DNA of 64,000 bases, taken from contig JAJPIZ010000008.1 of assembly GCA_021324435.1 (NCBI GenBank), forward strand, positions 62,001 to 126,000, given 5' to 3'. Below the pieces are notes generated by a model. The model did no database searches. It worked only from the letters and a program-made list of their open reading frames with translations, and had not been told where the DNA came from. Positions within the stretch are counted from its first letter, which is position 1; each line of letters starts with the position of its first letter. Source of the DNA: Anaerolineae bacterium (GTDB lineage: Bacteria > Chloroflexota > Anaerolineae > Anaerolineales > Villigracilaceae). This document shows, in pieces, positions 1 through 64,000 of the stretch. The translations under genes and the position numbers were made by a program.

Positions 1-770
1 ATGCTGAATGCCGGGCACGATTTGAACTGACGCGGGCCGAGCGCGATCAGGCTGATGGTTGAATCGAGCGTGACATAATCCAGCCCGAACAAAGGCTGAG
101 GCTTGCCGTTGATGAGGACCAGCGGTCCGCGCTGGAGACCGGCGCGGGTCGCCGCATCGGTCAGGGACTTGGCCCTGGCCGCCGTTTCAGGAGCATTCAA
201 CGCCGCCTCGAACCTGGTCCCGTCAAGCCCGATGCCCGGGGCCTGTGTTTTCAACCAGGCGTTGAAATCATCCGCTGATAACTTAGACCATTCTTCATTC
301 TTCTGGAACAGCACATCATACATTTCCCAAAAATGACCTTGCTCATCCGCGGCCAGCACAGCCTGCAAAGCCAGTTGTGATTTGTCTGCGACCGAGGAAA
401 TGGGGCGGAACACAAATAACAAATCGTTCGGGTGCTGGTAAACCAGGTTACTCGCCACCGCGGCCATCGAAAGACAGATGGGTTCCTGAAAGTCACAGTA
501 TTCGATCATCGTCACGGGCGCGTTGGCCGGGCCGCGCGTGTAATCCGCGGCGGACACGCCGGGGAAGGAAGTGAGCACCGCAGTGGGTGTCGGCTCGGCG
601 TTGATCGCGGTGCAGCCGGCTTCGGGCGAAATCGTTGGAGTGGCCGATGCGGGCGCGAGGGTTGGCGTTTCGCTGGCCGTCGCGGTCGCAGTTTGTTGAG
701 GCGAGCAGGAGGTGAGGAGTAAAAAAGTAAAAAGGGATGAGAGGAAAAGCAAGACGATGTTCTTGTGCAT
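1..770 (-). CDS. DsbA-like thioredoxin-fold lipoprotein (C-terminus beyond window)
   Basis: The gene reads leftward off the window edge. The ATG at 770 follows a good Shine-Dalgarno (AGGAGACCTC on the minus strand). The first 23 residues form a hydrophobic signal ending in LLTSC, a lipobox, so the mature protein is probably lipid-anchored outside the membrane. A Thr/Ala/Pro-rich spacer follows, then a DsbA/BdbD-like segment with GPANAPVTMIEYCDFQEPIC and later DEQGHFWEMYDVLF, typical of this fold. The usual FQCPFC active site reads FQEPIC here, so the first cysteine is replaced by glutamate and a Cys sits three residues earlier. A disulfide oxidoreductase role is therefore doubtful. In related bacteria such domains can be followed by a cyclophilin domain, and the visible end (FKSCPAF) could lead into one, but this is inference. 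Confidence 0.75.
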   Translation of the reverse strand, partial: MHKNIVLLFLSSLFTFLLLTSCSPQQTATATASETPTLAPASATPTISPEAGCTAINAEPTPTAVLTSFPGVSAADYTRGPANAPVTMIEYCDFQEPICLSMAAVASNLVYQHPNDLLFVFRPISSVADKSQLALQAVLAADEQGHFWEMYDVLFQKNEEWSKLSADDFNAWLKTQAPGIGLDGTRFEAALNAPETAARAKSLTDAATRAGLQRGPLVLINGKPQPLFGLDYVTLDSTISLIALGPRQFKSCPAFS

Positions 771-785
771 GAGGTCTCCTGATTG

Positions 786-908
786 CGTCATTGCGAGGGC
801 GGTGGTTGAGTAACGAGCGAAGCGGGTGTATCGAAACCCCGCCCGAAGCGATCTCCATGTGTGAGAGGGGATTGCTTCGTCGGGGAGGGCGCCCTCCTCG
901 CACCGACA
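786..908. repeat. Dispersed intergenic repeat with inverted ends
   Basis: This gap begins with CATTGCGAGG-like sequence and ends with GGGGATTGCTTCG followed by CTCGCACCGACATGA, so the two ends are roughly complementary. The same blocks (TTGCGAGGCGGTG, GAGGGGATTGCTTCG, CTCGCAACGACAT) recur at about 38948-39044. It is non-coding and resembles short repeats found between genes in many bacterial chromosomes. Confidence 0.5.
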
Positions 909-912
909 TGAT

Positions 913-2187
913 TTATTGTCCCACCGCCTGTTTCAATTCGTCGAACGAAGTCATCCACGCGATGCGATTGACAAAATCTGCCAGCGATTTGCTTTGCGCG
1001 CGCAGAGCGCGCACTGCCGGCCCGACCGGGTCTTCACCCGCCGCGCCGCCGGGCACATCCGCGTATGCGCCGTAGAACGCGAAGTAAGCCTGATTTAGTT
1101 TACGGATTTCGTATCCGTTCTGCACGAACAGCTGGCGGCGTTGTTCCATGTAGGCCTCGGCTTCGGTGATCTTGCCTTCCGCCAGTAATCTGTCCGCGGT
1201 GACGCGCGTCGTGTGCATCTCTGCGCGGAAGTCGAAGGGTTGGCGCGGGAGAGTTCCCGGGCCGGGATAGACTTCACGAAGCGCGACCCGATTGAAGTCC
1301 AGAGGAGAAGCGGATGTCAATTCCGGATAATAGCGCCGAATTACTTCCGCGCCGATTTCATTGCCGCTGATATCCGCCGTCGTTTCATTCATTGTGCGGA
1401 TCTGATCGGATGAATCGTACAACATTCCGAGCGGGCGGAGGGTGAGGTAATTGTGAGTCCATTCGTGCGCGATGGTGCTGACCAGCCAGGTAAGATCGGT
1501 GGTGCGCATGATCATGGTGGGATACACGCCCACGCCGCCGATGGGCACGACCAGCGACGAAACGTTCAGGCCTTTGTCAACGCGGTCTTCGAGGGCGACC
1601 TGTTGATCAATGCTGATGTCAGCCACGAGGGAAATGTTTGCGACCTGCTCGATGTGGTCGCGCGGCGAGACGATCAGCGCGTCGGGCACGGCGGTGGAAT
1701 GATAAAGAATGGTCGGGATGGGCTGGCCGAGGGTGGCGAGGCCCCAATCTGCGGCCACTTGCGCAACTTGTCCCTGCAAGACCGCTTCGGCGATGGGAGC
1801 AAGATCGTTTTGTTGTTTGTAAAGTTGATCCAACTCTGCGCGGACTTGCGCCGAGGCCTTGACTTTATCCGTGATAGCCGGGTCGGCGTAGATGCGATTC
1901 AGCGCATCCTCGCCCTGAATGATTTGTTGCGTGATATGAAGATAGTCGGTGACCGCGACTTTGCTTTGTTCTCGATTTAGATAGCCCGGAATCCCCACCG
2001 CGCCCTGCTGGACCTTGACGCGCATCGCATCCAGCATCCACGAGATGTAATCGAATTCGATGTCGCGCGTGTAGGCGCGCACGCGGTCCGCTTCATCGGT
2101 GGCGCGCGGCGCGCTGTAGGTGAGCAACATGAGACACAAGGCGGAGAGAATCAGCCATTCGAGGAACAATCCAAGCCGTTGCAACAT
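913..2187 (-). CDS. Membrane-anchored putative zinc metalloprotease (HEWTH motif)
   Basis: This is a 424-residue protein. Residues about 5-26 are hydrophobic and form a signal anchor. The middle is mostly helical. A clear HExxH zinc-binding motif (HEWTHNYL) is followed about 30 residues later by NETTADISGNEIGAE, which supplies glutamates suited to a third zinc ligand, as in gluzincin-type peptidases. The sequence and motif are seen directly; peptidase activity and an extracytoplasmic location are inferred. I do not recognise a named family. It sits downstream of no obvious partner, is transcribed in the same direction as the DsbA-like lipoprotein, and is separated from it by a repeat. The start lacks a strong ribosome binding site. 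Confidence 0.7.
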   Translation of the reverse strand: MLQRLGLFLEWLILSALCLMLLTYSAPRATDEADRVRAYTRDIEFDYISWMLDAMRVKVQQGAVGIPGYLNREQSKVAVTDYLHITQQIIQGEDALNRIYADPAITDKVKASAQVRAELDQLYKQQNDLAPIAEAVLQGQVAQVAADWGLATLGQPIPTILYHSTAVPDALIVSPRDHIEQVANISLVADISIDQQVALEDRVDKGLNVSSLVVPIGGVGVYPTMIMRTTDLTWLVSTIAHEWTHNYLTLRPLGMLYDSSDQIRTMNETTADISGNEIGAEVIRRYYPELTSASPLDFNRVALREVYPGPGTLPRQPFDFRAEMHTTRVTADRLLAEGKITEAEAYMEQRRQLFVQNGYEIRKLNQAYFAFYGAYADVPGGAAGEDPVGPAVRALRAQSKSLADFVNRIAWMTSFDELKQAVGQ

Positions 2188-2335
2188 GACAGGGATTATA
2201 ACCAGAATTGTTTAAGCGCCCCGTTAAATTTGTGAGACATGTATAATTAATAAAGAATTTTGATTCAAAAAAAACAGTGGCGATGAAGTTCCATGTCAAA
2301 CAAGTGATAAGTTTTCGTGATTCGGGCAAATAGCC

Positions 2336-3103
2336 ATGAAGCAACGCAAAAATAAGACTAGGGCAATAGTATCTTCTACCTTTCTCGTTATTCTAAGCTT
2401 GCTCTGTGGATTGAATTATGTTTTCAATCCTTTCGGAGATCAAGTTGTTCTTTATCCAATGAATGTAACCATTATTCGCGATACAGGTAGTTACAAGATA
2501 AATCCTGAAACGATCTTGGAATCCCTGAGGCGTAACGATATTAATGTGTTTATGCCTGAATTGTCAACGCCAGAAGCTCCGGTGTTTGATAAGCCGATTC
2601 TCTGGCATCAATCTGATTATCAAGAAATTACCAGCACGCTGCATCAATTTGTGTGGAAAGAAACTTTGGACGGCTGGAGCGTGTATGGAATGAAATTTAA
2701 AACAAACTGCTTAGAGAAATCAAGCGGATTTACATCCGGAGAAATCACTTACTTCAAGACCATTTCTACCAACGGACAAGTTTTATATCTCGTAAGCGAA
2801 ATTGAAATCACTCCTCTTTACAGTGATATTTCTTGGAGTCGTGGAACAAATTACCCTGATCCAGTCCATGAGTGGATAGGTATCGATATCAAAAAAATCA
2901 ATATAAATGCTGAAGACGCACTTATGATAGCCGAAGAACGGGTCAGTAAAATTGCTCCCTTGTATGTTCAAAACCAATGCAGAATAACTGCCGAACTGTC
3001 TGGTGATACTGGCTGGGTAGTGGTGTATGATGAAAATAAGGATTCATCCCTTCAGTTGTATAAGGTCCAGATAGATCCCTATACTGGCCATATAATCGAA
3101 TGA
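2336..3103 (+). CDS. Hypothetical membrane-anchored protein, AT-rich
   Basis: This is a 255-residue protein with a basic N-terminus and one hydrophobic segment (residues about 10-28), so it is probably secreted or anchored by its N-terminus. The C-terminal stretch from about residue 185 (NAEDALMIAEERVSK to QIDPYTGHIIE) resembles a PepSY-like repeat, in which a helix is followed by strands and an ending of the type D..TG.I. The gene is visibly richer in A and T than its neighbours and uses codons such as ATA and AAA more freely, a sign of foreign origin or relaxed selection. I do not recognise the family and no function is assigned. Confidence 0.6.
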   Translation: MKQRKNKTRAIVSSTFLVILSLLCGLNYVFNPFGDQVVLYPMNVTIIRDTGSYKINPETILESLRRNDINVFMPELSTPEAPVFDKPILWHQSDYQEITSTLHQFVWKETLDGWSVYGMKFKTNCLEKSSGFTSGEITYFKTISTNGQVLYLVSEIEITPLYSDISWSRGTNYPDPVHEWIGIDIKKININAEDALMIAEERVSKIAPLYVQNQCRITAELSGDTGWVVVYDENKDSSLQLYKVQIDPYTGHIIE

Positions 3104-3171
3104 CACTCATTTGGCAACCTGGTTCTTGGTCGCTTGCCCTAATGGATATTCACCCCATCCTGCGTTAAACC

Positions 3172-3202
3172 CGTAAGGACACGGCGCCGCCGTGTCCTTA
3201 CG
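3172..3202. terminator. Perfect 14-bp hairpin between convergent genes
   Basis: Arms 3172-3185 and 3189-3202 are perfectly complementary (CGTAAGGACACGGC), with a 3-nt loop. It lies between the ends of two convergent genes, where a bidirectional terminator is expected. There is no T-run on either side, so it could instead be a repeat-type hairpin. Confidence 0.5.
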
Positions 3203-3231
3203 AACAATCTGCCCTCGCGAGATTTTATATT

Positions 3232-3483
3232 TCAAGCACGTTCGAGTGCGTCTGTCAGGAAAGTAGTGATCTCTGCCTCGGACGGGATTCGTCCCGCTGA
3301 AACCAATTTTTCATTGATGACCAGTCCCGGCGTGGACATAATGTTGTACTTCATGATCTCAGGATATTCAGTCACTTTAATGATCTGCGCTTCGATGCCA
3401 AGATGATTCACCGCGCGTTCCGCCAGCCAGGCGAGTCGCTTGCAGTTCTCGCAACCTGAGCCGAGAATTTTGATGGTGAGCAT
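3232..3483 (-). CDS. Small thioredoxin-family protein (redox-active disulfide protein 2 type)
   Basis: This is an 83-residue thioredoxin-fold miniprotein. The redox motif is CENC near residues 11-14 (GSGCENCKRL), followed by the conserved cis-proline region MSTPGLVINEKLV. It is about the usual size for the thioredoxin_3 group. The ATG at 3483 has a strong ribosome binding site (AGGAGG). It is the last gene of an operon with an ArsR-type regulator and an ArsP-type permease, separated from the permease by 9 bases. This three-gene set is common in bacteria. The protein probably serves the permease system by thiol chemistry, either delivering or reducing a metalloid substrate, but that is inference. 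Confidence 0.85.
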   Translation of the reverse strand: MLTIKILGSGCENCKRLAWLAERAVNHLGIEAQIIKVTEYPEIMKYNIMSTPGLVINEKLVSAGRIPSEAEITTFLTDALERA

Positions 3484-3492
3484 ACAAGCCTC

Positions 3493-4539
3493 CTACATGA
3501 TCCAATTGAAAAGATAGCCGGTGAGGATGATGGCAATGCCAATCACGCTGAAGAAAACAATCAGCAATTGCGGTTTGAGCACGCGCCGCAGGATAATCGC
3601 CTCGGGCAGGCTCAACGCCACGACGGACATCATAAACGCCAGCGCGGTTCCGAGCGACGCGCCCTTCTCGATCAACGCGCTGACGATGGGGATCATGCCG
3701 GCCGCGTTAGAGTACAACGGAATCCCGATCAGCACCGCAACCGGCACGGACCACCAGGCTTGCTTGCCCATGATGCCGACCAGCGCATCCTGCGGGACGT
3801 AGCCGTGAATCCCCGCGCCGATGGCGATGGCAACCACAATGTAAATCCATACTTTGCTCACAATTTCCCTGACCGCCCCCCAGGCGCGTTCGATGCGATT
3901 CTCCCAGGTCAGTTTCTCGATAGTTGCATCTGCACTGCTTTGAATCTTCCATACAAAATCCTCCACAAATCGTTCCAGTTTGAATTGTCCAATGATATAG
4001 CCCGCGATGATCGCGATCGTCAGACCCGAGGCGATATATAGCGCGGCGATCCTCCAGCCGAACAAGCCAAACAACATGACAAGCGCGACTTCGTTGATGG
4101 TCGGCGCGGCGATCAGAAAGGAGAAGGTCACGCCAAGCGGAATCCCGGCTTCGACGAATCCGATGAACAGCGGCACCGCCGAGCAAGAACAAAACGGCGT
4201 GACGATGCCCAGCGCGGCGGCCAGCACATTGCCAATCCCTTCGCGTTTTCCACCGAGCAGGGCGCGCGTCCGTTCGGGGCTGAAGAAGGTGCGGATGATC
4301 GAAATGATGAAAATCATCCCGGAGAGCAGTAGCAAAATTTTGGGGACATCCGCGAGGAAGAAAGCCAGCGATTCACTCAAGCGCGAATCTTCCGGCAGAC
4401 GAAACGCGCCATACACCAGCCACTCCGCCAGAGGCTCATAGATTTGGTACGCGATGATCCACGCCAGCGCGCCAAGGGCAACGAGCCAATAGGTTTTGTG
4501 CGCAGTGGGTTTGTTGGAAAGTTGAGGAAGGGTTGTCAT
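3493..4539 (-). CDS. ArsP/DUF318-family permease
   Basis: This is a 348-residue protein with about nine or ten hydrophobic segments, matching the ArsP_1 (DUF318) permease family, whose studied members export organoarsenicals. The conserved motif FCSCSAVPLFIGFVEAG (about residues 115-133) contains the Cys pair typical of the family, and a second signature follows (FLIAAPTINEVAL). A charged cytoplasmic loop lies around residues 195-220. It sits between an ArsR-type repressor (10 bases upstream) and a small thioredoxin, so all three are probably one operon controlled by the palindrome ahead of the repressor. The substrate cannot be read from the sequence; arsenic or another thiophilic species is the best guess. 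Confidence 0.85.
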   Translation of the reverse strand: MTTLPQLSNKPTAHKTYWLVALGALAWIIAYQIYEPLAEWLVYGAFRLPEDSRLSESLAFFLADVPKILLLLSGMIFIISIIRTFFSPERTRALLGGKREGIGNVLAAALGIVTPFCSCSAVPLFIGFVEAGIPLGVTFSFLIAAPTINEVALVMLFGLFGWRIAALYIASGLTIAIIAGYIIGQFKLERFVEDFVWKIQSSADATIEKLTWENRIERAWGAVREIVSKVWIYIVVAIAIGAGIHGYVPQDALVGIMGKQAWWSVPVAVLIGIPLYSNAAGMIPIVSALIEKGASLGTALAFMMSVVALSLPEAIILRRVLKPQLLIVFFSVIGIAIILTGYLFNWIM

Positions 4540-4549
4540 TTTTTCTCTT

Positions 4550-4912
4550 TCAGATATTGCATTTTGGGCAGGGACAATCCGCCGCGGAACGGACGTGCGC
4601 GATCTGCCGCGCGGGTTGACCCGTCAGCGTGCTCATCGCATCGGTCACTTTATAGACCTCGCGACGGGTAACGCGATAAAAGACATTCCACCCGTCCCGC
4701 CGATCTTCGACCAACCCGGCGTCGCGCAACACCATCAGATGCTGTGAAATATAGGCTTGACGCAATCCGAGCATGGCTTCCATGTGACAGACGCATTGCT
4801 CACCGTCACGCAGAATGTCCAAAATGGCCAAACGCACGGGATGATTGAGCGCACGGCATATGTCGGCCTGTGGCTGATAAACGTCGGCGGTCTGATCTTT
4901 GGCGGCAATCAT
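4550..4912 (-). CDS. ArsR/SmtB-family transcriptional repressor
   Basis: This is a winged-helix repressor of about 120 residues. The helix-turn-helix region runs from ALNHPVRLAILDILRDGEQ through LRQAYISQHLMVLRDAGLV. The sequence EQCVCHM corresponds to the CxC arsenic-binding site of classical ArsR (ELCVCDL). The C-terminus adds another Cys cluster, CPCPKC. I prefer the ATG at 4912; a TTG at 4918 in the same frame is an alternative. The start lies inside one arm of a perfect inverted repeat, so the repressor very likely blocks its own transcription. It heads the operon with the ArsP-like permease and thioredoxin. Confidence 0.88.
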   Translation of the reverse strand: MIAAKDQTADVYQPQADICRALNHPVRLAILDILRDGEQCVCHMEAMLGLRQAYISQHLMVLRDAGLVEDRRDGWNVFYRVTRREVYKVTDAMSTLTGQPARQIAHVRSAADCPCPKCNI

Positions 4913-4935
4913 ATTCAAGTCTCTGAATATGATTG
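4906..4935. promoter_or_regulatory. Palindromic operator of the ArsR-type repressor
   Basis: A perfect 12-bp inverted repeat (CAATCATATTCA, 6-base spacer, TGAATATGATTG) overlaps the start of the repressor gene. The ATTCA/TGAAT core is typical of ArsR/SmtB operators. It is most likely the autoregulatory site for the three-gene operon to the left. Confidence 0.85.
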
Positions 4936-5081
4936 TAGGTCAATCATTTTATTCCATGCAGTAGCAAACATCATGATTTCCGGATGACAATCAGCGTTAA
5001 AATGCGCAGGGGCGGAGCATCGCTCCGCCCCTGCAAAAACAACACTGAAAGAACGCAGTGCAAGCCTGCCCTCGGAAAAAA

Positions 5082-6524
5082 TTATTTCTTGTTCTTCAGA
5101 TATTCATCAATCGCCAGCGCGGCCTTGCGCCCGCCGACCATGGCGGTCACAACCAAATCGGGTCCGGTCACGCAATCGCCGCCGGAAAACACGCCTTCAC
5201 GGCTGGTCGCGCCTGTGGCCTTGTCTTTGACGGTGATCAAGCCCCAATCATGAGTCTCAAGATCTGGCGTGGTCTGGCTGATGACCGGGTCGGGCCAATA
5301 GCCCAACGCCAGAATCGCTGTGTCGCACGCGATGCTGAAGTTTGAGTTGGGCACGGGAACGGGTTTGCGGCGGCCTTTCGCATCCGGCTCGCCCAACACC
5401 ATTTCAATGCACTCGACCGCGGCCAGCTTTCCATCTTCGCCCGCGATGAACTTCACAGGTTGAGTCAGGAAGCGATACTTCGCGCCTTCATCGCGCGCCA
5501 TCTGGCGGTCTTTGCGTCCGCCCGGCATTTCTTTTTCTGTGCGGCGATACAGGCAGGTCACTTCTTCCACGCCGAGCCGCAACGCGGTGCGCAGACAATC
5601 GGAGGCTGTGTCGCCGCCGCCGATCACCACCACGCGTTTGCCAACTTCGAGCGGCTTCTTCATATCATCGGGCAGAAGATTTTTATTCACATTGCCGCGA
5701 ATCAAAAAGTCTGTGGCTTCATACACGCCGGGCAAATCCGTTCCGGGCGTGTCTTCCATCTTGGCATCAACTTCCGAACCCACGCCAATGAAGACCGCGT
5801 CGAAACCCTCGGCGAATAAACCGTCAATCGTTTTATCTTTGCCGATGTATGTATTCGGAACGAACTTGACGCCGGCGCGCTCGAACTCTTCCCATTTTTC
5901 GAACCAGACATCTTTCGGAAGTTTGAAATTGGGGATGCCATACACGAGCAGACCGCCCGCGGCGGGCTTTGATTCAAAGATAGTGACCTCGTGTCCTTTC
6001 TGGACCAGGAGATCGGCGCAAGCCAAACCGGCGGGTCCGGCCCCGATAACGGCGACCCGTTTCCCGGTCGGAGGAAGAAGCGGAATCACATATCCCACGG
6101 TGCGGCGTTCAAAGTCAACCGCAAAGGCTTCGAGTTCACCGGTCAACACCGGCTGATGATGTTTATTCAGCACGCACGATCCCTGACATAATTGCTCATG
6201 CGGGCAGACGCGTCCGCAGATTTCCGGCAGGGAACTGGTCTGATGATACAACTGCGCAGCTTCGACGAATTTGCCCTGCTCGATCAGCCACATGGCTGAT
6301 GGAATATCGTTTTTGGCGGGGCAGGCCAGCATACATGGCGCAGGATCGGGGCAGTGGATGCAACGCGAGGCCTCGACCATGGCGCGTTCTGCGTTAAATT
6401 CAATGACGACCGCGTTGAAATCGCATGTGCGGATTTCGGGCGGGCGCAAGTCCAAATCAAAAAACGGTTTGTTTGCGCGTTCTTTGCGGTCAATGGCGAG
6501 GAATTCGCTGGGAACAGCCTGCAT
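5082..6524 (-). CDS. GltD-like NAD(P)-binding flavoprotein (glutamate synthase small-chain family)
   Basis: This is a 480-residue protein that matches the glutamate synthase beta subunit / NfnB / dihydropyrimidine dehydrogenase N-terminal family. The N-terminal Cys cluster for iron-sulfur centres is present (CIHCPDPAPCMLACP and CGRVCPHEQLCQGSC). An FAD-binding GAGPAGLACADLL follows near residue 160 and an NAD(P)-binding GGGDTASDC near residue 300. The end has the usual FSGGDCVTGP and VGGRKAALAI. A strong GGAGG precedes the ATG. No glutamate synthase large subunit is adjacent, so it could work as an independent NAD(P)H-ferredoxin or glutamate synthase partner. The reaction cannot be assigned. 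Confidence 0.85.
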   Translation of the reverse strand: MQAVPSEFLAIDRKERANKPFFDLDLRPPEIRTCDFNAVVIEFNAERAMVEASRCIHCPDPAPCMLACPAKNDIPSAMWLIEQGKFVEAAQLYHQTSSLPEICGRVCPHEQLCQGSCVLNKHHQPVLTGELEAFAVDFERRTVGYVIPLLPPTGKRVAVIGAGPAGLACADLLVQKGHEVTIFESKPAAGGLLVYGIPNFKLPKDVWFEKWEEFERAGVKFVPNTYIGKDKTIDGLFAEGFDAVFIGVGSEVDAKMEDTPGTDLPGVYEATDFLIRGNVNKNLLPDDMKKPLEVGKRVVVIGGGDTASDCLRTALRLGVEEVTCLYRRTEKEMPGGRKDRQMARDEGAKYRFLTQPVKFIAGEDGKLAAVECIEMVLGEPDAKGRRKPVPVPNSNFSIACDTAILALGYWPDPVISQTTPDLETHDWGLITVKDKATGATSREGVFSGGDCVTGPDLVVTAMVGGRKAALAIDEYLKNKK

Positions 6525-6830
6525 ACAGCCTCCAAAAATTTCAGGAACTCGTCCGATGCCATGATACCTAAAGCCTTTTATCGAACACAGGCTCTATTGT
6601 CACCAATGTGGACGACAATCATCACAATTTTCCCGGAGCGTTCCTCCTCCCAGCCAAATTCACGTTTAATTCACAATCGCGCTTTATAATCCCGCCCGCA
6701 ACTGAGAGAGCGTTTCTTCGTATTCAGGCATGAATCGTTCCGCGCGTGGCGGCGAAGTTCGAGGATCGTTTTGCAATGATGTATCAAGTAGAATTCTGTT
6801 GGCGAGAGACAGGCTCGCGGAGGTAGATCA
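6525..6830 (+). other. Intergenic region between divergent genes; possible promoter of the exporter operon
   Basis: This 306-base gap separates the GltD-like gene (leftward) from the MacA-like gene (rightward). A TATAAT at 6685-6690 could be a -10 element for the rightward operon. No good -35 was found at standard spacing. I see no small gene here. Confidence 0.3.
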
Positions 6831-8129
6831 ATGTCGAAGTTATTTGAATTCTTGAAAAAAAATCGAAAAATATCCATTCCAGTCGGAGCGGTCTTGTTGA
6901 TCGTTTTGGTCTTTGTGCTGGTGCGCGGCAATAATCAGCAGAAGAGCGCGTATCAAACCGAAGCGGTGAAGCGCGGCGAATTGACCGCCACCATCGGCGC
7001 GACCGGCAGTGTGCGCGCCATTCAAAGCGCAACGCTGACCTGGCAGACCACCGGCACAGTGCAGGAGGTCAATGTGCATGTGGGTGACAGGGTCCGCAAA
7101 GGTGATGTGCTTGCCAGCCTTGCCAAAACATCCCTGCCGCAAAACATCATTCTGGCGGAGGCCGACCGCGTCAGCGCGCAGAAGGCCTATGATGACCTGC
7201 TGAATTCAGACACCGATCGCGCCAAAGCATGGATCGCTCTGCGCGACGCGCAAGATGCCTATAAAAAAGCCGATGATTACCGCAAGAGTTTAAATGGAAA
7301 AATTGACCTTACCAAAATTGTGTACATCAATTTTGGCGGGAAGCTCATTCCGCAGGTGAAATATTATAAAGGCTATGCCGATGCGGAGACGATTGCCGAT
7401 GCAGATGCTGATCTGGCTTTGAAAAAGGCTCAGTTGGATGATGCCCAGCGCGCCTATGATCGTTTGAAGGACGGCCCAAATAAGGACGATTTAGCAGCCG
7501 CGCAAGCCCGAGTCGACGCGGCCCAGGCAACGTTGAACATGGCGCGCATTCTGGCTCCATTCAACGGGACGGTGACGCAGGCCGAACCTTTGCCCGGCGA
7601 TCAGGTGACTGCCGGCGAAGTTGCATTTCGCGTGGATGCTCTATCCACGTTGTTGGTGGATGTGCAGGTCTCCGAAGTGGACATCAACAGCATTCAGGCC
7701 GGCCAGCCGGTGACGATGACCTTCGATGCAATCCTCGACAAAGAATATCACGGCGAAGTGATCGAGGCCGCTCAGGCGGGTGACATCATTTCAGGCGTCG
7801 TCAATTTCACTGTGACCGTACGGCTAAACGATGCGGATACACTGGTCAAGCCCGGGATGACCGCGGCGGTCAACATCGTTACGGAGCAAATCAAAGATCA
7901 ATTGCTTATCCCGAATCGCTCGGTGCGTGTGGTGGATGGTAAAAAGGTAGTCTACATCCTGAAGAACGGCGTCCCACAAAAAGTCGTGGTGACGCTCGGA
8001 CCCTCCTCCGATACCATGAGTGTTGTTGTGGATGGCGATATCAAAGAAGGCGATCTGATTATCTTGAATCCGCCTGTTCAATTCCAAGGCGGACCCGGCA
8101 ATCGCGGGCCGTTCGGCGGAGGCGGATAA
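6831..8129 (+). CDS. MacA-like periplasmic adaptor / membrane fusion protein
   Basis: This is a 432-residue HlyD/MacA-family adaptor. A single membrane anchor lies at about residues 14-33 ([18 protein letters not shown]). A biotinyl-lipoyl-like half follows ([21 protein letters not shown]), then a long alpha-helical hairpin rich in Ala, Asp and Lys (about residues 105-240), the second lipoyl half ([11 protein letters not shown]), a beta-barrel domain, and a Gly-rich tail. It overlaps the following ATPase gene by one base, and the ATPase overlaps the permease, so the three form one exporter operon. In a probably single-membrane bacterium it would link the permease to the cell exterior. Substrate unknown. 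Confidence 0.9.
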
Positions 8130-8821
8130 TGGACTGGGTAGTTGAGGCCAGAGACCTCACCAAAGTCTACAAGATGGGTGAGGTCGAAGTCCAGGCGTTA
8201 CGCGGCGCTTCATTGAAGATCAAGCGCGGTGAAGTGGTTGCTATCATGGGGCCATCCGGTTCGGGCAAGTCCACGATGATGAACATCCTGGGATGCCTCG
8301 ACCGGCCAACCTCCGGCGAATATATTTTGGACGGTGAATCGGTCGCGGCGCTGAACGATGACCAGTTGGCGAACATTCGCAATCACAAAGTCGGATTCGT
8401 CTTCCAATCCTTCAATCTGCTCTCGCGGCAAACGGCTCTTTCGAACGTTGAGCTGCCTCTGCGTTACTCAGGCATGGCCAATGGCGGACGGCGCGCGAAG
8501 GCCCAGGCCGCCCTCGAAGCGGTGGGACTCGGCGACCGTATGACTCATCGCCCGACCGAACTCTCCGGCGGACAGCAACAGCGCGTGGCCATCGCGCGCG
8601 CCATCGTCAATGAGCCGGCCATCATCATGGCTGACGAGCCGACCGGCAATCTGGATTCCAAAGTTGGCAAAGAGATCATGTCATTGTTGTTGAACCTGAA
8701 CAAGGAGCGCGGCACGACTCTGATTATTGTCACGCATGATCCGACCATCGGCGAACAGGCTCAAAGAATCATTCGCATCCGCGATGGTGTGGTGGAGAAC
8801 GGCACGAAAGGTCAAGAATGA
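8129..8821 (+). CDS. ABC transporter ATPase, MacB/LolD type
   Basis: This is a 230-residue ATPase with Walker A (GPSGSGKST), Q-loop (VFQSFNLL), signature (LSGGQQQR), Walker B ([12 protein letters not shown]) and H-loop (IVTHD), all intact. The LDR..SGEY and ALSNVELPL segments are typical of the MacB/LolD/FtsE group that drives mechanotransmission rather than classical import. Start and stop codons overlap those of the adaptor and permease genes, so translation is coupled. It powers the three-part exporter. Confidence 0.95.
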
Positions 8822-10041
8822 ATATTTCTCAAGTATTCATCGAGGCATTGGAGAGCCTCAATTCAAACAAACTTCGCTCCGGCCTGACCGTGCTGGGAAT
8901 CGTGATCGGCGTCGCGGCGGTGATTGCGATGCTGGCGGTTGGCAACGGCGCGCAGTCTTCCATTACAGGCTCCATCAATGGGATTGGCACGAATCTGCTT
9001 TTTGTGTTCCGCGGCTCGGCCAGCAATAATCTGGTCAACCCCAAACCGTTGACTCTGGAAGATGCGCAGGCCATACAAGACCAGGCTTCCGCAGTCGCGG
9101 CAGTCGCGCCCATTTTGCAGGGCAATGTCACAGTTTCTTTTAGCGGTGAGTCGAAGGACACAACGCTGGTGGGTGTGACGCCGGAATGGTTCACCGTTCG
9201 CAATATGTCATTGTTGGAAGGGGAGTTCATCACCGAGGAACATGAACTGGGTCATGCTTCGGTCGCGTTGGTCGGTGTGGACGTGGCCGATAAAATCTTC
9301 GGGCGCCGCGACGGACTGGTGGGCGAAAACATTCGGATTGACGGCCAATCGTTCCGCGTGATCGGCGTGCTGGCCCCCAAGGGCGGCGGCGCATTCGGGT
9401 CGGAGGATGATCGGGTTGTCATCCCGTTCACCACCGCGCAGACGCGCCTGCTTCATCGCGCCGGCCGCGACCGCGTGGACCTGATCTTTGTCCAGGTGGT
9501 CGACTCGGAATCGGTGCCACTGGCTTCAGATCAAGTCGCGCAGATTCTGCGTACGCGTCATCGTTCACCCATCGGGGAAGACGACTTCATTATTTTCTCT
9601 CAGCAGGATTTCCTCAGCACCGCCTCGACCATCACAAACGTCCTCACGATCTTCCTTGGCGGCATCGCAGCCATCTCTTTGCTGGTGGGCGGCATCGGCA
9701 TCATGAACATCATGCTGGTCTCGGTCACCGAACGCACGCGCGAGATCGGTCTGCGTAAGGCGCTGGGCGCGCGCAAACGCGATATTCTGATTCAGTTCCT
9801 GGCCGAGTCGTCATTGCTGAGTCTGATCGGCGGAATTGTTGGGATTCTTTTTGGGTGGCTGATTGCGTTCATCGTCGGACGAATCGCGGTCGCGACGGGA
9901 ACAGACTTTACTCCCATCGTCGGCATGGATGCCGTCTTGCTGGCGACGATCTTCTCCGCGGCCGTCGGCCTGTTCTTTGGAATTTATCCTGCCAACCGCG
10001 CCGCCAACCTGGAGCCGGTCGAAGCGTTGAGATATGAATAA
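8818..10041 (+). CDS. ABC transporter permease, MacB type
   Basis: This is a 407-residue MacB/FtsX-type permease. One N-terminal transmembrane helix (about residues 20-45) is followed by a large extracytoplasmic MacB core domain (about 45-265) and three C-terminal helices in an FtsX domain (from about residue 275), ending in the typical [19 protein letters not shown]. It overlaps the ATPase gene by 4 bases. The complete adaptor, ATPase and permease set suggests export of a peptide, antibiotic or lipid-linked compound, but nothing nearby identifies the substrate. Confidence 0.93.
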
Positions 10042-10044
10042 GTC

Positions 10045-10077
10045 AAGCGACCGTCATCTTCAAGATGATGGTCACTT
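10045..10077 (+). terminator. Hairpin after the exporter operon
   Basis: A long stem (AAGCGACCGTCATCTT against AAGATGATGGTCACTT, one mismatch and one G-T pair) starts 4 bases after the permease stop. The T-run is weak. It probably ends the exporter transcript. Confidence 0.6.
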
Positions 10078-10086
10078 CTATAATGT

Positions 10087-10662
10087 ATGCCAATCGCCAT
10101 TGTCGAAATCGGCCCGGAAGGACTTTCCGAATATGCTCAAATCCCGATTCGCTTTGAAGTGCGTTCCATCTTCGATGTCGAATTGATAGATGGAGGCTTG
10201 AGCGGGATTCAACTGCACGAACGAAAAATTCAACCGTATCTAAAAGATTATGACCAACTGGAATCCCCACTGGAATGGCCGCGTCAATTCGACGTGAGCC
10301 GGTGGGGATTTTTTCTGGCACGCGATGGAGACAAAAACATCGGCGCGGCGGCAGTGGCGTTCAACACAAACGGCGTTCACATGTTGGAGGAGCGGTCAGA
10401 CTTGGCGGTGCTGTGGGACATCCGCGTCCGGCCTGAGGTCCGAGAGAGAGGCGTTGGAAGAGTTTTGTTCGAGTATGCCGCGCAATGGTCGCGCCAACGC
10501 GGCTGTCGTCAAATGAAGATCGAGACTCAAAATGTCAACGTGCCGGCCTGCCGCTTTTATCGCGCCATGGGATGCGAGTTGGGAAACATCCATCGCTTCG
10601 GATACGCGGCCGACCCGCGGGTGGCGGGCGAGGTGATGCTGAACTGGTATTTCAACCTGTAA
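10087..10662 (+). CDS. GNAT-family N-acetyltransferase
   Basis: This is a 191-residue protein with a C-terminal acetyltransferase fold. The acetyl-CoA loop is VRPEVRERGVGRVLFEYA (about residues 117-134), matching the R/QxxGxG/A signature, followed by CRQMKIETQNVNVPACRFYRAMGCELG, the usual beta4-alpha4 region. The N-terminal half, about 85 residues (IAIVEIGPEGLSEYAQIPI), is longer than in the smallest members. The substrate is not evident. It stands between the exporter and a dehydrogenase gene, ending 17 bases before the latter. Confidence 0.82.
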   Translation: MPIAIVEIGPEGLSEYAQIPIRFEVRSIFDVELIDGGLSGIQLHERKIQPYLKDYDQLESPLEWPRQFDVSRWGFFLARDGDKNIGAAAVAFNTNGVHMLEERSDLAVLWDIRVRPEVRERGVGRVLFEYAAQWSRQRGCRQMKIETQNVNVPACRFYRAMGCELGNIHRFGYAADPRVAGEVMLNWYFNL

Positions 10663-10679
10663 TTAGGTACAATTCGGGC

Positions 10680-11621
10680 ATGTCGAACTTCAAAATTCTC
10701 ATCACGGATGGACTGGAAGAGAACGGCCAGTCCATCCTTCGTGCCGCCTCCAATCTGGACGATAAAGCGGGCATCTCCGCAACAGACCTGATCATGGCTG
10801 TGGGCGGGTACGACGCGCTGATCGTGCGCGGTCGAACCAAAGTCACCGCCGAAGTGTTCGACGCCGCGAAAAAATTGAAGGTGGTTGGGCGCGCCGGCGT
10901 GGGCGTGGACAACATTGACCTCGAGGCCGCGAAGAAACATAACGTGATTGTGGTCAATTCGCCGACCGCGACCACACTGGCCGTGGCGGAACTGACCTTT
11001 GGTCTGCTGTTGGCGACTGCGCGTGAAATCCCGCGCGCCGACGCGGCCATGAAAAAAGGCGAATGGCTGAAAAAAGAACTTGAAGGTGTGGAACTGAACG
11101 GCAAGACTCTCGGCATCATCGGCTACGGACGCATCGGCATGGAAGTCGGGAAGCGCGCCGCGGCTTTTGGCATGAATGTCGTGGCGTATGATCCGTTCAT
11201 TTCTGAAGATGAAATCAAAGCGCGCGGCGCCGAACCTGTTTCGATTCAAGACTTATATGAATGGTCTGACTTCATTTCCTTGCATCTGCCGCTGAATGTT
11301 CAAACGCGCGACCTGATCGGCCCGCTTGCTTTTTCTGAAATGAAAGATGGTGTTCGCATCGTCTGCGCGGCGCGCGGTGGGATCATTGACGAATCGGCTT
11401 TGCTGGCCGCTTTGAATTCCGGGAAAGTTGCGGCAGCTGGATTGGACGTCTTCGAGAACGAGCCGCCCGGCCTGACGGAATTGGTCACACATCCGAAGGT
11501 GGTTGCCACTCCGCACATCGGCGCGCAGACCATCGAAGCGCAGGCCCGCGCCGCGGAAGACATTGCTCATGAAGTGCTGGCCGCCTTACGCGGCGAGGCA
11601 TTGAGATGGAAAGTAAACTAA
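10680..11621 (+). CDS. serA: D-3-phosphoglycerate dehydrogenase-like 2-hydroxyacid dehydrogenase (short form)
   Basis: This is a 313-residue D-isomer-specific 2-hydroxyacid dehydrogenase. The NAD-binding motif is GIIGYGRIGMEVGKRAAAFG, with a downstream acidic residue (AYDP). The catalytic Arg (CAARGGIIDESAL), Glu (FENEPP) and His (TPHIGAQT) are all present. It lacks the regulatory ACT domain of long SerA proteins. I start it at ATG 10680, because the longer upstream reading frame overlaps the GNAT gene. The early substrate segment (VVGRAGVGVDNIDLEAA) fits phosphoglycerate dehydrogenase, first step of serine synthesis, but other hydroxyacids cannot be excluded. Confidence 0.85.
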   Translation: MSNFKILITDGLEENGQSILRAASNLDDKAGISATDLIMAVGGYDALIVRGRTKVTAEVFDAAKKLKVVGRAGVGVDNIDLEAAKKHNVIVVNSPTATTLAVAELTFGLLLATAREIPRADAAMKKGEWLKKELEGVELNGKTLGIIGYGRIGMEVGKRAAAFGMNVVAYDPFISEDEIKARGAEPVSIQDLYEWSDFISLHLPLNVQTRDLIGPLAFSEMKDGVRIVCAARGGIIDESALLAALNSGKVAAAGLDVFENEPPGLTELVTHPKVVATPHIGAQTIEAQARAAEDIAHEVLAALRGEALRWKVN

Positions 11622-11633
11622 TAAGGAGAAATG

Positions 11634-13136
11634 ATGAGCGAAAAACTGAATCAACTGAAAGAGATCATGGGAGAGATTTCCGATCTCAACAGCGCCGCCA
11701 GCCTTCTGGGCTGGGATCAACAGACATACATGCCTGCCGGGGGCAATGAAGCGCGTGGTCAGCAATTGGCCACGCTTGCGAAGATCTCGCATCAAAAAGC
11801 AACATCGCAGGAGGTCGGCAAACTGCTCGAAGAATTAAAGCAGGAGTTTGCAGGCGCTGACCCGTCTTCCGATGAAGCCGCCATGATCCGCGTTGCAGCG
11901 CGCGATTACGACAAAGCCGTGCGCGTGCCCTCTGAGTTTGTGGCAAAACAAGCCATCATCACGACCAAAGCCTTCGAGGCCTGGGTGGAAGCCAAATCGA
12001 AATCGGATTTTTCCATTTTCCGTCCGCATCTGGAAAAAGTATTGGAACTGGTCAAAGAATACATCAGTTTCTTCCCGCCCGCCGATCATCCCTATGATAC
12101 TCTGCTGGATGATTACGAACCCGGCATGAAGACCGCGGACGTGCAAGCCATCTTCAATGGCCTGCGCCCGAAGCAGGTGGAGTTGATCAAGGCCATCGCG
12201 GCGCGCAAGCAGGTCGAGGACAAGTTCCTGCACAAGAAATATAACGAAGAGAAAGTCTGGAGCTTCGCCGCGGAGATCACAAAACAATTCGGCTACGACT
12301 GGACGCGCGGCCGTATGGACAAAGCCCCGCATCCGTTCGAGACTTCCTTCAGCGTCAATGATGTGCGCATCACGAATCGCTTCGAGCCTGGTAATCCGCT
12401 GGCCACGGTGTTCAGCGCAATGCACGAAGCCGGGCACGCCATGTACGAGCAGGGCATCAATCCCGCGTACGAACGGACCGCGTTGATTCACGGCACATCG
12501 CTGGCGGTTCACGAATCGCAGTCGCGCATGTGGGAGAATCTGGTCGGGCGGTCGCTTCCATTCTGGGAATTCTTCTATCCCAAGCTCAAAAAGGTCTTTG
12601 CTTCGCAACTCGACGGGGTGAGCCTCAAGAGTTTCTATAAAGCCATCAACAAGGTCGAACCGTCGCTCATCCGTGTCAATGCAGATGAAGCGACATATAA
12701 TCTCCACATCATGCTTCGCCTCGAACTGGAAATTGCCATGGTCGAAGGCAAGATTGCCATCAAGGATTTGCCTGAAATCTGGAACGCGAAGATGAAAGAG
12801 TATCTCGGCATCACGCCTCCGAACGACGCGCAAGGCGTCTTGCAGGATATTCACTGGTCGTATGGTTCGATCGGTTACTTCTCCACCTACGCGCTGGGCA
12901 ATCTGGTCTCGGCCCAATTGTGGGAGAAGATCAACCAAGACATCAAAGGCCTCGACGATCAGATTCGCAAGGGCAAATTCGATACACTCCTCGGCTGGCT
13001 CCGCGAGAATGTCCACAAGCACGGGCGCAAATACAATCCTCAGGACCTCGTCCAAAAAGTGACCGGCTCGAAGATCACGCCCGAGCCTTATATCCGCTAT
13101 CTGACCACGAAATACAGCGACATCTACGGCCTGTGA
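11634..13136 (+). CDS. M32-family metallocarboxypeptidase (Taq carboxypeptidase type)
   Basis: This is a protein of about 500 residues of the M32 family, normal length for cytosolic carboxypeptidases that remove C-terminal residues. The zinc motif HEAGH is seen in the expected context (FSAMHEAGHAMYEQG), and a downstream Glu in the region HESQSRMWENLVGRS completes the metal site. The N-terminal half starts LNSAASLLGWDQQTYMP, a family hallmark. Of two adjacent ATG codons (11631 and 11634) the second has better spacing from AAGGAG. It probably takes part in peptide turnover. A hairpin follows the gene. Confidence 0.95.
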   Translation: MSEKLNQLKEIMGEISDLNSAASLLGWDQQTYMPAGGNEARGQQLATLAKISHQKATSQEVGKLLEELKQEFAGADPSSDEAAMIRVAARDYDKAVRVPSEFVAKQAIITTKAFEAWVEAKSKSDFSIFRPHLEKVLELVKEYISFFPPADHPYDTLLDDYEPGMKTADVQAIFNGLRPKQVELIKAIAARKQVEDKFLHKKYNEEKVWSFAAEITKQFGYDWTRGRMDKAPHPFETSFSVNDVRITNRFEPGNPLATVFSAMHEAGHAMYEQGINPAYERTALIHGTSLAVHESQSRMWENLVGRSLPFWEFFYPKLKKVFASQLDGVSLKSFYKAINKVEPSLIRVNADEATYNLHIMLRLELEIAMVEGKIAIKDLPEIWNAKMKEYLGITPPNDAQGVLQDIHWSYGSIGYFSTYALGNLVSAQLWEKINQDIKGLDDQIRKGKFDTLLGWLRENVHKHGRKYNPQDLVQKVTGSKITPEPYIRYLTTKYSDIYGL

Positions 13137-13158
13137 TCGGTAAGTGATTGTGTCTTAC

Positions 13159-13197
13159 GAGTCCAACAAGTCTGAATCATTCAGACTTGTTGGACTC
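13159..13197 (+). terminator. Perfect 18-bp hairpin after the carboxypeptidase gene
   Basis: Arms 13159-13176 and 13180-13197 (GAGTCCAACAAGTCTGAA and its exact complement) enclose a 3-base loop. It starts 23 bases after the stop codon. There is no T-run, so it may be an RNA-stabilising hairpin rather than a strict intrinsic terminator. Confidence 0.6.
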
Positions 13198-13216
13198 TGT
13201 GGGTGCATCAAATTCC

Positions 13217-14116
13217 ATGCTCCGAAAATTTATTTTTATCGCCTCTCTCGCGGGACTTTCGAGCGGGTGCGCGTTACCCGGAACCGTCGGCGCGCCGACG
13301 CCTTATCCCGAAGACTATATCCCGACCGTGATCTATCTTACCGCCGAGTCCATCAGCGCGACTGAATCTGCATCCATCACGCCCAGCACCACGCCGACTC
13401 AAACGTTCACTCCGATTCCGCCGACACCGATTCCTACAGACACGCCGACGCCCGCGCCTGCTGTCCCGTTGGCCGCGATTCGAATTGACGCGCCCGGCCC
13501 GGGGTCCCGTATTGCTTCGCCGCTCGAAGTCCGCACAACGGCCATCGCAGGCAAAAGTCGAATCATCGAAATTGATTTATTTGGTGAAGATGGTCGTCTG
13601 CTTGGTCGTTCCGTCCGCGCTGTGCAGGGGTATCCCTCGGGCGATTATCTTTTTGTGAAGATTCCATTTGAGATTCGCAGTGTTGCCGAAAAAGGAATCG
13701 TACAAGTCAGCGCCAAAGATGGACATGGCCGCGTGCAATCGTTGGTGTCGGTGCCGGTGTTATTGATCTCAAGCGGAGCCAGTCAGATCAACCCGGCAGG
13801 CAACGCCATCTACGAACGTGTCACTTTATATAAACTCCCGCCGCGCAGTGAAGTCTCCGGCGGCGTATTGGATTTGGAAGGTCAATACCAACCGGTAAAT
13901 AGCCAGCCGTTGATCATCGAGTTAATTTCAGAGGATGGTCAAAGCCTTGGCCTGCGCGTGTTGACCTTCAATGGCCTGAATCCGCAAACTTTTAAAACGA
14001 CGATCCCCTACAAAGTCAGCGCGACGACTCAAGCGCGCTTGTTTATTCATCAGGCCGATGATGTGTTGGATGGGCAAGCCTACATTTATAGTCAGGAAAT
14101 CACTCTCGATCCGTAA
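13217..14116 (+). CDS. Secreted lipoprotein with Ig-like (Gmad2-like) domains
   Basis: This is a 299-residue protein. The ATG at 13217 gives a lipoprotein signal, MLRKFIFIASLAGLSSGC, with Cys18 as the lipidation site; the upstream TTG in the same frame lies in the preceding hairpin and is rejected. A Thr/Pro-rich spacer (about residues 45-90) follows. Then come two beta-rich domains. The first begins IRIDAPGPGSRIASPLEVR and resembles Gmad2-type immunoglobulin-like domains. The second (about residues 205-299) may be a divergent copy (VYKLPPRSEVSGGVLDLEG-like layout). It is probably a cell-surface binding protein. Ligand unknown. Confidence 0.7.
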   Translation: MLRKFIFIASLAGLSSGCALPGTVGAPTPYPEDYIPTVIYLTAESISATESASITPSTTPTQTFTPIPPTPIPTDTPTPAPAVPLAAIRIDAPGPGSRIASPLEVRTTAIAGKSRIIEIDLFGEDGRLLGRSVRAVQGYPSGDYLFVKIPFEIRSVAEKGIVQVSAKDGHGRVQSLVSVPVLLISSGASQINPAGNAIYERVTLYKLPPRSEVSGGVLDLEGQYQPVNSQPLIIELISEDGQSLGLRVLTFNGLNPQTFKTTIPYKVSATTQARLFIHQADDVLDGQAYIYSQEITLDP

Positions 14117-14117
14117 C

Positions 14118-14146
14118 TTGTCAAAAGGATATGCGGCAGGTATAAT
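14118..14146 (+). promoter_or_regulatory. Sigma-70-type promoter of tRNA-Pro
   Basis: TTGTCA (14118-14123), a 17-base spacer and a perfect TATAAT (14141-14146) lie 14 bases ahead of the tRNA. The -35 differs from consensus at one position. Confidence 0.85.
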
Positions 14147-14160
14147 GCCGTTTGCTTTTT

Positions 14161-14234
14161 CGGGGCGTGGCTCAGACCGGTAGAGCGCACGGTTCGGGTC
14201 CGTGAGGTCCCGAGTTCAAATCTCGGCGCCCCGA
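14161..14234 (+). tRNA. tRNA-Pro (anticodon CGG)
   Basis: The sequence folds as a cloverleaf. The acceptor stem is CGGGGCG with CGCCCCG, the D stem is GCTC with GAGC, and the anticodon stem CACGG/CCGTG holds the loop TTCGGGT, giving anticodon CGG. The T stem is CCGAG/CTCGG with loop TTCAAAT, and the discriminator is A. CCA is not encoded. An integrase remnant lies about 220 bases downstream, so this tRNA may have served as an insertion site. Confidence 0.95.
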
Positions 14235-14239
14235 CCTAC

Positions 14240-14279
14240 AGTTCTCACGGCTATGCTAATCAGGCTGGTCGTGAGAACT
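14240..14279. repeat. 10-bp inverted repeat downstream of tRNA-Pro
   Basis: AGTTCTCACG at 14240-14249 and its exact complement at 14270-14279 flank 20 bases. It begins 6 bases after the tRNA. It could act in tRNA 3' processing or termination, or be a relic of the mobile element next door. Confidence 0.45.
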
Positions 14280-14457
14280 ACAATAGACTTCAAATTGATC
14301 AGCATCAATATGCGGTGAATGCATAGACCACAAGGTTGCCAGCAGCATTTAAATTTCCCCTTTGAAACAAAAAACCGAGCCTGGCTTCAACATGAATACC
14401 TCGCTGTTTCGTAGAGAGTTGCTTGATCCGTCGCCAGTATCTCCGTCTGCCATCTGA

Positions 14458-14583
14458 ACCTTTACTAACGAGGTGCTGGGGCACTCCGACCTCAGTATGA
14501 CTGAACGCTATGCGCGCGTCGGTCAAGTGGACACTGAGCAGGGTCATCGCAAGGCCGGGCCACTCGATCATTGGAGGTTGTGA
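14458..14583 (+). pseudogene. Tyrosine recombinase (phage integrase) C-terminal remnant
   Basis: Only about 41 codons remain open. They read NEVLGHSDLSMTERYARV, then an unrelated-looking tail to the TGA at 14581. This is the classic end of a tyrosine recombinase: LGHS..MTERYA with the active-site His and the catalytic Tyr. The stretch is preceded by an in-frame stop at 14455, and I could not find the Arg/His box that should lie upstream, so the rest of the gene is lost. It lies between tRNA-Pro and the first fluoride riboswitch, and is a likely scar of an integrated element. Confidence 0.75.
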
Positions 14584-14604
14584 TAAAATTAGGACACTTG
14601 ATAT

Positions 14605-14688
14605 CTGGCGATGAGGCTCGCCGCAACCGTCGAATTGACTGATAGCCTCTACTGAAGAGAATCCCTCAGTAGAGGCTATTTATTTTGT
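14605..14688 (+). promoter_or_regulatory. Fluoride riboswitch (crcB motif) with terminator expression platform
   Basis: The 5' aptamer strand GGCGATGAGGCTCGCC (14607-14622) and the later CTGATAGCCTCTACTG match the fluoride riboswitch, whose known members carry GGCGATGAGGCCCGCC and GATGGCCTCTACTG. AGGC and GCCT can form the required pseudoknot. Immediately after, ATAGCCTCTACTGA (14642-14655) pairs perfectly with TCAGTAGAGGCTAT (14666-14679), followed by TTATTTT, forming a terminator that uses the aptamer's 3' strand. Fluoride binding should prevent termination and switch on the operon downstream, which includes crcB. Confidence 0.93.
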
Positions 14689-14705
14689 CTAATGCGAGAA
14701 AAACG

Positions 14706-15281
14706 ATGGCAGAGCATCTCATTGACATCAAAGTCCTGCAACCGGGCCGCCCGACCGGACAATATTTTTCACCGGATTCAGAATCCTTTAGGCTGGAGAA
14801 AATCATTTATCCCGAAGCAACCCTCCCGTTCGATGTGTGCATTCTCCCTACCGCGACGTCTCCCGAGCCGCCAAAAAAACTTCCACCTCTGACCGATACC
14901 GCCTCCAGCGGCCCCGAAGCCGTGACTCAATTGAACGAACAATTCTCTGCCGCCTTAGCCGAATCCCTCGCGCCCGATGAGCAGGTGCATAGCTGGGCAT
15001 TACTGCTCGCATGGTTTGACCGCAAGAAAGGCCCGGAGGTGTTGGTGGCAACCGAGCGCCGCCTTTTCCTGCTGTCGAACCATCCCTTTGAAATAGGGCT
15101 GTCACAAATTGCCACGCTCGAATACGCGAGTTCGATTCTGGAATCATGGCTGGCAATCAACTATATCCAAAAGGGCGCCCCTCATCGCAGAGTGATTTAC
15201 TTCCACCATCCCGCCCAAGACTCTTTTCGAGACTGTTATGAAGCAGCGCGGCGCTGCTTGGCGGTGATCCCGGCGGTATGA
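14706..15281 (+). CDS. Fluoride-operon protein: pyrophosphatase-like N-terminus plus PH-like domain
   Basis: This is a 191-residue protein, first gene after the riboswitch. Residues about 3-50 (LIDIKVLQPGRPTGQYF, then FRLEKIIYPEATLPFDV) resemble the beginning of a family I inorganic pyrophosphatase, but the catalytic DGDPxD region is absent, so this would be a truncated, non-catalytic relic. Residues about 95-185 (EQVHSWALLLAWF, VLVATERRLFLLS) resemble a bacterial PH-like domain. I chose ATG 14706; an upstream TTG at 14685 overlaps the terminator T-run. Both domain calls are by eye. The position points to a role in the fluoride response; the function is unknown. Confidence 0.6.
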   Translation: MAEHLIDIKVLQPGRPTGQYFSPDSESFRLEKIIYPEATLPFDVCILPTATSPEPPKKLPPLTDTASSGPEAVTQLNEQFSAALAESLAPDEQVHSWALLLAWFDRKKGPEVLVATERRLFLLSNHPFEIGLSQIATLEYASSILESWLAINYIQKGAPHRRVIYFHHPAQDSFRDCYEAARRCLAVIPAV

Positions 15282-15290
15282 ACAATCTAT

Positions 15291-15313
15291 TTCCCCGACA
15301 CATTTTCGGGGAA
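15291..15313 (+). promoter_or_regulatory. Intra-operon hairpin ahead of the first MutS-like gene
   Basis: TTCCCCGA (15291-15298) pairs with TCGGGGAA (15306-15313) around a 7-base loop, just upstream of the ribosome binding region of the next gene. There is no strong T-run. It may set relative expression within the operon or protect the mRNA. Confidence 0.4.
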
Positions 15314-15327
15314 CGGGAAATTTATTT

Positions 15328-16857
15328 ATGACCTTCTACAGTATCCTCTTTGATAAAGACAACATTCAGAAAGAAACGGCGGATCAACCTGCGTTTTTTA
15401 CCGATCTGAATTTAGATCAGATCATAGACGCCATTGCCGCTCGCAAGGAAGAATACGGTCTGAAGCCGTTCTTCTACACACCTTTGTGCGACGCCGAGAC
15501 CATCCGCTATCGCCACGACGTGATGCGAGACTTGGAAGGTGAAGGGCTAATCGCGTCTATCAACGAATTTACTGGGCAAATGGTCATCGTACGCCGTTAT
15601 ATGAGCCTGGTCGAAAAAGTGGATAACCACTATCACAAAGAAGGCTGGTTCCTCGAAGCGGCATTGATCTATGCAGAAGCTGTGACTGAACTGGCTCAAA
15701 ACCTGGATCTTGCCCCAGTAAAGTCGCGCGGCTTTCTGGCTTTCCGCGAATATGTGACACGCTACGTTCATTCGGGCGGGTTTCAATCGCTGCGAGCAGA
15801 AGCACAGAAGGTCAAAGCCGGTTTATCGAGCATCAGATACAGCGTGATCATCCAGACCGGCAGGTTCAGCGTGCTGAAGTATGAAGGAGAGACGGACTAT
15901 AGCGTGGAAGTGGAGAAGACCTTTGAGAAATTCAAGCAGGGCGCGGTGAAGAGTTATCTATCCGATCTCCACTATGGCGCGGGCATGAACCATATCGAAG
16001 CACAAATTCTCGATTTCGCCGCCAGGCTATATCCCGATCAGTTCGCCGCCCTCGACCAATTCTGTACCACTCACAGCCTGTTCATGGATCAGACGATCCG
16101 CGTCTTCGACCGCGAGATTCAATTTTACGTTGCCTATCTGGAATTCGCCGCCGACATCAAACGCAAGGGGCTGGCCTTTTGTTACCCGCAGGTGGATGAG
16201 GCGAACCGCGAGGAATACGATTATGATGGATTCGACCTGGCGCTGGCGCACGCCTTGCTCCATACCGAGAAGCCGGTGATCTGCAACGATTACTTCTTGA
16301 AAGAACCGGAGCGGGTCATCATTGTCTCGGGTCCGAATCAGGGCGGCAAAACCACCTTCGCCCGCACCTTTGGGCAGTTGCATTACCTCGCCAGCCTTGG
16401 CTGTCCGGTTCCGGGGCGGGAAGCGCGGCTCTCCCTGTTCGACCAAATCTTCACGCATTTCGAGCGCGAGGAAGACATCAGCAATCTGCGCGGGAAACTG
16501 GAGGATGACCTGGTGCGCATCCACGAGATTCTCGCCCGCGCCACACCGAATAGCATCCTCATCCTGAACGAAGTATTCGCTTCCACCACCATCCAGGATG
16601 CTGTTTTCCTCAGCAGTCAGATTATGAGGCGAGTGTCGGAATTGGATTTGTTATGCGTTTGGGTGACGTTCATAGACGAGCTGGCCTCCTTCAGCGAGAA
16701 GACCGTCAGCATGGTCAGCACGGTGGTGCCTAATAACCCGGCCATGCGCACGTTCAAGATCGTCCGCAGGCCCGCGGACGGGCTGGCCTATGCGCTTTCG
16801 ATTGCCGAGAAGCATCGGCTGACTTATCAACAGATCAAGGAGCGTATCCGATCATGA
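15328..16857 (+). CDS. MutS-family ATPase A of the fluoride operon (no mismatch-recognition domain)
   Basis: This is a 509-residue protein. Residues about 50-300 are helical and match the MutS lever/core region. The C-terminal ATPase has Walker A GPNQGGKTT (335-343; MutS has GPNMGGKST), the conserved REEDISNLRGKLEDDL segment (390-405), and a Walker B LILNEVFAST (411-420) in which the usual Asp before Glu is Asn. The N-terminal mismatch-binding domain with its Phe-x-Glu motif is absent. Its stop codon overlaps the start of a second MutS-like gene by 4 bases. Paired with that protein it would most simply form a heterodimer. Its position behind a fluoride riboswitch suggests stress-related use. 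Substrate unknown. Confidence 0.85.
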   Translation: MTFYSILFDKDNIQKETADQPAFFTDLNLDQIIDAIAARKEEYGLKPFFYTPLCDAETIRYRHDVMRDLEGEGLIASINEFTGQMVIVRRYMSLVEKVDNHYHKEGWFLEAALIYAEAVTELAQNLDLAPVKSRGFLAFREYVTRYVHSGGFQSLRAEAQKVKAGLSSIRYSVIIQTGRFSVLKYEGETDYSVEVEKTFEKFKQGAVKSYLSDLHYGAGMNHIEAQILDFAARLYPDQFAALDQFCTTHSLFMDQTIRVFDREIQFYVAYLEFAADIKRKGLAFCYPQVDEANREEYDYDGFDLALAHALLHTEKPVICNDYFLKEPERVIIVSGPNQGGKTTFARTFGQLHYLASLGCPVPGREARLSLFDQIFTHFEREEDISNLRGKLEDDLVRIHEILARATPNSILILNEVFASTTIQDAVFLSSQIMRRVSELDLLCVWVTFIDELASFSEKTVSMVSTVVPNNPAMRTFKIVRRPADGLAYALSIAEKHRLTYQQIKERIRS

Positions 16858-18437
16858 AAGTATTTCTGATGCATCGAGACCGGGATTTTGCGCCGGAACA
16901 CGATTTAGTGGTAGATGGACAAATGATGACTCTGGGCGATGAGGTCCGCGCGATGCTCAGCACATATGCGGATCGAGATTTTTCCTTTAGACGAAGAGAA
17001 CCATTACCGGAACCGGCCATTGTGCAAGACCTGGAATTGAACACGCTGTTCGAAGCCATGGCGAGCGGGGATGAGTTCCTTTTGGAGATCGCGAAGCAAG
17101 CCCTTTTGTCCGGTTTGACCGACCCGGCTTCCATCCGCTATCGCCAGGATATTCTCAAGGATTGCCTGAAAAACCCCGCCGTTGTGAGGGAGATCTACAG
17201 CATACCAATCGAGTCGCTGGTAAACAAACATAAGCATTGGATGGGGATATTCACCCGTTACCCAAGCGGTGTGTTGAGCGGCGCGGTGCAAATGCTGGAG
17301 ATGTTCGTTGAGCTGCTCAAAAAATTAAAACGGATTGCCGACGACCATTCCGGAGAATTCGAGTCGGAGGGCTTTCGCAGGTTCTTCGCCATGATCCGGC
17401 AGGAATTGGATGATGATTATTTCGCCGTTGTCAAGAATCACCTCAGGCAGTTGAAATTCAACCGCGGGGTCCTGCTCAGTGCCGAACTTGGACGGGCAAA
17501 TGAAGGCACGAATTACCTCCTGCACAAGTCCAATCACAACGACCGGAATTGGATCAAACGCATCTTTGAACGAAGAGCTCCAATCTACTCCTACACTCTT
17601 CATCCTCGCGATGAAGCCGGGGCGCGGGCGCTTGGTGATTTGAGGGACCGCGGCGTCAACCTGGTCGCTAACGCGGCCGGCCAATCCGCTGACCACATTG
17701 ATAGTTTCCTCAACGCGTTGAGACGGGAACTGGCATTCTACATCGGTTGTTTGAATCTTTATGAGCGGCTCACCCAAATGGGAGAGCCCACCACAATTCC
17801 CGAGCCGTTGCCTGCCAACGAGCGAGAACATTCATTCAATGGACTGTACGACGTTTCCTTGGCGCTGACGATGAAACAAAAAGTGGTCGGCAATGATGTT
17901 AATGCCGCTGGTAAGGACCTGGTGATGATCACTGGCGCGAACCAGGGTGGAAAATCCACCTTCCTGCGCAGCATCGGGCTGGCGCAATTGATGATGCAAT
18001 GTGGGATGTTCGTACCCGCGCAATCGTTTTCGGCGAACGTCTGCCGCGGCTTGTTCACACATTACAAGCGTGAAGAAGATACATCCATGAAGAGCGGCAA
18101 ATTCGACGAGGAACTCAGCCGGATGAGCGCCATCGTGGATCGCCTCGCGCCGGACTACATGATTTTGTTCAATGAATCTTTTGCGGCCACCAACGACCGC
18201 GAAGGCTCGGAGATCGCCCGGCAGATCGTAAGCGCCCTCCTGGAAAAACACATCAAGGTCTTTTTTGTGACTCACTTGTACGACTTGGCGCACGGTTTCT
18301 ATGACAAGAAAATGGCGAACGCCATTTTCCTGCGAGCCGAGAGACTGCCGGATGGAACCCGCAGTTTCAAATTAATGGAGGGAGAGCCATTGCAGACCAG
18401 CTTTGGCGTGGATTCATACAACCGAATCTTCGGATGA
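16854..18437 (+). CDS. MutS-family ATPase B of the fluoride operon (no mismatch-recognition domain)
   Basis: This is a 527-residue paralogue of the preceding protein, in translational coupling with it (ATGA overlap). Both share an IRYRxD motif (here SIRYRQDILKD near residue 93) and a helical core. Walker A is GANQGGKST (361-369). A THYKREEDTSMKSGKFDEEL segment (402-421) matches the MutS ATPase, and Walker B reads YMILFNESFAAT (435-446), again with Asn in place of Asp. The H-loop-like FFVTHLYDLA (470-479) is intact. No domain I, Smr domain or clamp-specific features are seen. It is followed six bases later by crcB. Whether it binds DNA, RNA or a ribosome is not known. Confidence 0.85.
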   Translation: MKVFLMHRDRDFAPEHDLVVDGQMMTLGDEVRAMLSTYADRDFSFRRREPLPEPAIVQDLELNTLFEAMASGDEFLLEIAKQALLSGLTDPASIRYRQDILKDCLKNPAVVREIYSIPIESLVNKHKHWMGIFTRYPSGVLSGAVQMLEMFVELLKKLKRIADDHSGEFESEGFRRFFAMIRQELDDDYFAVVKNHLRQLKFNRGVLLSAELGRANEGTNYLLHKSNHNDRNWIKRIFERRAPIYSYTLHPRDEAGARALGDLRDRGVNLVANAAGQSADHIDSFLNALRRELAFYIGCLNLYERLTQMGEPTTIPEPLPANEREHSFNGLYDVSLALTMKQKVVGNDVNAAGKDLVMITGANQGGKSTFLRSIGLAQLMMQCGMFVPAQSFSANVCRGLFTHYKREEDTSMKSGKFDEELSRMSAIVDRLAPDYMILFNESFAATNDREGSEIARQIVSALLEKHIKVFFVTHLYDLAHGFYDKKMANAIFLRAERLPDGTRSFKLMEGEPLQTSFGVDSYNRIFG

Positions 18438-18443
18438 ACGAAC

Positions 18444-18890
18444 ATGAAAAAAACATGGGATCAATTCTGGCGTTTTATCTTCAATCGCCTGCGAAAGGTT
18501 GTTTTACCAAAGGACATGGAGACATTTTTATTGATTTCGTTGGGCGCGATGCTCGGAGCCAATCTGCGCTATTGGGTCGGCGGCTGGGCCGCGAGCCGGC
18601 TTGGAACGACGTTCCCTTATGGAACACTGATCATCAATTTGAGCGGCAGTTTCGTGATCGGGCTGTTCCTGACGCTGGCCACGGAACGTTTTCTCATTGA
18701 CCCGCGCTGGCGCATCATCGTGGCCGTCGGCTTTCTCGGCGGATACACCACATTTTCGTCTTATACTTATGAGAGCATGAATCTACTGCTCAAGGGCGAA
18801 ACGTGGCTTGGATTGCTGAATTTGCTTGGGAGCAGTCTATTTGGCGGGCTGGCAGTAACCGCAGGGATTTTTCTGGCAAGGCTCATCTGA
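18444..18890 (+). CDS. crcB: Fluoride ion channel CrcB (FluC)
   Basis: This is a 148-residue four-helix membrane protein that lets fluoride leave the cell. Family signatures are clear: GAMLGANLRYWVGG in helix 1, FPYGTLIINLSGSFVIGL in helix 2 (Asn that lines the pore), and GFLGGYTTFSSYTYES in helix 3 (pore Phe/Thr segment). The N-terminus has about 28 extra residues compared with typical members of about 125. FluC works as an antiparallel dimer, and only one gene is present, so a homodimer is expected. It sits in an operon headed by a fluoride riboswitch, which strongly supports the assignment. Confidence 0.96.
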   Translation: MKKTWDQFWRFIFNRLRKVVLPKDMETFLLISLGAMLGANLRYWVGGWAASRLGTTFPYGTLIINLSGSFVIGLFLTLATERFLIDPRWRIIVAVGFLGGYTTFSSYTYESMNLLLKGETWLGLLNLLGSSLFGGLAVTAGIFLARLI

Positions 18891-18911
18891 TTCGAACTAC
18901 AAGGAGCTGGC

Positions 18912-20177
18912 ATGACACCGAAACAATTGATGGAAAAGAAAGCCAAGCGGCTCAGCATCTACATCGGTGAGAGCGATAAGTGGTGCGGCAAGGCGCTTTA
19001 TGCTACCCTGCTCGAAACAATGCGGGCACAAGGCCTGGCAGGCGCGACTGTCACGCGCGGCCTGGCTGGTTTCGGAGCGCACTCTGTGATTCATACTGCC
19101 AACCTCGAGATTCTCTCGATTGACCTGCCTCTGGTCATTCAGGCGATTGACTCACCGGCGAAAATCGAACAGGCGCTTGAAGTCATTACCCCAATGGTGG
19201 GGGAAGGTTTGATCACGCTCGATGATGTGGAGGTGGTCAAGTACACCCATCGCTATTTGAATCCTCTTCCGATTGACAAGCACGTTTCGGAAGTGATGAC
19301 ACGCAAGGTGATCACGCTGACCGACAAGATGCCCGTTGCCGAAGCATGGGAGAGGATGCTCAAGCATCTGCTCAAGGCCCTGCCGGTCTTGAACGAACGC
19401 GGCGAGGTGGTCGGCATGTTGACGGATGAGGACCTGCTCGAGCGCGCCGGATTGGAACAGCATCTATCCGTGGCTGAGCGGCTCGATGAGAAGACGCTTC
19501 AGGCCGAATTCACGACGTTGAAGCGGAGTCCGCTGAAAGTCGCGGACGTGATGACGAAACCCGCGATCACTATCCGCGATAATGAGTCTTTGGGCATCGC
19601 CGTGGCGCGCATGGCTGAGCACGGCATCAAACGCCTGCCTGTCCTTGATGCGAATGGAAAGCTGATTGGCGTTCTCTCGCGCGTGGATGTATTAAAACAG
19701 GTCGTCACAGAGGAAGCGAAGAAGCGTGCGGCCAAGGCTCCGAAAGGGGCGGCGCGCACACTCGGCGACATCATGCTTCGCGATCTTCCCACTGTGCATA
19801 AGGACGCGCCGCTTCCTGAAGTGATCGCCCGCTTCCTGGAGGCCGGCACCCGCCGTCTGGTCGTGACAGGCGACGATGGCCGTCCGCTGGGCTTGATTAG
19901 CGATGCGGACGCGGTGACGCGCGTCCAACCTGCTACGCGGCGGGGGGTGATGCAGGCCTTGCGCGGCAAGCGCAACGTTCTGGATGAAAAGGTCACCGCC
20001 GCGCAGTTGATGTCGCATGAAGTCTTGACCGCACCGCCTTCCATGTCTTTGACGGAAGCCGCCCATCAGATGCTTTCCAAACAGCGCAAGTGGATGGTGG
20101 TAGTGGATAAAAGGGGCAAGGCCATCGGGTTGGTGGATCGGCAAGTGTTGTTCAAAGCAACAATGCATCACATATAA
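18912..20177 (+). CDS. DUF190 (PII-like) protein with four CBS domains
   Basis: This is a 421-residue protein. Residues about 8-110 match DUF190, a PII-like fold (KRLSIYIGESDKWCGKALYATLLE, G.AGFGAHSVIHT). DUF190 genes are frequently next to crcB in bacteria. Two pairs of CBS domains follow: about 120-175 and 203-260 (VMTKPAITIRDNESLGIAVARM), then 283-340 and 358-418 (LMSHEVLTAPPSMSLTEAAHQM). CBS pairs usually bind adenine nucleotides or sense ions, so the protein may adjust the channel or other members of the operon. The gene follows crcB by 21 bases, has AAGGAG at its start, and ends convergent with enolase. Confidence 0.9.
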   Translation: MTPKQLMEKKAKRLSIYIGESDKWCGKALYATLLETMRAQGLAGATVTRGLAGFGAHSVIHTANLEILSIDLPLVIQAIDSPAKIEQALEVITPMVGEGLITLDDVEVVKYTHRYLNPLPIDKHVSEVMTRKVITLTDKMPVAEAWERMLKHLLKALPVLNERGEVVGMLTDEDLLERAGLEQHLSVAERLDEKTLQAEFTTLKRSPLKVADVMTKPAITIRDNESLGIAVARMAEHGIKRLPVLDANGKLIGVLSRVDVLKQVVTEEAKKRAAKAPKGAARTLGDIMLRDLPTVHKDAPLPEVIARFLEAGTRRLVVTGDDGRPLGLISDADAVTRVQPATRRGVMQALRGKRNVLDEKVTAAQLMSHEVLTAPPSMSLTEAAHQMLSKQRKWMVVVDKRGKAIGLVDRQVLFKATMHHI

Positions 20178-20212
20178 CTTTGCTCGCCGAGTGCACCTGA
20201 CCATTTCAGAAA

Positions 20213-21523
<1,311 letters not shown>

Positions 21524-21532
21524 TTATAGGCT

Positions 21533-21751
21533 TTATGAGCCTGCCATGTTCTCCAGAAGGTAACTCACAATGAAAGACAATGCAATAAAGAATGTAAATG
21601 TCACCAGTGCGGCCTCTATCGCCAGCTTCATCGGTTTCTTTTTGTCTGGATAATGATGTAGGTATTCACCATACGTGATGATAAATGCCATGGCAGAGGC
21701 GAGTGGAGAAAAGATCAGGGCGATCCCAACTGAAATTGGAACAAATTTCAT
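21533..21751 (-). CDS. Small two-helix membrane protein of the second fluoride operon
   Basis: This is a 72-residue protein starting at ATG 21751, 15 bases after the MFS stop codon; a longer in-frame extension runs into the MFS gene and is rejected. It has two hydrophobic segments (about residues 2-25 and 44-68) separated by a charged loop (YLHHYPDKKKPMK). It lies between the MFS transporter and enolase, in the transcript that begins with a fluoride riboswitch. I do not recognise the family. It could be a helper subunit of the transporter or an independent small membrane protein. Confidence 0.7.
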   Translation of the reverse strand: MKFVPISVGIALIFSPLASAMAFIITYGEYLHHYPDKKKPMKLAIEAALVTFTFFIALSFIVSYLLENMAGS

Positions 21752-21765
21752 GGCGAGCAAATATC

Positions 21766-22980
21766 CTATGGAACTTCCGGCCTTGACGGCGGTCGCCGCG
21801 TTTGACGGGCAACAATGAAGAATAGCGGCACGGCAGCCAACTGCGTGACAACTGAAAAGGTGATCAAGGCTGACAACGAGACGCCATAAAGAAAACCGAT
21901 TGCGGCGCTGCCCAGGAACCAAAAGACTCCATAACCTGCGGTGAACAATCCGTAGGCCGAGGCGCGGCGTTCCGGCGCGACCATCGGCGCGACTGCCGCT
22001 GGGATGATGGATTCGTGCACACCCATGCCCAAGCCCCAGATCGCCATGCCGATCAGCGCGGGCCAGAAGCCGCCGAGGAATACCAACGGCGCGAACAGGG
22101 CGGCGATCAATGTGAGAGCAATCAATACGCTAAAGCCAAAGCGGTCATAAAGCCGTCCGAAGACCAGCGAGCCTGTCCCGCTGACGCCCATCGCCACAGC
22201 GTAGAACACGGGGACAAGATCTGGCACGACGATAGAGGCTTGGGCAAAATGATAGGCGATCAGAGGAAAGTCTGCGAAGCCTGCCGCGACCAGTACCGCG
22301 CCGGCCAGATACAGCCAGAAGGCGCGTGGCAGTCCACGCGGTTGAACGTTCGGGAGATTGGTTTCCATTTCTTCAGGATGCGGATAGGTTCTGAAGGCCA
22401 GCATCAGCAAACTGAAGTTGATGACCGCAGGAATCGCTAATGCCGCGAAAGCGAGTCGGTAGTCGCCGCGCAAGGCCAGGACCCACGCGACCGCTAGAGG
22501 TCCGAACAGAGCGCCGAATTGATCCAACGCTTCGTGCAGACCGAACACCCATCCGACACCGATCTGCTTTCCGGCGTGAGACAACATCACATCGCGCGGC
22601 GGGTTGCGCGTGGCCTTGCCGACGCGTTCGAGGATGATCAGCACAGCCGCCATTGGCCAGTTCCCGGCCAGAGCAAGCAGGGGCACGGCAGACATCTGAA
22701 CCGCGTAACCGATGATCGTGATGGGCCAGAATTTTTGCGTGCGATCCGCAAGGCGGCCCGAAACAAGACGCAAGCCATAGCCGAGCAATTCTCCAAAGCC
22801 TGTGACCACGCCGACAGTAAAAGCGCTGGCTTGCAAATGAGCCAGATAAGGACCGAGGATACTGCGCGAACCTTCATACGTGAAATCGGCAAAGAAACTT
22901 AAAATGCCGATTAGAATCACGAACTTGAACGCTGTCTGTTGGATGATTGTTGGCTTGGAGATAGTTGAATCATTGTTCAT
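21766..22980 (-). CDS. MFS transporter controlled by a fluoride riboswitch
   Basis: This is a 404-residue major facilitator with about 12 transmembrane segments. The start is ATG 22980, preceded by AAAGGAC, just behind the riboswitch terminator; the longer reading frame starts inside the terminator and is rejected. An early acidic motif, FFADFTYEGSRSILGPYL, and the loop GRLADRTQ are the typical substrate and A-motif regions. The second half has GRLYDRFGFSVL. Its place in a fluoride-controlled operon suggests export of fluoride or of a damaged or fluorinated metabolite, but MFS fluoride export is not established to my knowledge. Confidence 0.88.
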   Translation of the reverse strand: MNNDSTISKPTIIQQTAFKFVILIGILSFFADFTYEGSRSILGPYLAHLQASAFTVGVVTGFGELLGYGLRLVSGRLADRTQKFWPITIIGYAVQMSAVPLLALAGNWPMAAVLIILERVGKATRNPPRDVMLSHAGKQIGVGWVFGLHEALDQFGALFGPLAVAWVLALRGDYRLAFAALAIPAVINFSLLMLAFRTYPHPEEMETNLPNVQPRGLPRAFWLYLAGAVLVAAGFADFPLIAYHFAQASIVVPDLVPVFYAVAMGVSGTGSLVFGRLYDRFGFSVLIALTLIAALFAPLVFLGGFWPALIGMAIWGLGMGVHESIIPAAVAPMVAPERRASAYGLFTAGYGVFWFLGSAAIGFLYGVSLSALITFSVVTQLAAVPLFFIVARQTRRPPSRPEVP

Positions 22981-23008
22981 AAATATGTCCTTTGTTCCGG
23001 GTGCTGGC

Positions 23009-23108
23009 AAGAAAATAGCCTCTACCAGCAATCGTTTTGGTAGAGGCTATCATTCGGCGAATTCCGAAAAAGGCTTTTTTCTTTCACACTGACGAGCCTC
23101 ATCGTCAA
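23009..23108 (-). promoter_or_regulatory. Second fluoride riboswitch (crcB motif) with terminator
   Basis: On the minus strand GACGATGAGGCTCGTC (23106 to 23091) matches the 5' aptamer strand, and GATAGCCTCTACC (about 23051 to 23039) matches the 3' strand. The 3' strand can instead pair in the terminator ATAGCCTCTACCA (23050 to 23038) / TGGTAGAGGCTAT (23027 to 23015), followed by TTTCTT. The variable joining region differs from the first copy, but the core and switching logic are the same. It controls the MFS, small membrane protein and probably enolase genes. Confidence 0.92.
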
Positions 23109-23138
23109 TGTGCCTCGAATATTTGATTGTCGAAAAAA

Positions 23139-23147
23139 ATTATACCA
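23139..23147 (-). promoter_or_regulatory. Extended -10 promoter of the second fluoride operon
   Basis: On the minus strand the sequence reads TGGTATAAT, an extended -10 element with a perfect TATAAT. It lies about 33 bases ahead of the riboswitch. No strong -35 is visible. Confidence 0.65.
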
Positions 23148-23214
23148 CGTTGGGGAATCCGATTGCCATTCACGTAAAAATCGTGAGTATCTAAACTTGA
23201 AATAGAGAGGGGAC

Positions 23215-23454
23215 ATGAAATGTCCACAGTACAGAGCACAGAAGAAGCAAGGCAAGGCTGGTTTCAATTGTCCTGGGACCCAGGTATATCCATGTGGTCA
23301 ATGTCAGCATGTGTACACCGCGGAACCGAAACCCAGCGGCTATCCCAACGCGACCCGCATGTTAGCCGTCGGTATGTATGTCGAAGGCGACAGTTTCAAT
23401 GCGATCGGTCGGATTTTAAAGGCCAACCCGCAAAGCATGGTCAATTGGCGATAG
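23215..23454 (+). pseudogene. IS1-like transposase N-terminal remnant
   Basis: About 79 codons remain. They resemble the zinc-finger and helix-turn-helix part of an IS1-type InsA protein: a start with CP..., a second Cys pair (PCGQCQHVYT), and a recognisable HTH (LAVGMYVEGDSFNAIGRIL, then NPQSMVNW). The first Cys pair is damaged (CPQYRAQK), and the reading frame stops directly after the HTH, with no catalytic domain downstream. It is followed by a good terminator. It marks the right-hand edge of the fluoride island. Confidence 0.7.
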
Positions 23455-23463
23455 ACAATGAAG

Positions 23464-23500
23464 ATCACCGCCTGACCGGAGGCGGTGATTTATTTATCTT
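23464..23500 (+). terminator. Intrinsic terminator after the transposase remnant
   Basis: ATCACCGCCT (23464-23473) pairs with AGGCGGTGAT (23480-23489) around a 6-base loop and is followed by TTATTTATCTTTT. Confidence 0.8.
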
Positions 23501-23636
23501 TTATGAAAAGTTACCCGACCGTTGCATTTCGTAATTGAACAGTTTCAACTCTTGACGAAACTCAATCTGCGGGAGTATAAGTCGCAAGGTAATTATGAAC
23601 ACATATCACGCGCAAGTTCGAAAGGAGGTGATCGCT

Positions 23637-23768
23637 ATGGACGCCGATGGAAGTAAGTCTGGCGATGATTCGGTTCCGCTTATATTCTCCGAAACGCGAT
23701 TCGTTCGGGGCCGTCTGACGCGCGCCCATCTGTTCGATCACTTCCTTGATTATCTGCCTCGCAGATAA
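23637..23768 (+). CDS. Small 43-residue ORF (possible leader peptide) with strong ribosome binding site
   Basis: The ATG at 23637 follows AAAGGAGGTGATCGCT, a near-perfect match to the 16S rRNA tail, with ideal spacing. The product begins MDADGSKSGDDSVPL and ends LFDHFLDYLPRR. An in-frame ATG at 23595 would add 14 residues. It ends 31 bases before a terminator, and the next gene is the MgtE-like protein. The protein has no recognisable family. The arrangement fits either a small gene or a leader peptide that controls readthrough into the metal transport genes. Confidence 0.5.
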   Translation: MDADGSKSGDDSVPLIFSETRFVRGRLTRAHLFDHFLDYLPRR

Positions 23769-23799
23769 TCGGAACGCGTCATGTGTCCCTGACCGGTCG

Positions 23800-23836
23800 C
23801 CACCTTCGGAGAGTTTTCCCAAGGTGGTTTTTGTTT
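23800..23836 (+). terminator. Terminator/attenuator ahead of the MgtE-like gene
   Basis: CCACCTT (23800-23806) pairs with AAGGTGG (23821-23827), followed by TTTTTGTTT. The loop is 14 bases. It lies 44 bases ahead of the MgtE-like start, where an attenuator of a metal-responsive leader would be expected. Confidence 0.65.
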
Positions 23837-23879
23837 CTTAAAAAAACTGCTTCGATGAAAAATAACATGGAGGTGAAAC

Positions 23880-25145
23880 ATGGCATTCATCAGCGAGTTG
23901 ATCGGCCGCCCGGTGACAGATGTTGACGGGACCCGCATCGGGGTCCTGAAAGATTTGATAGCGCGCTCATATAAAGAATTTTCGCATCCGGTTGTGGATG
24001 CAATTATTGTGCACGGTGAAATGGGGGATCAGGCCATTCCCTATTCAGATTTAGCGGCCCTGCTTTCTGCCGCCATCCCGTTGAAGCGGCCCATGGCCGA
24101 GATTGCCGCTTACGAGTTCCGCGAGGACGACATTCGCCTCGTCGAGGATGTGCTCGACAAGCAGATCCTCGACACCGACGGCGCGCGCGTCGTGCGGGTC
24201 AATGACATCGAACTCGTGCGCGTCAACGGCAATGTGATTGTCAGCAACGTAGACATCGGCGTGCTGGGGATTCTGCGCCGACTCGGGCTCGAGAAGATGG
24301 GACGCTGGATCGCGCAACGCCTCAAATTGGACCTCACGGCGGGCACCATTTCGTGGCAATTTGTCGAACCCCTGACTCATGACCAGTCCATGCGGCTGAA
24401 AGTCCCCGCGGAAAAACTGGCCGAACTGCATCCCTCAGATATCGCCGAGATTATTTCTGATCTCAACCGCGCCGAGCACAGCGACCTGCTCCATAAACTT
24501 GACATCAAACAACTTGCCGATACCCTCGAAGAGGTCGAGCCGGATTTTCAGGCGAATCTGATCGAACATTTTACCGATGAAAAGGTGGCCGATGTGCTTG
24601 AGGAAATGTCGCCCGACGAGGCGGCAGATCTTTTGAGCGAATTGCCGCCCGAACGAAGCAATGACTTGCTCAAGTTAATGGACAAGGAGGAAGCCGAAGA
24701 GGTCCAGGAATTGTTGCGGTATGAGGAAGATACGGCTGGCGGTTTGATGACGACCGAATACGTCAGTGTCTCCCCGAATATGACCGCCGCGCAGGCGATT
24801 GACCATCTTCGCAAAGTCGGCGAGGACGCGGAACTGGTCTATTATGTTTATGTCACTGACAATCAGGAGCACTTGATCGGCGTCTTTTCATTGAGCGATT
24901 TGATCGTTGCCAAGCCCGAAACCCCGATCACAGACTTCATGCACAAGCGCGTGGTGAGCGTTGACTTGGGGACAAAGCAGGATGAGATCGCTCAGATCAT
25001 TGCAAAATACAATCTGATCGCAGTGCCGGTCGTGGACGCTGAAAATAAAATGCACGGCATCGTCACCTCCGATGACGCCCTCGATAAAATCCTGCCGACC
25101 GCGTGGAAGAAGCGTCTGCCGCACTTCTTTGGAGCGCGCCCGTGA
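23880..25145 (+). CDS. PRC-barrel / MgtE-N / CBS protein lacking the MgtE channel
   Basis: This is a 421-residue soluble protein. Two PRC-barrel-like segments lie at about residues 5-80 (LIGRPVTDVDGTRIGVLKDL) and 90-165 (LDKQILDTDGARVVRVNDI). A MgtE N-terminal superhelical domain follows (about 185-285, with the repeats LHPSDIAEIISDL and MSPDEAADLLSELPPER), then a CBS pair (about 300-415; MTTEYVSVSPNMTAAQAI). The transmembrane channel of MgtE is missing. The MgtE N/CBS region is the Mg-sensing gate in MgtE, so this could be a detached sensor. It overlaps the NRAMP-related transporter gene by 4 bases, which suggests it regulates that transporter. Confidence 0.9.
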   Translation: MAFISELIGRPVTDVDGTRIGVLKDLIARSYKEFSHPVVDAIIVHGEMGDQAIPYSDLAALLSAAIPLKRPMAEIAAYEFREDDIRLVEDVLDKQILDTDGARVVRVNDIELVRVNGNVIVSNVDIGVLGILRRLGLEKMGRWIAQRLKLDLTAGTISWQFVEPLTHDQSMRLKVPAEKLAELHPSDIAEIISDLNRAEHSDLLHKLDIKQLADTLEEVEPDFQANLIEHFTDEKVADVLEEMSPDEAADLLSELPPERSNDLLKLMDKEEAEEVQELLRYEEDTAGGLMTTEYVSVSPNMTAAQAIDHLRKVGEDAELVYYVYVTDNQEHLIGVFSLSDLIVAKPETPITDFMHKRVVSVDLGTKQDEIAQIIAKYNLIAVPVVDAENKMHGIVTSDDALDKILPTAWKKRLPHFFGARP

Positions 25146-26428
25146 ACAACGCACTCACACTTCTCCGCGAGAAATGGATGGCGAATCGCTGGATGCGACG
25201 CCTCATCCTGCTTTTCTCCGTCTTTGGTCCCGCGACGATTGCCGCCATGGCCGATAATGACGCCAGCGGCGTCGCAACCTATTCCATCGCAGGCGCGACG
25301 CTCGGCTATCCGATTCTATTTTTGCTCGTGATCGTAACGATCTTGCTGGCGATCACACAGGAAATGGGAATGCGCCTGACATTGGTCGCACGCCGAGGCC
25401 TGGCGGATTTGATCCGCGAAAAATATGGCATAAAAGTGTCATTGTTTATATTTGCAGGCCTGCTGATTTCCAACCTTGGAACGATTGCGCTTGATCTTTG
25501 GATAGCCAAATCCACCAGCCAAATGCTTGGGCTTCCAGTCATTCCAGTTTTACTGTTGTTGTTGCTGTTTATTTTTCTGCTGGTCACAAGAGGCAACTAT
25601 AAATTTGTCCAGAGTATGATGCTGATTGTTTCGCTGTTCTATTTGATGTATGTGATCTCTGCGATCAAAGCCATGCCCGATTGGGGTCTGGCTTTTGGAA
25701 ATCTGCTCTATCCTCACGGCGTGGAATGGACGAAAGAATATACCCGCAACTATCTGTTGATCGGCATGGGCGTACTCGGAACTACGATTACGCCGTGGGG
25801 CCAGTTCTTCATCAGTAGTTTTGCGTTTGATAAGAAGATGGACAAGGGCAAGATTATCTATTCCCAGTTGGAAACATACTGGGGCGCGTTGATTACCGAT
25901 ATCTTCTCCTTCTTTATGATTGTTGCAACTGCCGCGACATTATTCGTGCATCACATTCCGCTTTTGTCCGGTGAGCAGGCGGCTCTTGCGATTGAACCTT
26001 TTACAGGCAAACTGGCCGGCTTGCTCTTTGCGCTTGGAATGCTGAATGCCTCGTTGATGGGACTGGTGATCATTCCGCTTTCCACCGCCTATGCTTTCTC
26101 CGAGTTCTTTGGGCTTTCGGGCAGTTTGGATACCGGTTTCCAAAAAAGTAAAACGTTTTATACGTTGTTTATCCTTCAACTTGCCCTGGCCGCGGTGATT
26201 ATCTTTATCCCCAATATCTCATTGGTGCCTTTGACTGAAGGAACGCAGATACTAAGCGCCATGATCCTGCCGCTGGTCTTCTACTATCTCATCAAATTGA
26301 CAAGTAGCAAGTCTCTGATGGGCGAGTATGTGAACAACCGCTTCCAGAAAAATTTTACATCCTGGGCCTCGGTGTTTATTGTGATTGCATCGGCGTTTAC
26401 GGTCGCGGCCGTAATTTTCAATTGGTAG
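25142..26428 (+). CDS. NRAMP-related divalent metal transporter (possible Mg/Mn type)
   Basis: This is a 428-residue membrane protein with about 11 hydrophobic segments. I start it at GTG 25142, which overlaps the stop of the MgtE-like gene. The first helix reads FGPATIAAMADNDASG: the canonical NRAMP DPGN site is replaced by DNDA. The helix-6 metal site, usually containing Met and His (MPH), reads TTITPWGQFF. These changes are like those in NRAMP-related magnesium transporters, which carry hydrated Mg, rather than in classical Mn/Fe carriers. The fusion-like pairing with an MgtE-type sensor supports a Mg or Mn role. The family assignment is firm and the substrate is inferred. Confidence 0.88.
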   Translation: MNNALTLLREKWMANRWMRRLILLFSVFGPATIAAMADNDASGVATYSIAGATLGYPILFLLVIVTILLAITQEMGMRLTLVARRGLADLIREKYGIKVSLFIFAGLLISNLGTIALDLWIAKSTSQMLGLPVIPVLLLLLLFIFLLVTRGNYKFVQSMMLIVSLFYLMYVISAIKAMPDWGLAFGNLLYPHGVEWTKEYTRNYLLIGMGVLGTTITPWGQFFISSFAFDKKMDKGKIIYSQLETYWGALITDIFSFFMIVATAATLFVHHIPLLSGEQAALAIEPFTGKLAGLLFALGMLNASLMGLVIIPLSTAYAFSEFFGLSGSLDTGFQKSKTFYTLFILQLALAAVIIFIPNISLVPLTEGTQILSAMILPLVFYYLIKLTSSKSLMGEYVNNRFQKNFTSWASVFIVIASAFTVAAVIFNW

Positions 26429-26435
26429 CTCAATC

Positions 26436-26467
26436 GGTGACGGTCGCTTTTAAAAGTGACCGTCGCC
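26436..26467 (+). terminator. Long hairpin after the metal transporter gene
   Basis: A continuous 16-pair stem with two G-T pairs (GGTGACGGTCGC TTTT / AAAA GTGACCGTCGCC) starts 7 bases after the stop codon. There is no T-run on the 3' side. Probably a terminator or mRNA 3' end. Confidence 0.6.
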
Positions 26468-26541
26468 TTCGATGTGCCGCTTGCCAGCCCGCCGATTTGA
26501 GTCTATACTTCGTCCATCTTGACTCCAAAGGAGAGACAGGA

Positions 26542-26976
26542 ATGAACACCGTTCGTGATCTAATTCGCAAGAAAGGCAGTCACATCTTCTCGGTCAAGCC
26601 GGATGCCACCGTGTTCGATGCGTTGAAGATGATGGCTGAGAAAAATACCGGCGCCATGCTCGTCATGGACGGAAACAAAGTGGTGGGCATCCTTTCCGAA
26701 CGCGACTGCGTGCGTAAAGTGGATCTGGACGGCAAAACGGCCAAGACCACCAAAGTCAGCGAGATCATGACCAGCAAAGTCCTGTATGTTGAAATTTCTC
26801 AGTCGCTGGACGAATGTATGGCCATCATGATTGACAAAAACATACGCCACTTGCCTGTTTATGATGAAGGAAAATTAGTTGGCCTGCTCTCCGTCCGCGA
26901 TGTGCTCAAGGAAGTTGTGGATTACCAGAAGTTCATGATCTCTCAACTTGAACATTACATCGTAAGTAGCCGTTAA
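26542..26976 (+). CDS. Two-CBS-domain protein
   Basis: This is a 144-residue cytosolic protein consisting almost entirely of a CBS pair: residues about 10-65 (SHIFSVKPDATVFDALKMM, GILSERDCVRKV) and 78-135 (IMTSKVLYVEISQSLDECM, GLLSVRDVLKEV). The ATG at 26542 follows AAGGAGAGACAGGA. Such proteins bind adenine nucleotides and act as energy sensors. It resembles the CBS protein at 46900-47346 in layout, so the two may be paralogues. The gene is preceded by the metal transporter terminator and followed by its own terminator, so it is probably a single-gene unit. Confidence 0.88.
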   Translation: MNTVRDLIRKKGSHIFSVKPDATVFDALKMMAEKNTGAMLVMDGNKVVGILSERDCVRKVDLDGKTAKTTKVSEIMTSKVLYVEISQSLDECMAIMIDKNIRHLPVYDEGKLVGLLSVRDVLKEVVDYQKFMISQLEHYIVSSR

Positions 26977-27043
26977 TTTGGAGTCGGACAACTTCCATCC
27001 GAATTGCAGAAGCACGCCCTTCGAGCAGTCTCGCATTCCAAAT

Positions 27044-27078
27044 AATCGCCGCCTCCGCAAGAGGGCGGCGATTTGTTT
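27044..27078 (+). terminator. Intrinsic terminator after the CBS gene
   Basis: AATCGCCGCC (27044-27053) pairs with GGCGGCGATT (27064-27073), followed by TGTTTT. Confidence 0.8.
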
Positions 27079-27131
27079 TCAGCGCTTGCGCGCTGAATTG
27101 TTTTGTCCTATACTTCTGACCTGGAGAGAAC

Positions 27132-29039
27132 ATGCCCGAAATTGACACTTCGACTTCGCTCACCCCTCTTCACCCTGCAATCGAAAGCTATATTCCTCTG
27201 GGCCGCTCGGGGCTTTTGCCAGCCTTGCACGCGGCCCAAAAAGTTTATGGCTGGCTCTCGGAAGAGGTGGCCGCTGAAATTGCCAGGACGTTTCACGTGC
27301 CGCTGGCTGACGTTCATGGTGTGATCGAGTTTTATTCGCTCTTTTACAATGAACCGATTGGCAAGCGGATCATTCGAGTCTGCACGGACCCGGCCTGCGC
27401 GCTGAAAGATGCGGATGGACTCCTGAATCATTTTTGTTCCCATCACGGACTCGAACCGGGTCAGACGACCCGCGACCGGACTCTCACCATCGAGGCGAGT
27501 CCCTGCCTCGGGCTGTGTGAACTCGCGCCCGCTGCGTTGGTGAACGATGAAGCCGAGACAAACATCAATCTTCAAACCGACTCTTATGATCTTGGCCGTC
27601 CACCGTCCATGGTCTATGGTCCGATTCGTCTGTTGACTTTCAATTGCGGGGACGGAACAACCTCGCTGGCAAAGTATGGCGAATATGCCGCGTTGCAGAA
27701 AGCGCGCGGGATGAAACGCGAAGACGTCATCAACGAGATCAAGGCCTCCGGTCTGGTGGGACGCGGCGGCGCGGCGTTTCCAACGGGAGTCAAATGGGAG
27801 GGCGCGTTCAAAGCGGAGGGGAATCCAAAATATGTCGTCTGCAACGCGGACGAATCCGAACCGGGCACGTTCAAGGATCGCATCCTCCTGCTCGACGATC
27901 CGCATCGCACGATTGAGGGCATGTGCATTGCCGCGTACGCGATCGGCGCGAACAAAGGTTACATTTATTTGCGCGGCGAGTATCCGTATATTTTGCCTGT
28001 GCTCGAAAACGCGCTGAGGGAAGCGCGGGGCGCGGGCTATTTGAATGAAGATTTTGATATCGAAATTCGACTCGGCGCGGGCGCCTACATTTGCGGCGAG
28101 GAGACTGCGCTGTTTGAATCCATCGAAGGGAAGCGCGGCTTCCCGCGTGTGAAGCCGCCTTTCCCCACGACGCATGGTTTGTTCGGCAAACCGACCGTCA
28201 TCAACAATGTCGAGACTCTGTGCAATGTGCCGCTCATCGTTTCAAAAGGCGCGGCGGAGTATCGCAAGATCGGCACGGAGAAATCGCCGGGGCCAAAACT
28301 GTTTTGTGTTTCGGGTGACGTTGCGAAACCGGGACTTTATGAAATTCCATTTGGTGTGACCTTGCGTGAATTGCTCGACATGGCCGGCGGCGTTGCAAAT
28401 AAAAGGAAACTTCAAGCGGTTTTGTTCGGCGGCGCGGCCGGCGCGTTCGCCACATTAGACCATCTTGACGTGAAGATGACCTTTGAAGATTTGCGCGCCG
28501 CGGGCCTGCCGCTTGGTTCCGGCGTGGTGATGGTCTTCGACGAAACGCGTGACATGCGCGATGTGTTGAAGCGGCTCGGTCATTTCTTCGCGCACGAGTC
28601 GTGTGGAAAATGTTATCCGTGTCAGATGGGCACGCAGAGACAAAAAGAAATTTTGGATCGCATCGCGGCGGGCAAAATGCTCGAAGGCGATCTCGAACGC
28701 CTGCAGGATGTCGGCTGGACGATGACAGACGCGAGTCTATGTGGCCTGGGGCAGACGGCGGCAAGCGCGGTGTTATCTGCAATCAAGTTGTGGCCGGAAC
28801 TTTTCAAGGAAGAAGGCGGAAGAGTGAAAGATGAAGAAAGAGGGGAGAAGAAAGAAGTAAGAGGAAAGAAGATTGTTGCGAAAGCAAAGGCTGTGAAGGC
28901 AAAAGTCAAAACGCAAAACGCAAAAAAGAGAACAACAAAAACAGTTAAGTCCAAAACGCCAAGTAAAAAGACCAAAAGCGATAAGAGCAAGCCAGGGTCG
29001 AAGAAGAAGACTGCTCGTAAGCCCGCGAAAAAACGTTAG
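27132..29039 (+). CDS. NuoE-NuoF fusion, NADH-binding diaphorase subunit of formate dehydrogenase, with basic tail
   Basis: This is a 635-residue protein. Residues 1-140 are NuoE-like with a [2Fe-2S] set C84, C89, C125, C129. Residues about 190-550 are NuoF-like: [13 protein letters not shown] for NADH and FMN binding, [27 protein letters not shown], and [12 protein letters not shown] (from about residue 489) for a [4Fe-4S] centre. The last ~75 residues (from about 561) are extremely rich in Lys, Ala, Thr and Ser, like a histone H1 tail, and are not part of the family. With the next two genes it forms an NAD-dependent formate dehydrogenase, transferring electrons from formate to NAD. The ATG follows GGAGAG. 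Confidence 0.92.
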
Positions 29040-29051
29040 CGCTGAGGCGAT

Positions 29052-29759
29052 ATGGCTGAAAACATAACTCTGACAATTGACGGAAAGCAAGTCTCGGTGG
29101 AGGCTGGCACGACTCTGTTGAAAGCCGCGGAACAGATTGGTGTGGAGATTCCCACCATCTGCTTCCACGAAGCGACGACGGCCAATGCCCTTTGCAGGAT
29201 CTGTGTCGTGGAGGTGGAGGGGCAGAGACTGCTTCAGCCGGCGTGCATTCTCAAGGCAGGGGCAGACATGAAGGTCCGCACGCGAAGCGAAAAGGTTGTG
29301 CGGGCGCGAAGGACCATTTTGGAGATGCTGGCGTCCACGATGGATTTGTCCGACGCGCCGGAAATTCTGACAATGATGGACGAGTATGGGGCGAACGCGG
29401 ATCGCTTCCCGCAGGCCGAACGCCGCGAGTCGGAAGTCAAAGATGACAATCCGATGTACATCCGCGATTACTCGAAGTGCCTCTTGTGCTGGCGCTGTGT
29501 GCAGGTCTGCGCGGAGGACGCGCAGTACACCTATGCCATCAACTTCGAGGGGCGCGGCTATGAGACGCAGATCGGCACATTCTTCGATAGACCCATCCCT
29601 GAAACGACGTGTGTGTTGTGCGGGCAATGCGTGGGTGTTTGTCCCACCGGCGCGCTCAAGCCGAAGCGCGAATATTTATTGGAACAAGGTGTAAGTCCTG
29701 CTGAAATCAGCGTGATGAATACCGGCAGAAAGAGAAGAGCCGCAGATAAACGCGGATGA
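29052..29759 (+). CDS. Iron-sulfur electron-transfer subunit of formate dehydrogenase (HoxU/NuoG-N type)
   Basis: This is a 235-residue protein. A ferredoxin-like [2Fe-2S] domain at the N-terminus uses C37, C48, C51 and C65. A bacterial-type pair of [4Fe-4S] sites follows: C143, C146, C149, C153 and C187, C190, C193, C197. The usual NuoG His-Cys segment is not evident. The layout matches HoxU of bidirectional hydrogenases and the N-terminal part of formate dehydrogenase FdsA. It should carry electrons from the catalytic FdhF to the NuoEF-like subunit. The gene starts 12 bases after the NuoEF gene and lies 66 bases before the catalytic subunit. Confidence 0.92.
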
Positions 29760-29812
29760 ACACGGATGCGAAACGAAAAATCTGCGTTTGTCAGTGTTCA
29801 TCTGTGGTTGAT
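29738..29812. repeat. Imperfect inverted repeat between formate dehydrogenase genes
   Basis: GCAGATAAACGCGGATGAACAC and a partly complementary block ending in GTGTTCATCTGTGG lie around the 3' end of the iron-sulfur gene; GATGAACAC at 29755-29763 and GTGTTCATC at 29794-29802 are exact. Such blocks occur between genes in many genomes and may act as mRNA hairpins. Confidence 0.5.
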
Positions 29813-29825
29813 TTAGGAGTGAGCC

Positions 29826-31985
29826 ATGATTAAACCCGACCGTATTGTTACCACCACCTGCCCTTATTGCGGCGTGGGGTGCAATTTACAGTTACACGTC
29901 AAAGATGACTTCATCTTCAAAGTGACTTCGCCGTTTGATTCGCCCGTCAATCACGGGAATCTTTGCGTGAAGGGACGCTTTGGATATGATTACATTTATC
30001 ATCCAAAACGTGTTACGACGCCGTTGATTCGCAAAACAAAGCAGGAAGCAGGCAAACGGACACAAGCCTTCGATCTTTCTGAGTGGCGCGAAGTTTCATG
30101 GGATGAGGCCCTCGATTACGTTGCCGACAACCTCGTGAGAATCTACAAACGCGATGGCTCCGACGCCATGGCGGTCTATTGCTGCGCCAAAGCCACGAAC
30201 GAAGACAATTATCTCCTGCAAAAAATGTACCGCGCGCTGTTCCGCACCAACAACGTGGATCACTGTACGCGGCTGTGTCATGCAGGCTCGGTGGTTGCGC
30301 TCCAGCAGGCGATTGGATCGTCGGCCATGAGCAACACCGCTTCGCAGGTCATGATGAACGACGTCTTCATCGTCACCGGCTCGAACACCTCCGAGAATCA
30401 CCCCATCATCGCGTTGCAGATGAAGGAAGCCGTCCGCCAGAACGGCGCGAAGATGATCGTTGTGGATCCGCGCCGTATCGAGCTGGTGGACTTTGCCGAG
30501 TTGTGGCTTCCGCTCAAGCCGGGGACGAACGTACCGGTTTTCTCCGCGATGGCGCATGTGATCGTCAAAGAAAATCTGGTCAATTGGGATTTTGTCAATT
30601 CCCGCACTGAAGGCTTCAACGAGTATCTCGAATCGCTCGAAAAGTTCACGCCCGAATTTGCCGAGGAAGTTTCCGGTGTCTCCGCCGAAGATATCCGCAA
30701 AGCGGCGCGTCTGTATGCCGGCGCGAAGAACGCCGCGATCTATTGGGGGATGGGCATTTCGCAACTCTCGCATGGCACGGCCAGCGCGCTGGCTCTCATT
30801 CATCTTGCATTTCTCACCGGTCACATCGGACGCGACGGCACGGGACTGAATCCCTTGCGCGGACAGAACAACGTGCAGGGCGCCAGCGACATGGGCGCCA
30901 TGCCGTTCCATTATCCCGGTTACATGCGCGTGGACAACGAAGAGAATGCCGCCAAATGGGAAAAGACTTGGAACATCGAACCGGGCGGTCTCTCGCGCAA
31001 ACTCGGTTTGACCACCACTGAAATTTTGAGTCACGCCCACGAAGGCGGCGTGCGCGCGCTTTACATCATGGGCGAGAACCCGATGATGTCCGAGCCGAAT
31101 TTGAACGAGACTCGCAAGCACATGGAGCAGTTGGAATTCATCGTCGCGCAGGATATTTTCATCAACGAGTCCGGCGCGTTTGCAGATGTGTTCCTGCCCG
31201 CCACTCCGTTCGCAGAAAAAGAGGGGACCTTCTCGAACACGGATCGCCGCGTGCAACGCGTGAGACGCGCGCAGAAACCGCGTGGACAATCGCGCCCCGA
31301 CTGGCAGATCATCTGCGATCTGGCGCTCCGCCTCGAATCTCGACTTGGGCGGGCCACCGCTAAATGGGATTACTCCAACCCCGAAGAAATCCTGCGCGAG
31401 ATGGCGGGCGTGAATCAAGATTATGCAGGGATCACCTATGATCGCATCGAGAAGGTCGGCCTGATCTATCCGGTGCCCGACATGGATCACCCCGGCACGC
31501 CGACTTTGTTCAAAGATTCTTTTCCGCGCGGCAAAGGGAAGTTCTTTCCGCTGGAGTTCGTCCCCGTCATGGAAGAAGCCGACGACGAATATCCCTTCAT
31601 TCTGACGACGGGCCGCGTGTTGGAACACTGGCACGGCGGGACGATGACGCGTCACTCCGCGCTGGATGAAGTCTACCCGGAAGCGCGCGTTGAAATCCAC
31701 CCCGCGGATGCAGAGGTGCACGGCATCAAAGATGGCATGCCTGTGCGCGTGACTTCGCGCCGCGGCGAGGTGGTTCTGCGCGCCACTGTTACTGAAAAAA
31801 CCACCGTGGGCGTGGTCTTCATCCCGTTCCATTTCGCCGAGGCCGCCGCGAATTTATTGACGAACGACGCGCTCGACCCGCAGGCCAAAATCCCCGAATT
31901 CAAAGCCTGCGCCGTGCAGGTGTTCCCCGCCAGAGAAAATGAACTGCCACATCCTGAAGTGATGTTGGAGAGGGGAAGATATTGA
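29826..31985 (+). CDS. fdhF: Formate dehydrogenase catalytic subunit (molybdopterin, Cys type)
   Basis: This is a 719-residue molybdopterin oxidoreductase. The N-terminal [4Fe-4S] ligands are C12, C15, C19 and C47. In the segment NNVDHCTRLCHAGSVV, C151 occupies the selenocysteine position of E. coli formate dehydrogenase H and would bind Mo or W, followed by the conserved His. Cofactor motifs such as ENHPIIALQMKEAVR, YWGMGISQ and GQNNVQGASDMGA are present. The C-terminal domain (TTGRVLEHWHGGTMTR, VEIHPADAEVHGI) is intact. A strong GGAGTGAGCC precedes the ATG. It forms an NAD-linked complex with the two genes before it; fdhD lies about 16 kb away. Confidence 0.95.
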   Translation: MIKPDRIVTTTCPYCGVGCNLQLHVKDDFIFKVTSPFDSPVNHGNLCVKGRFGYDYIYHPKRVTTPLIRKTKQEAGKRTQAFDLSEWREVSWDEALDYVADNLVRIYKRDGSDAMAVYCCAKATNEDNYLLQKMYRALFRTNNVDHCTRLCHAGSVVALQQAIGSSAMSNTASQVMMNDVFIVTGSNTSENHPIIALQMKEAVRQNGAKMIVVDPRRIELVDFAELWLPLKPGTNVPVFSAMAHVIVKENLVNWDFVNSRTEGFNEYLESLEKFTPEFAEEVSGVSAEDIRKAARLYAGAKNAAIYWGMGISQLSHGTASALALIHLAFLTGHIGRDGTGLNPLRGQNNVQGASDMGAMPFHYPGYMRVDNEENAAKWEKTWNIEPGGLSRKLGLTTTEILSHAHEGGVRALYIMGENPMMSEPNLNETRKHMEQLEFIVAQDIFINESGAFADVFLPATPFAEKEGTFSNTDRRVQRVRRAQKPRGQSRPDWQIICDLALRLESRLGRATAKWDYSNPEEILREMAGVNQDYAGITYDRIEKVGLIYPVPDMDHPGTPTLFKDSFPRGKGKFFPLEFVPVMEEADDEYPFILTTGRVLEHWHGGTMTRHSALDEVYPEARVEIHPADAEVHGIKDGMPVRVTSRRGEVVLRATVTEKTTVGVVFIPFHFAEAAANLLTNDALDPQAKIPEFKACAVQVFPARENELPHPEVMLERGRY

Positions 31986-32088
31986 TCAGCCCCGTTACTT
32001 TGTGACGCCCTCCCCAAATACCACGATTTAACTGTTGAATGCGTATTCAAAGTCTGCCTCGTGGGATGGGGGGAGGGACGGGATGGGG

Positions 32089-32739
32089 CTAATGTGGTCT
32101 GTTTCCAAACGACTCATTCAAATTCGTGTGCATCGTCTCTGCCGCGTAGGCGCGGTCGGTGATGGGACTCAACCGCGAGGCCATCTTCCTGGTGATAAGG
32201 GGAATCGCTTTGCGGCTGTAAAACTTTTTGTATAACTTCTGTGTGCTGTTCTCATTCCATGCCCAATCATTGAGTGGAAACTTCGATACATCGAATGGGC
32301 GCGTGTAGCCGCGCAGGGTCTTCGTCTGGTGAATGGACGCGTAATGCTCGAAGTAGGTCATCGCCAGTTCACGCAGATTCTTGTGGACGGCTTCGCGGAA
32401 TCCGAGGTTGACGTAATTGGATTTCGCCAATGCGCCCCAGCGTCCGTCGCGTTGATACAGCGCCAGCACGTGGTCGTCGTCCATGCCGGGGTCCGGCCTG
32501 AGGTCCAGGAGGAGCGGTTTGAATCCTAACTTCCACAGAGCCAGCGCGGCGAACAATCCACCGTCGAGACAATGGCTTTGATGATCGCGCATTACACTCA
32601 AAGGTGAACGGTCGCGCTCTTCGCCGATGTATGGCAGCGAATCCAGATATTGCTGGATGAGGAATGGCGTTTTTAGATTTTTGAAGATGTTCAATAAGTC
32701 GGCGGGCAAATGTGATTCAAATTCAGTGATGATGGTCAT
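32089..32739 (-). CDS. Hypothetical protein with possible papain/transglutaminase-like Cys-His site
   Basis: This is a 216-residue cytosolic protein without a signal peptide. Two conserved-looking segments, SHCLDGGLFAALALWKLG (Cys57) and DDDHVLALYQRDGRWGALAKSN (His90), have the Cys ... His order of transglutaminase-like enzymes, with a helix after the Cys as expected. I see no clear third catalytic Asp. It is transcribed in line with the pentose phosphate genes zwf, gnd and pgl upstream, but a gap of about 88 bases separates it from zwf. No specific function is proposed. Confidence 0.6.
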   Translation of the reverse strand: MTIITEFESHLPADLLNIFKNLKTPFLIQQYLDSLPYIGEERDRSPLSVMRDHQSHCLDGGLFAALALWKLGFKPLLLDLRPDPGMDDDHVLALYQRDGRWGALAKSNYVNLGFREAVHKNLRELAMTYFEHYASIHQTKTLRGYTRPFDVSKFPLNDWAWNENSTQKLYKKFYSRKAIPLITRKMASRLSPITDRAYAAETMHTNLNESFGNRPH

Positions 32740-32826
32740 ATCAAGCCCTCATTGCTAATATTTGCCTCCCCCGGTCTTCGGCCACCCTCCCCAAATCCTT
32801 TGGATTTGGGAGGGACGGGGAGGAGC

Positions 32827-34287
32827 TTACTCGACCCGTCCATCCCAGCGTGACCATGCACGTCCATCGCGTTTGAGCAGATCATCCGCTTCGCCCGGAC
32901 CCCATGTGCCGGGTTCATAGGTGGAAGGCGATTGCTTTTGCGATTCCCACGCCTCGAGGATTGGGTCTATCAATCCCCAAGCGGTTTCGACTTCATCGGC
33001 GCGAGTGAACAGGGACGCGTCGCCTCCCAAAGCGTCCAGCAGGAGGCGTTCATACGATTCGGGGATGGCTGTTGCTCCGAAGGAATCCTTGTAATGAAAT
33101 TCCATGTCCACCGAGCGCATGTCTGCCGCGGTATCGGGAACCTTCGCTTCGAATCGCCAGTGGATGCCCTCGTCGGGCTGAAGATACAAGACCAGCATGT
33201 TGGGCGTCATGTCGCCGTGCGCGCCGGGGAAGAGCAGATGCGGCGGGCGTTTGAATTCAATCGCGATCTGCGATAACTTTTCTTTGAGACACTTGCCCGA
33301 ACGCAAATAGAACGGCACGCCCTGCCAGCGCCAGTTATCAATATGAAGCCGCACAGCCGCGTACGTCGGTGTAGTGGAATCAGGCTTGACGCCATCTTCT
33401 TTGCGATAGCCGTTGTATTGCGCGCGGACCGTGTTGCGCGCCACGCTTTCGCCCTGGATGGGCTGGATCGAACTCAACACCTTGACCTTTTCATTGCGCA
33501 AAGCATTGGCCGCGAATGACGCGGGCGGTTCCATAGCAACCAGTGTGACGAGTTGAAGCAGATGATTTTGGAACATATCGCGCAGAACGCCGACTTTGTC
33601 ATAATAGCCCGCGCGGTGTTCCACGCCGACCTTCTCGGCCACGGTGATTTCCACGTGATCAATGTAGTTTCGATTCCAGAGCGGTTCGAAGATGGTGTTC
33701 GCAAAACGCGTGACCAAAATATTTTGGACGGTCTCTTTGCCGAGATAATGGTCAATGCGATAGATTTGATTCTCGTTCAACGTCTTGTGAATTTGCCGGT
33801 TCAAACTCTGCGCGGAGGCCAGGTCCGTGCCAAACGGCTTCTCGATGACCACGCGCCGCCACCCCCCGTTCTCGTGCAGTTGACCGGTGAGACCGAGCAG
33901 GTCAATGATATTCGGGAAAATATCGGGCGGGGTCGCCATGTAATAGATGCGGTTGCCCGCGCCGCTTTCCGACTTGTTGAGGAAGTCGCCAAGTTTTTTG
34001 AAATCGGCCAGGTCGGTGTAGCGTCCCTGCAGGTAGACGATGTTGCCGGCGAACGTTGTCCATTCTTCTTCCGTATATTGGAAGGAAGCAAACTGTTTCA
34101 AACCGTCTGCGAGATGTTTCCGAAACTGGTCATCGGTGAAGGATGTATTGCCGCTCCCGACGATGCGGAATTGTTTCGGCAGGCGTCCTTTGCGAAACAA
34201 GTTGAACAGCGATGGAACTAACTTGCGTTGAGTCAAATCGCCCGAAGCGCCGAAGATTACTATCGAAGTTGGTAAGTTATTGTTCAT
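32827..34287 (-). CDS. zwf: Glucose-6-phosphate 1-dehydrogenase
   Basis: This is a 486-residue enzyme, first step of the oxidative pentose phosphate pathway, normal length. The NADP-binding motif IFGASGDLTQRKLVPSL is at the N-terminus, and the substrate-binding signature RIDHYLGKETVQN is in the middle. EKPFGTD and the C-terminal YERLLLDALGGD are also typical. I choose ATG 34287; a longer in-frame start lacks support. It is the third of three consecutive pathway genes (pgl, gnd, zwf), so one transcript probably makes NADPH and pentose phosphates together. Confidence 0.97.
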   Translation of the reverse strand: MNNNLPTSIVIFGASGDLTQRKLVPSLFNLFRKGRLPKQFRIVGSGNTSFTDDQFRKHLADGLKQFASFQYTEEEWTTFAGNIVYLQGRYTDLADFKKLGDFLNKSESGAGNRIYYMATPPDIFPNIIDLLGLTGQLHENGGWRRVVIEKPFGTDLASAQSLNRQIHKTLNENQIYRIDHYLGKETVQNILVTRFANTIFEPLWNRNYIDHVEITVAEKVGVEHRAGYYDKVGVLRDMFQNHLLQLVTLVAMEPPASFAANALRNEKVKVLSSIQPIQGESVARNTVRAQYNGYRKEDGVKPDSTTPTYAAVRLHIDNWRWQGVPFYLRSGKCLKEKLSQIAIEFKRPPHLLFPGAHGDMTPNMLVLYLQPDEGIHWRFEAKVPDTAADMRSVDMEFHYKDSFGATAIPESYERLLLDALGGDASLFTRADEVETAWGLIDPILEAWESQKQSPSTYEPGTWGPGEADDLLKRDGRAWSRWDGRVE

Positions 34288-34390
34288 CAATAAAAACCTT
34301 TTTACCACGGAGGCCACAGAGTTCACAGAGATTGTTTTTTTCTTTCACTAAATTTCTTTTCTCCGTGTTCTTTGTGTGCTCTGTGGTGAG

Positions 34391-35299
34391 TCATTCGATC
34401 TTTTTCACCGCGTGCCCGCCGAATTGATTGCGCATGGCGGCCAGTAAACGCGCCGCGTAATTTTCTTTGTCGCGGCTGACAAAGCGCATTTGCAAAGCCA
34501 GCGTGATGATCGGCGCGGGCACATCGTGATCAATCGCCTCGGCCACAGTCCAGCGGCCTTCGCCCGAGTCCGCCACCCACGGTTCGATGTCCGAAAGAGT
34601 CGGGTCGGCCTCCAGCGCGCGGGCGGTCAAATCCAAAAGCCACGAGCGCACCACGCTTCCATAACGCCAAATCTCCGCGATCTTGGCGAGGTCGAGCCCA
34701 AACTCTTTTTTCGATTTCATGATATTGAAGCCTTCGGCGAGAGCCTGCATCATGCCATATTCGATTCCGTTGTGAATCATCTTGACGAAATGACCCGCGC
34801 CATGTGGACCGACATAGCCCCAGCCTTTGTCTGCCGCAGGAGCCAGAGTCTCGAAAATGGGACGCATCTTTTCCACGACTTCGGCCTTGCCTCCAACCAT
34901 CATGCTGTAGCCTTCGCTGATTCCCCACACGCCGCCGCTCGTGCCGCTGTCTAAAAAGTCAATGCCTTTTGATTCGAGCAATGCGGCGTGACGGATCGTA
35001 TCTTTGTAATTCGAGTTGCCTCCGTCAATGACTACGTCGCCTTTCGATAACAAGTTCGATAATTTCTCAATGGTCTCATCCGTGGCCTGGCCCGCGGGGA
35101 CCATGACCCAAATCACGCGCGGCGCTTTCAGCATTTTGACCGCTTCTTCGAGCGAATGTGCTCCCTGCGCGCCGTTCTTGACCGCGGCTTGAATCGACTC
35201 TTCGCTGCGTGCGAATCCGATCACACGATGTCCGCCGCGTACCAGCCGCGTGGCCATGTTCAATCCCATCTTGCCCAAACCGATCATTGCTAAATCCAT
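34391..35299 (-). CDS. gnd: 6-phosphogluconate dehydrogenase (decarboxylating), short form
   Basis: This is a 302-residue enzyme with the Rossmann motif GLGKMGLNMATRLVRGGH at residue 7. Key residues are the substrate-binding GTSGGVWGISEGYSMMVGG and the catalytic Lys in GHFVKMIHNGIEYGMMQ. It belongs to the short, roughly 300-residue class rather than the long 470-residue E. coli Gnd. The short form is often NAD- or dual-specific, but the specificity residues cannot be judged with certainty. It lies between pgl and zwf and has a good GGAGCAGAC ribosome binding site. Confidence 0.93.
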   Translation of the reverse strand: MDLAMIGLGKMGLNMATRLVRGGHRVIGFARSEESIQAAVKNGAQGAHSLEEAVKMLKAPRVIWVMVPAGQATDETIEKLSNLLSKGDVVIDGGNSNYKDTIRHAALLESKGIDFLDSGTSGGVWGISEGYSMMVGGKAEVVEKMRPIFETLAPAADKGWGYVGPHGAGHFVKMIHNGIEYGMMQALAEGFNIMKSKKEFGLDLAKIAEIWRYGSVVRSWLLDLTARALEADPTLSDIEPWVADSGEGRWTVAEAIDHDVPAPIITLALQMRFVSRDKENYAARLLAAMRNQFGGHAVKKIE

Positions 35300-35349
35300 G
35301 TCTGCTCCTTCGGCGATTTCCCTCTCCCTTCAAGGGAGAGGAGTTAAGG

Positions 35350-36090
35350 TCATAACTTACTTGCCGTGCTCTGATCCACCATCCAGATCAATTCTCCATC
35401 CGTCGGGCGGATGCGTTGCGCCGGCAATTGTTCCGGACGATATTCGCCATACAAGACGTTCGCAAGCGTTTCCGACTTACTTTCACCGCTGACGAGGAAG
35501 ATGACTCGACGCGCCGCGTTGAAGACGCGCGGCGTGAGGGTCACGCGATTGGCCGGACGATCCTGATACTGCGCGGTGACCGCCATTGTGGCCGCGGCGG
35601 GATTCACCTCCGAGCCGGGGAAGAGCGAGGCAGTATGACCGTCACTGCCCATGCCGAGTAAGACCAAATCGAAACGCGGCCAATCGAGCGGGGGCGAAGC
35701 GAATTGCTTCAGGACGAGGGCATAGTCAATTGCCGCGGTCTCCGGCTCGAGGTCCGATTGGACGCGGTGAATGTTCTCCGCCGGAATCGGAACCAGCGCA
35801 AGTAAAACGTCGTGCGCCTGTCGGTAACTATTTTCCAAATCTTCAGGCGGCACACAACGTTCGTCGCCCCAAAACACATGAACGCGCGGCCAATCCACTT
35901 GTTCGCGATACGGCGATTGTGCCAGCAACTCATATAACTTGATCGGTGTGCTTCCGCCGCTGAGCGCGACCAGAAACTGACCGCGCTCCGTGATGGCGCG
36001 CGCCGATGATTCAATGAACAGTGTGGCCGCGGCTTCGCTGAGCGATTCGAGATTCTCGAAGATGCGAACGTCCGGTTTTACATTATCCAT
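35350..36090 (-). CDS. pgl: 6-phosphogluconolactonase
   Basis: This is a 246-residue DevB-type lactonase that hydrolyses 6-phosphogluconolactone. Signature segments: FLVALSGGSTPIKLYELLA near residues 38-56, HVFWGDERCVPPEDLENSYRQA, and LVLLGMGSDGHTASLFPGS with the catalytic His. It is of normal length. The start overlaps the 3' end of the acyltransferase gene by 13 bases, and gnd follows 50 bases later, so the genes are co-transcribed. Together with zwf and gnd it completes the oxidative branch of the pathway. Confidence 0.96.
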   Translation of the reverse strand: MDNVKPDVRIFENLESLSEAAATLFIESSARAITERGQFLVALSGGSTPIKLYELLAQSPYREQVDWPRVHVFWGDERCVPPEDLENSYRQAHDVLLALVPIPAENIHRVQSDLEPETAAIDYALVLKQFASPPLDWPRFDLVLLGMGSDGHTASLFPGSEVNPAAATMAVTAQYQDRPANRVTLTPRVFNAARRVIFLVSGESKSETLANVLYGEYRPEQLPAQRIRPTDGELIWMVDQSTASKL

Positions 36091-36950
36091 GCGAGATGTT
36101 GTTTCAATAATCGCCGCGCCGATTCGACGATAACTTGCAAGGCGTGGTCAGCGCTGCCGATGGATTGCAGGTTGATCAATTCGCTGAACGAAACACGCGG
36201 CACGAGGTCGAGTTGCCTGCCGAGCATCTGTTGAATCATTTGAATCATCATCGCCAGCCTCTGGCGGTCTGGCCGCGCTTTGCGCAGCCAGGTGATCGGA
36301 TGGCGCATGTAACGCGGGTCGAGCACGCCGCTGACGATGCTGGTCACTACTTGAGTTTGCGGCACGCTGCGCAGAAAAATTTCCAAACTGCGCGACCAGT
36401 GAGTAATTTCATCCTCCGCATGAGTCATAAACGATGGGTCTGGGTCAATGTGACCATCTGCGAAGAGCAAAAGCGCGCCGCCCTCGCGCAGATGTCGGAT
36501 GGATTTTCGAATCACCGCCATGCGATTGAACGGATCATCATACGATGTGTAGATCAAATGTTTGCTGACGTTCGGCAGGTTTTGTAAGAACGGAATCGCG
36601 CCCGCCACGATCTTCATGTCTTCGCGCTTGGCTGTCGCGGCCAATGTCACCGAGTCCACGGTGCCGGGATGATTGGAGGCGATCAACAGCGGCCCATTTG
36701 TTGGGATGTGTTCAACGCCGCGCGTTTCGAATCCTTTCACAAGATTCAACAATAGCCAGCGCGCGCCCGCCGTAAACCCCTGTTCGCCGATGATCCGATC
36801 CACTTCGGCGAACATCGCGGAGAAACGCTGTGTCGCCCGCGCAAGGATCGGATGCAGGCGCCGTCCAATCCAGCTTTCAGTGGGCAGGCCCATGGCTTGA
36901 ATGACTTCGTTATTGATCAAGCGCGTCAGCGTCGCGACTTCAACGGTCAT
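36078..36950 (-). CDS. 1-acylglycerol-3-phosphate acyltransferase-like protein
   Basis: This is a 290-residue protein of the PlsC-type acyltransferase superfamily. The catalytic HX4D motif is seen in ASNHPGTVDSV, followed by a glycerophosphate-like segment IYTSYDDPFNRMAVIRKSI and GALLLFADGHIDPDP. I begin at ATG 36950 because the upstream extension lacks the family pattern and overlaps the divergent promoter region. It has no strong transmembrane helix but a basic C-terminus, and could associate with the membrane face. It may acylate a lipid precursor. Linked to pgl by overlap, it heads the operon. Confidence 0.75.
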   Translation of the reverse strand: MTVEVATLTRLINNEVIQAMGLPTESWIGRRLHPILARATQRFSAMFAEVDRIIGEQGFTAGARWLLLNLVKGFETRGVEHIPTNGPLLIASNHPGTVDSVTLAATAKREDMKIVAGAIPFLQNLPNVSKHLIYTSYDDPFNRMAVIRKSIRHLREGGALLLFADGHIDPDPSFMTHAEDEITHWSRSLEIFLRSVPQTQVVTSIVSGVLDPRYMRHPITWLRKARPDRQRLAMMIQMIQQMLGRQLDLVPRVSFSELINLQSIGSADHALQVIVESARRLLKQHLAWIM

Positions 36951-37089
36951 ACGACCTCTGGCAAAATTATACGTCCTTTTGTGCGCGGGTGCGTTGCACC
37001 TGGCAACGTGGATAATTTTTGGAAACGGAGCCCCTCTTATCGTTTTGAGATGTCCGATATAAAATGGTGCGACGCACTTGGATTCTGCC

Positions 37090-37944
37090 ATGCCGATCAT
37101 TGACCTCAAACGACTCGCAACGCATCGCGCCCGGACCTTTGGCCTGCCGCCCGCCAAACCGCTTTCTTCCCAATCCCAGGCTCTGACGTTCGTCAACAAG
37201 CGCGGCTTCGTTTATTTTTGGCCGATCAAAGGCGTTGACCTGCCGAGTCTATGGACGGCGGTCGCCGGGGATCGTCCTGTCCCAAACGAGCATGATGATC
37301 CGGGTCACGTCACCTGGCGCTGGAAGGATGATGCGCTCCCGAAGCGGATCTGGTATTACGCCAAAATCCTGCGCCGCAAAGCGACCATGATCTCCCTCGA
37401 AACAGCCCCATATTTTTATGCGCTGTCTCAAAATTACGGTTCGCCCGAAGAAGATCACATCATCGCCTACGAGGAAGGCCGCCTGACTTTGGCGGCGAAG
37501 AACATTTATGATGCTTTGTTGAGAGAAGGCCAACTCGATTCGATCTCGCTCCGCAAAGCCGCGCGCATGACCAGCGCCAAAGAGTCTGAATGGAATCGCG
37601 CCCTCGAAGATTTGCAAATGGATTTCAAGATTCTACCGGTGGGCATCGCGGAAGCAGGCGCGTGGAAGTATGCCTTCGTTTATCAAATCACCGCGCGTTA
37701 CTATCCTGATTTGCCGGAGAAGGCGCGCGTCATCACTGAGTCGCAAGCGCGTTCCAAATTGCTTGAGTTGTATTTTGAATCGGTCGGCGCGGCGCAAGCG
37801 CGGGACGTGAATAAATTATTCGGCTGGGGAAATGAGTTGAGCAATCGAGCGATTCTGAAATTGGTGGAAAGCAAAAAGTTGAAGGTCGCCGAACATCCGA
37901 AACAAAAAGGGGAATGGCTGGCGTTGACAGAGTTGTGTAAATAG
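37090..37944 (+). CDS. Winged-helix protein, possibly AlkZ/YcaQ-like
   Basis: This is a 284-residue protein divergent from the acyltransferase gene. Its layout (three tandem winged-helix-like modules: about 15-95, 115-185 and 210-280) and phrases such as FVNKRGFVYFWPIKGV, LRKAARMTSAKESEW and FGWGNEL resemble the AlkZ/YcaQ family of DNA glycosylases and related DNA-binding proteins. The QxD-type catalytic motif of AlkZ is not clearly seen, so it may be a non-enzymatic relative. The start is ATG 37090; an upstream TTG is less likely. A DNA-related role is inference. Confidence 0.6.
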   Translation: MPIIDLKRLATHRARTFGLPPAKPLSSQSQALTFVNKRGFVYFWPIKGVDLPSLWTAVAGDRPVPNEHDDPGHVTWRWKDDALPKRIWYYAKILRRKATMISLETAPYFYALSQNYGSPEEDHIIAYEEGRLTLAAKNIYDALLREGQLDSISLRKAARMTSAKESEWNRALEDLQMDFKILPVGIAEAGAWKYAFVYQITARYYPDLPEKARVITESQARSKLLELYFESVGAAQARDVNKLFGWGNELSNRAILKLVESKKLKVAEHPKQKGEWLALTELCK

Positions 37945-37950
37945 ACCGTA

Positions 37951-38003
37951 GACCATGGACGATGGACCTTTGACCGTCACTTTATTGTCCATCGTCCATG
38001 GTC
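37951..38003. repeat. 17-bp inverted repeat in the gap before the LLM oxidoreductase gene
   Basis: GACCATGGACGATGGAC (37951-37967) and its exact complement (37987-38003) flank 19 bases. Related fragments such as CTATGGTCAATTGCCCATCG occur near 53760-53790. It is probably a repeat-type hairpin rather than a strict terminator. Confidence 0.5.
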
Positions 38004-38027
38004 CATTGTCGAGATTAGGAGACTGCC

Positions 38028-38945
38028 ATGCTCGAAATTGCGATCATGATCGAAGGCCAGAACGGACTGACCTGGCCGCGCTGGCAAAGGATTGTCCGCG
38101 CAGTGGAAGATTTGGGCTTTGCTGGTTTGTACCGCTCGGATCATTTTACGAATGCGAATCCGCCGGACAAAGAATCGCTCGAGTTGTGGATCTCGTTGAC
38201 CTGGCTGGCGGCCAACACTTCGCGAATCGAGTTTGGTCCGCTGGTGACGCCCTTCTCGTTTCGTCATCCCGCGTTGACGGCGCGCATGGCCGCGGCAGTG
38301 GATGATTTATCGAATGGCCGCCTCACGCTGGGGCTTGGCGCAGGCTGGCAGGAGCGCGAGCATCATCTCTTTGGCTTTGATCTGCTGGATATGACCGGTC
38401 GCTTTGCGCGCTTTGGAGAAGGCCTGGAATGTGTCACACGCTTGCTTCAATCGAACGAGCCAGTGACGTTTGAAGGGAAATATTTTCAATTGCGTGAGGC
38501 GCAAGTCTTGCCGCGCCCACAGAGACGCGGCGGCCCAAGGATTTTGATCGGCGGCAATGGCTTCAAACGGACGTTGTCTCTGGCGGCGCGTTACGCGGAC
38601 GAGTGGAATGCGAACTTCATTTTGCCGGAGCAATTCAAAAAAGCAAATCAGCATCTTGACGAATTGCTGAAGGCGAATAACCGCTCGCTCGATTCCGTAC
38701 GGCGTTCGTTGATGACGGGTTGCGTCTTTGGGAAGACTGAAAATGATTTGAAAAACAAAGTCGCGTCCCGCGGCCGCACACAAAATGAGTTGCGCAAACG
38801 CGGGATCATTGTTGGAAACGCGGAGCAGACCAGGGAACAATTGCGGGAGTTATCGGAGGCGGGCGTGCAGAGGGTTATGCTTCAATGGCTGGAGTTGGAC
38901 GACCTTGAAGGTTTGGAGGCGCTCGCGAAATCCGTGTTGACTTAA
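38028..38945 (+). CDS. LLM-class (luciferase-like) flavin/F420-dependent oxidoreductase
   Basis: This is a 305-residue luciferase-like monooxygenase-family protein with a TIM-barrel pattern: LEIAIMIEGQNGLTWPRWQ at the start, GLYRSDHFT, LGLGAGWQEREHHLFG, and later PRILIGGNGFKRTLSLAARYADEWNA. These match F420- or FMN-dependent oxidoreductases common in Chloroflexota and Actinobacteria. A ribosome binding site (TAGGAGACTGCC) precedes the ATG. The substrate cannot be inferred. It is probably a single gene, downstream of the winged-helix protein gene and a hairpin. Confidence 0.87.
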   Translation: MLEIAIMIEGQNGLTWPRWQRIVRAVEDLGFAGLYRSDHFTNANPPDKESLELWISLTWLAANTSRIEFGPLVTPFSFRHPALTARMAAAVDDLSNGRLTLGLGAGWQEREHHLFGFDLLDMTGRFARFGEGLECVTRLLQSNEPVTFEGKYFQLREAQVLPRPQRRGGPRILIGGNGFKRTLSLAARYADEWNANFILPEQFKKANQHLDELLKANNRSLDSVRRSLMTGCVFGKTENDLKNKVASRGRTQNELRKRGIIVGNAEQTREQLRELSEAGVQRVMLQWLELDDLEGLEALAKSVLT

Positions 38946-38947
38946 GG

Positions 38948-39044
38948 TTGCGTTGTTGCGAGGCGGTGTTTTACCGCCCAAGCATCTTCTGCACATAAAT
39001 TCGAGGGGATTGCTTCGACCTGCTTCGCAGGTCTCGCAACGACA
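38948..39044. repeat. Second copy of the dispersed intergenic repeat
   Basis: It shares the blocks GTTGCGAGGCGGTG, GAGGGGATTGCTTCG and CTCGCAACGACAT with the copy at 786-908. The ends are complementary (GTTGTTGCGAG against CTCGCAACGAC). No coding content is seen. Confidence 0.5.
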
Positions 39045-39155
39045 TTTGAGTGAGGGTCGCTCGCAACTCATACACAATTCCTGCGTAAATCATTCTGGAC
39101 TTGGCGAAAGCCTTAATTTGTTATACACTTTTTAAATCCTTTTGAGGAGAATGCA

Positions 39156-39692
39156 ATGAGTAAATCAAATCGAACCCAGATCATCCTCGGCATCCTGCTG
39201 GTTTTGGTAGGTGTATGGTTTGTGGCTGTGCGGCAAATACCGGCCTTGAAACCCTTCAGCAACCTCCAACTCGACTGGCCGATTTATGTGATCGGGGCGG
39301 GCACGGTCATTCTGATTGTCGGCCTCGCCACCGGCGAGCCGCGCATGGCGATTCCCGCCAGCATCGTTGCTGGCGTGGGCGGGATTTTGTATTACCAAAA
39401 TCTCAACAATGATTGGGAATCGTGGTTGTTCCTGTGGACGTTGATTCCCGGCTTTGTGGGCGTTGGCAATATTTTGGCGGGATTGCTCGGTGATGACACG
39501 CGTCATAGTTTGGGGCGCGGTATCAATTTGATTGTGATCAGCGCCGTACTATTCTTGATCTTTGCCGCCATTTTCAAGCGGCTGAATTTCCTTGGGGATT
39601 ATGGTGTGCCGGCGCTGTTGATTTTCTTCGGCCTCTACATCATCGGTCGAGGGCTTTTACGTTCGCGAGGCAATAACAATCTGGGTGGTTAA
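39156..39692 (+). CDS. Multi-pass membrane protein of unknown function
   Basis: This is a 178-residue protein with six hydrophobic segments (about residues 8-25, 43-59, 67-82, 90-108, 123-142, 149-167). The first is IILGILLVLVGVWFVAV, followed by short polar loops, one of them containing the motif DDTRHSLGRGIN. AGGAG precedes the ATG. It resembles the LiaI/DUF5668-type membrane proteins that precede toast-rack proteins. A decayed gene of that kind follows directly. I assign no function. Confidence 0.65.
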   Translation: MSKSNRTQIILGILLVLVGVWFVAVRQIPALKPFSNLQLDWPIYVIGAGTVILIVGLATGEPRMAIPASIVAGVGGILYYQNLNNDWESWLFLWTLIPGFVGVGNILAGLLGDDTRHSLGRGINLIVISAVLFLIFAAIFKRLNFLGDYGVPALLIFFGLYIIGRGLLRSRGNNNLGG

Positions 39693-39729
39693 AGTGCGAA
39701 TTCGTCGCGGGGAGATCTTTTGAGGCAGA

Positions 39730-40000
39730 ATGCTCGTTTTGCTTGGCGTTATATTCTTTTTGAGAACTGTCGGGCTTATCACGGGTGATGGGTTTCGCTG
39801 TTATTCATCATCGCCATCGGCGCGTGGATTTTGCTGGGTGACCTGAGCGCGTCAATTTTGAGAACGCAGTCAAGTTTTCGGTTCCGTTCGAAAGCGCGAG
39901 GGAAACCAGTCTTTCGATCAGTCACGGCGCAGGTCGCCTTGACTTGCGTGCTGGGGCGAACGCGGGCGACTTCTTGACGGCACAAGCGGGACCGGGATGA
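39730..40000 (+). pseudogene. Decayed LiaF/toast-rack-like gene with two frameshifts
   Basis: Three reading frames must be joined to make sense. The first (ATG 39730) gives MLVLLGVIFFLRTVGLITGDGFR, the second LLFIIAIGAWILLGDLSA, and the third, from 39851, VNFENAVKFSVPFESARETS followed by LSISHGAGRLDLRAGANAGD before TGA 39998. Joined, this is the two-helix start and N-terminal beta-strands of a LiaF/DUF5668-like toast-rack protein. Sequencing error cannot be excluded, but an intact frame would still lack the C-terminus. Confidence 0.6.
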
Positions 40001-40068
40001 ATCAGTTTTCTCGATTAAACGGTGACAGGCTCGAGGTCCGGATCGAAGCAAAATTGGATTGAAAGCGA

Positions 40069-40104
40069 GAGACCCCTGTATGCACACAGGGATCTCTTTT
40101 TTTT
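40069..40104 (+). terminator. Intrinsic terminator
   Basis: GAGACCCCTGT (40069-40079) pairs with ACAGGGATCTC (40086-40096), one mismatch, and is followed by eight Ts. It ends the rightward transcription unit before the convergent cNMP-binding gene. Confidence 0.85.
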
Positions 40105-40114
40105 ATTCTACGGT

Positions 40115-40591
40115 TTAAGAAGAATCCTGTTCCTTGCGATTCATATTGCTTTGCAATATTTTGTGGATTTGATCTTTTGCGTCTTTCCAGCGAGGCGAGA
40201 CGGCCTCCGCTAATTTTTCGAGAATGGCGCGTCCAAGCTCCGGATGATCTAGGCACAACTGTCTCAAATCGCGGCCGCGGATACGCAGGGTATCGAGATA
40301 TGTTTTGCTGACCACATCCGAAGTGTATGTAGCGTTTCCTACAACGGAAGACCAGCCGAATACATCTCCCGCGCGCAGGTGCGTGAGGGTGATCTTCGGA
40401 CCATCATAGGGCTTGTATTGAATTCCAACCGTGCCGCGCACAATCAGATAAAGATATACGGCTTTGTCTCCTCGTTTGAAAACGGTTGTCCCGGCAGGCG
40501 CGCTGAACGTTTCGAAGAGAGGGTCAAGCAATTTCAATTGCTCGCTGGTCAGGTTCTTCAGGAATGGGATTTTCAAGTCTACATCCGACAT
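40115..40591 (-). CDS. Cyclic-nucleotide-binding-domain protein without HTH
   Basis: This is a 158-residue protein consisting of a cNMP-binding beta-barrel (PFLKNLTSEQLKLLDPLFE, then GTTVFKRGDKAVYLYLIVRG, and LRAGDVFGWSSVVGNATYTSDVV) and a short C-terminal helical tail. The phosphate-binding cassette reads GWSSVVGNATYTSDV rather than the classical GELALMYNTPRAA, and the critical Arg is replaced, so cAMP binding is doubtful. It lacks a winged helix and so is not a Crp-type regulator. It may be a signalling module. Start ATG 40591; an upstream in-frame start at 40657 is possible. Confidence 0.75.
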   Translation of the reverse strand: MSDVDLKIPFLKNLTSEQLKLLDPLFETFSAPAGTTVFKRGDKAVYLYLIVRGTVGIQYKPYDGPKITLTHLRAGDVFGWSSVVGNATYTSDVVSKTYLDTLRIRGRDLRQLCLDHPELGRAILEKLAEAVSPRWKDAKDQIHKILQSNMNRKEQDSS

Positions 40592-40705
40592 GCGTCTGCA
40601 TCGTATCCCACCGGCTACGCTGTTTTCTAGTAATAAATTTCCTAAAAGCGCTGACATTCATCCTTTTCTCCCGTCACACATCTTGCCACAGGTTATACTT
40701 TATCC

Positions 40706-40933
40706 ATGCCAGTGAGAAAGAAAAAGAAAACGTCCGCGCGTAAAAGGAAACTTTCTTCGTTTGAATTGATTTTGTCAGGCAAAATGGGTTTGCCCATTCA
40801 GGCCCACAGACCTTTACGCGCCGGAGAGACCTGCCCTCAATGCGGCAAAGGCAAATTGGAGTACAACGGTGTGCTGGCTCTTGAATGTCCGCAGTGCGGA
40901 TTTGTCAACGGCGAGGGCGGCGGTTGCACCTGA
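40706..40933 (+). CDS. Small zinc-ribbon protein with basic N-terminus
   Basis: This is a 75-residue protein. The first 15 residues are highly basic (MPVRKKKKTSARKRK). A zinc ribbon follows: CPQCGKGKLEYNGVLALECPQCG, with two CPxCG knuckles. It may bind nucleic acid or act as a small adaptor. No family name is recognised. It is separated from the divergent cNMP-binding gene by about 110 bases. The next gene, a TlpA-type thioredoxin, follows 48 bases later in the same direction. Confidence 0.7.
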   Translation: MPVRKKKKTSARKRKLSSFELILSGKMGLPIQAHRPLRAGETCPQCGKGKLEYNGVLALECPQCGFVNGEGGGCT

Positions 40934-40981
40934 TAAATTTAGCGGTATGTCCCGTGTGGACATCGAAAGGTGAATTGCTCT

Positions 40982-41545
40982 GTGAAAAATTCTCAAACCA
41001 TTGCCTTGGGGGTGGCGGGGATCGGTTTGATTTTGATCGGTATCGCCGTCCTTTTGTTGTTCTCATCGAATCAGGGGAATAATGACCCGACGACGCCCAC
41101 TGATTTTTCCGCGGTGCCGGCCAAAGTCGAGTTTGACGCGCCGGCGCTGACGTTGTCTGATATTCATGGCGTACAACATTCCCTCGCTGATTATCGCGGC
41201 CAGGTGGTGTTGGTCAATTTGTGGGCGACGTGGTGCCCACCGTGTAAAGCAGAAATGCCGATCCTGCAAGATTATTTCACGAAACATCAAAACGAGGGAT
41301 TTACAATCGTCGCGATCGAAGATGGCGACCCGACTGCCGATGTGATTGCTTTTGTGAATGAGTACGGCTTGACGTTTTCCATCTGGCTCGACCCAACGTA
41401 TCAGGCCACCGATCATGCCTTCAAAACACAAAACCTGCCGAGTTCGTATCTTATTGATCGTACCGGCAAAGTAAGGTTGGCATGGGTTGGCGCGATCAAT
41501 AAAGGGAATTTGGAGAAATACATCACGCCCATCATCAAGGAGTAA
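40982..41545 (+). CDS. TlpA/ResA-like membrane-anchored thioredoxin
   Basis: This is a 187-residue protein with one membrane anchor (about residues 7-27) and a thioredoxin domain facing outward. The active site is WATWCPPCKAEMP. The later SSYLIDRTGKVRLAWVG is the cis-Pro region equivalent of TlpA proteins. I start at GTG 40982, spaced 11 bases after AAAGG; an upstream GTG at 40970 overlaps that site. Such proteins reduce disulfides in cytochrome c maturation or exported proteins. It precedes an OsmC-type gene by 3 bases, so the two are co-transcribed. Confidence 0.88.
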   Translation: MKNSQTIALGVAGIGLILIGIAVLLLFSSNQGNNDPTTPTDFSAVPAKVEFDAPALTLSDIHGVQHSLADYRGQVVLVNLWATWCPPCKAEMPILQDYFTKHQNEGFTIVAIEDGDPTADVIAFVNEYGLTFSIWLDPTYQATDHAFKTQNLPSSYLIDRTGKVRLAWVGAINKGNLEKYITPIIKE

Positions 41546-41548
41546 TGA

Positions 41549-42007
41549 ATGGACGCAAAAGTGATCTGGCAGGACGGACTGGCTTTTACAGGTATTGCCA
41601 ATAAAGGACATCAAATCCAACTGAATAGCAATCCGAGTGAACATGCGGCCAGCCCGATGGAATTGGTGGCGATGGCAATTGCCGGTTGCACAGCCATGGA
41701 TGTGATTTCAGTCCTGGAGAAGAAACGCGAGGCGGTCACACGTTTTGAAGTCAAGGTTCATGCAGACCGCGCCGCGGATTATCCGAAAGTTTTCACAAGA
41801 GCCAGCGTCGAGTATGTCGTTATTGGGCATGACGTTCAGGAGGAGGCCGTCGTTCGCGCCATTGAACTCTCTGTGACGAAATATTGCCCCGTTCATGCAA
41901 TGATGGAAAAAGTCTTCCCGATTGATTTGCATTATTTGATCTATGAAGATGAGGGGAGCGGCAAACAAAAATTGGTCAAACAGGGAACCTATCAGCGCCC
42001 TCATTGA
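41549..42007 (+). CDS. OsmC-family protein (peroxiredoxin-like)
   Basis: This is a 152-residue protein with the OsmC/Ohr fold: SPMELVAMAIAGCTAMDVISVLEKKR includes the first redox Cys, and KYCPVHAMMEKVF the second. A YhfA-like relationship is suggested by the VGxD... type C-terminus. It would reduce organic peroxides. The gene is 3 bases after the TlpA-like gene, consistent with a thiol-redox operon, and is followed by a strong terminator. Confidence 0.9.
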   Translation: MDAKVIWQDGLAFTGIANKGHQIQLNSNPSEHAASPMELVAMAIAGCTAMDVISVLEKKREAVTRFEVKVHADRAADYPKVFTRASVEYVVIGHDVQEEAVVRAIELSVTKYCPVHAMMEKVFPIDLHYLIYEDEGSGKQKLVKQGTYQRPH

Positions 42008-42020
42008 GTTGAGAAAATTA

Positions 42021-42050
42021 GCGGCGCACATCGTGCGCCGCTTTTGTTTT
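42021..42050 (+). terminator. Intrinsic terminator after the OsmC-type gene
   Basis: GCGGCGCAC (42021-42029) pairs with GTGCGCCGC (42033-42041) around a 3-base loop, followed by TTTTGTTTT. Confidence 0.9.
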
Positions 42051-42065
42051 GAAGCCCCTGAAACT

Positions 42066-43559
42066 TTATGGATTTGGATCTGATTGGATTTGGCTGTAAC
42101 GATCTGAACATTGACAGGCCTTGACCATCAGACCTGAGCGTGTCAATGTTCCCTGATAGGCGGTGGAACCGTTGTGTGTCAACCAGCCTTCGAGATTGAA
42201 GCCCAGCGGCCCATCGGCCAGAATCCATTCGCCGTTATATTTGCGGGCGATATGGACGTGTGTGCCTGTGGCCTCGCCGCCGATGCAGGATGGGTAGCCA
42301 ATCAAATCTCCGGCGTGCAATTGTTTGCCAAGCGGCGCGCGGTTATCCGGCGCGAGATGCAGATAAAAGACCACCCAGCCCGTGCGTTCGTTGCCGTCTC
42401 CGTCAAGATCAAGGGCAACGCCGTCTTCATTGGAACGGATCACCAGTCCATCTGCAACGGCAACCCCATAATTTTGCGGGTCCACCGCGAAACAGCCGTG
42501 AAATTCAGAAGGCGGCGCGAAGTCAACTGCGGAGAGCGGCGCGCCGACTCCCCAGCCGGTGTGCGGACCGCCTGTGTAAGTCCATGTTTGCCCGGCGGGG
42601 AATGGGAACAGCATGGGGGGTTGTCGCAAATTGCCAGGTATGAGCACAGTGGTATCTGCCCACGGATCGCCGAATAATTCTTTGTAGGTTTTATAAAACC
42701 CATCAGGCCCAACGGATGTATCGTATTCCGTGCCCGTCTCAAAGCGCGAGAAAAAATATTGGATGCCGACCGAGCCTGCGTTCTGCCACGGATCGGGGCG
42801 GATGATGGTTCCGTTCGGCTGGTAAAACTCGGTCAGTGTTCCGCCGCGCCAGCCATAATAGCCGTTGTTCAATGTGTTAGCTGCCAGCACAAGTTGCAAA
42901 TAAACTGTGCTGTAGTACGTTTGCTTGTATCCCAAGACAAAGGAAGTGGAAGATTGCTCTGGGTTGGAAAGCGCGCCGCTTTGATATTCGAGCAGAGCCA
43001 GCAATAAACGCGGGCTGACGCTGTAATTGGTGGCAACATAATCTACAAGTTCGCCGCCGCTCTTTCTTCCGCCTGTGCTGGTGTAGGCGGAATAATTCTT
43101 GAGCCAACCCGGATGCGATTCCACAAACGCTGACGTGTTGAATCCGATCAGCGACGGCCCGTTGACGAAGGCCGAATCGGGAATGATCTTATATGGGTTG
43201 GCCCACAACGATTTGAAGTAAATCGGAATCTTCATGGGCAATCCCGGCGGCATGGTGGTGGCATCCGCGGGAATGATCGGGTTGGCGTTCCTGATTTCCG
43301 AGGCGGTTGTATTGAAGCGCGCCGCCAGCGCCGGCAGCGTGTCGCCGGTCTGCGCGGTGTAATCCACGAGCTCGCCGGGTTTGTATGGCGGACGCGTTGG
43401 CAGTGGAGTCGCTGTCATGGAAACGGAATCCGCCGCGGGTCCCGCAGGAGGCGTGTGGAGTTGGAGTTCCGGCTGAGGTTGAGATGTTGAAGGCGTCGAG
43501 CAGGAGGAGAGCGTGATCCCGATCAACGCGATGATGGTGAAGAAACGTTTAATTGTCAT
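42066..43559 (-). CDS. LysM/M23 peptidase-like lipoprotein (copy 3 of tandem trio)
   Basis: This is a 497-residue protein. Signal sequence with lipobox ITLSSC (Cys20). A Thr/Pro-rich spacer follows, then a LysM domain (about residues 53-105; YTAQTGDTLPALAARFNTT) and a large middle domain shared with its two neighbours (about 120-335; PRLLLALLEYQSGALSNPEQ and GWRGGTLTEFYQ). The C-terminus is an M23-like peptidase domain: TYTGGPHTGWGVGAPLSAVDFAPP and GTHVHIARKYNGEW, with the H..D and HxH metal ligands. It probably acts on peptidoglycan outside the membrane. Its start overlaps the preceding copy by 11 bases. Confidence 0.88.
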   Translation of the reverse strand: MTIKRFFTIIALIGITLSSCSTPSTSQPQPELQLHTPPAGPAADSVSMTATPLPTRPPYKPGELVDYTAQTGDTLPALAARFNTTASEIRNANPIIPADATTMPPGLPMKIPIYFKSLWANPYKIIPDSAFVNGPSLIGFNTSAFVESHPGWLKNYSAYTSTGGRKSGGELVDYVATNYSVSPRLLLALLEYQSGALSNPEQSSTSFVLGYKQTYYSTVYLQLVLAANTLNNGYYGWRGGTLTEFYQPNGTIIRPDPWQNAGSVGIQYFFSRFETGTEYDTSVGPDGFYKTYKELFGDPWADTTVLIPGNLRQPPMLFPFPAGQTWTYTGGPHTGWGVGAPLSAVDFAPPSEFHGCFAVDPQNYGVAVADGLVIRSNEDGVALDLDGDGNERTGWVVFYLHLAPDNRAPLGKQLHAGDLIGYPSCIGGEATGTHVHIARKYNGEWILADGPLGFNLEGWLTHNGSTAYQGTLTRSGLMVKACQCSDRYSQIQSDPNP

Positions 43560-45150
43560 TCGTATCGCGGATGATTGTAGATTTTGCCTGCCCAACCGGA
43601 TCGGCGATCACCTTTTTATCGTCGCGGGTCAATGTGCCTTGATAGGGCAGCAAGCCCTCGTGCACGATCCATCCGCTCAAGACAAATGGAATTGGGCCGT
43701 CCGCGGCGACCCACTCGCCGTTGAACTTGCGCGCGAAATGCAAATGTGTTCCCGTGGCGATACCGCCTTCACACGATGCGTGGCCGATCTTGTCGTTCTT
43801 CTCGACCCATGTTCCAACCGGAACGCGGTCAATGGCGGCAATATGCAGATACAGCAAATTCCATCCGGTTTGTTCGTAGCCATCGCCGTCGAGGTCTTCA
43901 ACGACGATGCCGTTCTCGGAGCGAACGATCAAGCCCGGTGCTGAAGCAGTGACCCATGTGGGCGTTGGATCGCAACCGCCATGATCGGTGGCCGGGGCGA
44001 AGTCTATCGCGGCCAGCGCGCCATCGTGTTCCCATGCGCCGTGCGGTCCGCCCGTGTAACTCCATTGGACTTTTGGCTGGAACGGTAATGCCAGTTGAGG
44101 CTGAGTCAATCCCGGCGGGAAGATGGGGTTGACGAGATCGCCGCGCGCCCACGGATCGCCAAACATCTGTGTGTAGAACGCGGGAAAGCCGTTGTTCGGA
44201 TCCATGATTTGCGCCCATTGCGATTGACTGTGTGTTTGCGAGAAGAGATATTGGATCGCGACCGTGCCGGCGTTCAAACGCGGGTCAAGACGAAGTTTGG
44301 TTCCGTCGCGGAATCTCAATTCGGTGATTGTCCCGGCGCGCCAGCCATAATATCCAATGGACAGTTGATTGACAGCCCACACCATTTGCCCGAACAGGCC
44401 TTTGTAAAGAAGATTCTGATAGCCCATTGGGTAATCGGCATGCAAAGGATCAATCGGCTCGCCGCGTACCCAGCGGCTTTCATAATCCAGAAGCGCGAGC
44501 AAAAGCCGCGGGTTGATCGAGTTTTCAAACGCCACGCGCTGGACGGCTTCCGGGCCCGTCGTCCAGCCGGTGGAGCCAAGATACTCACGATAGGTGGCGA
44601 GGTTGCCGTTTGCGTTTTTGATGTACGACGCAATGTTGAAGTCTGTGGCGGTGGCGGAAAAAACCAACTCGCTATCGGGGATGATTTGAATGTTCGGCGT
44701 GGTTTTATCGGTGATGCGATCTGGGATGACCAGCAGTGTGCCGGGATTGATCAGTGATGTTTCGGGAAGTGGCGCATCTGCCCGGACCTCGGACGGGTCC
44801 ACGTTAAATCGGGCGGCCAGCGCTGGAAGCCAGTCTCCGCTTTGCGAGTAGTACAACACGGCGGGCACATCGAATGTGGGCGTGAGCGTGGATTCGATTG
44901 CGGTCTGAGACGTTGGGCGCGGAGTCAAGGTCAACGGCGGGCTGAAGGTTGGCGTGGGTGTGAAGGTGCTGGTTGGGAGGGGAGGAGAAGTCGGTGAAAC
45001 GGTGGCCGTTTCAGTGTCCGGAATGATGAACGGAGTCGGGTCGAATGATTCAGAAGTTGGTGTGGCATACGTCCCCCATAAAGAGGGCGCTTGTCCACAC
45101 GAAGTCAGAATCAAAGCCGCGATGAGAAGTATGGGAAAAAGATGTTTCAC
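43549..45150 (-). CDS. LysM/M23 peptidase-like lipoprotein (copy 2 of tandem trio)
   Basis: This is a 533-residue paralogue with the same architecture: lipobox ALILTSC (Cys18), Thr/Pro-rich spacer, LysM (YYSQSGDWLPALAARFNVD), the shared middle region (NPRLLLALLDYESRW, GYYGWRAGTITEL) and the M23-like C-terminus (YTGGPHGAWEHDGALAAIDFAP, GTHLHFARKFNGEW). Compared with copy 3 the spacer is longer. The start is 31 bases after the stop of copy 1, and its own stop overlaps copy 3, so all three are probably co-transcribed. Confidence 0.88.
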   Translation of the reverse strand: MKHLFPILLIAALILTSCGQAPSLWGTYATPTSESFDPTPFIIPDTETATVSPTSPPLPTSTFTPTPTFSPPLTLTPRPTSQTAIESTLTPTFDVPAVLYYSQSGDWLPALAARFNVDPSEVRADAPLPETSLINPGTLLVIPDRITDKTTPNIQIIPDSELVFSATATDFNIASYIKNANGNLATYREYLGSTGWTTGPEAVQRVAFENSINPRLLLALLDYESRWVRGEPIDPLHADYPMGYQNLLYKGLFGQMVWAVNQLSIGYYGWRAGTITELRFRDGTKLRLDPRLNAGTVAIQYLFSQTHSQSQWAQIMDPNNGFPAFYTQMFGDPWARGDLVNPIFPPGLTQPQLALPFQPKVQWSYTGGPHGAWEHDGALAAIDFAPATDHGGCDPTPTWVTASAPGLIVRSENGIVVEDLDGDGYEQTGWNLLYLHIAAIDRVPVGTWVEKNDKIGHASCEGGIATGTHLHFARKFNGEWVAADGPIPFVLSGWIVHEGLLPYQGTLTRDDKKVIADPVGQAKSTIIRDTNDN

Positions 45151-45181
45151 GATTGAGTCCGCCGCGTGAATTATACCTGTG

Positions 45182-46768
45182 CTACCGCGAAATCTTATTA
45201 AGATCGCTGATACCCTCTACGGCCTCGAGTGTGATGGTGCCGCGCCTGAGATAGCCATCGTATTCCTTGCCCGCGCCGCCTGAAATCCAGCCGTTGAGAT
45301 TGAACGGAATGAAACCATCGGCAGGAATCCATTCGCCGTTGTATTTGCGCGCGAGGTGCAAATGAGTTGCGTTGGAAAGGCCGCCCTCGCAGGATGGATG
45401 GCCGATACGATCACCGACAAAAACGTATGTGCCTGCGGCGACGCGATCTTGTTCGGCAACGTGCATGTAAAGAACATCCCAGCCGGTTTGTTCGTATCCA
45501 TCGCCATCGAGGTCTTCGATCACCGCGCCATCTTCAGCGCGGACGATGAATCCATCTGCCACCGCGGTGACCCATTGCTCACTGATCGCGCACCCCGTGC
45601 TGTCGAGCGGAGCGAAGTCAATCGCGGCCCAGCCCGATCCGGAATCCCAGCCGCCGTGCGGGCCGCCGGTGAAAGCCCAGATCGCGCCGGACTCGAACGG
45701 CAAATCCATGCGCGGCTGAGTGAGATTAAATGGAATCAGCGGCTCGATGGCAAGATCGAATGGATTGCCAAACATGAAGTAATACGTTTGAAAAAGACCG
45801 AATGCGTTTACATCGGTGTCCCAGGTTGTACGGTCGTCGAGCACGGAAAAGAAATTCTGCACGCCCGCTGTGCCCGCGTTGATAGTCGGGTCAACCGGCA
45901 CGACACTTCCATCATTGAGCACCCATGCGCCGACCGCGTTGGCGCGCCAGAGATAAAAGCCGCGGTTGAATTCATTGGCGGCCCAGGTCAGTTGACGATA
46001 TAAGCCGATGTGATTGGGTTCGATAAATCCCAGCGGATAATCAATTGTGACCGGGTCGGGGTCGGCGCGCGTGACCCATTTGCTTCGATATTCCAGCAAA
46101 GCCAGTAAAAGGCGCGGGTTAACGGAATAGTTTTGCGCAACTTCCGTGACGATCTGCGCGCCGGTCAAGGTCCTGTCATTTACATCTTGTGTGTAGGTTG
46201 CAAGATAGCCGCTCTGATTTCGGATGAAAGTCTCCACATCGAATTGCGCGCTGGCGGGACCATACACCAATTCTGAATCGGGGATGATCTTGAACGACGA
46301 TCCAATCGGACCGACTTGCGGCGGAGGGATGCTGAGAGTCTGATTCACGGACAGCGCGTTCGCATCGGTGATGTGATTGGCCTCCTGCAACGCTTCCACG
46401 CTGACCCCGTAACGTTGCGCGATGGAACCCAGCGTATCCCCCTCCTGAACAATATATTGATTCGCGTCCTTACGCGGCGTGGGCAGAATGTGGCGGACAT
46501 CCGGCGTGGGTGTGACCAAAGGCGCGTTGGGGTCGCGCGCGATCAAAGTCACGGAAAGAGGCGCTTTGGTCGGCGTGGGTCCCGGCGTGCGGGTGGGGAG
46601 CGGCGCGGGCGTCGCGCTCAAATCAGAGACGAAAGATGTCCCATGAATGGGAACGAATGGATTGTACGTTGGATATTCAGTGGGTGAATTGCCCGATTTG
46701 GACGAACAAGCCGAAACAATGATAGCGAGTAGAGTGGCGCAACCAACGAGTCGTGAATGTCGAAACAT
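45182..46768 (-). CDS. LysM/M23 peptidase-like lipoprotein (copy 1 of tandem trio)
   Basis: This is a 528-residue protein, first of the three copies. ATG 46768 gives the signal MFRHSRLVGCATLLAIIVSAC with Cys21 lipidated; the long upstream extension is rejected. It contains a LysM domain (YIVQEGDTLGSIAQRYGVS), the shared middle region (NPRLLLALLEYRSKW, GFYLWRANAVGAW) and an M23-like end (FTGGPHGGWDSGSGWAAIDFAP, ATHLHLARKYNGEW). The LysM of this copy is closest to consensus and should bind peptidoglycan. The trio presumably arose by tandem duplication. Confidence 0.9.
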   Translation of the reverse strand: MFRHSRLVGCATLLAIIVSACSSKSGNSPTEYPTYNPFVPIHGTSFVSDLSATPAPLPTRTPGPTPTKAPLSVTLIARDPNAPLVTPTPDVRHILPTPRKDANQYIVQEGDTLGSIAQRYGVSVEALQEANHITDANALSVNQTLSIPPPQVGPIGSSFKIIPDSELVYGPASAQFDVETFIRNQSGYLATYTQDVNDRTLTGAQIVTEVAQNYSVNPRLLLALLEYRSKWVTRADPDPVTIDYPLGFIEPNHIGLYRQLTWAANEFNRGFYLWRANAVGAWVLNDGSVVPVDPTINAGTAGVQNFFSVLDDRTTWDTDVNAFGLFQTYYFMFGNPFDLAIEPLIPFNLTQPRMDLPFESGAIWAFTGGPHGGWDSGSGWAAIDFAPLDSTGCAISEQWVTAVADGFIVRAEDGAVIEDLDGDGYEQTGWDVLYMHVAEQDRVAAGTYVFVGDRIGHPSCEGGLSNATHLHLARKYNGEWIPADGFIPFNLNGWISGGAGKEYDGYLRRGTITLEAVEGISDLNKISR

Positions 46769-46825
46769 GCTCGTGATTTTACCAAATTCACTCGGCCTGG
46801 TTTTTTCTCGAGCGGCCACACAGGT

Positions 46826-46872
46826 ACAGAGTCGCAGAGAGCCGGAATAGAAAATCTTCTTTGCGACTCTGT
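46826..46872 (-). terminator. Hairpin after the leftward CBS gene
   Basis: ACAGAGTCGCA (46826-46836) pairs with TGCGACTCTGT (46862-46872) around a 25-base loop. On the minus strand this lies 27 bases after the CBS stop. There is no clear T-run. It separates the CBS unit from the M23 trio. Confidence 0.5.
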
Positions 46873-46899
46873 GGCAGGATGCAATATGTAAACGAAAAT

Positions 46900-47346
46900 C
46901 TAACTTCTGAAGTTCGAACCGAGGATGTAATTTTCCAGGCCTTTGATCTCGCTTTCGCGGTCCTGAATGGCGGCGGCCATCACGTCGCGCATCGAAACCA
47001 TTCCGATGAGTTGATTCTTTTCGACCACCGGCAAGTGCCGAATGTGATGATTCCGCATGAGCGCCATGCACTGTTCCATGGACGTATCCATTGTTACTGT
47101 GTACATCGCACCGGTCATCAGGTCCTTGACTTGCGTATCTTTGGCGCTGCGCCCCAGCAGTTCGCCTTTGCGCGCGTAATCGCGTTCGGTGAAGATGCCG
47201 ACGATGCGGCCTCCATCTGTCACCATCACCGAGCCGATTTGGGCGTCGGCCATGACCTTCAGGGCGTGGAGCACATTGTCTGTGGCCTCCACAGAATAAT
47301 TGTGTTCGTCGCTTTTATTCTCAATCAATTGCTTCACGGTTGTCAT
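46900..47346 (-). CDS. Two-CBS-domain protein
   Basis: This is a 148-residue cytosolic protein made of a CBS pair: about residues 15-65 (HNYSVEATDNVLHALKVM, GIFTERDYARKG) and 80-138 (LMTGAMYTVTMDTSMEQCM, GMVSMRDVMAAA). It is similar in layout to the CBS protein at 26542-26976. The ATG at 47346 follows AAGGAGGCCGTATC. It overlaps a 58-residue ORF upstream by 26 bases. Such proteins often sense adenine nucleotides. No partner is evident. Confidence 0.88.
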   Translation of the reverse strand: MTTVKQLIENKSDEHNYSVEATDNVLHALKVMADAQIGSVMVTDGGRIVGIFTERDYARKGELLGRSAKDTQVKDLMTGAMYTVTMDTSMEQCMALMRNHHIRHLPVVEKNQLIGMVSMRDVMAAAIQDRESEIKGLENYILGSNFRS

Positions 47347-47497
47347 GATACGGCCTCCTTTTGGATTCCAGTATAGCGATTACCGATTGCGTTACCTTCA
47401 GAGTTTCACGCAGTGCCTCAGGGTCATTGTCATGCCCTTCGGCAATTTTCGAAGCGTTTTGAGAAATCGGTTTGTACACAATCGTCTTGTTCGCCAT
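47321..47497 (-). CDS. Small 58-residue protein overlapping the CBS gene
   Basis: ATG 47497 follows AGAGGAACC, a good ribosome binding site. The product starts MANKTIVYKPISQNASKIAE and ends RPYHDNREAID, with a helical, charged middle (DNDPEALRETLKVTQSVIAIL). The stop (47321) lies inside the CBS gene, so the two are probably coupled in translation. It is not recognisable as a known family. Confidence 0.6.
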   Translation of the reverse strand: MANKTIVYKPISQNASKIAEGHDNDPEALRETLKVTQSVIAILESKRRPYHDNREAID

Positions 47498-47605
47498 GGT
47501 TCCTCTTTTGAGAGCGACGTGTGTACCGCTAAAGTTGATTTGATTATCTCTGAATCTTTCGCCCCGCTGAAGTTATGAATGACCTGCTTTTAGATGAAAT
47601 TCATC

Positions 47606-48379
47606 CTATTTGTGCACCCGTTGCGCGTTGGAGTAAACGTTGAACCTGTGCGTCCGCGCGTAACCGATCAGCGTGATGCCGTAGCGTTCGGCCATCTCAA
47701 TGGAAAGCGAGGAGGGCGATGTGCGCGAGATCAGGATTGGCGCTTCGAGCCGCGCGGCTTTTTGCAACATCTCGGAACTGATGCGGCCTGTGGTGATAAG
47801 AATTCGCGTGTCCGGCCAGACGTTTTGCATCAGGCACAGCCCCGCGATTTTATCGAGTGTGTTGTGGCGGCCAATATCCTCCGCGGAGAGCAAAACTTTT
47901 TCGCCATCACTCAACGCAGACGTGTGGACTCCGCCCGTCTCGCGATACAACTCTTGAGACTCGAACAACATCTCGATTAGATGCCCAATCGCCTCAGGCT
48001 GGACCTTGGGCCGGCTTCCGTCAAAAGAGACATCCGGCCGCGCCAATGCGTCCACCGCGGTGACGCCGCCCGTGCACCCCGATGTCCGCCGCCACGATTT
48101 GGGTTGTTCCACGGCGTGAGCGAGCCACACATCCACGTTGTCGCCGTGTTCGCAGACACGCACATCTTCGACCTCATTCATTCGATGGATGATGCCCTCA
48201 TTGTATAAAAACCCCACCGCCATTGCCTCGAGATTCACTGGCGTGCACATGAATGTGATCCACGCTTCGCCATTGACGGTCAGCGAGACGGGAGTCTCGA
48301 CGATGGTCTCCGCGTCGTGCGATTCCCATTTTTGAAATTCATAGCGTTCATAGTGGATTGCTTTTTGAGGAGTAATCAT
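47606..48379 (-). CDS. fdhD: Formate dehydrogenase accessory sulfurtransferase FdhD
   Basis: This is a 257-residue protein needed for active formate dehydrogenase: it passes sulfur from IscS to the molybdenum cofactor. The segment RRTSGCTGGVTAVDALARPD contains the functional Cys loop, and HTSALSDGEKVLLSAEDIGRHNTLDKIAG and ITTGRISSEMLQKAARLEAPILISRTSPSS match family signatures. It is distant from fdhF (about 16 kb) but presumably serves it. The start has no strong ribosome binding site. A YHS-domain gene ends 18 bases upstream. Confidence 0.95.
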   Translation of the reverse strand: MITPQKAIHYERYEFQKWESHDAETIVETPVSLTVNGEAWITFMCTPVNLEAMAVGFLYNEGIIHRMNEVEDVRVCEHGDNVDVWLAHAVEQPKSWRRTSGCTGGVTAVDALARPDVSFDGSRPKVQPEAIGHLIEMLFESQELYRETGGVHTSALSDGEKVLLSAEDIGRHNTLDKIAGLCLMQNVWPDTRILITTGRISSEMLQKAARLEAPILISRTSPSSLSIEMAERYGITLIGYARTHRFNVYSNAQRVHK

Positions 48380-48397
48380 ACGTACCTACCGCTAAAC

Positions 48398-48619
48398 TCA
48401 TTTGGAATGCAGAATTGGCCTGCGCGCAGACTTGCGATGCGCCGCGTAAAATCTTTTCGGGTCGGACTGAAACGCGCCGAGGCAGGACTCGGTACAAAAA
48501 TAAATCGTCCGGCCGCGATATTCAGTGCGTGGAAAATACTGTGGGTCGGTGTTGTGGAACATGCGCCCGCAGAGGGTCACGAAGCGCGGCGACCGGGTTC
48601 GCGTCAATTTGCCTGTCAT
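48398..48619 (-). CDS. YHS-domain protein
   Basis: This is a 73-residue protein with the YHS metal-binding motif: FVTLCGRMFHNTDPQYFPRTEYRGRTIYFCTESCLGAFQSDPKRF, broken here into short pieces for reading: CGRMF near residue 18, YFPRTEYRGRTIYFC near 29-43, CLGAFQSDPKRFY near 47-59. The Cys pair FCTESC suits metal binding, as in copper- or heavy-metal-related proteins. It starts 5 bases after the GH13 gene stop. Start ATG 48619. Confidence 0.8.
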   Translation of the reverse strand: MTGKLTRTRSPRFVTLCGRMFHNTDPQYFPRTEYRGRTIYFCTESCLGAFQSDPKRFYAAHRKSARRPILHSK

Positions 48620-48623
48620 ACCT

Positions 48624-50342
48624 TTATTGTACTTCTGCAATGAAGACTTCATAAGCGCCGATGACAACCGCCTTTGGATTTGCATCTTTGGCGGGGCGAT
48701 CTGCGCTCGAAAACAAAAGTCGGAGCGATTTGCCTTTCAGTTCTTTGCCGCGCGAGAAATCAAGGTCCAAATGATCGGGCGAATAGTTCAGCACAACCAA
48801 AATGGTTTGCAAATCATTTTTACGGAGAAAGGCAAAATAATCCCTGGCGGTATTGTGAAGTGGAAGATACTCCCCGTCAATTAAAGCGGGTGTGTTCTTT
48901 CGCAAATGGAGGAGGTGCTTGTAGTAGCGCAGGAGCGAAGTCGGATTCTTCTCCTGATCTTTGACGTTGATCCCTTCCGCGTAATTCGGGTTAACCGGCA
49001 ACCATGTTTCCACGTCCGCAGGCGAGAAGCCGCCGTTGGGCTGATTGCTCCATTGCATGGGTGTGCGGTTTTTGTCACGGGTCATTTCCCCGGCGCGGAG
49101 AGCGGCCTCGGCTGGGTCCACGTTCAGTTCATGGACAAGCCGGTCGTAATACCAGGTTGCCATTGTATCGCGCAGTCTGGCTGGATCAGTGATGATCAAA
49201 TCGGTCATGCCGATCTCTTCACCGTTGTAGAGAAACGGTGTGCCGCGCAGAGTCAGCATCAGCGCCAGGTTAACCCGCGCCAGTTCAGCATCATGGACTT
49301 TGTTTCCAAAGCGAGTGTGGACGCGCGAACAGTCATGGTTGCCGAGGGTGTTGCACGGCCAGCCTTTGATGGGCAAAGCATCCAGCCGAGTCAAACGCTC
49401 CTTTTGGTTGCGCCGGATATGGTCGGGTGTGAGGCGCTCGGTCCGCATCAATGGAAAGTTGAAGACCATTTGCAGTTCGTCATTGCCGTTCCCAAGATAA
49501 TCTATATTGTCGTCCTCGCCGACCAGCATCCGGTCGCCATCATATTCTTTGAGAATGGCGCGCAATTCTTTCATCAGATCATGCAGACCCGGGCCGCCCC
49601 ATTGATTCTTGAACATGTCATGCCAGTATTTTTCGATTTTCTTTTTCTCGGCAGGCGTTTGAGCAAGATCGGCCGCGCGCCGAAGTTCCGCCAGATTCAT
49701 CGGGACGTTATGCGGCGTGAGATTGGGATCTTCATAGATCGTGCCGATGGCGTCGAGGCGAAAACCATCCGCGCCGAGGTCGAGCCAGAAGCGCGCCGCG
49801 TCCCACATGGCCTGTTTGACTTGAGGGTTGCGCCAGTTTAGATCGGGTTGTTGCTTCATGAAGTAGTGATAATAATATTGGCCGCGTTCAGGCGCGTAGG
49901 TCCATGCGTCGCCGTCGAAGCAGGACTGCCAGTTGTTGGGGGCAGAGTCTTTCCACACATACCAATCGGCTTTGGGATTATCGCGGCTGGATCTTGATTC
50001 GAGGAACCACGGATGCTGATCGGAGGTGTGATTCAGCACGAGGTCCAGAATGACGCGGATGCCGCGCCGATGCGATTCGCTGAGGAAAGTTTTGAAATCG
50101 TCCAGCGTTCCGTATTCGGGCGCGACGTTTTGATAATCGGAGATATCGTAGCCCCAATCCCGGTTTGGGGAGGGGAAGTGCGGCGAAAGCCAGAGCGCAT
50201 CAATGCCCAGGTCTTTCAGGTAATCAAGTTTTTCGAGGATGCCTTTGACATCGCCGACGCCGTCGCCATTGCCATCGGCAAACGAGCGCGGGTAGATTTG
50301 ATAGAAGACGGCGGTCTGCCACCATTTAAGGGAAGAGGTCAT
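48624..50342 (-). CDS. GH13 alpha-glucosidase (oligo-1,6-glucosidase type)
   Basis: This is a 572-residue glycoside hydrolase of family 13. Conserved regions: GIRVILDLVLNHTSDQHPWF (region I), DGFRLDAIG with the nucleophile Asp (region II), RMLVGEDD with the acid/base Glu (region III) and NTLGNHDCSR with the stabilising Asp (region IV). It closely follows the oligo-1,6-glucosidase or trehalose-6-phosphate hydrolase pattern (WWQTAVFYQIYPRSF at the start). There is no signal peptide, so it is cytosolic and probably hydrolyses imported or stored glucose oligomers. Confidence 0.95.
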   Translation of the reverse strand: MTSSLKWWQTAVFYQIYPRSFADGNGDGVGDVKGILEKLDYLKDLGIDALWLSPHFPSPNRDWGYDISDYQNVAPEYGTLDDFKTFLSESHRRGIRVILDLVLNHTSDQHPWFLESRSSRDNPKADWYVWKDSAPNNWQSCFDGDAWTYAPERGQYYYHYFMKQQPDLNWRNPQVKQAMWDAARFWLDLGADGFRLDAIGTIYEDPNLTPHNVPMNLAELRRAADLAQTPAEKKKIEKYWHDMFKNQWGGPGLHDLMKELRAILKEYDGDRMLVGEDDNIDYLGNGNDELQMVFNFPLMRTERLTPDHIRRNQKERLTRLDALPIKGWPCNTLGNHDCSRVHTRFGNKVHDAELARVNLALMLTLRGTPFLYNGEEIGMTDLIITDPARLRDTMATWYYDRLVHELNVDPAEAALRAGEMTRDKNRTPMQWSNQPNGGFSPADVETWLPVNPNYAEGINVKDQEKNPTSLLRYYKHLLHLRKNTPALIDGEYLPLHNTARDYFAFLRKNDLQTILVVLNYSPDHLDLDFSRGKELKGKSLRLLFSSADRPAKDANPKAVVIGAYEVFIAEVQ

Positions 50343-50376
50343 AGTGAATAGTGATCGGTAAATAAGGGTTGATAGA

Positions 50377-50625
50377 TCAAGCAAGTCTGCCAACGATTTT
50401 GACGCAATCGTGTTGAAAGACTTCTTCCTTGTGCGGCGCGTCGGGCAGTTCGGAGGTCAGGTCCTGGCCTGCAAAATGCAATTGCTCGTGCAGGTCGCCG
50501 CGCCATTTCGGGCAATCGGTCACATCGTACACGATGCCTTTGTAGGCAATGAACTTACGCGCGCCGCGCTCGCCGGTGTTGCGGCGCAGTTCGATCAGGC
50601 TGATGAGACGGTCGGGGACGATCAT
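50377..50625 (-). CDS. Cytochrome b5-like heme/steroid-binding domain protein
   Basis: This is an 82-residue protein. The sequence SLIELRRNTGERGARKFIAYKG, IVYDVTDCPKW and LHEQLHFAGQDLTSELPDAPHKEEVF follows the cytochrome b5-like / MAPR pattern (Y-K-G-x-V-Y-D-V). The axial His/Tyr region is partly visible. I start at ATG 50625, 8 bases after the phosphoesterase stop. Function unknown; such single-domain proteins bind heme or sterol-like ligands. Confidence 0.8.
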   Translation of the reverse strand: MIVPDRLISLIELRRNTGERGARKFIAYKGIVYDVTDCPKWRGDLHEQLHFAGQDLTSELPDAPHKEEVFQHDCVKIVGRLA

Positions 50626-50633
50626 ATTGAGAA

Positions 50634-51380
50634 TTACCACTTTGCGCGCGGCGACTCGTATTGGTCCCGCCACCAGTCTTTGAGCGGCAGATCGCTCTTC
50701 TCGAGCAGGTGGAGAAATTTTTGAATGTCAAATGCCACGCGGCGCAGGTCTATTTTGATGGTGCCGTCCGCGTAATCAACGAGACCGTATTCCGCCCACG
50801 GCAGGAGCATGGGACGCGGCGCCAGCGGCGGTGTGAGAAACGCGCTCCCCACACTGCCGGGGTTGATCACCAGCCGGCCTTCAAACTGGCGGAGCATCTG
50901 AAAGTGCGTGTGTCCGCCTGCCATAAGATGAGCCGTTTGTCCCTCGAGATATTTCCCCAATTTGTCGAGCGGAGTTTCGGGCAGGAGATTATCGAGATTT
51001 GATTTGGGCGAGCCGTGATAGCACAGCAAGGTGTGTTGCGAATCAAGTTGCACTTCCAATGTTTTCGGAAGGGAACGAAAGTAGTTCAGATCATCTTGTG
51101 AAAGTTTTGCAATTCCCCATTCGACGGTCGAATGTAAGTGTTCGGCGATGTGAAACTCTGACGCCCTGGCTGGCTCCAGCATGGCCGATTCGTGATTCCC
51201 TAAAGCACACGGCCAGTTCATTTCACGGATCACGTCGAGCACTTCGTTCGGTTGCGGCCCAAGCGAAGAGACATCTCCGAGGCAGATGATGGAGTCCACG
51301 TTCTGCTTGTTTATGTCATCCAACACAGCCTCGAAAGCGACGTTGTTGCCGTGAATGTCAGAAATCAGTGCAATGCGCAT
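50634..51380 (-). CDS. Calcineurin-like metallophosphoesterase (YfcE-like)
   Basis: This is a 248-residue protein with all main metal ligands: DIHGN (residues about 8-12), GDVSSLGPQP, GNHE, and GGHTHFQ. It matches the YfcE/MJ0936-like phosphodiesterases. No signal sequence is seen. It lies upstream of the cytochrome b5-like gene in the same direction. Substrate unknown. Confidence 0.92.
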   Translation of the reverse strand: MRIALISDIHGNNVAFEAVLDDINKQNVDSIICLGDVSSLGPQPNEVLDVIREMNWPCALGNHESAMLEPARASEFHIAEHLHSTVEWGIAKLSQDDLNYFRSLPKTLEVQLDSQHTLLCYHGSPKSNLDNLLPETPLDKLGKYLEGQTAHLMAGGHTHFQMLRQFEGRLVINPGSVGSAFLTPPLAPRPMLLPWAEYGLVDYADGTIKIDLRRVAFDIQKFLHLLEKSDLPLKDWWRDQYESPRAKW

Positions 51381-51552
51381 GTGAGTCTCTTTGGAATAAG
51401 ATAATGCCCCGATTGTAGCATGAGGCAGTATGTTTCAAGCAGAATACAGGATTGGCGGCCTAATTTCAAGTGGGTCTTTCGGTTGATTGGAGCAAATCCC
51501 TTTATAATTGCCCTCGTCAATCCAAAACCGTAAATCTGAAATCGAAAATCCC

Positions 51553-53103
51553 ATGCCCACTCCTCTTGTCGAATGCATCCCCAACTTTTCCGAAGCGCGC
51601 CGCCCCGAAGTGATTGACCAGATCGTAGCGGCTATCACCTCCGTCGAGGGCGCGCGCCTGCTGGATCGCTCCTCCGATCTCGATCACAATCGCACGGTCA
51701 TCACGTACGCGGGCCCGCCTGAGGCGGTGGAAGAAGCCGCATTCCGCGCCATCAAACGCGCGTCTGAATTGATTGACCTCAACCATCACACCGGTGAACA
51801 TCCGCGCATCGGCGCCACCGATGTCTGTCCGTTCGTGCCGATCTCCGGCGTGACGATGGAAGATTGTGTGGCAATCGCCAAACGCCTCGGCGAGCGGGTG
51901 GGGCGCGAGTTGCAGATTCCGGTTTATTTATACGAGTACGCCGCTCAAAGTCCCGAACGAACGAATTTGGAAAACATCCGCAAAGGTCAATACGAGGGGC
52001 TTAAGTCTGAAATCGAAACCAATCCGAATCGCAAACCGGATTTTGGTCCGGCCAAATTGGGAAGCGCCGGCGCGACTGTGATTGGGGCGCGCAATCCGCT
52101 AATTGCGTTCAATGTGTATCTCACCACTGATGATGTCGGCATCGCAAAAAAGATTGCAAAGGCTGTTCGTCAGTCATCGGGTGGAATGCGCTATGTGAAA
52201 GGACTGGGCCTGCTGGTGGATGGCCGCGCGCAGGTCTCGATGAATCTCACTAACTTCCGCGAGTCGCCGATTGGCCGCGTGGTCGAACTCGTTCGACGCG
52301 AGGCCGCGCGATACGGCGTTGGCATTCATCACAGCGAACTTGTGGGGCTCATTCCGCAGGAAGCGCTGGTGGATGCCGCGGTCTGGTATACCCAACTCGA
52401 TCAATTCAGCCCCGATCAAATTTTGGAATCGCGACTCTATCAGTCATCGGATTCTTCTTTGAGCATTTCTTCATCAAACGGCAAGCCCGCTTCTTTCCTT
52501 GACGAGGTGGCGGCCGCGACCGCCGCACCGGGCGGAGGCTCCGCCGCGGCCTACGCGGGCGCGCTCGGCGCGGCGTTGACAGCCATGGTCGCGGGCTTGA
52601 CGATTGGCAGGAAAAAATATGCCGAGGTCGAGGCCGAGATGCAAGCCATTCGGACTCAGGCCGAAGCCCTGCGCAAAGAATTGACCGACGCGGTCGAAGA
52701 CGATGCCGCCGCGTTCGAAGCGGTGATGGGCGCGTTCAAACTTCCAAAAGAAAATGAAGAACAGCAGAAGGCGAGGCAGGCCGCTATCCATGTCGCCACG
52801 TTGAATGCCGCACATGTCCCGCTTCACACGGTCAGGAACGCGGTCAAGGTGATGGAACTGGCCGCGAAGTGCGCGAAGAATGGCAACTTGAACGCCATCA
52901 GCGATGCCATGTCTGGTTTTGCCATGGCGCGCGCCGCGCTGACCGCCGCGGGCTACAACGTGCGTATCAACTTGAATTCGCTCGAAGATAAATCGGCGGG
53001 GGAGAAGATGTTGGAAGAGTTGAAAAACCTGGAAAAGCAGGCTGACAAAATTGAGAAAGAAATTCGTAAAACGATGGAAGAAAGGGGTGGAGTGGCCTCA
53101 TAG
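51553..53103 (+). CDS. ftcD: Bifunctional glutamate formimidoyltransferase / formimidoyl-THF cyclodeaminase
   Basis: This is a 516-residue fusion protein. Residues 1-300 are formiminotransferase (VECIPNFSEARRPEVIDQI at the start, then LNHHTGEHPRIGATDVCPFVP with the catalytic His, and GVGIHHSELVGLIPQEAL). From about residue 320 there is a cyclodeaminase domain (FLDEVAAATAAPGGGSAAAYAGALGAAL). It transfers the formimino group from histidine breakdown to tetrahydrofolate and releases ammonia. It is slightly shorter than the vertebrate enzyme. No histidine-utilisation genes are seen nearby. Confidence 0.95.
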   Translation: MPTPLVECIPNFSEARRPEVIDQIVAAITSVEGARLLDRSSDLDHNRTVITYAGPPEAVEEAAFRAIKRASELIDLNHHTGEHPRIGATDVCPFVPISGVTMEDCVAIAKRLGERVGRELQIPVYLYEYAAQSPERTNLENIRKGQYEGLKSEIETNPNRKPDFGPAKLGSAGATVIGARNPLIAFNVYLTTDDVGIAKKIAKAVRQSSGGMRYVKGLGLLVDGRAQVSMNLTNFRESPIGRVVELVRREAARYGVGIHHSELVGLIPQEALVDAAVWYTQLDQFSPDQILESRLYQSSDSSLSISSSNGKPASFLDEVAAATAAPGGGSAAAYAGALGAALTAMVAGLTIGRKKYAEVEAEMQAIRTQAEALRKELTDAVEDDAAAFEAVMGAFKLPKENEEQQKARQAAIHVATLNAAHVPLHTVRNAVKVMELAAKCAKNGNLNAISDAMSGFAMARAALTAAGYNVRINLNSLEDKSAGEKMLEELKNLEKQADKIEKEIRKTMEERGGVAS

Positions 53104-53156
53104 TTCTTAGTTACATGGTCGCCTAGTCTTCTATTCACTATTCACTGGAGTTAACC

Positions 53157-53711
53157 ATGGGCCTTAAACCAGATCATTGGATTCGCAAAATGGCAGTCGA
53201 GCACAAAATGATCGAGCCGTTCACCGAAAGTCAGGTGCGCGATCACGTCATCTCGTATGGCGTTTCATCGTATGGGTACGACATCCGCGTGGCGGACGAG
53301 TTCAAGATTTTCACCAATGTCTTCGGCGCAACGGTGGACCCCAAGCAGTTCGATCCAAAATCCATGGTGGATTTTGTGGGCGAAGTCTGCGTCATCCCCC
53401 CGAATTCATTTGCGCTGGCGCGCACGGTGGAATATTTCCGCATCCCGCGCAAAGTGCTGACGGTGTGTCTCGGCAAGTCCACCTACGCGCGCTGTGGCAT
53501 CATCGTCAACGTCACGCCGTTCGAGCCGGAATGGGAGGGATTCGTCACGCTCGAAATTTCCAACACCACGCCGCTCCCGGCCAAGATTTACGCCAACGAA
53601 GGCATCGCACAGGTGCTCTTCTTTGAAGCGGATGAAGAGTGCGATGTCTCTTATGCCGATAAAAAGGGCAAATATCAGAAACAGCAATCCATTGTTTTGC
53701 CGAAGTTGTAG
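53157..53711 (+). CDS. dcd: dCTP deaminase
   Basis: This is a 184-residue enzyme that makes dUTP from dCTP. Signature: [19 protein letters not shown] near the N-terminus and [23 protein letters not shown] with the catalytic Glu (about residues 120-135). Also [14 protein letters not shown]. Normal length for the single-function enzyme. ACTGGAG precedes the ATG. It follows ftcD by 53 bases, probably in an independent unit. Confidence 0.96.
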
Positions 53712-53794
53712 ATACCGCATAGACGATTGACCGCGGACTATAAAGATAAATCCGGCATATGGCCTATGGTCAATTGCCCATCGTCTGAAAGACG

Positions 53795-55483
53795 ATGAAT
53801 AAGCATTTTTCCCTCACACAAATTTCGTTCGAAGCGATCAGCGTTCGCGCGGTTGCGCTCATGACCGCCATGATGGGCATGGTAAACGTCCTCTCGGCGG
53901 TCACGCCGTCTATGCACAATCGTCTGCGTTTGCTTGAAAAATATTCACCGCTTCAAGTCACGCATGGCGGGCATCTGACTTCGGCGCTGGCCGGCTTTGC
54001 GCTTCTTCTTCTGGCCGCGAGTCTCTGGCGGCGCAAGCGCGTGGCCTGGCTCCTGACCGTTTTGGTTTTGATCGCGTCCATCATCACGCATTTGCTCAAA
54101 GGGCTGGATTACGAAGAAGCAACGCTGGCATTTGTCCTTTTGATGATCCTGATCGCGGGACGTTCCCACTTTCACGCACGCTCCGATCCGCCCTCGATTC
54201 GTCAGGGACTTCAGACTCTATTTGCCGCGCTCGGATTCACATTGCTTTATGGCGTCATTGGATTTTACCTGCTCGATAGACATTTCCGCGTCTCTTTTGG
54301 ACTTTGGGCCGCGGCCCGTCAAACCATCGTGATGTTCACCCAATTTTATGATCCCGGCTTGCAGCCGATCACGGGCTTTGGCCGTTACTTTGCCGACTCC
54401 ATCTACGTCGTCGGCGCGGTGACAACGGGCTATGCGTTGCTATTGTTAATTCGCCCGGTGCTGGCCCGTCAACACGCTTCATCCGCTGAACGTGCCCGCG
54501 CCTGGGAAATTGTTCAAACGTACGGACAGACTTCCTTGGCACGACTCACTTTGCTGGACGACAAACTTTATTATTTCAGCCCGGGCGGTTCGGTGATCGC
54601 GTATACCGTCAAAGGGCGTGTGGCGCTGGCTTTGGGCGACCCGATCGGCCCTCGCCGCGATATTTCTCATTGCATTGATGGTTTCAAATATTTCTGTTCA
54701 TTGAACGACTGGCTTCCGGCCTTTTATCAGACCCTGCCCGATCATTTGAAAGCATATCGAAAGGCCGGGTTTCGCGCGATTCAAATCGGCCAGGAAGGCA
54801 TCGTTGACCTTTCCAAATTTTCACTGATGGGCGGGGACGCCAAGAGTATTCGCGGCTCGGTTAATAAGATGAAGCGGCTTGGATATTCGGCGGAAGTGCT
54901 GGAGCCGCCACACCCCGGCTCACTTTTGAATGAACTCAATGAGATCAGCGATGAATGGCTTTCTGCTCGCAACGCGTCTGAAATGCGGTTCTCGGTGGGT
55001 TGGTTCGATCAGGCATATCTCAACACCTGTCCGATTTTGATTGTTCGCGATGCAGGTGGGCGAATCGAAGCGTTTGCGAACCTGATCGGCGAATTCCAGG
55101 CCGACGAAGTGACGGTTGACATGATGCGTCACCGCGCCGGCGCGGAAAAAGGCCAGATGGATTTTTTGTTCGTGTCTTTGTTTGAATGGGCAAAGTCGAA
55201 AGGATACGCGCGCTTCAACTTTGGTCTGAGTGCGCTTTCCGGAATTGGCGAGGAGCCTGAAGACCCGGCCATTGAGCGTGCATTGCGATTTGTATTCGAG
55301 CATGTCAAACAGTTTTATAACTTCAAGGGATTGCACGGTTACAAAGATAAATTCGGTCCGATCTGGTCGCCGCGTTATTTGGTTTATCCAAACGTACCGA
55401 GCCTGCCTGCTGTCGGCGCGGCGTTGATTCGCGCCAACACCGGCGACGATCTGTTTGGCGGCTATCTATTCCATCCGAGATAA
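53795..55483 (+). CDS. MprF-like aminoacyl-phosphatidylglycerol synthase (DUF2156)
   Basis: This is a 562-residue protein. The N-terminal ~240 residues have about six hydrophobic segments. The C-terminal half (from about 260) is a DUF2156 domain: LDDKLYYFSPGGSVIAYTVKGRVALALGDPIG, GDAKSIRGSVNKMKRLGY, and YARFNFGLSALSGIGEEP, as in MprF and bacterial lysyl- or alanyl-phosphatidylglycerol synthases. It should add an amino acid to phosphatidylglycerol. The start codon lies in the 3' arm of a small hairpin (53779-53797), so initiation may be structured. A good terminator follows. Confidence 0.85.
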   Translation: MNKHFSLTQISFEAISVRAVALMTAMMGMVNVLSAVTPSMHNRLRLLEKYSPLQVTHGGHLTSALAGFALLLLAASLWRRKRVAWLLTVLVLIASIITHLLKGLDYEEATLAFVLLMILIAGRSHFHARSDPPSIRQGLQTLFAALGFTLLYGVIGFYLLDRHFRVSFGLWAAARQTIVMFTQFYDPGLQPITGFGRYFADSIYVVGAVTTGYALLLLIRPVLARQHASSAERARAWEIVQTYGQTSLARLTLLDDKLYYFSPGGSVIAYTVKGRVALALGDPIGPRRDISHCIDGFKYFCSLNDWLPAFYQTLPDHLKAYRKAGFRAIQIGQEGIVDLSKFSLMGGDAKSIRGSVNKMKRLGYSAEVLEPPHPGSLLNELNEISDEWLSARNASEMRFSVGWFDQAYLNTCPILIVRDAGGRIEAFANLIGEFQADEVTVDMMRHRAGAEKGQMDFLFVSLFEWAKSKGYARFNFGLSALSGIGEEPEDPAIERALRFVFEHVKQFYNFKGLHGYKDKFGPIWSPRYLVYPNVPSLPAVGAALIRANTGDDLFGGYLFHPR

Positions 55484-55527
55484 AGATTAATTAAGCGGAA
55501 GCCGTTTGCCGGTCGGGAATGACGCGA

Positions 55528-55557
55528 AAAAAGACCGAGCATTGCCTCGGTCTTTTT
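55528..55557. terminator. Bidirectional intrinsic terminator
   Basis: AAAAAGACCGAG (55528-55539) pairs with CTCGGTCTTTTT (55546-55557) around a 6-base loop. The A-run and T-run make it usable on both strands, between the convergent MprF-like and MFS genes. Confidence 0.92.
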
Positions 55558-55563
55558 GTTCTG

Positions 55564-56934
55564 TTATTTGGCGTGTTCTGCATTGTACGTCTTTACATCG
55601 TTAATCGCCTTCTTCTCGTTGACGAGCGGCAGGACGACCATGCCTGCGAGGAAGTAAAAGATCAGCGAGAGGATGCCATAGCGCAGACTGCCGAAGAGTT
55701 GATTCGCCAGGCCGAAGAGCAGAGGCCCGGTCCACGATGTGCCGCGTTCGCTGACTTCGTAAAAGGAATAGAACTCCGCTTCTTTGCCATCCGGAATCAT
55801 TTGCGCGAACAGACTGCGACTGATCGCCTGTGAACCGCCAAGCACAAGGGCGATGACAACGCCCAATACCATGAATTCAGTTACGCGGCTGTTGCCCTTC
55901 ATTCCAAAGTAAGCGTAGATTACAACGCCGGCCCAAATAACGAGGCTGATGAGAATGGCGCGCTTCGCTCCAACCCATTTCGCAAGGCGTCCCCAAAACA
56001 ACGCCCCGAAGAAAGCAGTGAATTGAATAATCAGAATCACGACGGTCAGAGTGTTGAGATCAAGTTCCAGGCCGCCGCGCAGAATGGGCGCCACAGCAAA
56101 TGTAGACGAAACCGCGATCACAGTTTGAATGCCGTCATTGTATAGAAAATATGCCCCGAGGAACTTCAGAGTTTCAGGAAAGCGACGAATTTCCCTGATG
56201 GTCTGCCCGAGTTGTTTGAAGCCGATGCTGAAGTAAGTTTCGTTTTGCGGCAGAGACCGCCGCGCGTGGCGCGGATGCAGGCGCGCCCAAGTGAAGAAAG
56301 AAAATCCCAGCCACCAGACTCCGGCAGAGGCGAGGTTGATTCGAATCGCGAGACCGGTTGGAACCCCCAACTCTTTGTGGAAGAAGAAAAAAGCGAGATT
56401 CAACGCAAGCAAAATTCCATCGCCGAGATAGCCCATTGCCCAACCGTAAGAAGAAACGCGATCTCGCTGATCTTCACTGGCGATGTCGGGCAAATACGAG
56501 TTGTAGAAAACAACTGACGCGCCGAAGGCAAGATTCGCAAGAATGAAGAGCAATCCGCCCAACCACCATAAACTTCCCGAAACGAAGAAAAGCAGGATTG
56601 TCATCACCGCGCCGATTGTGGCGAACAATTGCATCATCCGCTTGCGCAGGTGGGAATAATCTGCAATAGCGCCCAAAATGGGGAGGAAGAGAACCTGCAA
56701 ACCCACAGAGATCGAAACGCAATATGGGATAAACGAATCGGGAGCGATGGGAATATTGCCAATGCGTACCATGCCATCGGGGAAGGCCTTGGCCGCGTCT
56801 GCAACCAACGAGGCGATGTACGGCCCAAGAAAAACCGTCCCCACGGTGGCGCTGAAAGCCGAATTGGCCCAGTCGTACATTGCCCAGCCGAAGATTTCTC
56901 TTTTGTCGTTCACAATTGCCTGTGCTTGTGTCAC
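55564..56934 (-). CDS. MFS transporter of the Atg22/UMF1 type
   Basis: This is a 456-residue membrane protein with about 12 helices. It has the family marker GWAMYDWANSAFSATVGTVF at the start and the ISRSLFAQMIPDGKEAEFYSFYE segment near the C-terminus, as in bacterial UMF1 (vacuole effluxer Atg22-like) proteins. GTG 56934 follows GGAGGAAAC. These relatives are thought to export amino acids or other metabolites. The upstream gap is shared with a divergent gene at 57052. Confidence 0.88.
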   Translation of the reverse strand: MTQAQAIVNDKREIFGWAMYDWANSAFSATVGTVFLGPYIASLVADAAKAFPDGMVRIGNIPIAPDSFIPYCVSISVGLQVLFLPILGAIADYSHLRKRMMQLFATIGAVMTILLFFVSGSLWWLGGLLFILANLAFGASVVFYNSYLPDIASEDQRDRVSSYGWAMGYLGDGILLALNLAFFFFHKELGVPTGLAIRINLASAGVWWLGFSFFTWARLHPRHARRSLPQNETYFSIGFKQLGQTIREIRRFPETLKFLGAYFLYNDGIQTVIAVSSTFAVAPILRGGLELDLNTLTVVILIIQFTAFFGALFWGRLAKWVGAKRAILISLVIWAGVVIYAYFGMKGNSRVTEFMVLGVVIALVLGGSQAISRSLFAQMIPDGKEAEFYSFYEVSERGTSWTGPLLFGLANQLFGSLRYGILSLIFYFLAGMVVLPLVNEKKAINDVKTYNAEHAK

Positions 56935-57051
56935 GTTTCCTCCAGGATATCAAATTCGTATTGGAAAACACACGGCACAACGGGAAGTTTCGAAATCCAT
57001 CCAAACCACCATAATTTATTGCTTGCGCCTAAAAATCCACCATGCTATGAT

Positions 57052-58038
57052 ATGTATGTGACGATTCCATTTCAGGCTGTTTACCCAGACGAGATCAAAA
57101 TCCCGGCGTCCCGTGTCCACTCATTGATCAGCACCTACCATGAGCGCCAGCGCACGGGGTTGATTCGTCTGGCTTATTCGGCTGAAAAACTCTTATATCT
57201 TCTCTTCCAGCGCGGCTCGCTATTGAATGCCTATCTGATTGATCGCGCAAACAGTCGCAAAGTTGAAAATTGGGAAGAGATTGTGAATTCGTCCAGCGAA
57301 GCTTTTGCGCGCCTTGTTCCGCTTTCATCGTTGGCTGTTGAAATGTGCAAACTCGCTGTGGAGAGTCAGCCCGAAAAAACCGAAACGATCTCCGCCCCTG
57401 ATTTGCGCGCCGAACTCGATGGTGATTGGGCGCAAACGACGGATCTAAAGCTTTTGCATCTGGCGTGGAGCGCGGCGGAGGGATTGCTATTTCTTCGAGG
57501 TGGAAAATCGGAGAGCAGATCGCTGTTCTTTTCACCCGACAGGCTTGTTGACGAGACGAACATATCGCCCTCCTTTTCTCTTTGGTCCGAACCCCAGGTG
57601 CGAGCGACGTTTTACGCGATTAATCTCGACGCGCCTGCCTGGCAGGAGTATGCTCTTCGCCGGGCGTTTGCCGCGATCTGCGATGAGGCCATCGCTCGTT
57701 ATGAAGAAATCACCGGGCGCGCCATCGTCGACTCGATCAGCCGCTCCATTGGATTGTACGCGTCGCGTCGTGAGATGGAGATCAGCATCACCGCGCGTCG
57801 CGTTGTGGATCATGAACTTTTCTCGACGCCGCAGGCGGCGGCGGACACATACCGTGCTCTGCTCAAACTCATGCTTGACCAAATCGGGCAGGTCATCGGC
57901 GCCAAGCTTTCCTACTCGATTCTTTCGGGCATCACGGCCGGCCTCCGCTTCGATGAGTTCGAGATGGCCCGCGTTTTTTCTATTCTACCCGCCGAACTCT
58001 TCCGTGTTGACAGCTCCAAGCCGTCGGCGGATTCATAA
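57052..58038 (+). CDS. Hypothetical protein with DUF4388-like N-terminus
   Basis: This is a 328-residue protein. Residues about 10-70 (IPASRVHSLISTYHERQRTG to GSLLNAYLIDRANSRKV) resemble DUF4388/PATAN-type domains found in bacterial signalling proteins. The rest is helical with no recognised motif (e.g. RRAFAAICDEAIARYEEITG near 205). I start at ATG 57052 because the region upstream overlaps the divergent MFS gene. It lies just before the rpoB promoter. Function unknown. Confidence 0.6.
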   Translation: MYVTIPFQAVYPDEIKIPASRVHSLISTYHERQRTGLIRLAYSAEKLLYLLFQRGSLLNAYLIDRANSRKVENWEEIVNSSSEAFARLVPLSSLAVEMCKLAVESQPEKTETISAPDLRAELDGDWAQTTDLKLLHLAWSAAEGLLFLRGGKSESRSLFFSPDRLVDETNISPSFSLWSEPQVRATFYAINLDAPAWQEYALRRAFAAICDEAIARYEEITGRAIVDSISRSIGLYASRREMEISITARRVVDHELFSTPQAAADTYRALLKLMLDQIGQVIGAKLSYSILSGITAGLRFDEFEMARVFSILPAELFRVDSSKPSADS

Positions 58039-58089
58039 ATTGGGCATGGAATTCAGCCCCAAAGCCGATTCCTGAAGCCCCAAAATTCC

Positions 58090-58118
58090 TTGACTTTCCC
58101 GTTTAAATTTCATATAAT
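58090..58118 (+). promoter_or_regulatory. Sigma-70-type promoter of rpoB
   Basis: TTGACT (58090-58095), a 17-base spacer, and a perfect TATAAT (58113-58118). It lies 80 bases ahead of the rpoB start. Confidence 0.9.
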
Positions 58119-58197
58119 GTTGGGTCGCTGTCCTGCAGGATAAGGGCAGGCATAATTGTTTTAATCGGCAGCCAGCTGAAGTCTAGGAGAGATGCGA

Positions 58198-61100
58198 ATG
58201 GCGTCTACTTTGCCCCGCAAGAATTACGCTCGTATTCCGGTCAAGCTCGATCTTCCCAACCTCATTGATATCCAACTCGATTCATTTGAACGGCTCAAAG
58301 CCGAGGGGTTAGGCGACCTTTTTCATGAAGTGTCGCCGATTGAGTCTTATAACAAGGGAATGAAGTTATTCTTTCCCAGTCGCAGCCCCGAAGCCAAACA
58401 GTGGGGGTTGAAATACTGGTTTGGGGATCCGAAGCACTCGATTGAAGAATGCGTTGAACGCGATTTGACTTATGCCAGCCCGTTGTATGTTTCTGTTTTG
58501 CTGGCAGGGCCGGACGTTTCAGAGCCAATCAAGCAGGATATTTTCCTCGGCGATTTCCCTGAGATGACCGATAAAGGCACGTTCATTATTAATGGAACCG
58601 AGCGCGTCGTTGTCTCGCAGTTAATTCGTTCGCCGGGTGTTTATTTCGAGGCGCCGACCGACCGCGCCACTGGTCGTCCGTTGGCGATGGCGAAACTCAT
58701 CCCAGATCGCGGCGCGTGGATGGAGTTCGAGACGCGCAAGAGCGATTATATTATTTTGAAATTCAACCGCAAGCGCACTGTGCCAATCACAGTCTTTCTG
58801 CGCGCGCTGGCGGCAGTCAGTGATGGCATGAAAGATGCGCCGCTCAAGACCGGTTCCGATGAAGAACTACTTGCCATCTTCCAGGATGTGGACAACAATC
58901 CTGAGCGCCTCTTCATTGCCTCGACCCTGAAGCAGGAGCCCGAATGGGACCTTTCCGCCGGCCTGACAATTGCCGAGGCCGCGCTGATCGAGTTTTTCCG
59001 CAAGATGCGCCCGGGCGACCCAGCCACCCTTGAAAACGCCAAACAATTCCTCGAAGAGCAATTGTTCGACCAGCGCCATTATGATTTGGAGCGCGTGGGC
59101 CGTTACAAACTCAATCAGAAACTCGATTTAAATATCCCCATTCCTCACCGTACAGTGACGAAAAACGACGTTATTCGACTCATTCGCCGCATGATTCAGA
59201 TCAACAATGGCGTAGAGCCGCCTGACGATATTGACCATCTCGGCAACCGCCGCGTCAAGACGGTGGGCGAGTTGATTCAGAACAAACTTCGTATCGGCTT
59301 GCGCCGTATGGAACGCGTCATTAAAGAGCGTATGTCCATTCGCGACCAGGAACAACTTTCACCTGTCACGTTGGTTAATATTCGCCCGGTTGTTGCCGCG
59401 CTGCGCGAGTTCTTCGGTTCGAGCCAGTTGAGCCAGTTTATGGATCAGACCAACCCGCTCGCCGAATTGCGCCATAAACGCACACTTTCGGCCCTCGGCC
59501 CGGGCGGTCTGCGGCGTGAACGCGCCGGCTTTGATGTGCGCGATGTGCATCATTCACACTATGGGCGCATCTGTCCGATTGAAACACCGGAAGGTCCGAA
59601 CATTGGTTTGATTGGTCGCTTGGCTTCGTTCTCACGCGTGAACGAATACGGCTTCATTGAAACGCCGTATCGTAAAGTGTTCAAGTTCCTGCCTGCAGAT
59701 GACGAGCGTTTGGTGGGCCGGACTCTGCGTGAGGCGGTTGTTGATCCAAAAACAGAAGAGAAAATCGCCAAAGCCGGTGAAACCATTGATGCCCGGCTGG
59801 CCAAGCGTTTAGCCAAGATCGGCGCGGATGTGCCGGTTGTTCCTTTTGTGTCTGAGCAGGTTGATTATCTCTCTGCCGACGCAGAGGATAAATATGTGAT
59901 CGCGCAGGCCAACGCTCCACTCACTGAAAATAACGAGTTTGTTCGCGAGCGAATTTCCTGCCGTTACCACTCCGGCTTTCAGTTCTCAACTCCGGAAACA
60001 GTTGATTACATGGATGTTGCTCCGCATCAGGTGGTTGGCATCAGCGCCGCGCTTATTCCATTCCTCGAACACGACGATGCGAACCGCGCCCTCATGGGTG
60101 CGAACATGCAGACGCAGGCCGTTCCACTCGTTCGCCCGGAAATTCCTCTGGTCGCGACCGGTATGGAAAAAGCCGCCGCCCTCGACTCGGGGCAAGTAGT
60201 CGTGGCTGGAGAGAACGGTGAAGTCGTTTCAGTGACCGGAAGCAAGATCGTCGTCAAGGAACGCAAAGGCGGCCAGCATGTCTATCAGCTTCGCAAGTAT
60301 CAACGCTCCAATCAATCCACCTGCATAGATCAACGACCTTCTGTTGTAAAGGGTCAGGTCATCAAGAGAGGCGATATCATCGCCGATTCTTCCTCGACCG
60401 AGAGCGGGCAACTCGCCCTTGGTCAAAACGTCGTTGTGGCTTTCCTTTCGTGGGAAGGCGGCAACTTTGAAGACGCGATTCTTCTTTCTGAACGTTTGGT
60501 TCAGGAAGATCGATTCACCTCCGTTCATATTGAAAAATATGAAGTCGAAGCGCGCGACACGAAACTTGGACCCGAGGAAATCACGCGCGACATCCCGAAC
60601 GTCGGCGAAGATGCGATCAAAGACCTCGACGAGAACGGTATCATTCGCATCGGCGCTGAAGTCGGCCCGAACGACATTCTTGTTGGCAAGATCACTCCGA
60701 AAGGCGAGAAGGAACTCACACCCGAAGAGCGACTCCTGCGCGCCATCTTTGGCGAAAAATCTCGTGATGTAAAAGATACATCCCTGCGTATGCCGCACGG
60801 TGAACGCGGTAAAGTTGTTGATGTAAAAGTCTTTACTCGCGAAGACAATTCCGACCTTTCTGCGGGCGTGGACATGATGGTGCGTGTTTCCGTTGCGCAA
60901 CGCCGCAAGATCACAGCCGGTGACAAGATGGCTGGACGTCATGGAAATAAAGGCGTTGTTTCCAAAGTAGTGCCGGTAGAAGACATGCCATTCCTGGAAG
61001 ATGGAACGCCAGTGGATATTATCTTGAATCCGCTTGGCGTGCCGGGTCGTATGAATATCGGTCAGGTTCTGGAAGTTCATCTTGGATGGGCGGCGAAACG

Positions 61101-62103
61101 CCTCGGCTTCCGCGCTCTCACGCCGGTCTTTGACGGCGCGACCGAAGAACAAATTGAAGCCGAGCTCGCGCGCGCGTGGATCGTGGATCAGGCTTGGAAA
61201 GAATCTGCGCAAGCAGCTTGGGAATGGATCAAAGGTCAAGAGTATGATCCGGAATCAATTCAAGATGATGATGAGGTTCGTCGGTTATATCTCGAGCATT
61301 GGCTTGGAAAACGCAAGTATGATGTCTACAGTTTGAATGATGTTGACTATGCGCGTCATGCCGCCGCCCGAGAGTGGTTGCGCGACCGCGAATATGATTC
61401 AAAGCTGATCCTTGGTGCATTGGATGAAGAAACCGCTCCTCGCGACCCCGAAGCGGACGAGGCGGCCGTTCAGGCGTGCTTACAGCTCTGGATGGAAAGC
61501 CTCGGTTACACCAAGCGCGTTGCAAAATCTAATCTTTATACCGCCGCGCAAGATGTCATGCGTGAGACGGGCTTCCCCATGCCGATCCTCGGGAAGCAGA
61601 TTCTTCGCGATGGCAAGACCGGGCAACCTTACGATCAGCCAGTCACTGTGGGCGTGATGACCATTCTCAAACTGCATCACTTGGTTGAAGATAAGGTCCA
61701 TGCGCGTTCGACGGGCCCATACAGTTTGGTCACGCAACAACCGCTGGGCGGTAAGGCGCAATTCGGCGGTCAGCGCTTTGGTGAAATGGAAGTATGGGCG
61801 CTTGAGGCTTACGGCGCGGCTTACACATTGCAGGAAATGCTCACAGTTAAGTCGGATGATGTTCAAGGGCGCGTCAATACCTATGAGGCGATTGTCAAAG
61901 GTGAGCCGATTGAGGAGCCGAGCATCCCGGCCTCCTTCCGCGTGTTGGTGAAAGAACTCCAGTCCCTCGGCCTTGCAGTTGAGGCGATCAATGAGGGTGG
62001 GGACGTGGTCAAGTTTGGCAAGGATGAAGAAAAGACGCATCCACCCAAACTTGGCACGGGTCTCATGGAGTTGGGCGTTGGAGGCAATGAAGGCAGGAAA
62101 TAG
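58198..62103 (+). CDS. rpoB: RNA polymerase subunit beta, with lineage-type insertion
   Basis: This is a protein of about 1300 residues. Diagnostic segments are the fork region ([30 protein letters not shown]), [17 protein letters not shown], the [18 protein letters not shown] loop, and the end ([30 protein letters not shown]). Of two ATG codons, 58198 has better spacing from AGGAGA (58185-58190) than 58192. Between [16 protein letters not shown] (about residue 975) and [13 protein letters not shown] (about 1135) there are roughly 125-130 extra residues, acidic and Trp-rich, that are absent from E. coli RpoB. No rpoC follows, which is unusual. Confidence 0.97.
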
Positions 62104-62116
62104 ATCGTAATTTTTC

Positions 62117-62145
62117 TTGACGTGCGGATAACCACATGTTAGAAT
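62117..62145 (+). promoter_or_regulatory. Sigma-70-type promoter for the ribosomal protein genes
   Basis: TTGACG (62117-62122), a 17-base spacer, then TAGAAT (62140-62145). It lies in the gap between rpoB and rpsL, so rpsL-rpsG-fusA can be transcribed independently of rpoB. Confidence 0.85.
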
Positions 62146-62204
62146 AATCCGCCGTTGCCTGGAAGACCAGGCGGCATTAATCCCGCCCAAACAATGGCAA
62201 CTAC

Positions 62205-62242
62205 AAATGAGGCCATCATTATCGTTTCTGATGGCCTCATTT
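62205..62242 (+). terminator. Hairpin (attenuator/terminator) between promoter and rpsL
   Basis: AAATGAGGCCATCA (62205-62218) pairs perfectly with TGATGGCCTCATTT (62229-62242) around a 10-base loop, followed by CTTGC. It lies after the promoter and before rpsL, so it may act as an attenuator. Confidence 0.65.
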
Positions 62243-62285
62243 CTTGCAAAAGTCTTTGTGAAAGAACTTGTAATCGGAGGCGAAC

Positions 62286-62702
62286 GTGCCGACAGTTAAT
62301 CAAATGGTCCGCAAGGGCCGCAAGAGCAAGAAAAGCAAGAGCAAGGCCCCCGCGTTGCAGTATACGCTTAACAGCCATAAACAACGCCGTGTGCGCCAGG
62401 CTAGGGGCGCGCCCCAAAAGCGCGGTGTGTGCACTGTAGTGCGCACTATGACGCCCAAGAAGCCGAATTCAGCGTTACGCAAGATCGCGCGCGTGCGTCT
62501 GACAAACGGCATCGAAGTCACGGCTTATATTCCCGGCGAAGGCCATCAATTGCAGGAGCACTCTGTGGTGCTGGTGCGTGGCGGCCGCGTGAAAGACCTG
62601 CCGGGCGTTCGCTATCACATTGTGCGCGGTTCGCTCGATACGACCGGTGTGGCCAATCGCAAGCAGGGCCGCTCAAAATACGGCGCGAAACGCCCAAAGT
62701 AA
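62286..62702 (+). CDS. rpsL: 30S ribosomal protein S12
   Basis: This is a 138-residue S12 protein with the conserved [43 protein letters not shown], and the C-terminal [11 protein letters not shown]. The Lys at the streptomycin-relevant position (TPKKPNSA) is present. Normal length with a short N-terminal basic stretch. It is followed 17 bases later by rpsG. GGAGG precedes the start at 62286. Confidence 0.97.
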
Positions 62703-62719
62703 TCTAACGGAGATCAAGT

Positions 62720-63187
62720 ATGAGACGTGGAACTCCCGAAAGGCGGCCCATCCCGCCCGACATGCGCTATAACAGCGTGAATGTTCAGACCATGGTTCAG
62801 CATGTGTTAAAGCGCGGCAAAAAGAGCACGGCTGTCCGCGTGATCTACGATGCCATGGATTTGGTCAAGGAACGCACGCAGAAGAATCCGCTCGAAGTGT
62901 TTGACGCGGCTTTGAAGAACGTGGGGCCAGCCATGGAGGTCCGGCCGCGACGCGTGGGTGGCGCGACTTATCAGGTCCCGATGGAAGTCGCCGCGGATCG
63001 TCGCATTACGCTGGCGATCCGCTGGATTTTGACTGCGGCGCGTGAGCGTAGCGGCCAATCATTTGCTGACAAACTCGCTTCTGAATTAATTGACGCGTCG
63101 AATGAAACCGGCGCGGCGATTCGCAAGCGCGATGAAACTCACAAGATGGCCGAGGCGAACAGAGCCTTTTCTCATTATCGTATCTAG
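62720..63187 (+). CDS. rpsG: 30S ribosomal protein S7
   Basis: This is a 155-residue S7 protein. Signatures are MRRGTPERRPIPPDMRYNS, NVGPAMEVRPRRVGGATYQVP and KRDETHKMAEANRAFSHYR. It binds 16S rRNA and nucleates 30S head assembly. It is of typical length and in the usual str operon order between rpsL and fusA. Confidence 0.97.
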   Translation: MRRGTPERRPIPPDMRYNSVNVQTMVQHVLKRGKKSTAVRVIYDAMDLVKERTQKNPLEVFDAALKNVGPAMEVRPRRVGGATYQVPMEVAADRRITLAIRWILTAARERSGQSFADKLASELIDASNETGAAIRKRDETHKMAEANRAFSHYRI

Positions 63188-63237
63188 TAAATTGGCATGA
63201 GGAATTTTTCAATTCAATTAAGGTAGATTAATAAAGA

Positions 63238-64000
63238 ATGGCACGCGAGTATCCGCTGGAAAAGTATCGAAATATTGGGATTATTGCCCACATTGACGCC
63301 GGAAAAACGACAACGACCGAGCGTATCTTGTTCTATACCGGAAAGACCCATCGCATTGGATCGGTAGATGACGGCACCACCGTCACGGACTGGATGGAAC
63401 AGGAGCGCGAGCGCGGTATTACGATCGTTTCAGCGGCTATTTCTGCTGAGTGGAAGGGCTATCAAATCAACGTGATTGATACCCCGGGTCACATTGATTT
63501 CACTGCTGAAGTTCAGCGTTCGTTGCGCGTGCTGGATGGCGGCGTGGTCATCTTTGACGCCGTTCAGGGCGTGGAGCCTCAGAGCGAAACCGTTTGGAGA
63601 CAGGCCGACCGCTATGGCGTCCCGCGCATTTGCTTCGTCAATAAAATGGATCGCGTTGGCGCATCCTATGAGCGCACTATCCAGACGATCATTGACCGCC
63701 TCGGGGCCAACCCCATTCCCATGCAACTGCCCATCGGTTCCGAGTCATCATTTAAAGGCGCGGTTGATTTGCTGACGATGAAGGGAATTGTATGGGAAGA
63801 TGACCTGGGCAAAGAACCAAAGGTCATTGAAATTCCCGCCGATTTGCAAAAGGCCGCAGAAGATGCGCGTCACCAGATGGTAGAGAAGATCGCTGAGTTG
63901 GATGACCATTTGACCGTCAAGTATCTGGAAGGTGCGGAGATCAGCGTTGATGAATTGAAGAGCGCACTTCGCAAAGCAGTGATTGCCAACAAGGCTTATC
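63238..64000 (+). CDS. fusA: Elongation factor G (partial, N-terminus)
   Basis: The ATG at 63238 begins [20 protein letters not shown]. The G-domain motifs are intact: [19 protein letters not shown] (G1), RGITIVSAA (G2), DTPGHIDF (G3) and NKMDRVGAS (G4). About 254 residues are seen and the gene runs past the window. EF-G moves the ribosome along mRNA. It follows rpsG by 50 bases, in the normal operon order. Confidence 0.97.

Follow-up and report, generated by a model that had tools for sequence, protein, structure and literature searches.

What controls an operon in which a transporter gene and a spare enolase gene stand behind an RNA leader resembling a fluoride riboswitch, and what might that transporter do? 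The operon lies on the minus strand of the window, by which we mean the whole stretch of 64,000 nucleotides analysed here, from an Anaerolineae bacterium. A sequence-only reading had described a second aptamer-like RNA with its own terminator and an extended -10 promoter, followed by a gene of the major facilitator superfamily (MFS), a gene for a 72-residue protein and the enolase gene eno, and all of these were found at the place described (Table 1).

Genes of the operon and its leader

The MFS protein matched MFS_1 (PF07690) at 88.5 bits (cut-off 33.4), and the enolase matched the equivalog model TIGR01060 at 650.7 bits (cut-off 300). The gaps are 14 nt between the MFS gene and the 72-aa ORF and 39 nt between the 72-aa ORF and eno. 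Such short gaps agree with the earlier placing of eno in the operon, but the gene itself lies outside the interval 21533-23147 given for it. The genome has a second enolase on another contig (C28:186117-187382), 64% identical to the window copy. This bears out the claim that eno is present as an extra copy, and the window copy may serve as a replacement enolase.

The 72-aa protein has two long hydrophobic stretches, judged by eye, and no family was found for it in Pfam and NCBIfam. A homologue with 68% identity lies in an aptamer-led operon of G030 (L129 5598-5819), which is why we no longer treat the ORF as a possible reading artefact. No other homologue was found in the loci examined.

Table 1. 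Features of the operon, its leader and the convergent riboswitch in the window
Feature	Position	Strand	Basis or remark
Extended -10 promoter TGGTATAAT	23139-23147	minus	sequence; without clear -35
Enlarged fluoride-type aptamer	23037-23119	minus	R1 25.7 bits, R2 98.0 bits, covariation in P1 and P3
Aptamer P1	23112-23103/23094-23085	minus	10 bp
Aptamer J1/3	23084-23069	minus	16 nt
Aptamer P3	23068-23064/23057-23053	minus	
Aptamer UGAU motif	23052-23049	minus	
Aptamer pseudoknot	23100-23095 with 23048-23043	minus	
Intrinsic terminator	23010-23050	minus	sequence; perfect 12-bp hairpin and U tract
Ribosome-binding-like AAAGGA ahead of the MFS start	22988-22993	minus	sequence
MFS transporter, 404 aa	21766-22980 (ATG 22980, stop 21766)	minus	PF07690
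72-aa hydrophobic protein	21533-21751	minus	homologue in G030
eno, enolase, 426 aa	20213-21493	minus	TIGR01060
Terminator-like hairpin overlapping the eno end	20217-20237	minus	consensus scan only
Canonical fluoride riboswitch, convergent operon	14598-14658	plus	RF01734 43.1 bits, gathering 34

The extended -10 promoter is followed by the aptamer and then by a terminator that overlaps it (23147-23010). The 5' arm of the terminator, AUAGCCUCUACC, takes in the final two bases of UGAU together with the pseudoknot strand; the 3' arm occupies 23026-23015, with the U tract after it. The folding energy of the 155-nt leader was -51.2 kcal/mol, compared with -32.7 +/- 3.6 kcal/mol for shuffles (z -5.1). 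The consensus scan listed neither the promoter, which has no good -35 hexamer, nor the terminator, whose loop is 12 nt where the scan allows 8 nt. Transcription would probably start from TGGTATAAT. The canonical riboswitch lies 8.4 kb from the enlarged aptamer, so that both kinds occur in one genome, and its convergent operon encodes a 198-aa ORF, two MutS_V proteins, CrcB and a DUF190+CBS protein.

Covariance-model searches of the leader

The covariance-model search proposed by the sequence-only reading was carried out with the Rfam Fluoride model (RF01734), which gave no match to the site at the gathering score or at E<=5. Nor was the site listed when RF01734 was run over its own genome at E<=10, with 150 of 450 candidates scored. 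Five other Rfam families scored 13-18 bits at the site; these are far below their own gathering scores and were taken as chance. By eye, GACGAUGAGGCUCGUC and UGAUAGCCUCUACC of the leader match the canonical site, and CGAUGAGGCUCG and UGAUAGCCUCUAC are identical between the two aptamer sites of the window.

A covariance model (R1) was built from 15 canonical fluoride aptamers, which were found by sequence pattern in the same genome and in the loci of MFS relatives and did not include the leader site. Over a search space of 86 sources (0.83 Mb), R1 matched the leader at 23036-23115 with 25.7 bits and E 2.2e-4, where the E-values of this model and of R2 are rough. Two matches were obtained in the window at E<=1, namely the leader site and the canonical site (60.1 bits; a training sequence). 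When the whole genome was scanned with R1, 150 of 1286 candidates were scored and the leader site was not listed; the best score besides the canonical site was 13.1 bits. This miss is most likely due to the limited number of candidates scored. A second model (R2) was made from four sites including the leader, which scores 98.0 bits as one of its training sites, and this enlarged-only model recovers the canonical riboswitch of the window at 22.6 bits. The earlier reading had staked the aptamer on a hit by a riboswitch model: Rfam gives none, while R1 finds it. We attribute the Rfam miss to the longer P1 and J1/3 and not to the absence of an aptamer.

An enlarged aptamer subfamily

The leader alone would not be sufficient to assign it as an aptamer, and the identity was accepted because relatives exist. 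R2 matches occurred in 42 of 152 genomes of the bacterial family (E<=0.1) and in 23 of 396 genomes of the class (E<=1e-4). Leaving aside the training sites, the highest scores came from G079 (90.4 bits), G042 (87.8 bits) and G030 (87.8 bits), followed by G061, G004 and G090 at 35-54 bits; weaker matches were a mix of canonical aptamers and places without a visible aptamer pattern. Twelve enlarged sites were recognized in nine genomes of one bacterial family (G000, G004, G017, G030, G042, G061, G079, G098 and G106). They are set apart by a long P1 (about 10 bp, though with fewer pairs or mismatches at some sites) and by a J1/3 of up to 16 nt. Upstream of the MFS gene, the same leader layout is kept in relatives of the same genus and family. 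Judged from these sequences, the leader site belongs to an outlying, enlarged subfamily of fluoride-type aptamers.

The J1/3 of the leader ends in GCCUUU before P3, and the canonical AACC is absent. A J1/3 of this kind, more than twice as long as usual, means that the pocket may differ, which speaks against an ON-switch reading. L018, L136 and L109 have a lengthened J1/3 in which the AAACC ending is kept, and they look like intermediates. GAUG and UGAU...CUAC of the leader are identical to those of the window's canonical site, and UGAU reads UAAU in L127 and in one L128 site. GAUG in the P1 loop and UGAU...CUAC contact or frame the Mg2+-fluoride in the known structure.

Nineteen sites (the 12 enlarged ones, the intermediates L136 and L018, and five canonical ones) were aligned to R2. 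Standard pairs filled 94.6% of the paired cells, and 11 pairs with 47 cells were changed on both sides. Slid controls on the same sites gave 28-48% standard pairs (all <=47.6%) and 2-6 cells changed on both sides. Of the five covariation measures, three were never reached by any of 500 shuffles; 16 shuffles reached the pair count and 38 the type count. An R2-based alignment leans to its model; independent folding gave double changes in 8 of 12 pairs. Six pairs of P1 changed on both sides (94.2% of cells paired) and so did four pairs of P3 (91.7%). The pseudoknot between the P1 loop and the strand after UGAU has six pairs with 99.1% of cells paired, of which only one changes on both sides, which indicates a nearly invariant element and mostly conservation. 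Covariation of a candidate AGGC/GCCU helix was unsupported, as its three pairs each vary on one side only.

The layout around the aptamer was compared at other sites. Twelve other sites of the family (11 enlarged ones and the intermediate L136) were checked for a -10 element: nine have a TGN-type -10 at 24-31 nt upstream, one has a simple TATAAT, and in two the pattern used found no -10. A terminator overlapping the pseudoknot strand, seen as a hairpin with a T-rich tail and counted without a shuffled control, was present in all 15 inspected sites (the 12 enlarged ones with that of the window, L136, L018 and the window's canonical site). The claim of a second fluoride-type aptamer is thus upheld by the score of R1, trained without the site, by the covariation and by the overlapping terminator.

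The genes behind such aptamers were also compared. MFS genes follow in G017 (L131) and G004 (L017), and in G079 (L127) and G106 (L133), where they are cut by the contig end. The aptamer leads an MFS gene, two genes of about 145 aa and eno in G098 (L132), and an MFS gene, a 193-aa gene and eno in L018. An aptamer-led gene of about 137-176 aa together with eno occurs in other genomes of the class (L130/L104, L128, L173): the gene ahead of eno has 176 aa in G061 (L130) and 137 aa in L173, and in G042 (L128) the MFS gene is followed by a second aptamer, a 161-aa gene and eno. Only eno stands behind the aptamer in G090 (L136/L106) and G038 (L109). The operon of G030 (L129) has an apparently broken MFS gene, a second MFS gene, a CBS protein gene and a 139-aa gene besides the 72-aa homologue. 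Two ORFs, one P-type-ATPase-like with 562 aa and one dynamin-like, stand behind a third enlarged site of G042. The aptamer-led proteins of L163, L167 and L171 had been considered as dynamin relatives; this was dropped, since Pfam gave DUF6062 for L163 and L167, the two checked.

Proposed switch and its alternatives

We consider it highly probable (roughly 0.87) that an enlarged-aptamer transcriptional ON switch drives the MFS gene, the 72-aa gene and the spare eno, and so provides relief of fluoride stress and a supplement of enolase. The mechanism is most likely that of the known fluoride ON switch, here with a spare enolase. When fluoride is absent, the strand AGCCUCUACC would pair downstream, the terminator would form and transcription would stop ahead of the MFS gene. 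When Mg2+-fluoride is bound, AGCCUC would instead stay paired with GAGGCU of the P1 loop as part of the pseudoknot and be unavailable to the terminator, and RNA polymerase could read through all three genes. The MFS membrane transporter would then help to relieve fluoride stress, and the extra enolase would offset enolase inhibition. Sequence and comparison give the aptamer, the terminator, the gene order, the layout kept in relatives, the second enolase and the link of the MFS family to fluoride riboswitches; what we infer beyond this are fluoride as the ligand, promoter use, the direction of switching, transcription through into eno, and the part played by the MFS protein.

The missing Rfam match would agree with a mere attenuator or a chance hairpin that resembles an aptamer, but the model match, the covariation and the order of promoter, aptamer and terminator in eight genomes (that of the window included) make such an origin hardly credible. 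The RNA could also be a variant class that keeps the fluoride fold and binds another ligand, or that responds only at fluoride levels far above those for the canonical switch, at a distance of 8.4 kb. A J1/3 of 16 nt instead of about 7, without AACC, fits this, as does the presence of both aptamer kinds in one genome, as if doing different jobs. We regard a changed ligand or affinity as quite improbable, however: GAUG and UGAU...CUAC are unchanged in the window site, the intermediates L018, L136 and L109 combine a long J1/3 with the AAACC ending, and the genes led by such aptamers are the usual fluoride genes.

The eno gene might be transcribed mainly from a constitutive promoter of its own, with the riboswitch mattering only for the MFS and 72-aa genes. 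The 39-nt gap just ahead of eno contains a TATAAA-like stretch, and several relatives have an aptamer and promoter at eno or its small partner gene, so a start close to eno is usual. The consensus scan at its threshold listed no promoter in this gap; a weak internal one may be present. On the other side, the gaps are only 14 and 39 nt, no terminator-like site was listed between the genes by a scan that can miss long-loop hairpins, the second enolase is available for basal need, and the nearer promoter in relatives is itself controlled by an aptamer. An eno mainly independent of the switch therefore seems unlikely to us, and readthrough from the enlarged-aptamer ON switch into eno is preferred.

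The MFS family beside fluoride riboswitches

Relatives of the MFS protein with 60-87% identity were found in at least 80 loci (80 of 165 matches listed). The record titles of the listed loci name Chloroflexi, Acidobacteria, Actinobacteria, Bacillota, Alpha-, Beta- and Deltaproteobacteria and others. RF01734 was above its cut-off in 38 of 40 MFS-bearing genomes, compared with 4 of 14 control genomes. An R1 match lay directly upstream of the MFS gene (same strand, <=400 nt) in 17 of 85 loci and elsewhere in the locus in 47, and was missing in 21; this count leaves out the own locus and the duplicates L017 and L034 and includes matches down to E 0.17. At E<=0.01, matches were present in 52 of 76 loci and absent in 24, several of them truncated (duplicates L034, L058 and L090 left out).

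The R1 training set comes mostly from the same MFS loci, and the count was repeated with Rfam at the gathering score. RF01734 was detected in 12 of 14 and 11 of 16 MFS loci in two every-fourth samples, which is 23 of 30 within about 5 kb. The sampled loci contained 46 matches in 285 kb (161 per Mb). For the 40 MFS genomes as a whole, about 184 Mb, a looser limit of E<=0.05 gave 284 matches, or 1.5 per Mb. The density of RF01734 near the MFS gene is thus roughly 100-fold above the average of those genomes. Other genes in the 76 loci included eno (19), mutS-type genes (27) and crcB (10). These data support a tie between the MFS family and fluoride riboswitches across phyla, and the earlier suggestion that the transporter is fluoride-related has held up.

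Possible role of the MFS protein

The AlphaFold2 model of the MFS protein (pLDDT 88.6) has a normal MFS fold that matches MFS structures, with Z up to 37.4 in the fold comparison. Fold searches with the model led to the superfamily with no clear nearest subfamily, and Pfam and NCBIfam name no substrate. Charged residues are invariant in 43 sequences (D32, E36, R39, R71, E118, R119, R125, H149, E150, D153, D237 and H244), in or beside the model helices 12-39, 53-81, 108-140, 142-171 and 238-248. In the model, they fit a protein that couples to protons and to a small solute carrying charge, without naming that solute.

The MFS protein is a candidate for a third fluoride exporter or for another transporter of fluoride relief. 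We see an even chance that it moves not fluoride but a solute disturbed by fluoride, exported or imported, such as phosphoglycerates held up before enolase, phosphate, organic acids, metal-fluoride complexes or protons. The invariant charged residues in an MFS fold speak for this, as does the position of eno, found at most 650 nt from the MFS gene and on its strand in 9 of the 76 loci, from several phyla. CrcB is also present in 41 of 50 MFS-bearing genomes examined (50 of the 76). Among the nine genomes without it, six encode CLC proteins, which may or may not be of the fluoride type; one of these, G170, has no riboswitch match at all.

Neither CrcB nor CLC was found in the remaining three MFS-bearing genomes, all of which have fluoride-riboswitch matches, and this counts against another solute. 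G151 (L018) and G173 (L041) are Chloroflexi MAGs, metagenome-assembled and possibly incomplete, and G152 (L019) is Desulfofundulus thermobenzoicus DSM 14055. G151, G152 and G173 have 3, 6 and 4 RF01734 matches at E<=0.05, of which 1, 4 and 0 are over the Rfam cut-off; the best in G173 reaches 33.8 bits against a cut-off of 34. The match directly ahead of the MFS gene is the one over the cut-off in L018 (34.7 bits), and in L041 it is below the cut-off (30.9 bits). In Desulfofundulus, five matches, four of which exceed the cut-off, share one contig with the MFS gene and form an island that also holds eno and other genes. Directly ahead of this MFS gene no aptamer was detected; the nearest is divergent, and so the argument from this genome rests on the island. 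It is suggestive only that the MFS protein acts as the exporter of these genomes. Taken further, the MFS family might be a third, phylum-hopping class of fluoride exporters, the sole exporter in some genomes and controlled in the window's bacterial family by an enlarged aptamer that Rfam overlooks; this remains speculative and, in our view, rather doubtful. The wide occurrence of the family in fluoride-riboswitch islands, also in genomes without Fluc or CLC-F, would allow a direct and cheap test for a third exporter.

Comparison with known systems

The leader shares with the fluoride riboswitch of the crcB motif (RF01734) the P1 loop motif, P3, the pseudoknot and the UGAU...CUAC strand; in both, a terminator lays a competing claim to the pseudoknot strand. 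The leader differs in the length of P1 (about 10 bp, as against 4 in the Rfam model), in a 16-nt J1/3 without AACC, where that of RF01734 has about 7 nt and ends in AACC before P3, and in its score below the Rfam threshold; one enlarged branch also has a conserved AGGC/GCCU complementarity of the 5' flank with J1/3. As the enlarged aptamer shows, the fluoride riboswitch class includes members that escape the Rfam model. The subfamily also offers natural material for asking how much remodelling of P1 and J1/3 a fixed fluoride pocket allows.

Like Fluc/CrcB and CLC-F, the MFS protein is a membrane protein under fluoride-riboswitch control, here putative. It belongs to another family, with no Pfam match to CRCB or Voltage_CLC, and is a candidate exporter only. 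A 2024 review names two types of bacterial fluoride exporters, Fluc and CLC-F, and describes enolase as a fluoride-sensitive glycolytic enzyme often found in fluoride-riboswitch operons (PMC11139923). The overall fold is like that of NorA, SotB, G6PT and SPNS2 (Z 33-37 in the second structure comparison). Foldseek gave E about 1e-9 to 1e-7 for these and for GlpT, which is in the Foldseek list only. Identity to such MFS drug and organic anion/phosphate transporters is about 13-17%, and the profile search of solved chains gave no match at E<=1e-5, the best being NorA at E 1.8.

The crcB motif genes listed by Weinberg in 2010 include mutS, K+ or Cl- transport and formate hydrogen lyase (PMC2864571). 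MFS is absent from the main text of that paper and of PMC11139923, PMC5533749, PMC7266159 and PMC13273304, and PMC11139923 does not use the term major facilitator either; in PMC11477304 and PMC12595759 the term 'major facilitator superfamily' occurs, in passages unlinked to a fluoride switch. In the literature searched by title and abstract opening, no paper dealt with fluoride-riboswitch control of an MFS protein; the paper of 2012 that founded work on the fluoride regulon lies outside this scope and may mention MFS genes. A close counterpart is the operon of Enterobacter cloacae FRM (ppaC-uspA-eno-gpmA-crcB-orf5249), which is fluoride-induced and, like the operon of the window, has a fluoride riboswitch ahead of a spare eno (PMC5533749). 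Its riboswitch, unlike the present leader, was found by Rfam, and the main text of the paper names neither MFS nor a major facilitator. Riboswitch-controlled eno was already known, and the enlarged aptamer subfamily and the widespread fluoride-linked MFS family appear to be new.

Genes downstream of the fluoride-type aptamers or in the MFS loci

A conserved protein family of approximately 145 aa, with the motifs LDG..ENG, SWANLLD, and VHPELS, was located 3' of fluoride aptamers or MFS genes, often with eno directly after it. No Pfam family was above the cut-off in any of the nine members scanned. The weak member, at a locus labelled Deltaproteobacteria, was a 28% match and lay directly 3' of an Rfam fluoride riboswitch. 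The window gave no match to the family at E <= 0.1. In its MFS-eno operon, the 72-aa gene occupies the position of the ~145-aa family gene.

Other genes were also led by such aptamers or lay in the MFS loci. In genome G042, a third enlarged aptamer (long P1 and J1/3) preceded a 562-aa ORF, whose product has E1-E2 ATPase and HAD domains, and next a dynamin-like ORF (L128 8432-12090). When 77 MFS loci were clustered, 16 of them had a member of a dynamin-like cluster (~600 aa). In Anaerolineae, DUF6062 proteins were led by fluoride-type aptamers. Aptamer-led operons also contained other MFS proteins, with 25-29% identity to the window MFS. In genome G030, the MFS behind the aptamer was apparently broken, leaving an N-terminal piece (L129 3107-3445), and the remaining operon genes continued.

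Coordinates of the genes discussed (L-numbers, loci from other genomes with MFS relatives or fluoride-type aptamers)
Feature	Locus	Position	Remark
~145-aa family	L132	4024-4464 and 4534-4971	
~145-aa family	L128	5005-5490	
~145-aa family	L130	3328-3858	
~145-aa family	L129	5182-5601	
~145-aa family	L017	6313-6792	
~145-aa family	L018	6187-6768	
~145-aa family	L173	1600-2013	
~145-aa family	L152	2526-3020	
~145-aa family	L027	8341-8709	weak member
DUF6062 protein	L163	1618-2364	Pfam
DUF6062 protein	L167	412-1425	Pfam
DUF6062 protein	L171	1626-2372	likeness
~600-aa dynamin-like protein	L043	7960-9696	Dynamin_N
Other MFS	L129	3492-4724	aptamer-led operon
Other MFS	L156	1-1470	aptamer immediately upstream; HEAT repeats fused
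Other MFS	L157	187-1419	aptamer immediately upstream
198-aa protein	window	14685-15281	first gene of canonical riboswitch operon

Aptamer structure and genomic surroundings

In the enlarged aptamer of the window, the AGGC that directly precedes P1 and a GCCU within J1/3 are complementary (both within 23119-23069, minus strand). Among the enlarged aptamers, one branch showed this complementarity. The pairs were mostly conserved, with no double changes at the aligned sites.

The 198-aa protein of the window gave no Pfam match, and its N-terminus may resemble that of a degraded family I pyrophosphatase. At another locus (L112), an aptamer was followed by a homologue of this protein. Adjoining the MFS-eno operon on the opposite strand (23880-26428) is a gene whose product has MgtE_N and CBS domains but no MgtE membrane domain among its listed Pfam matches; an Nramp-type transporter follows it. 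The two are possibly a divalent-metal pair tied to the fluoride genes.

The genome of Ancylobacter dichloromethanicus contained at least 24 matches to RF01734, the Rfam fluoride riboswitch. Among the matches listed, 18 lay within ~55 kb on one contig (C49), which is a very dense fluoride island.
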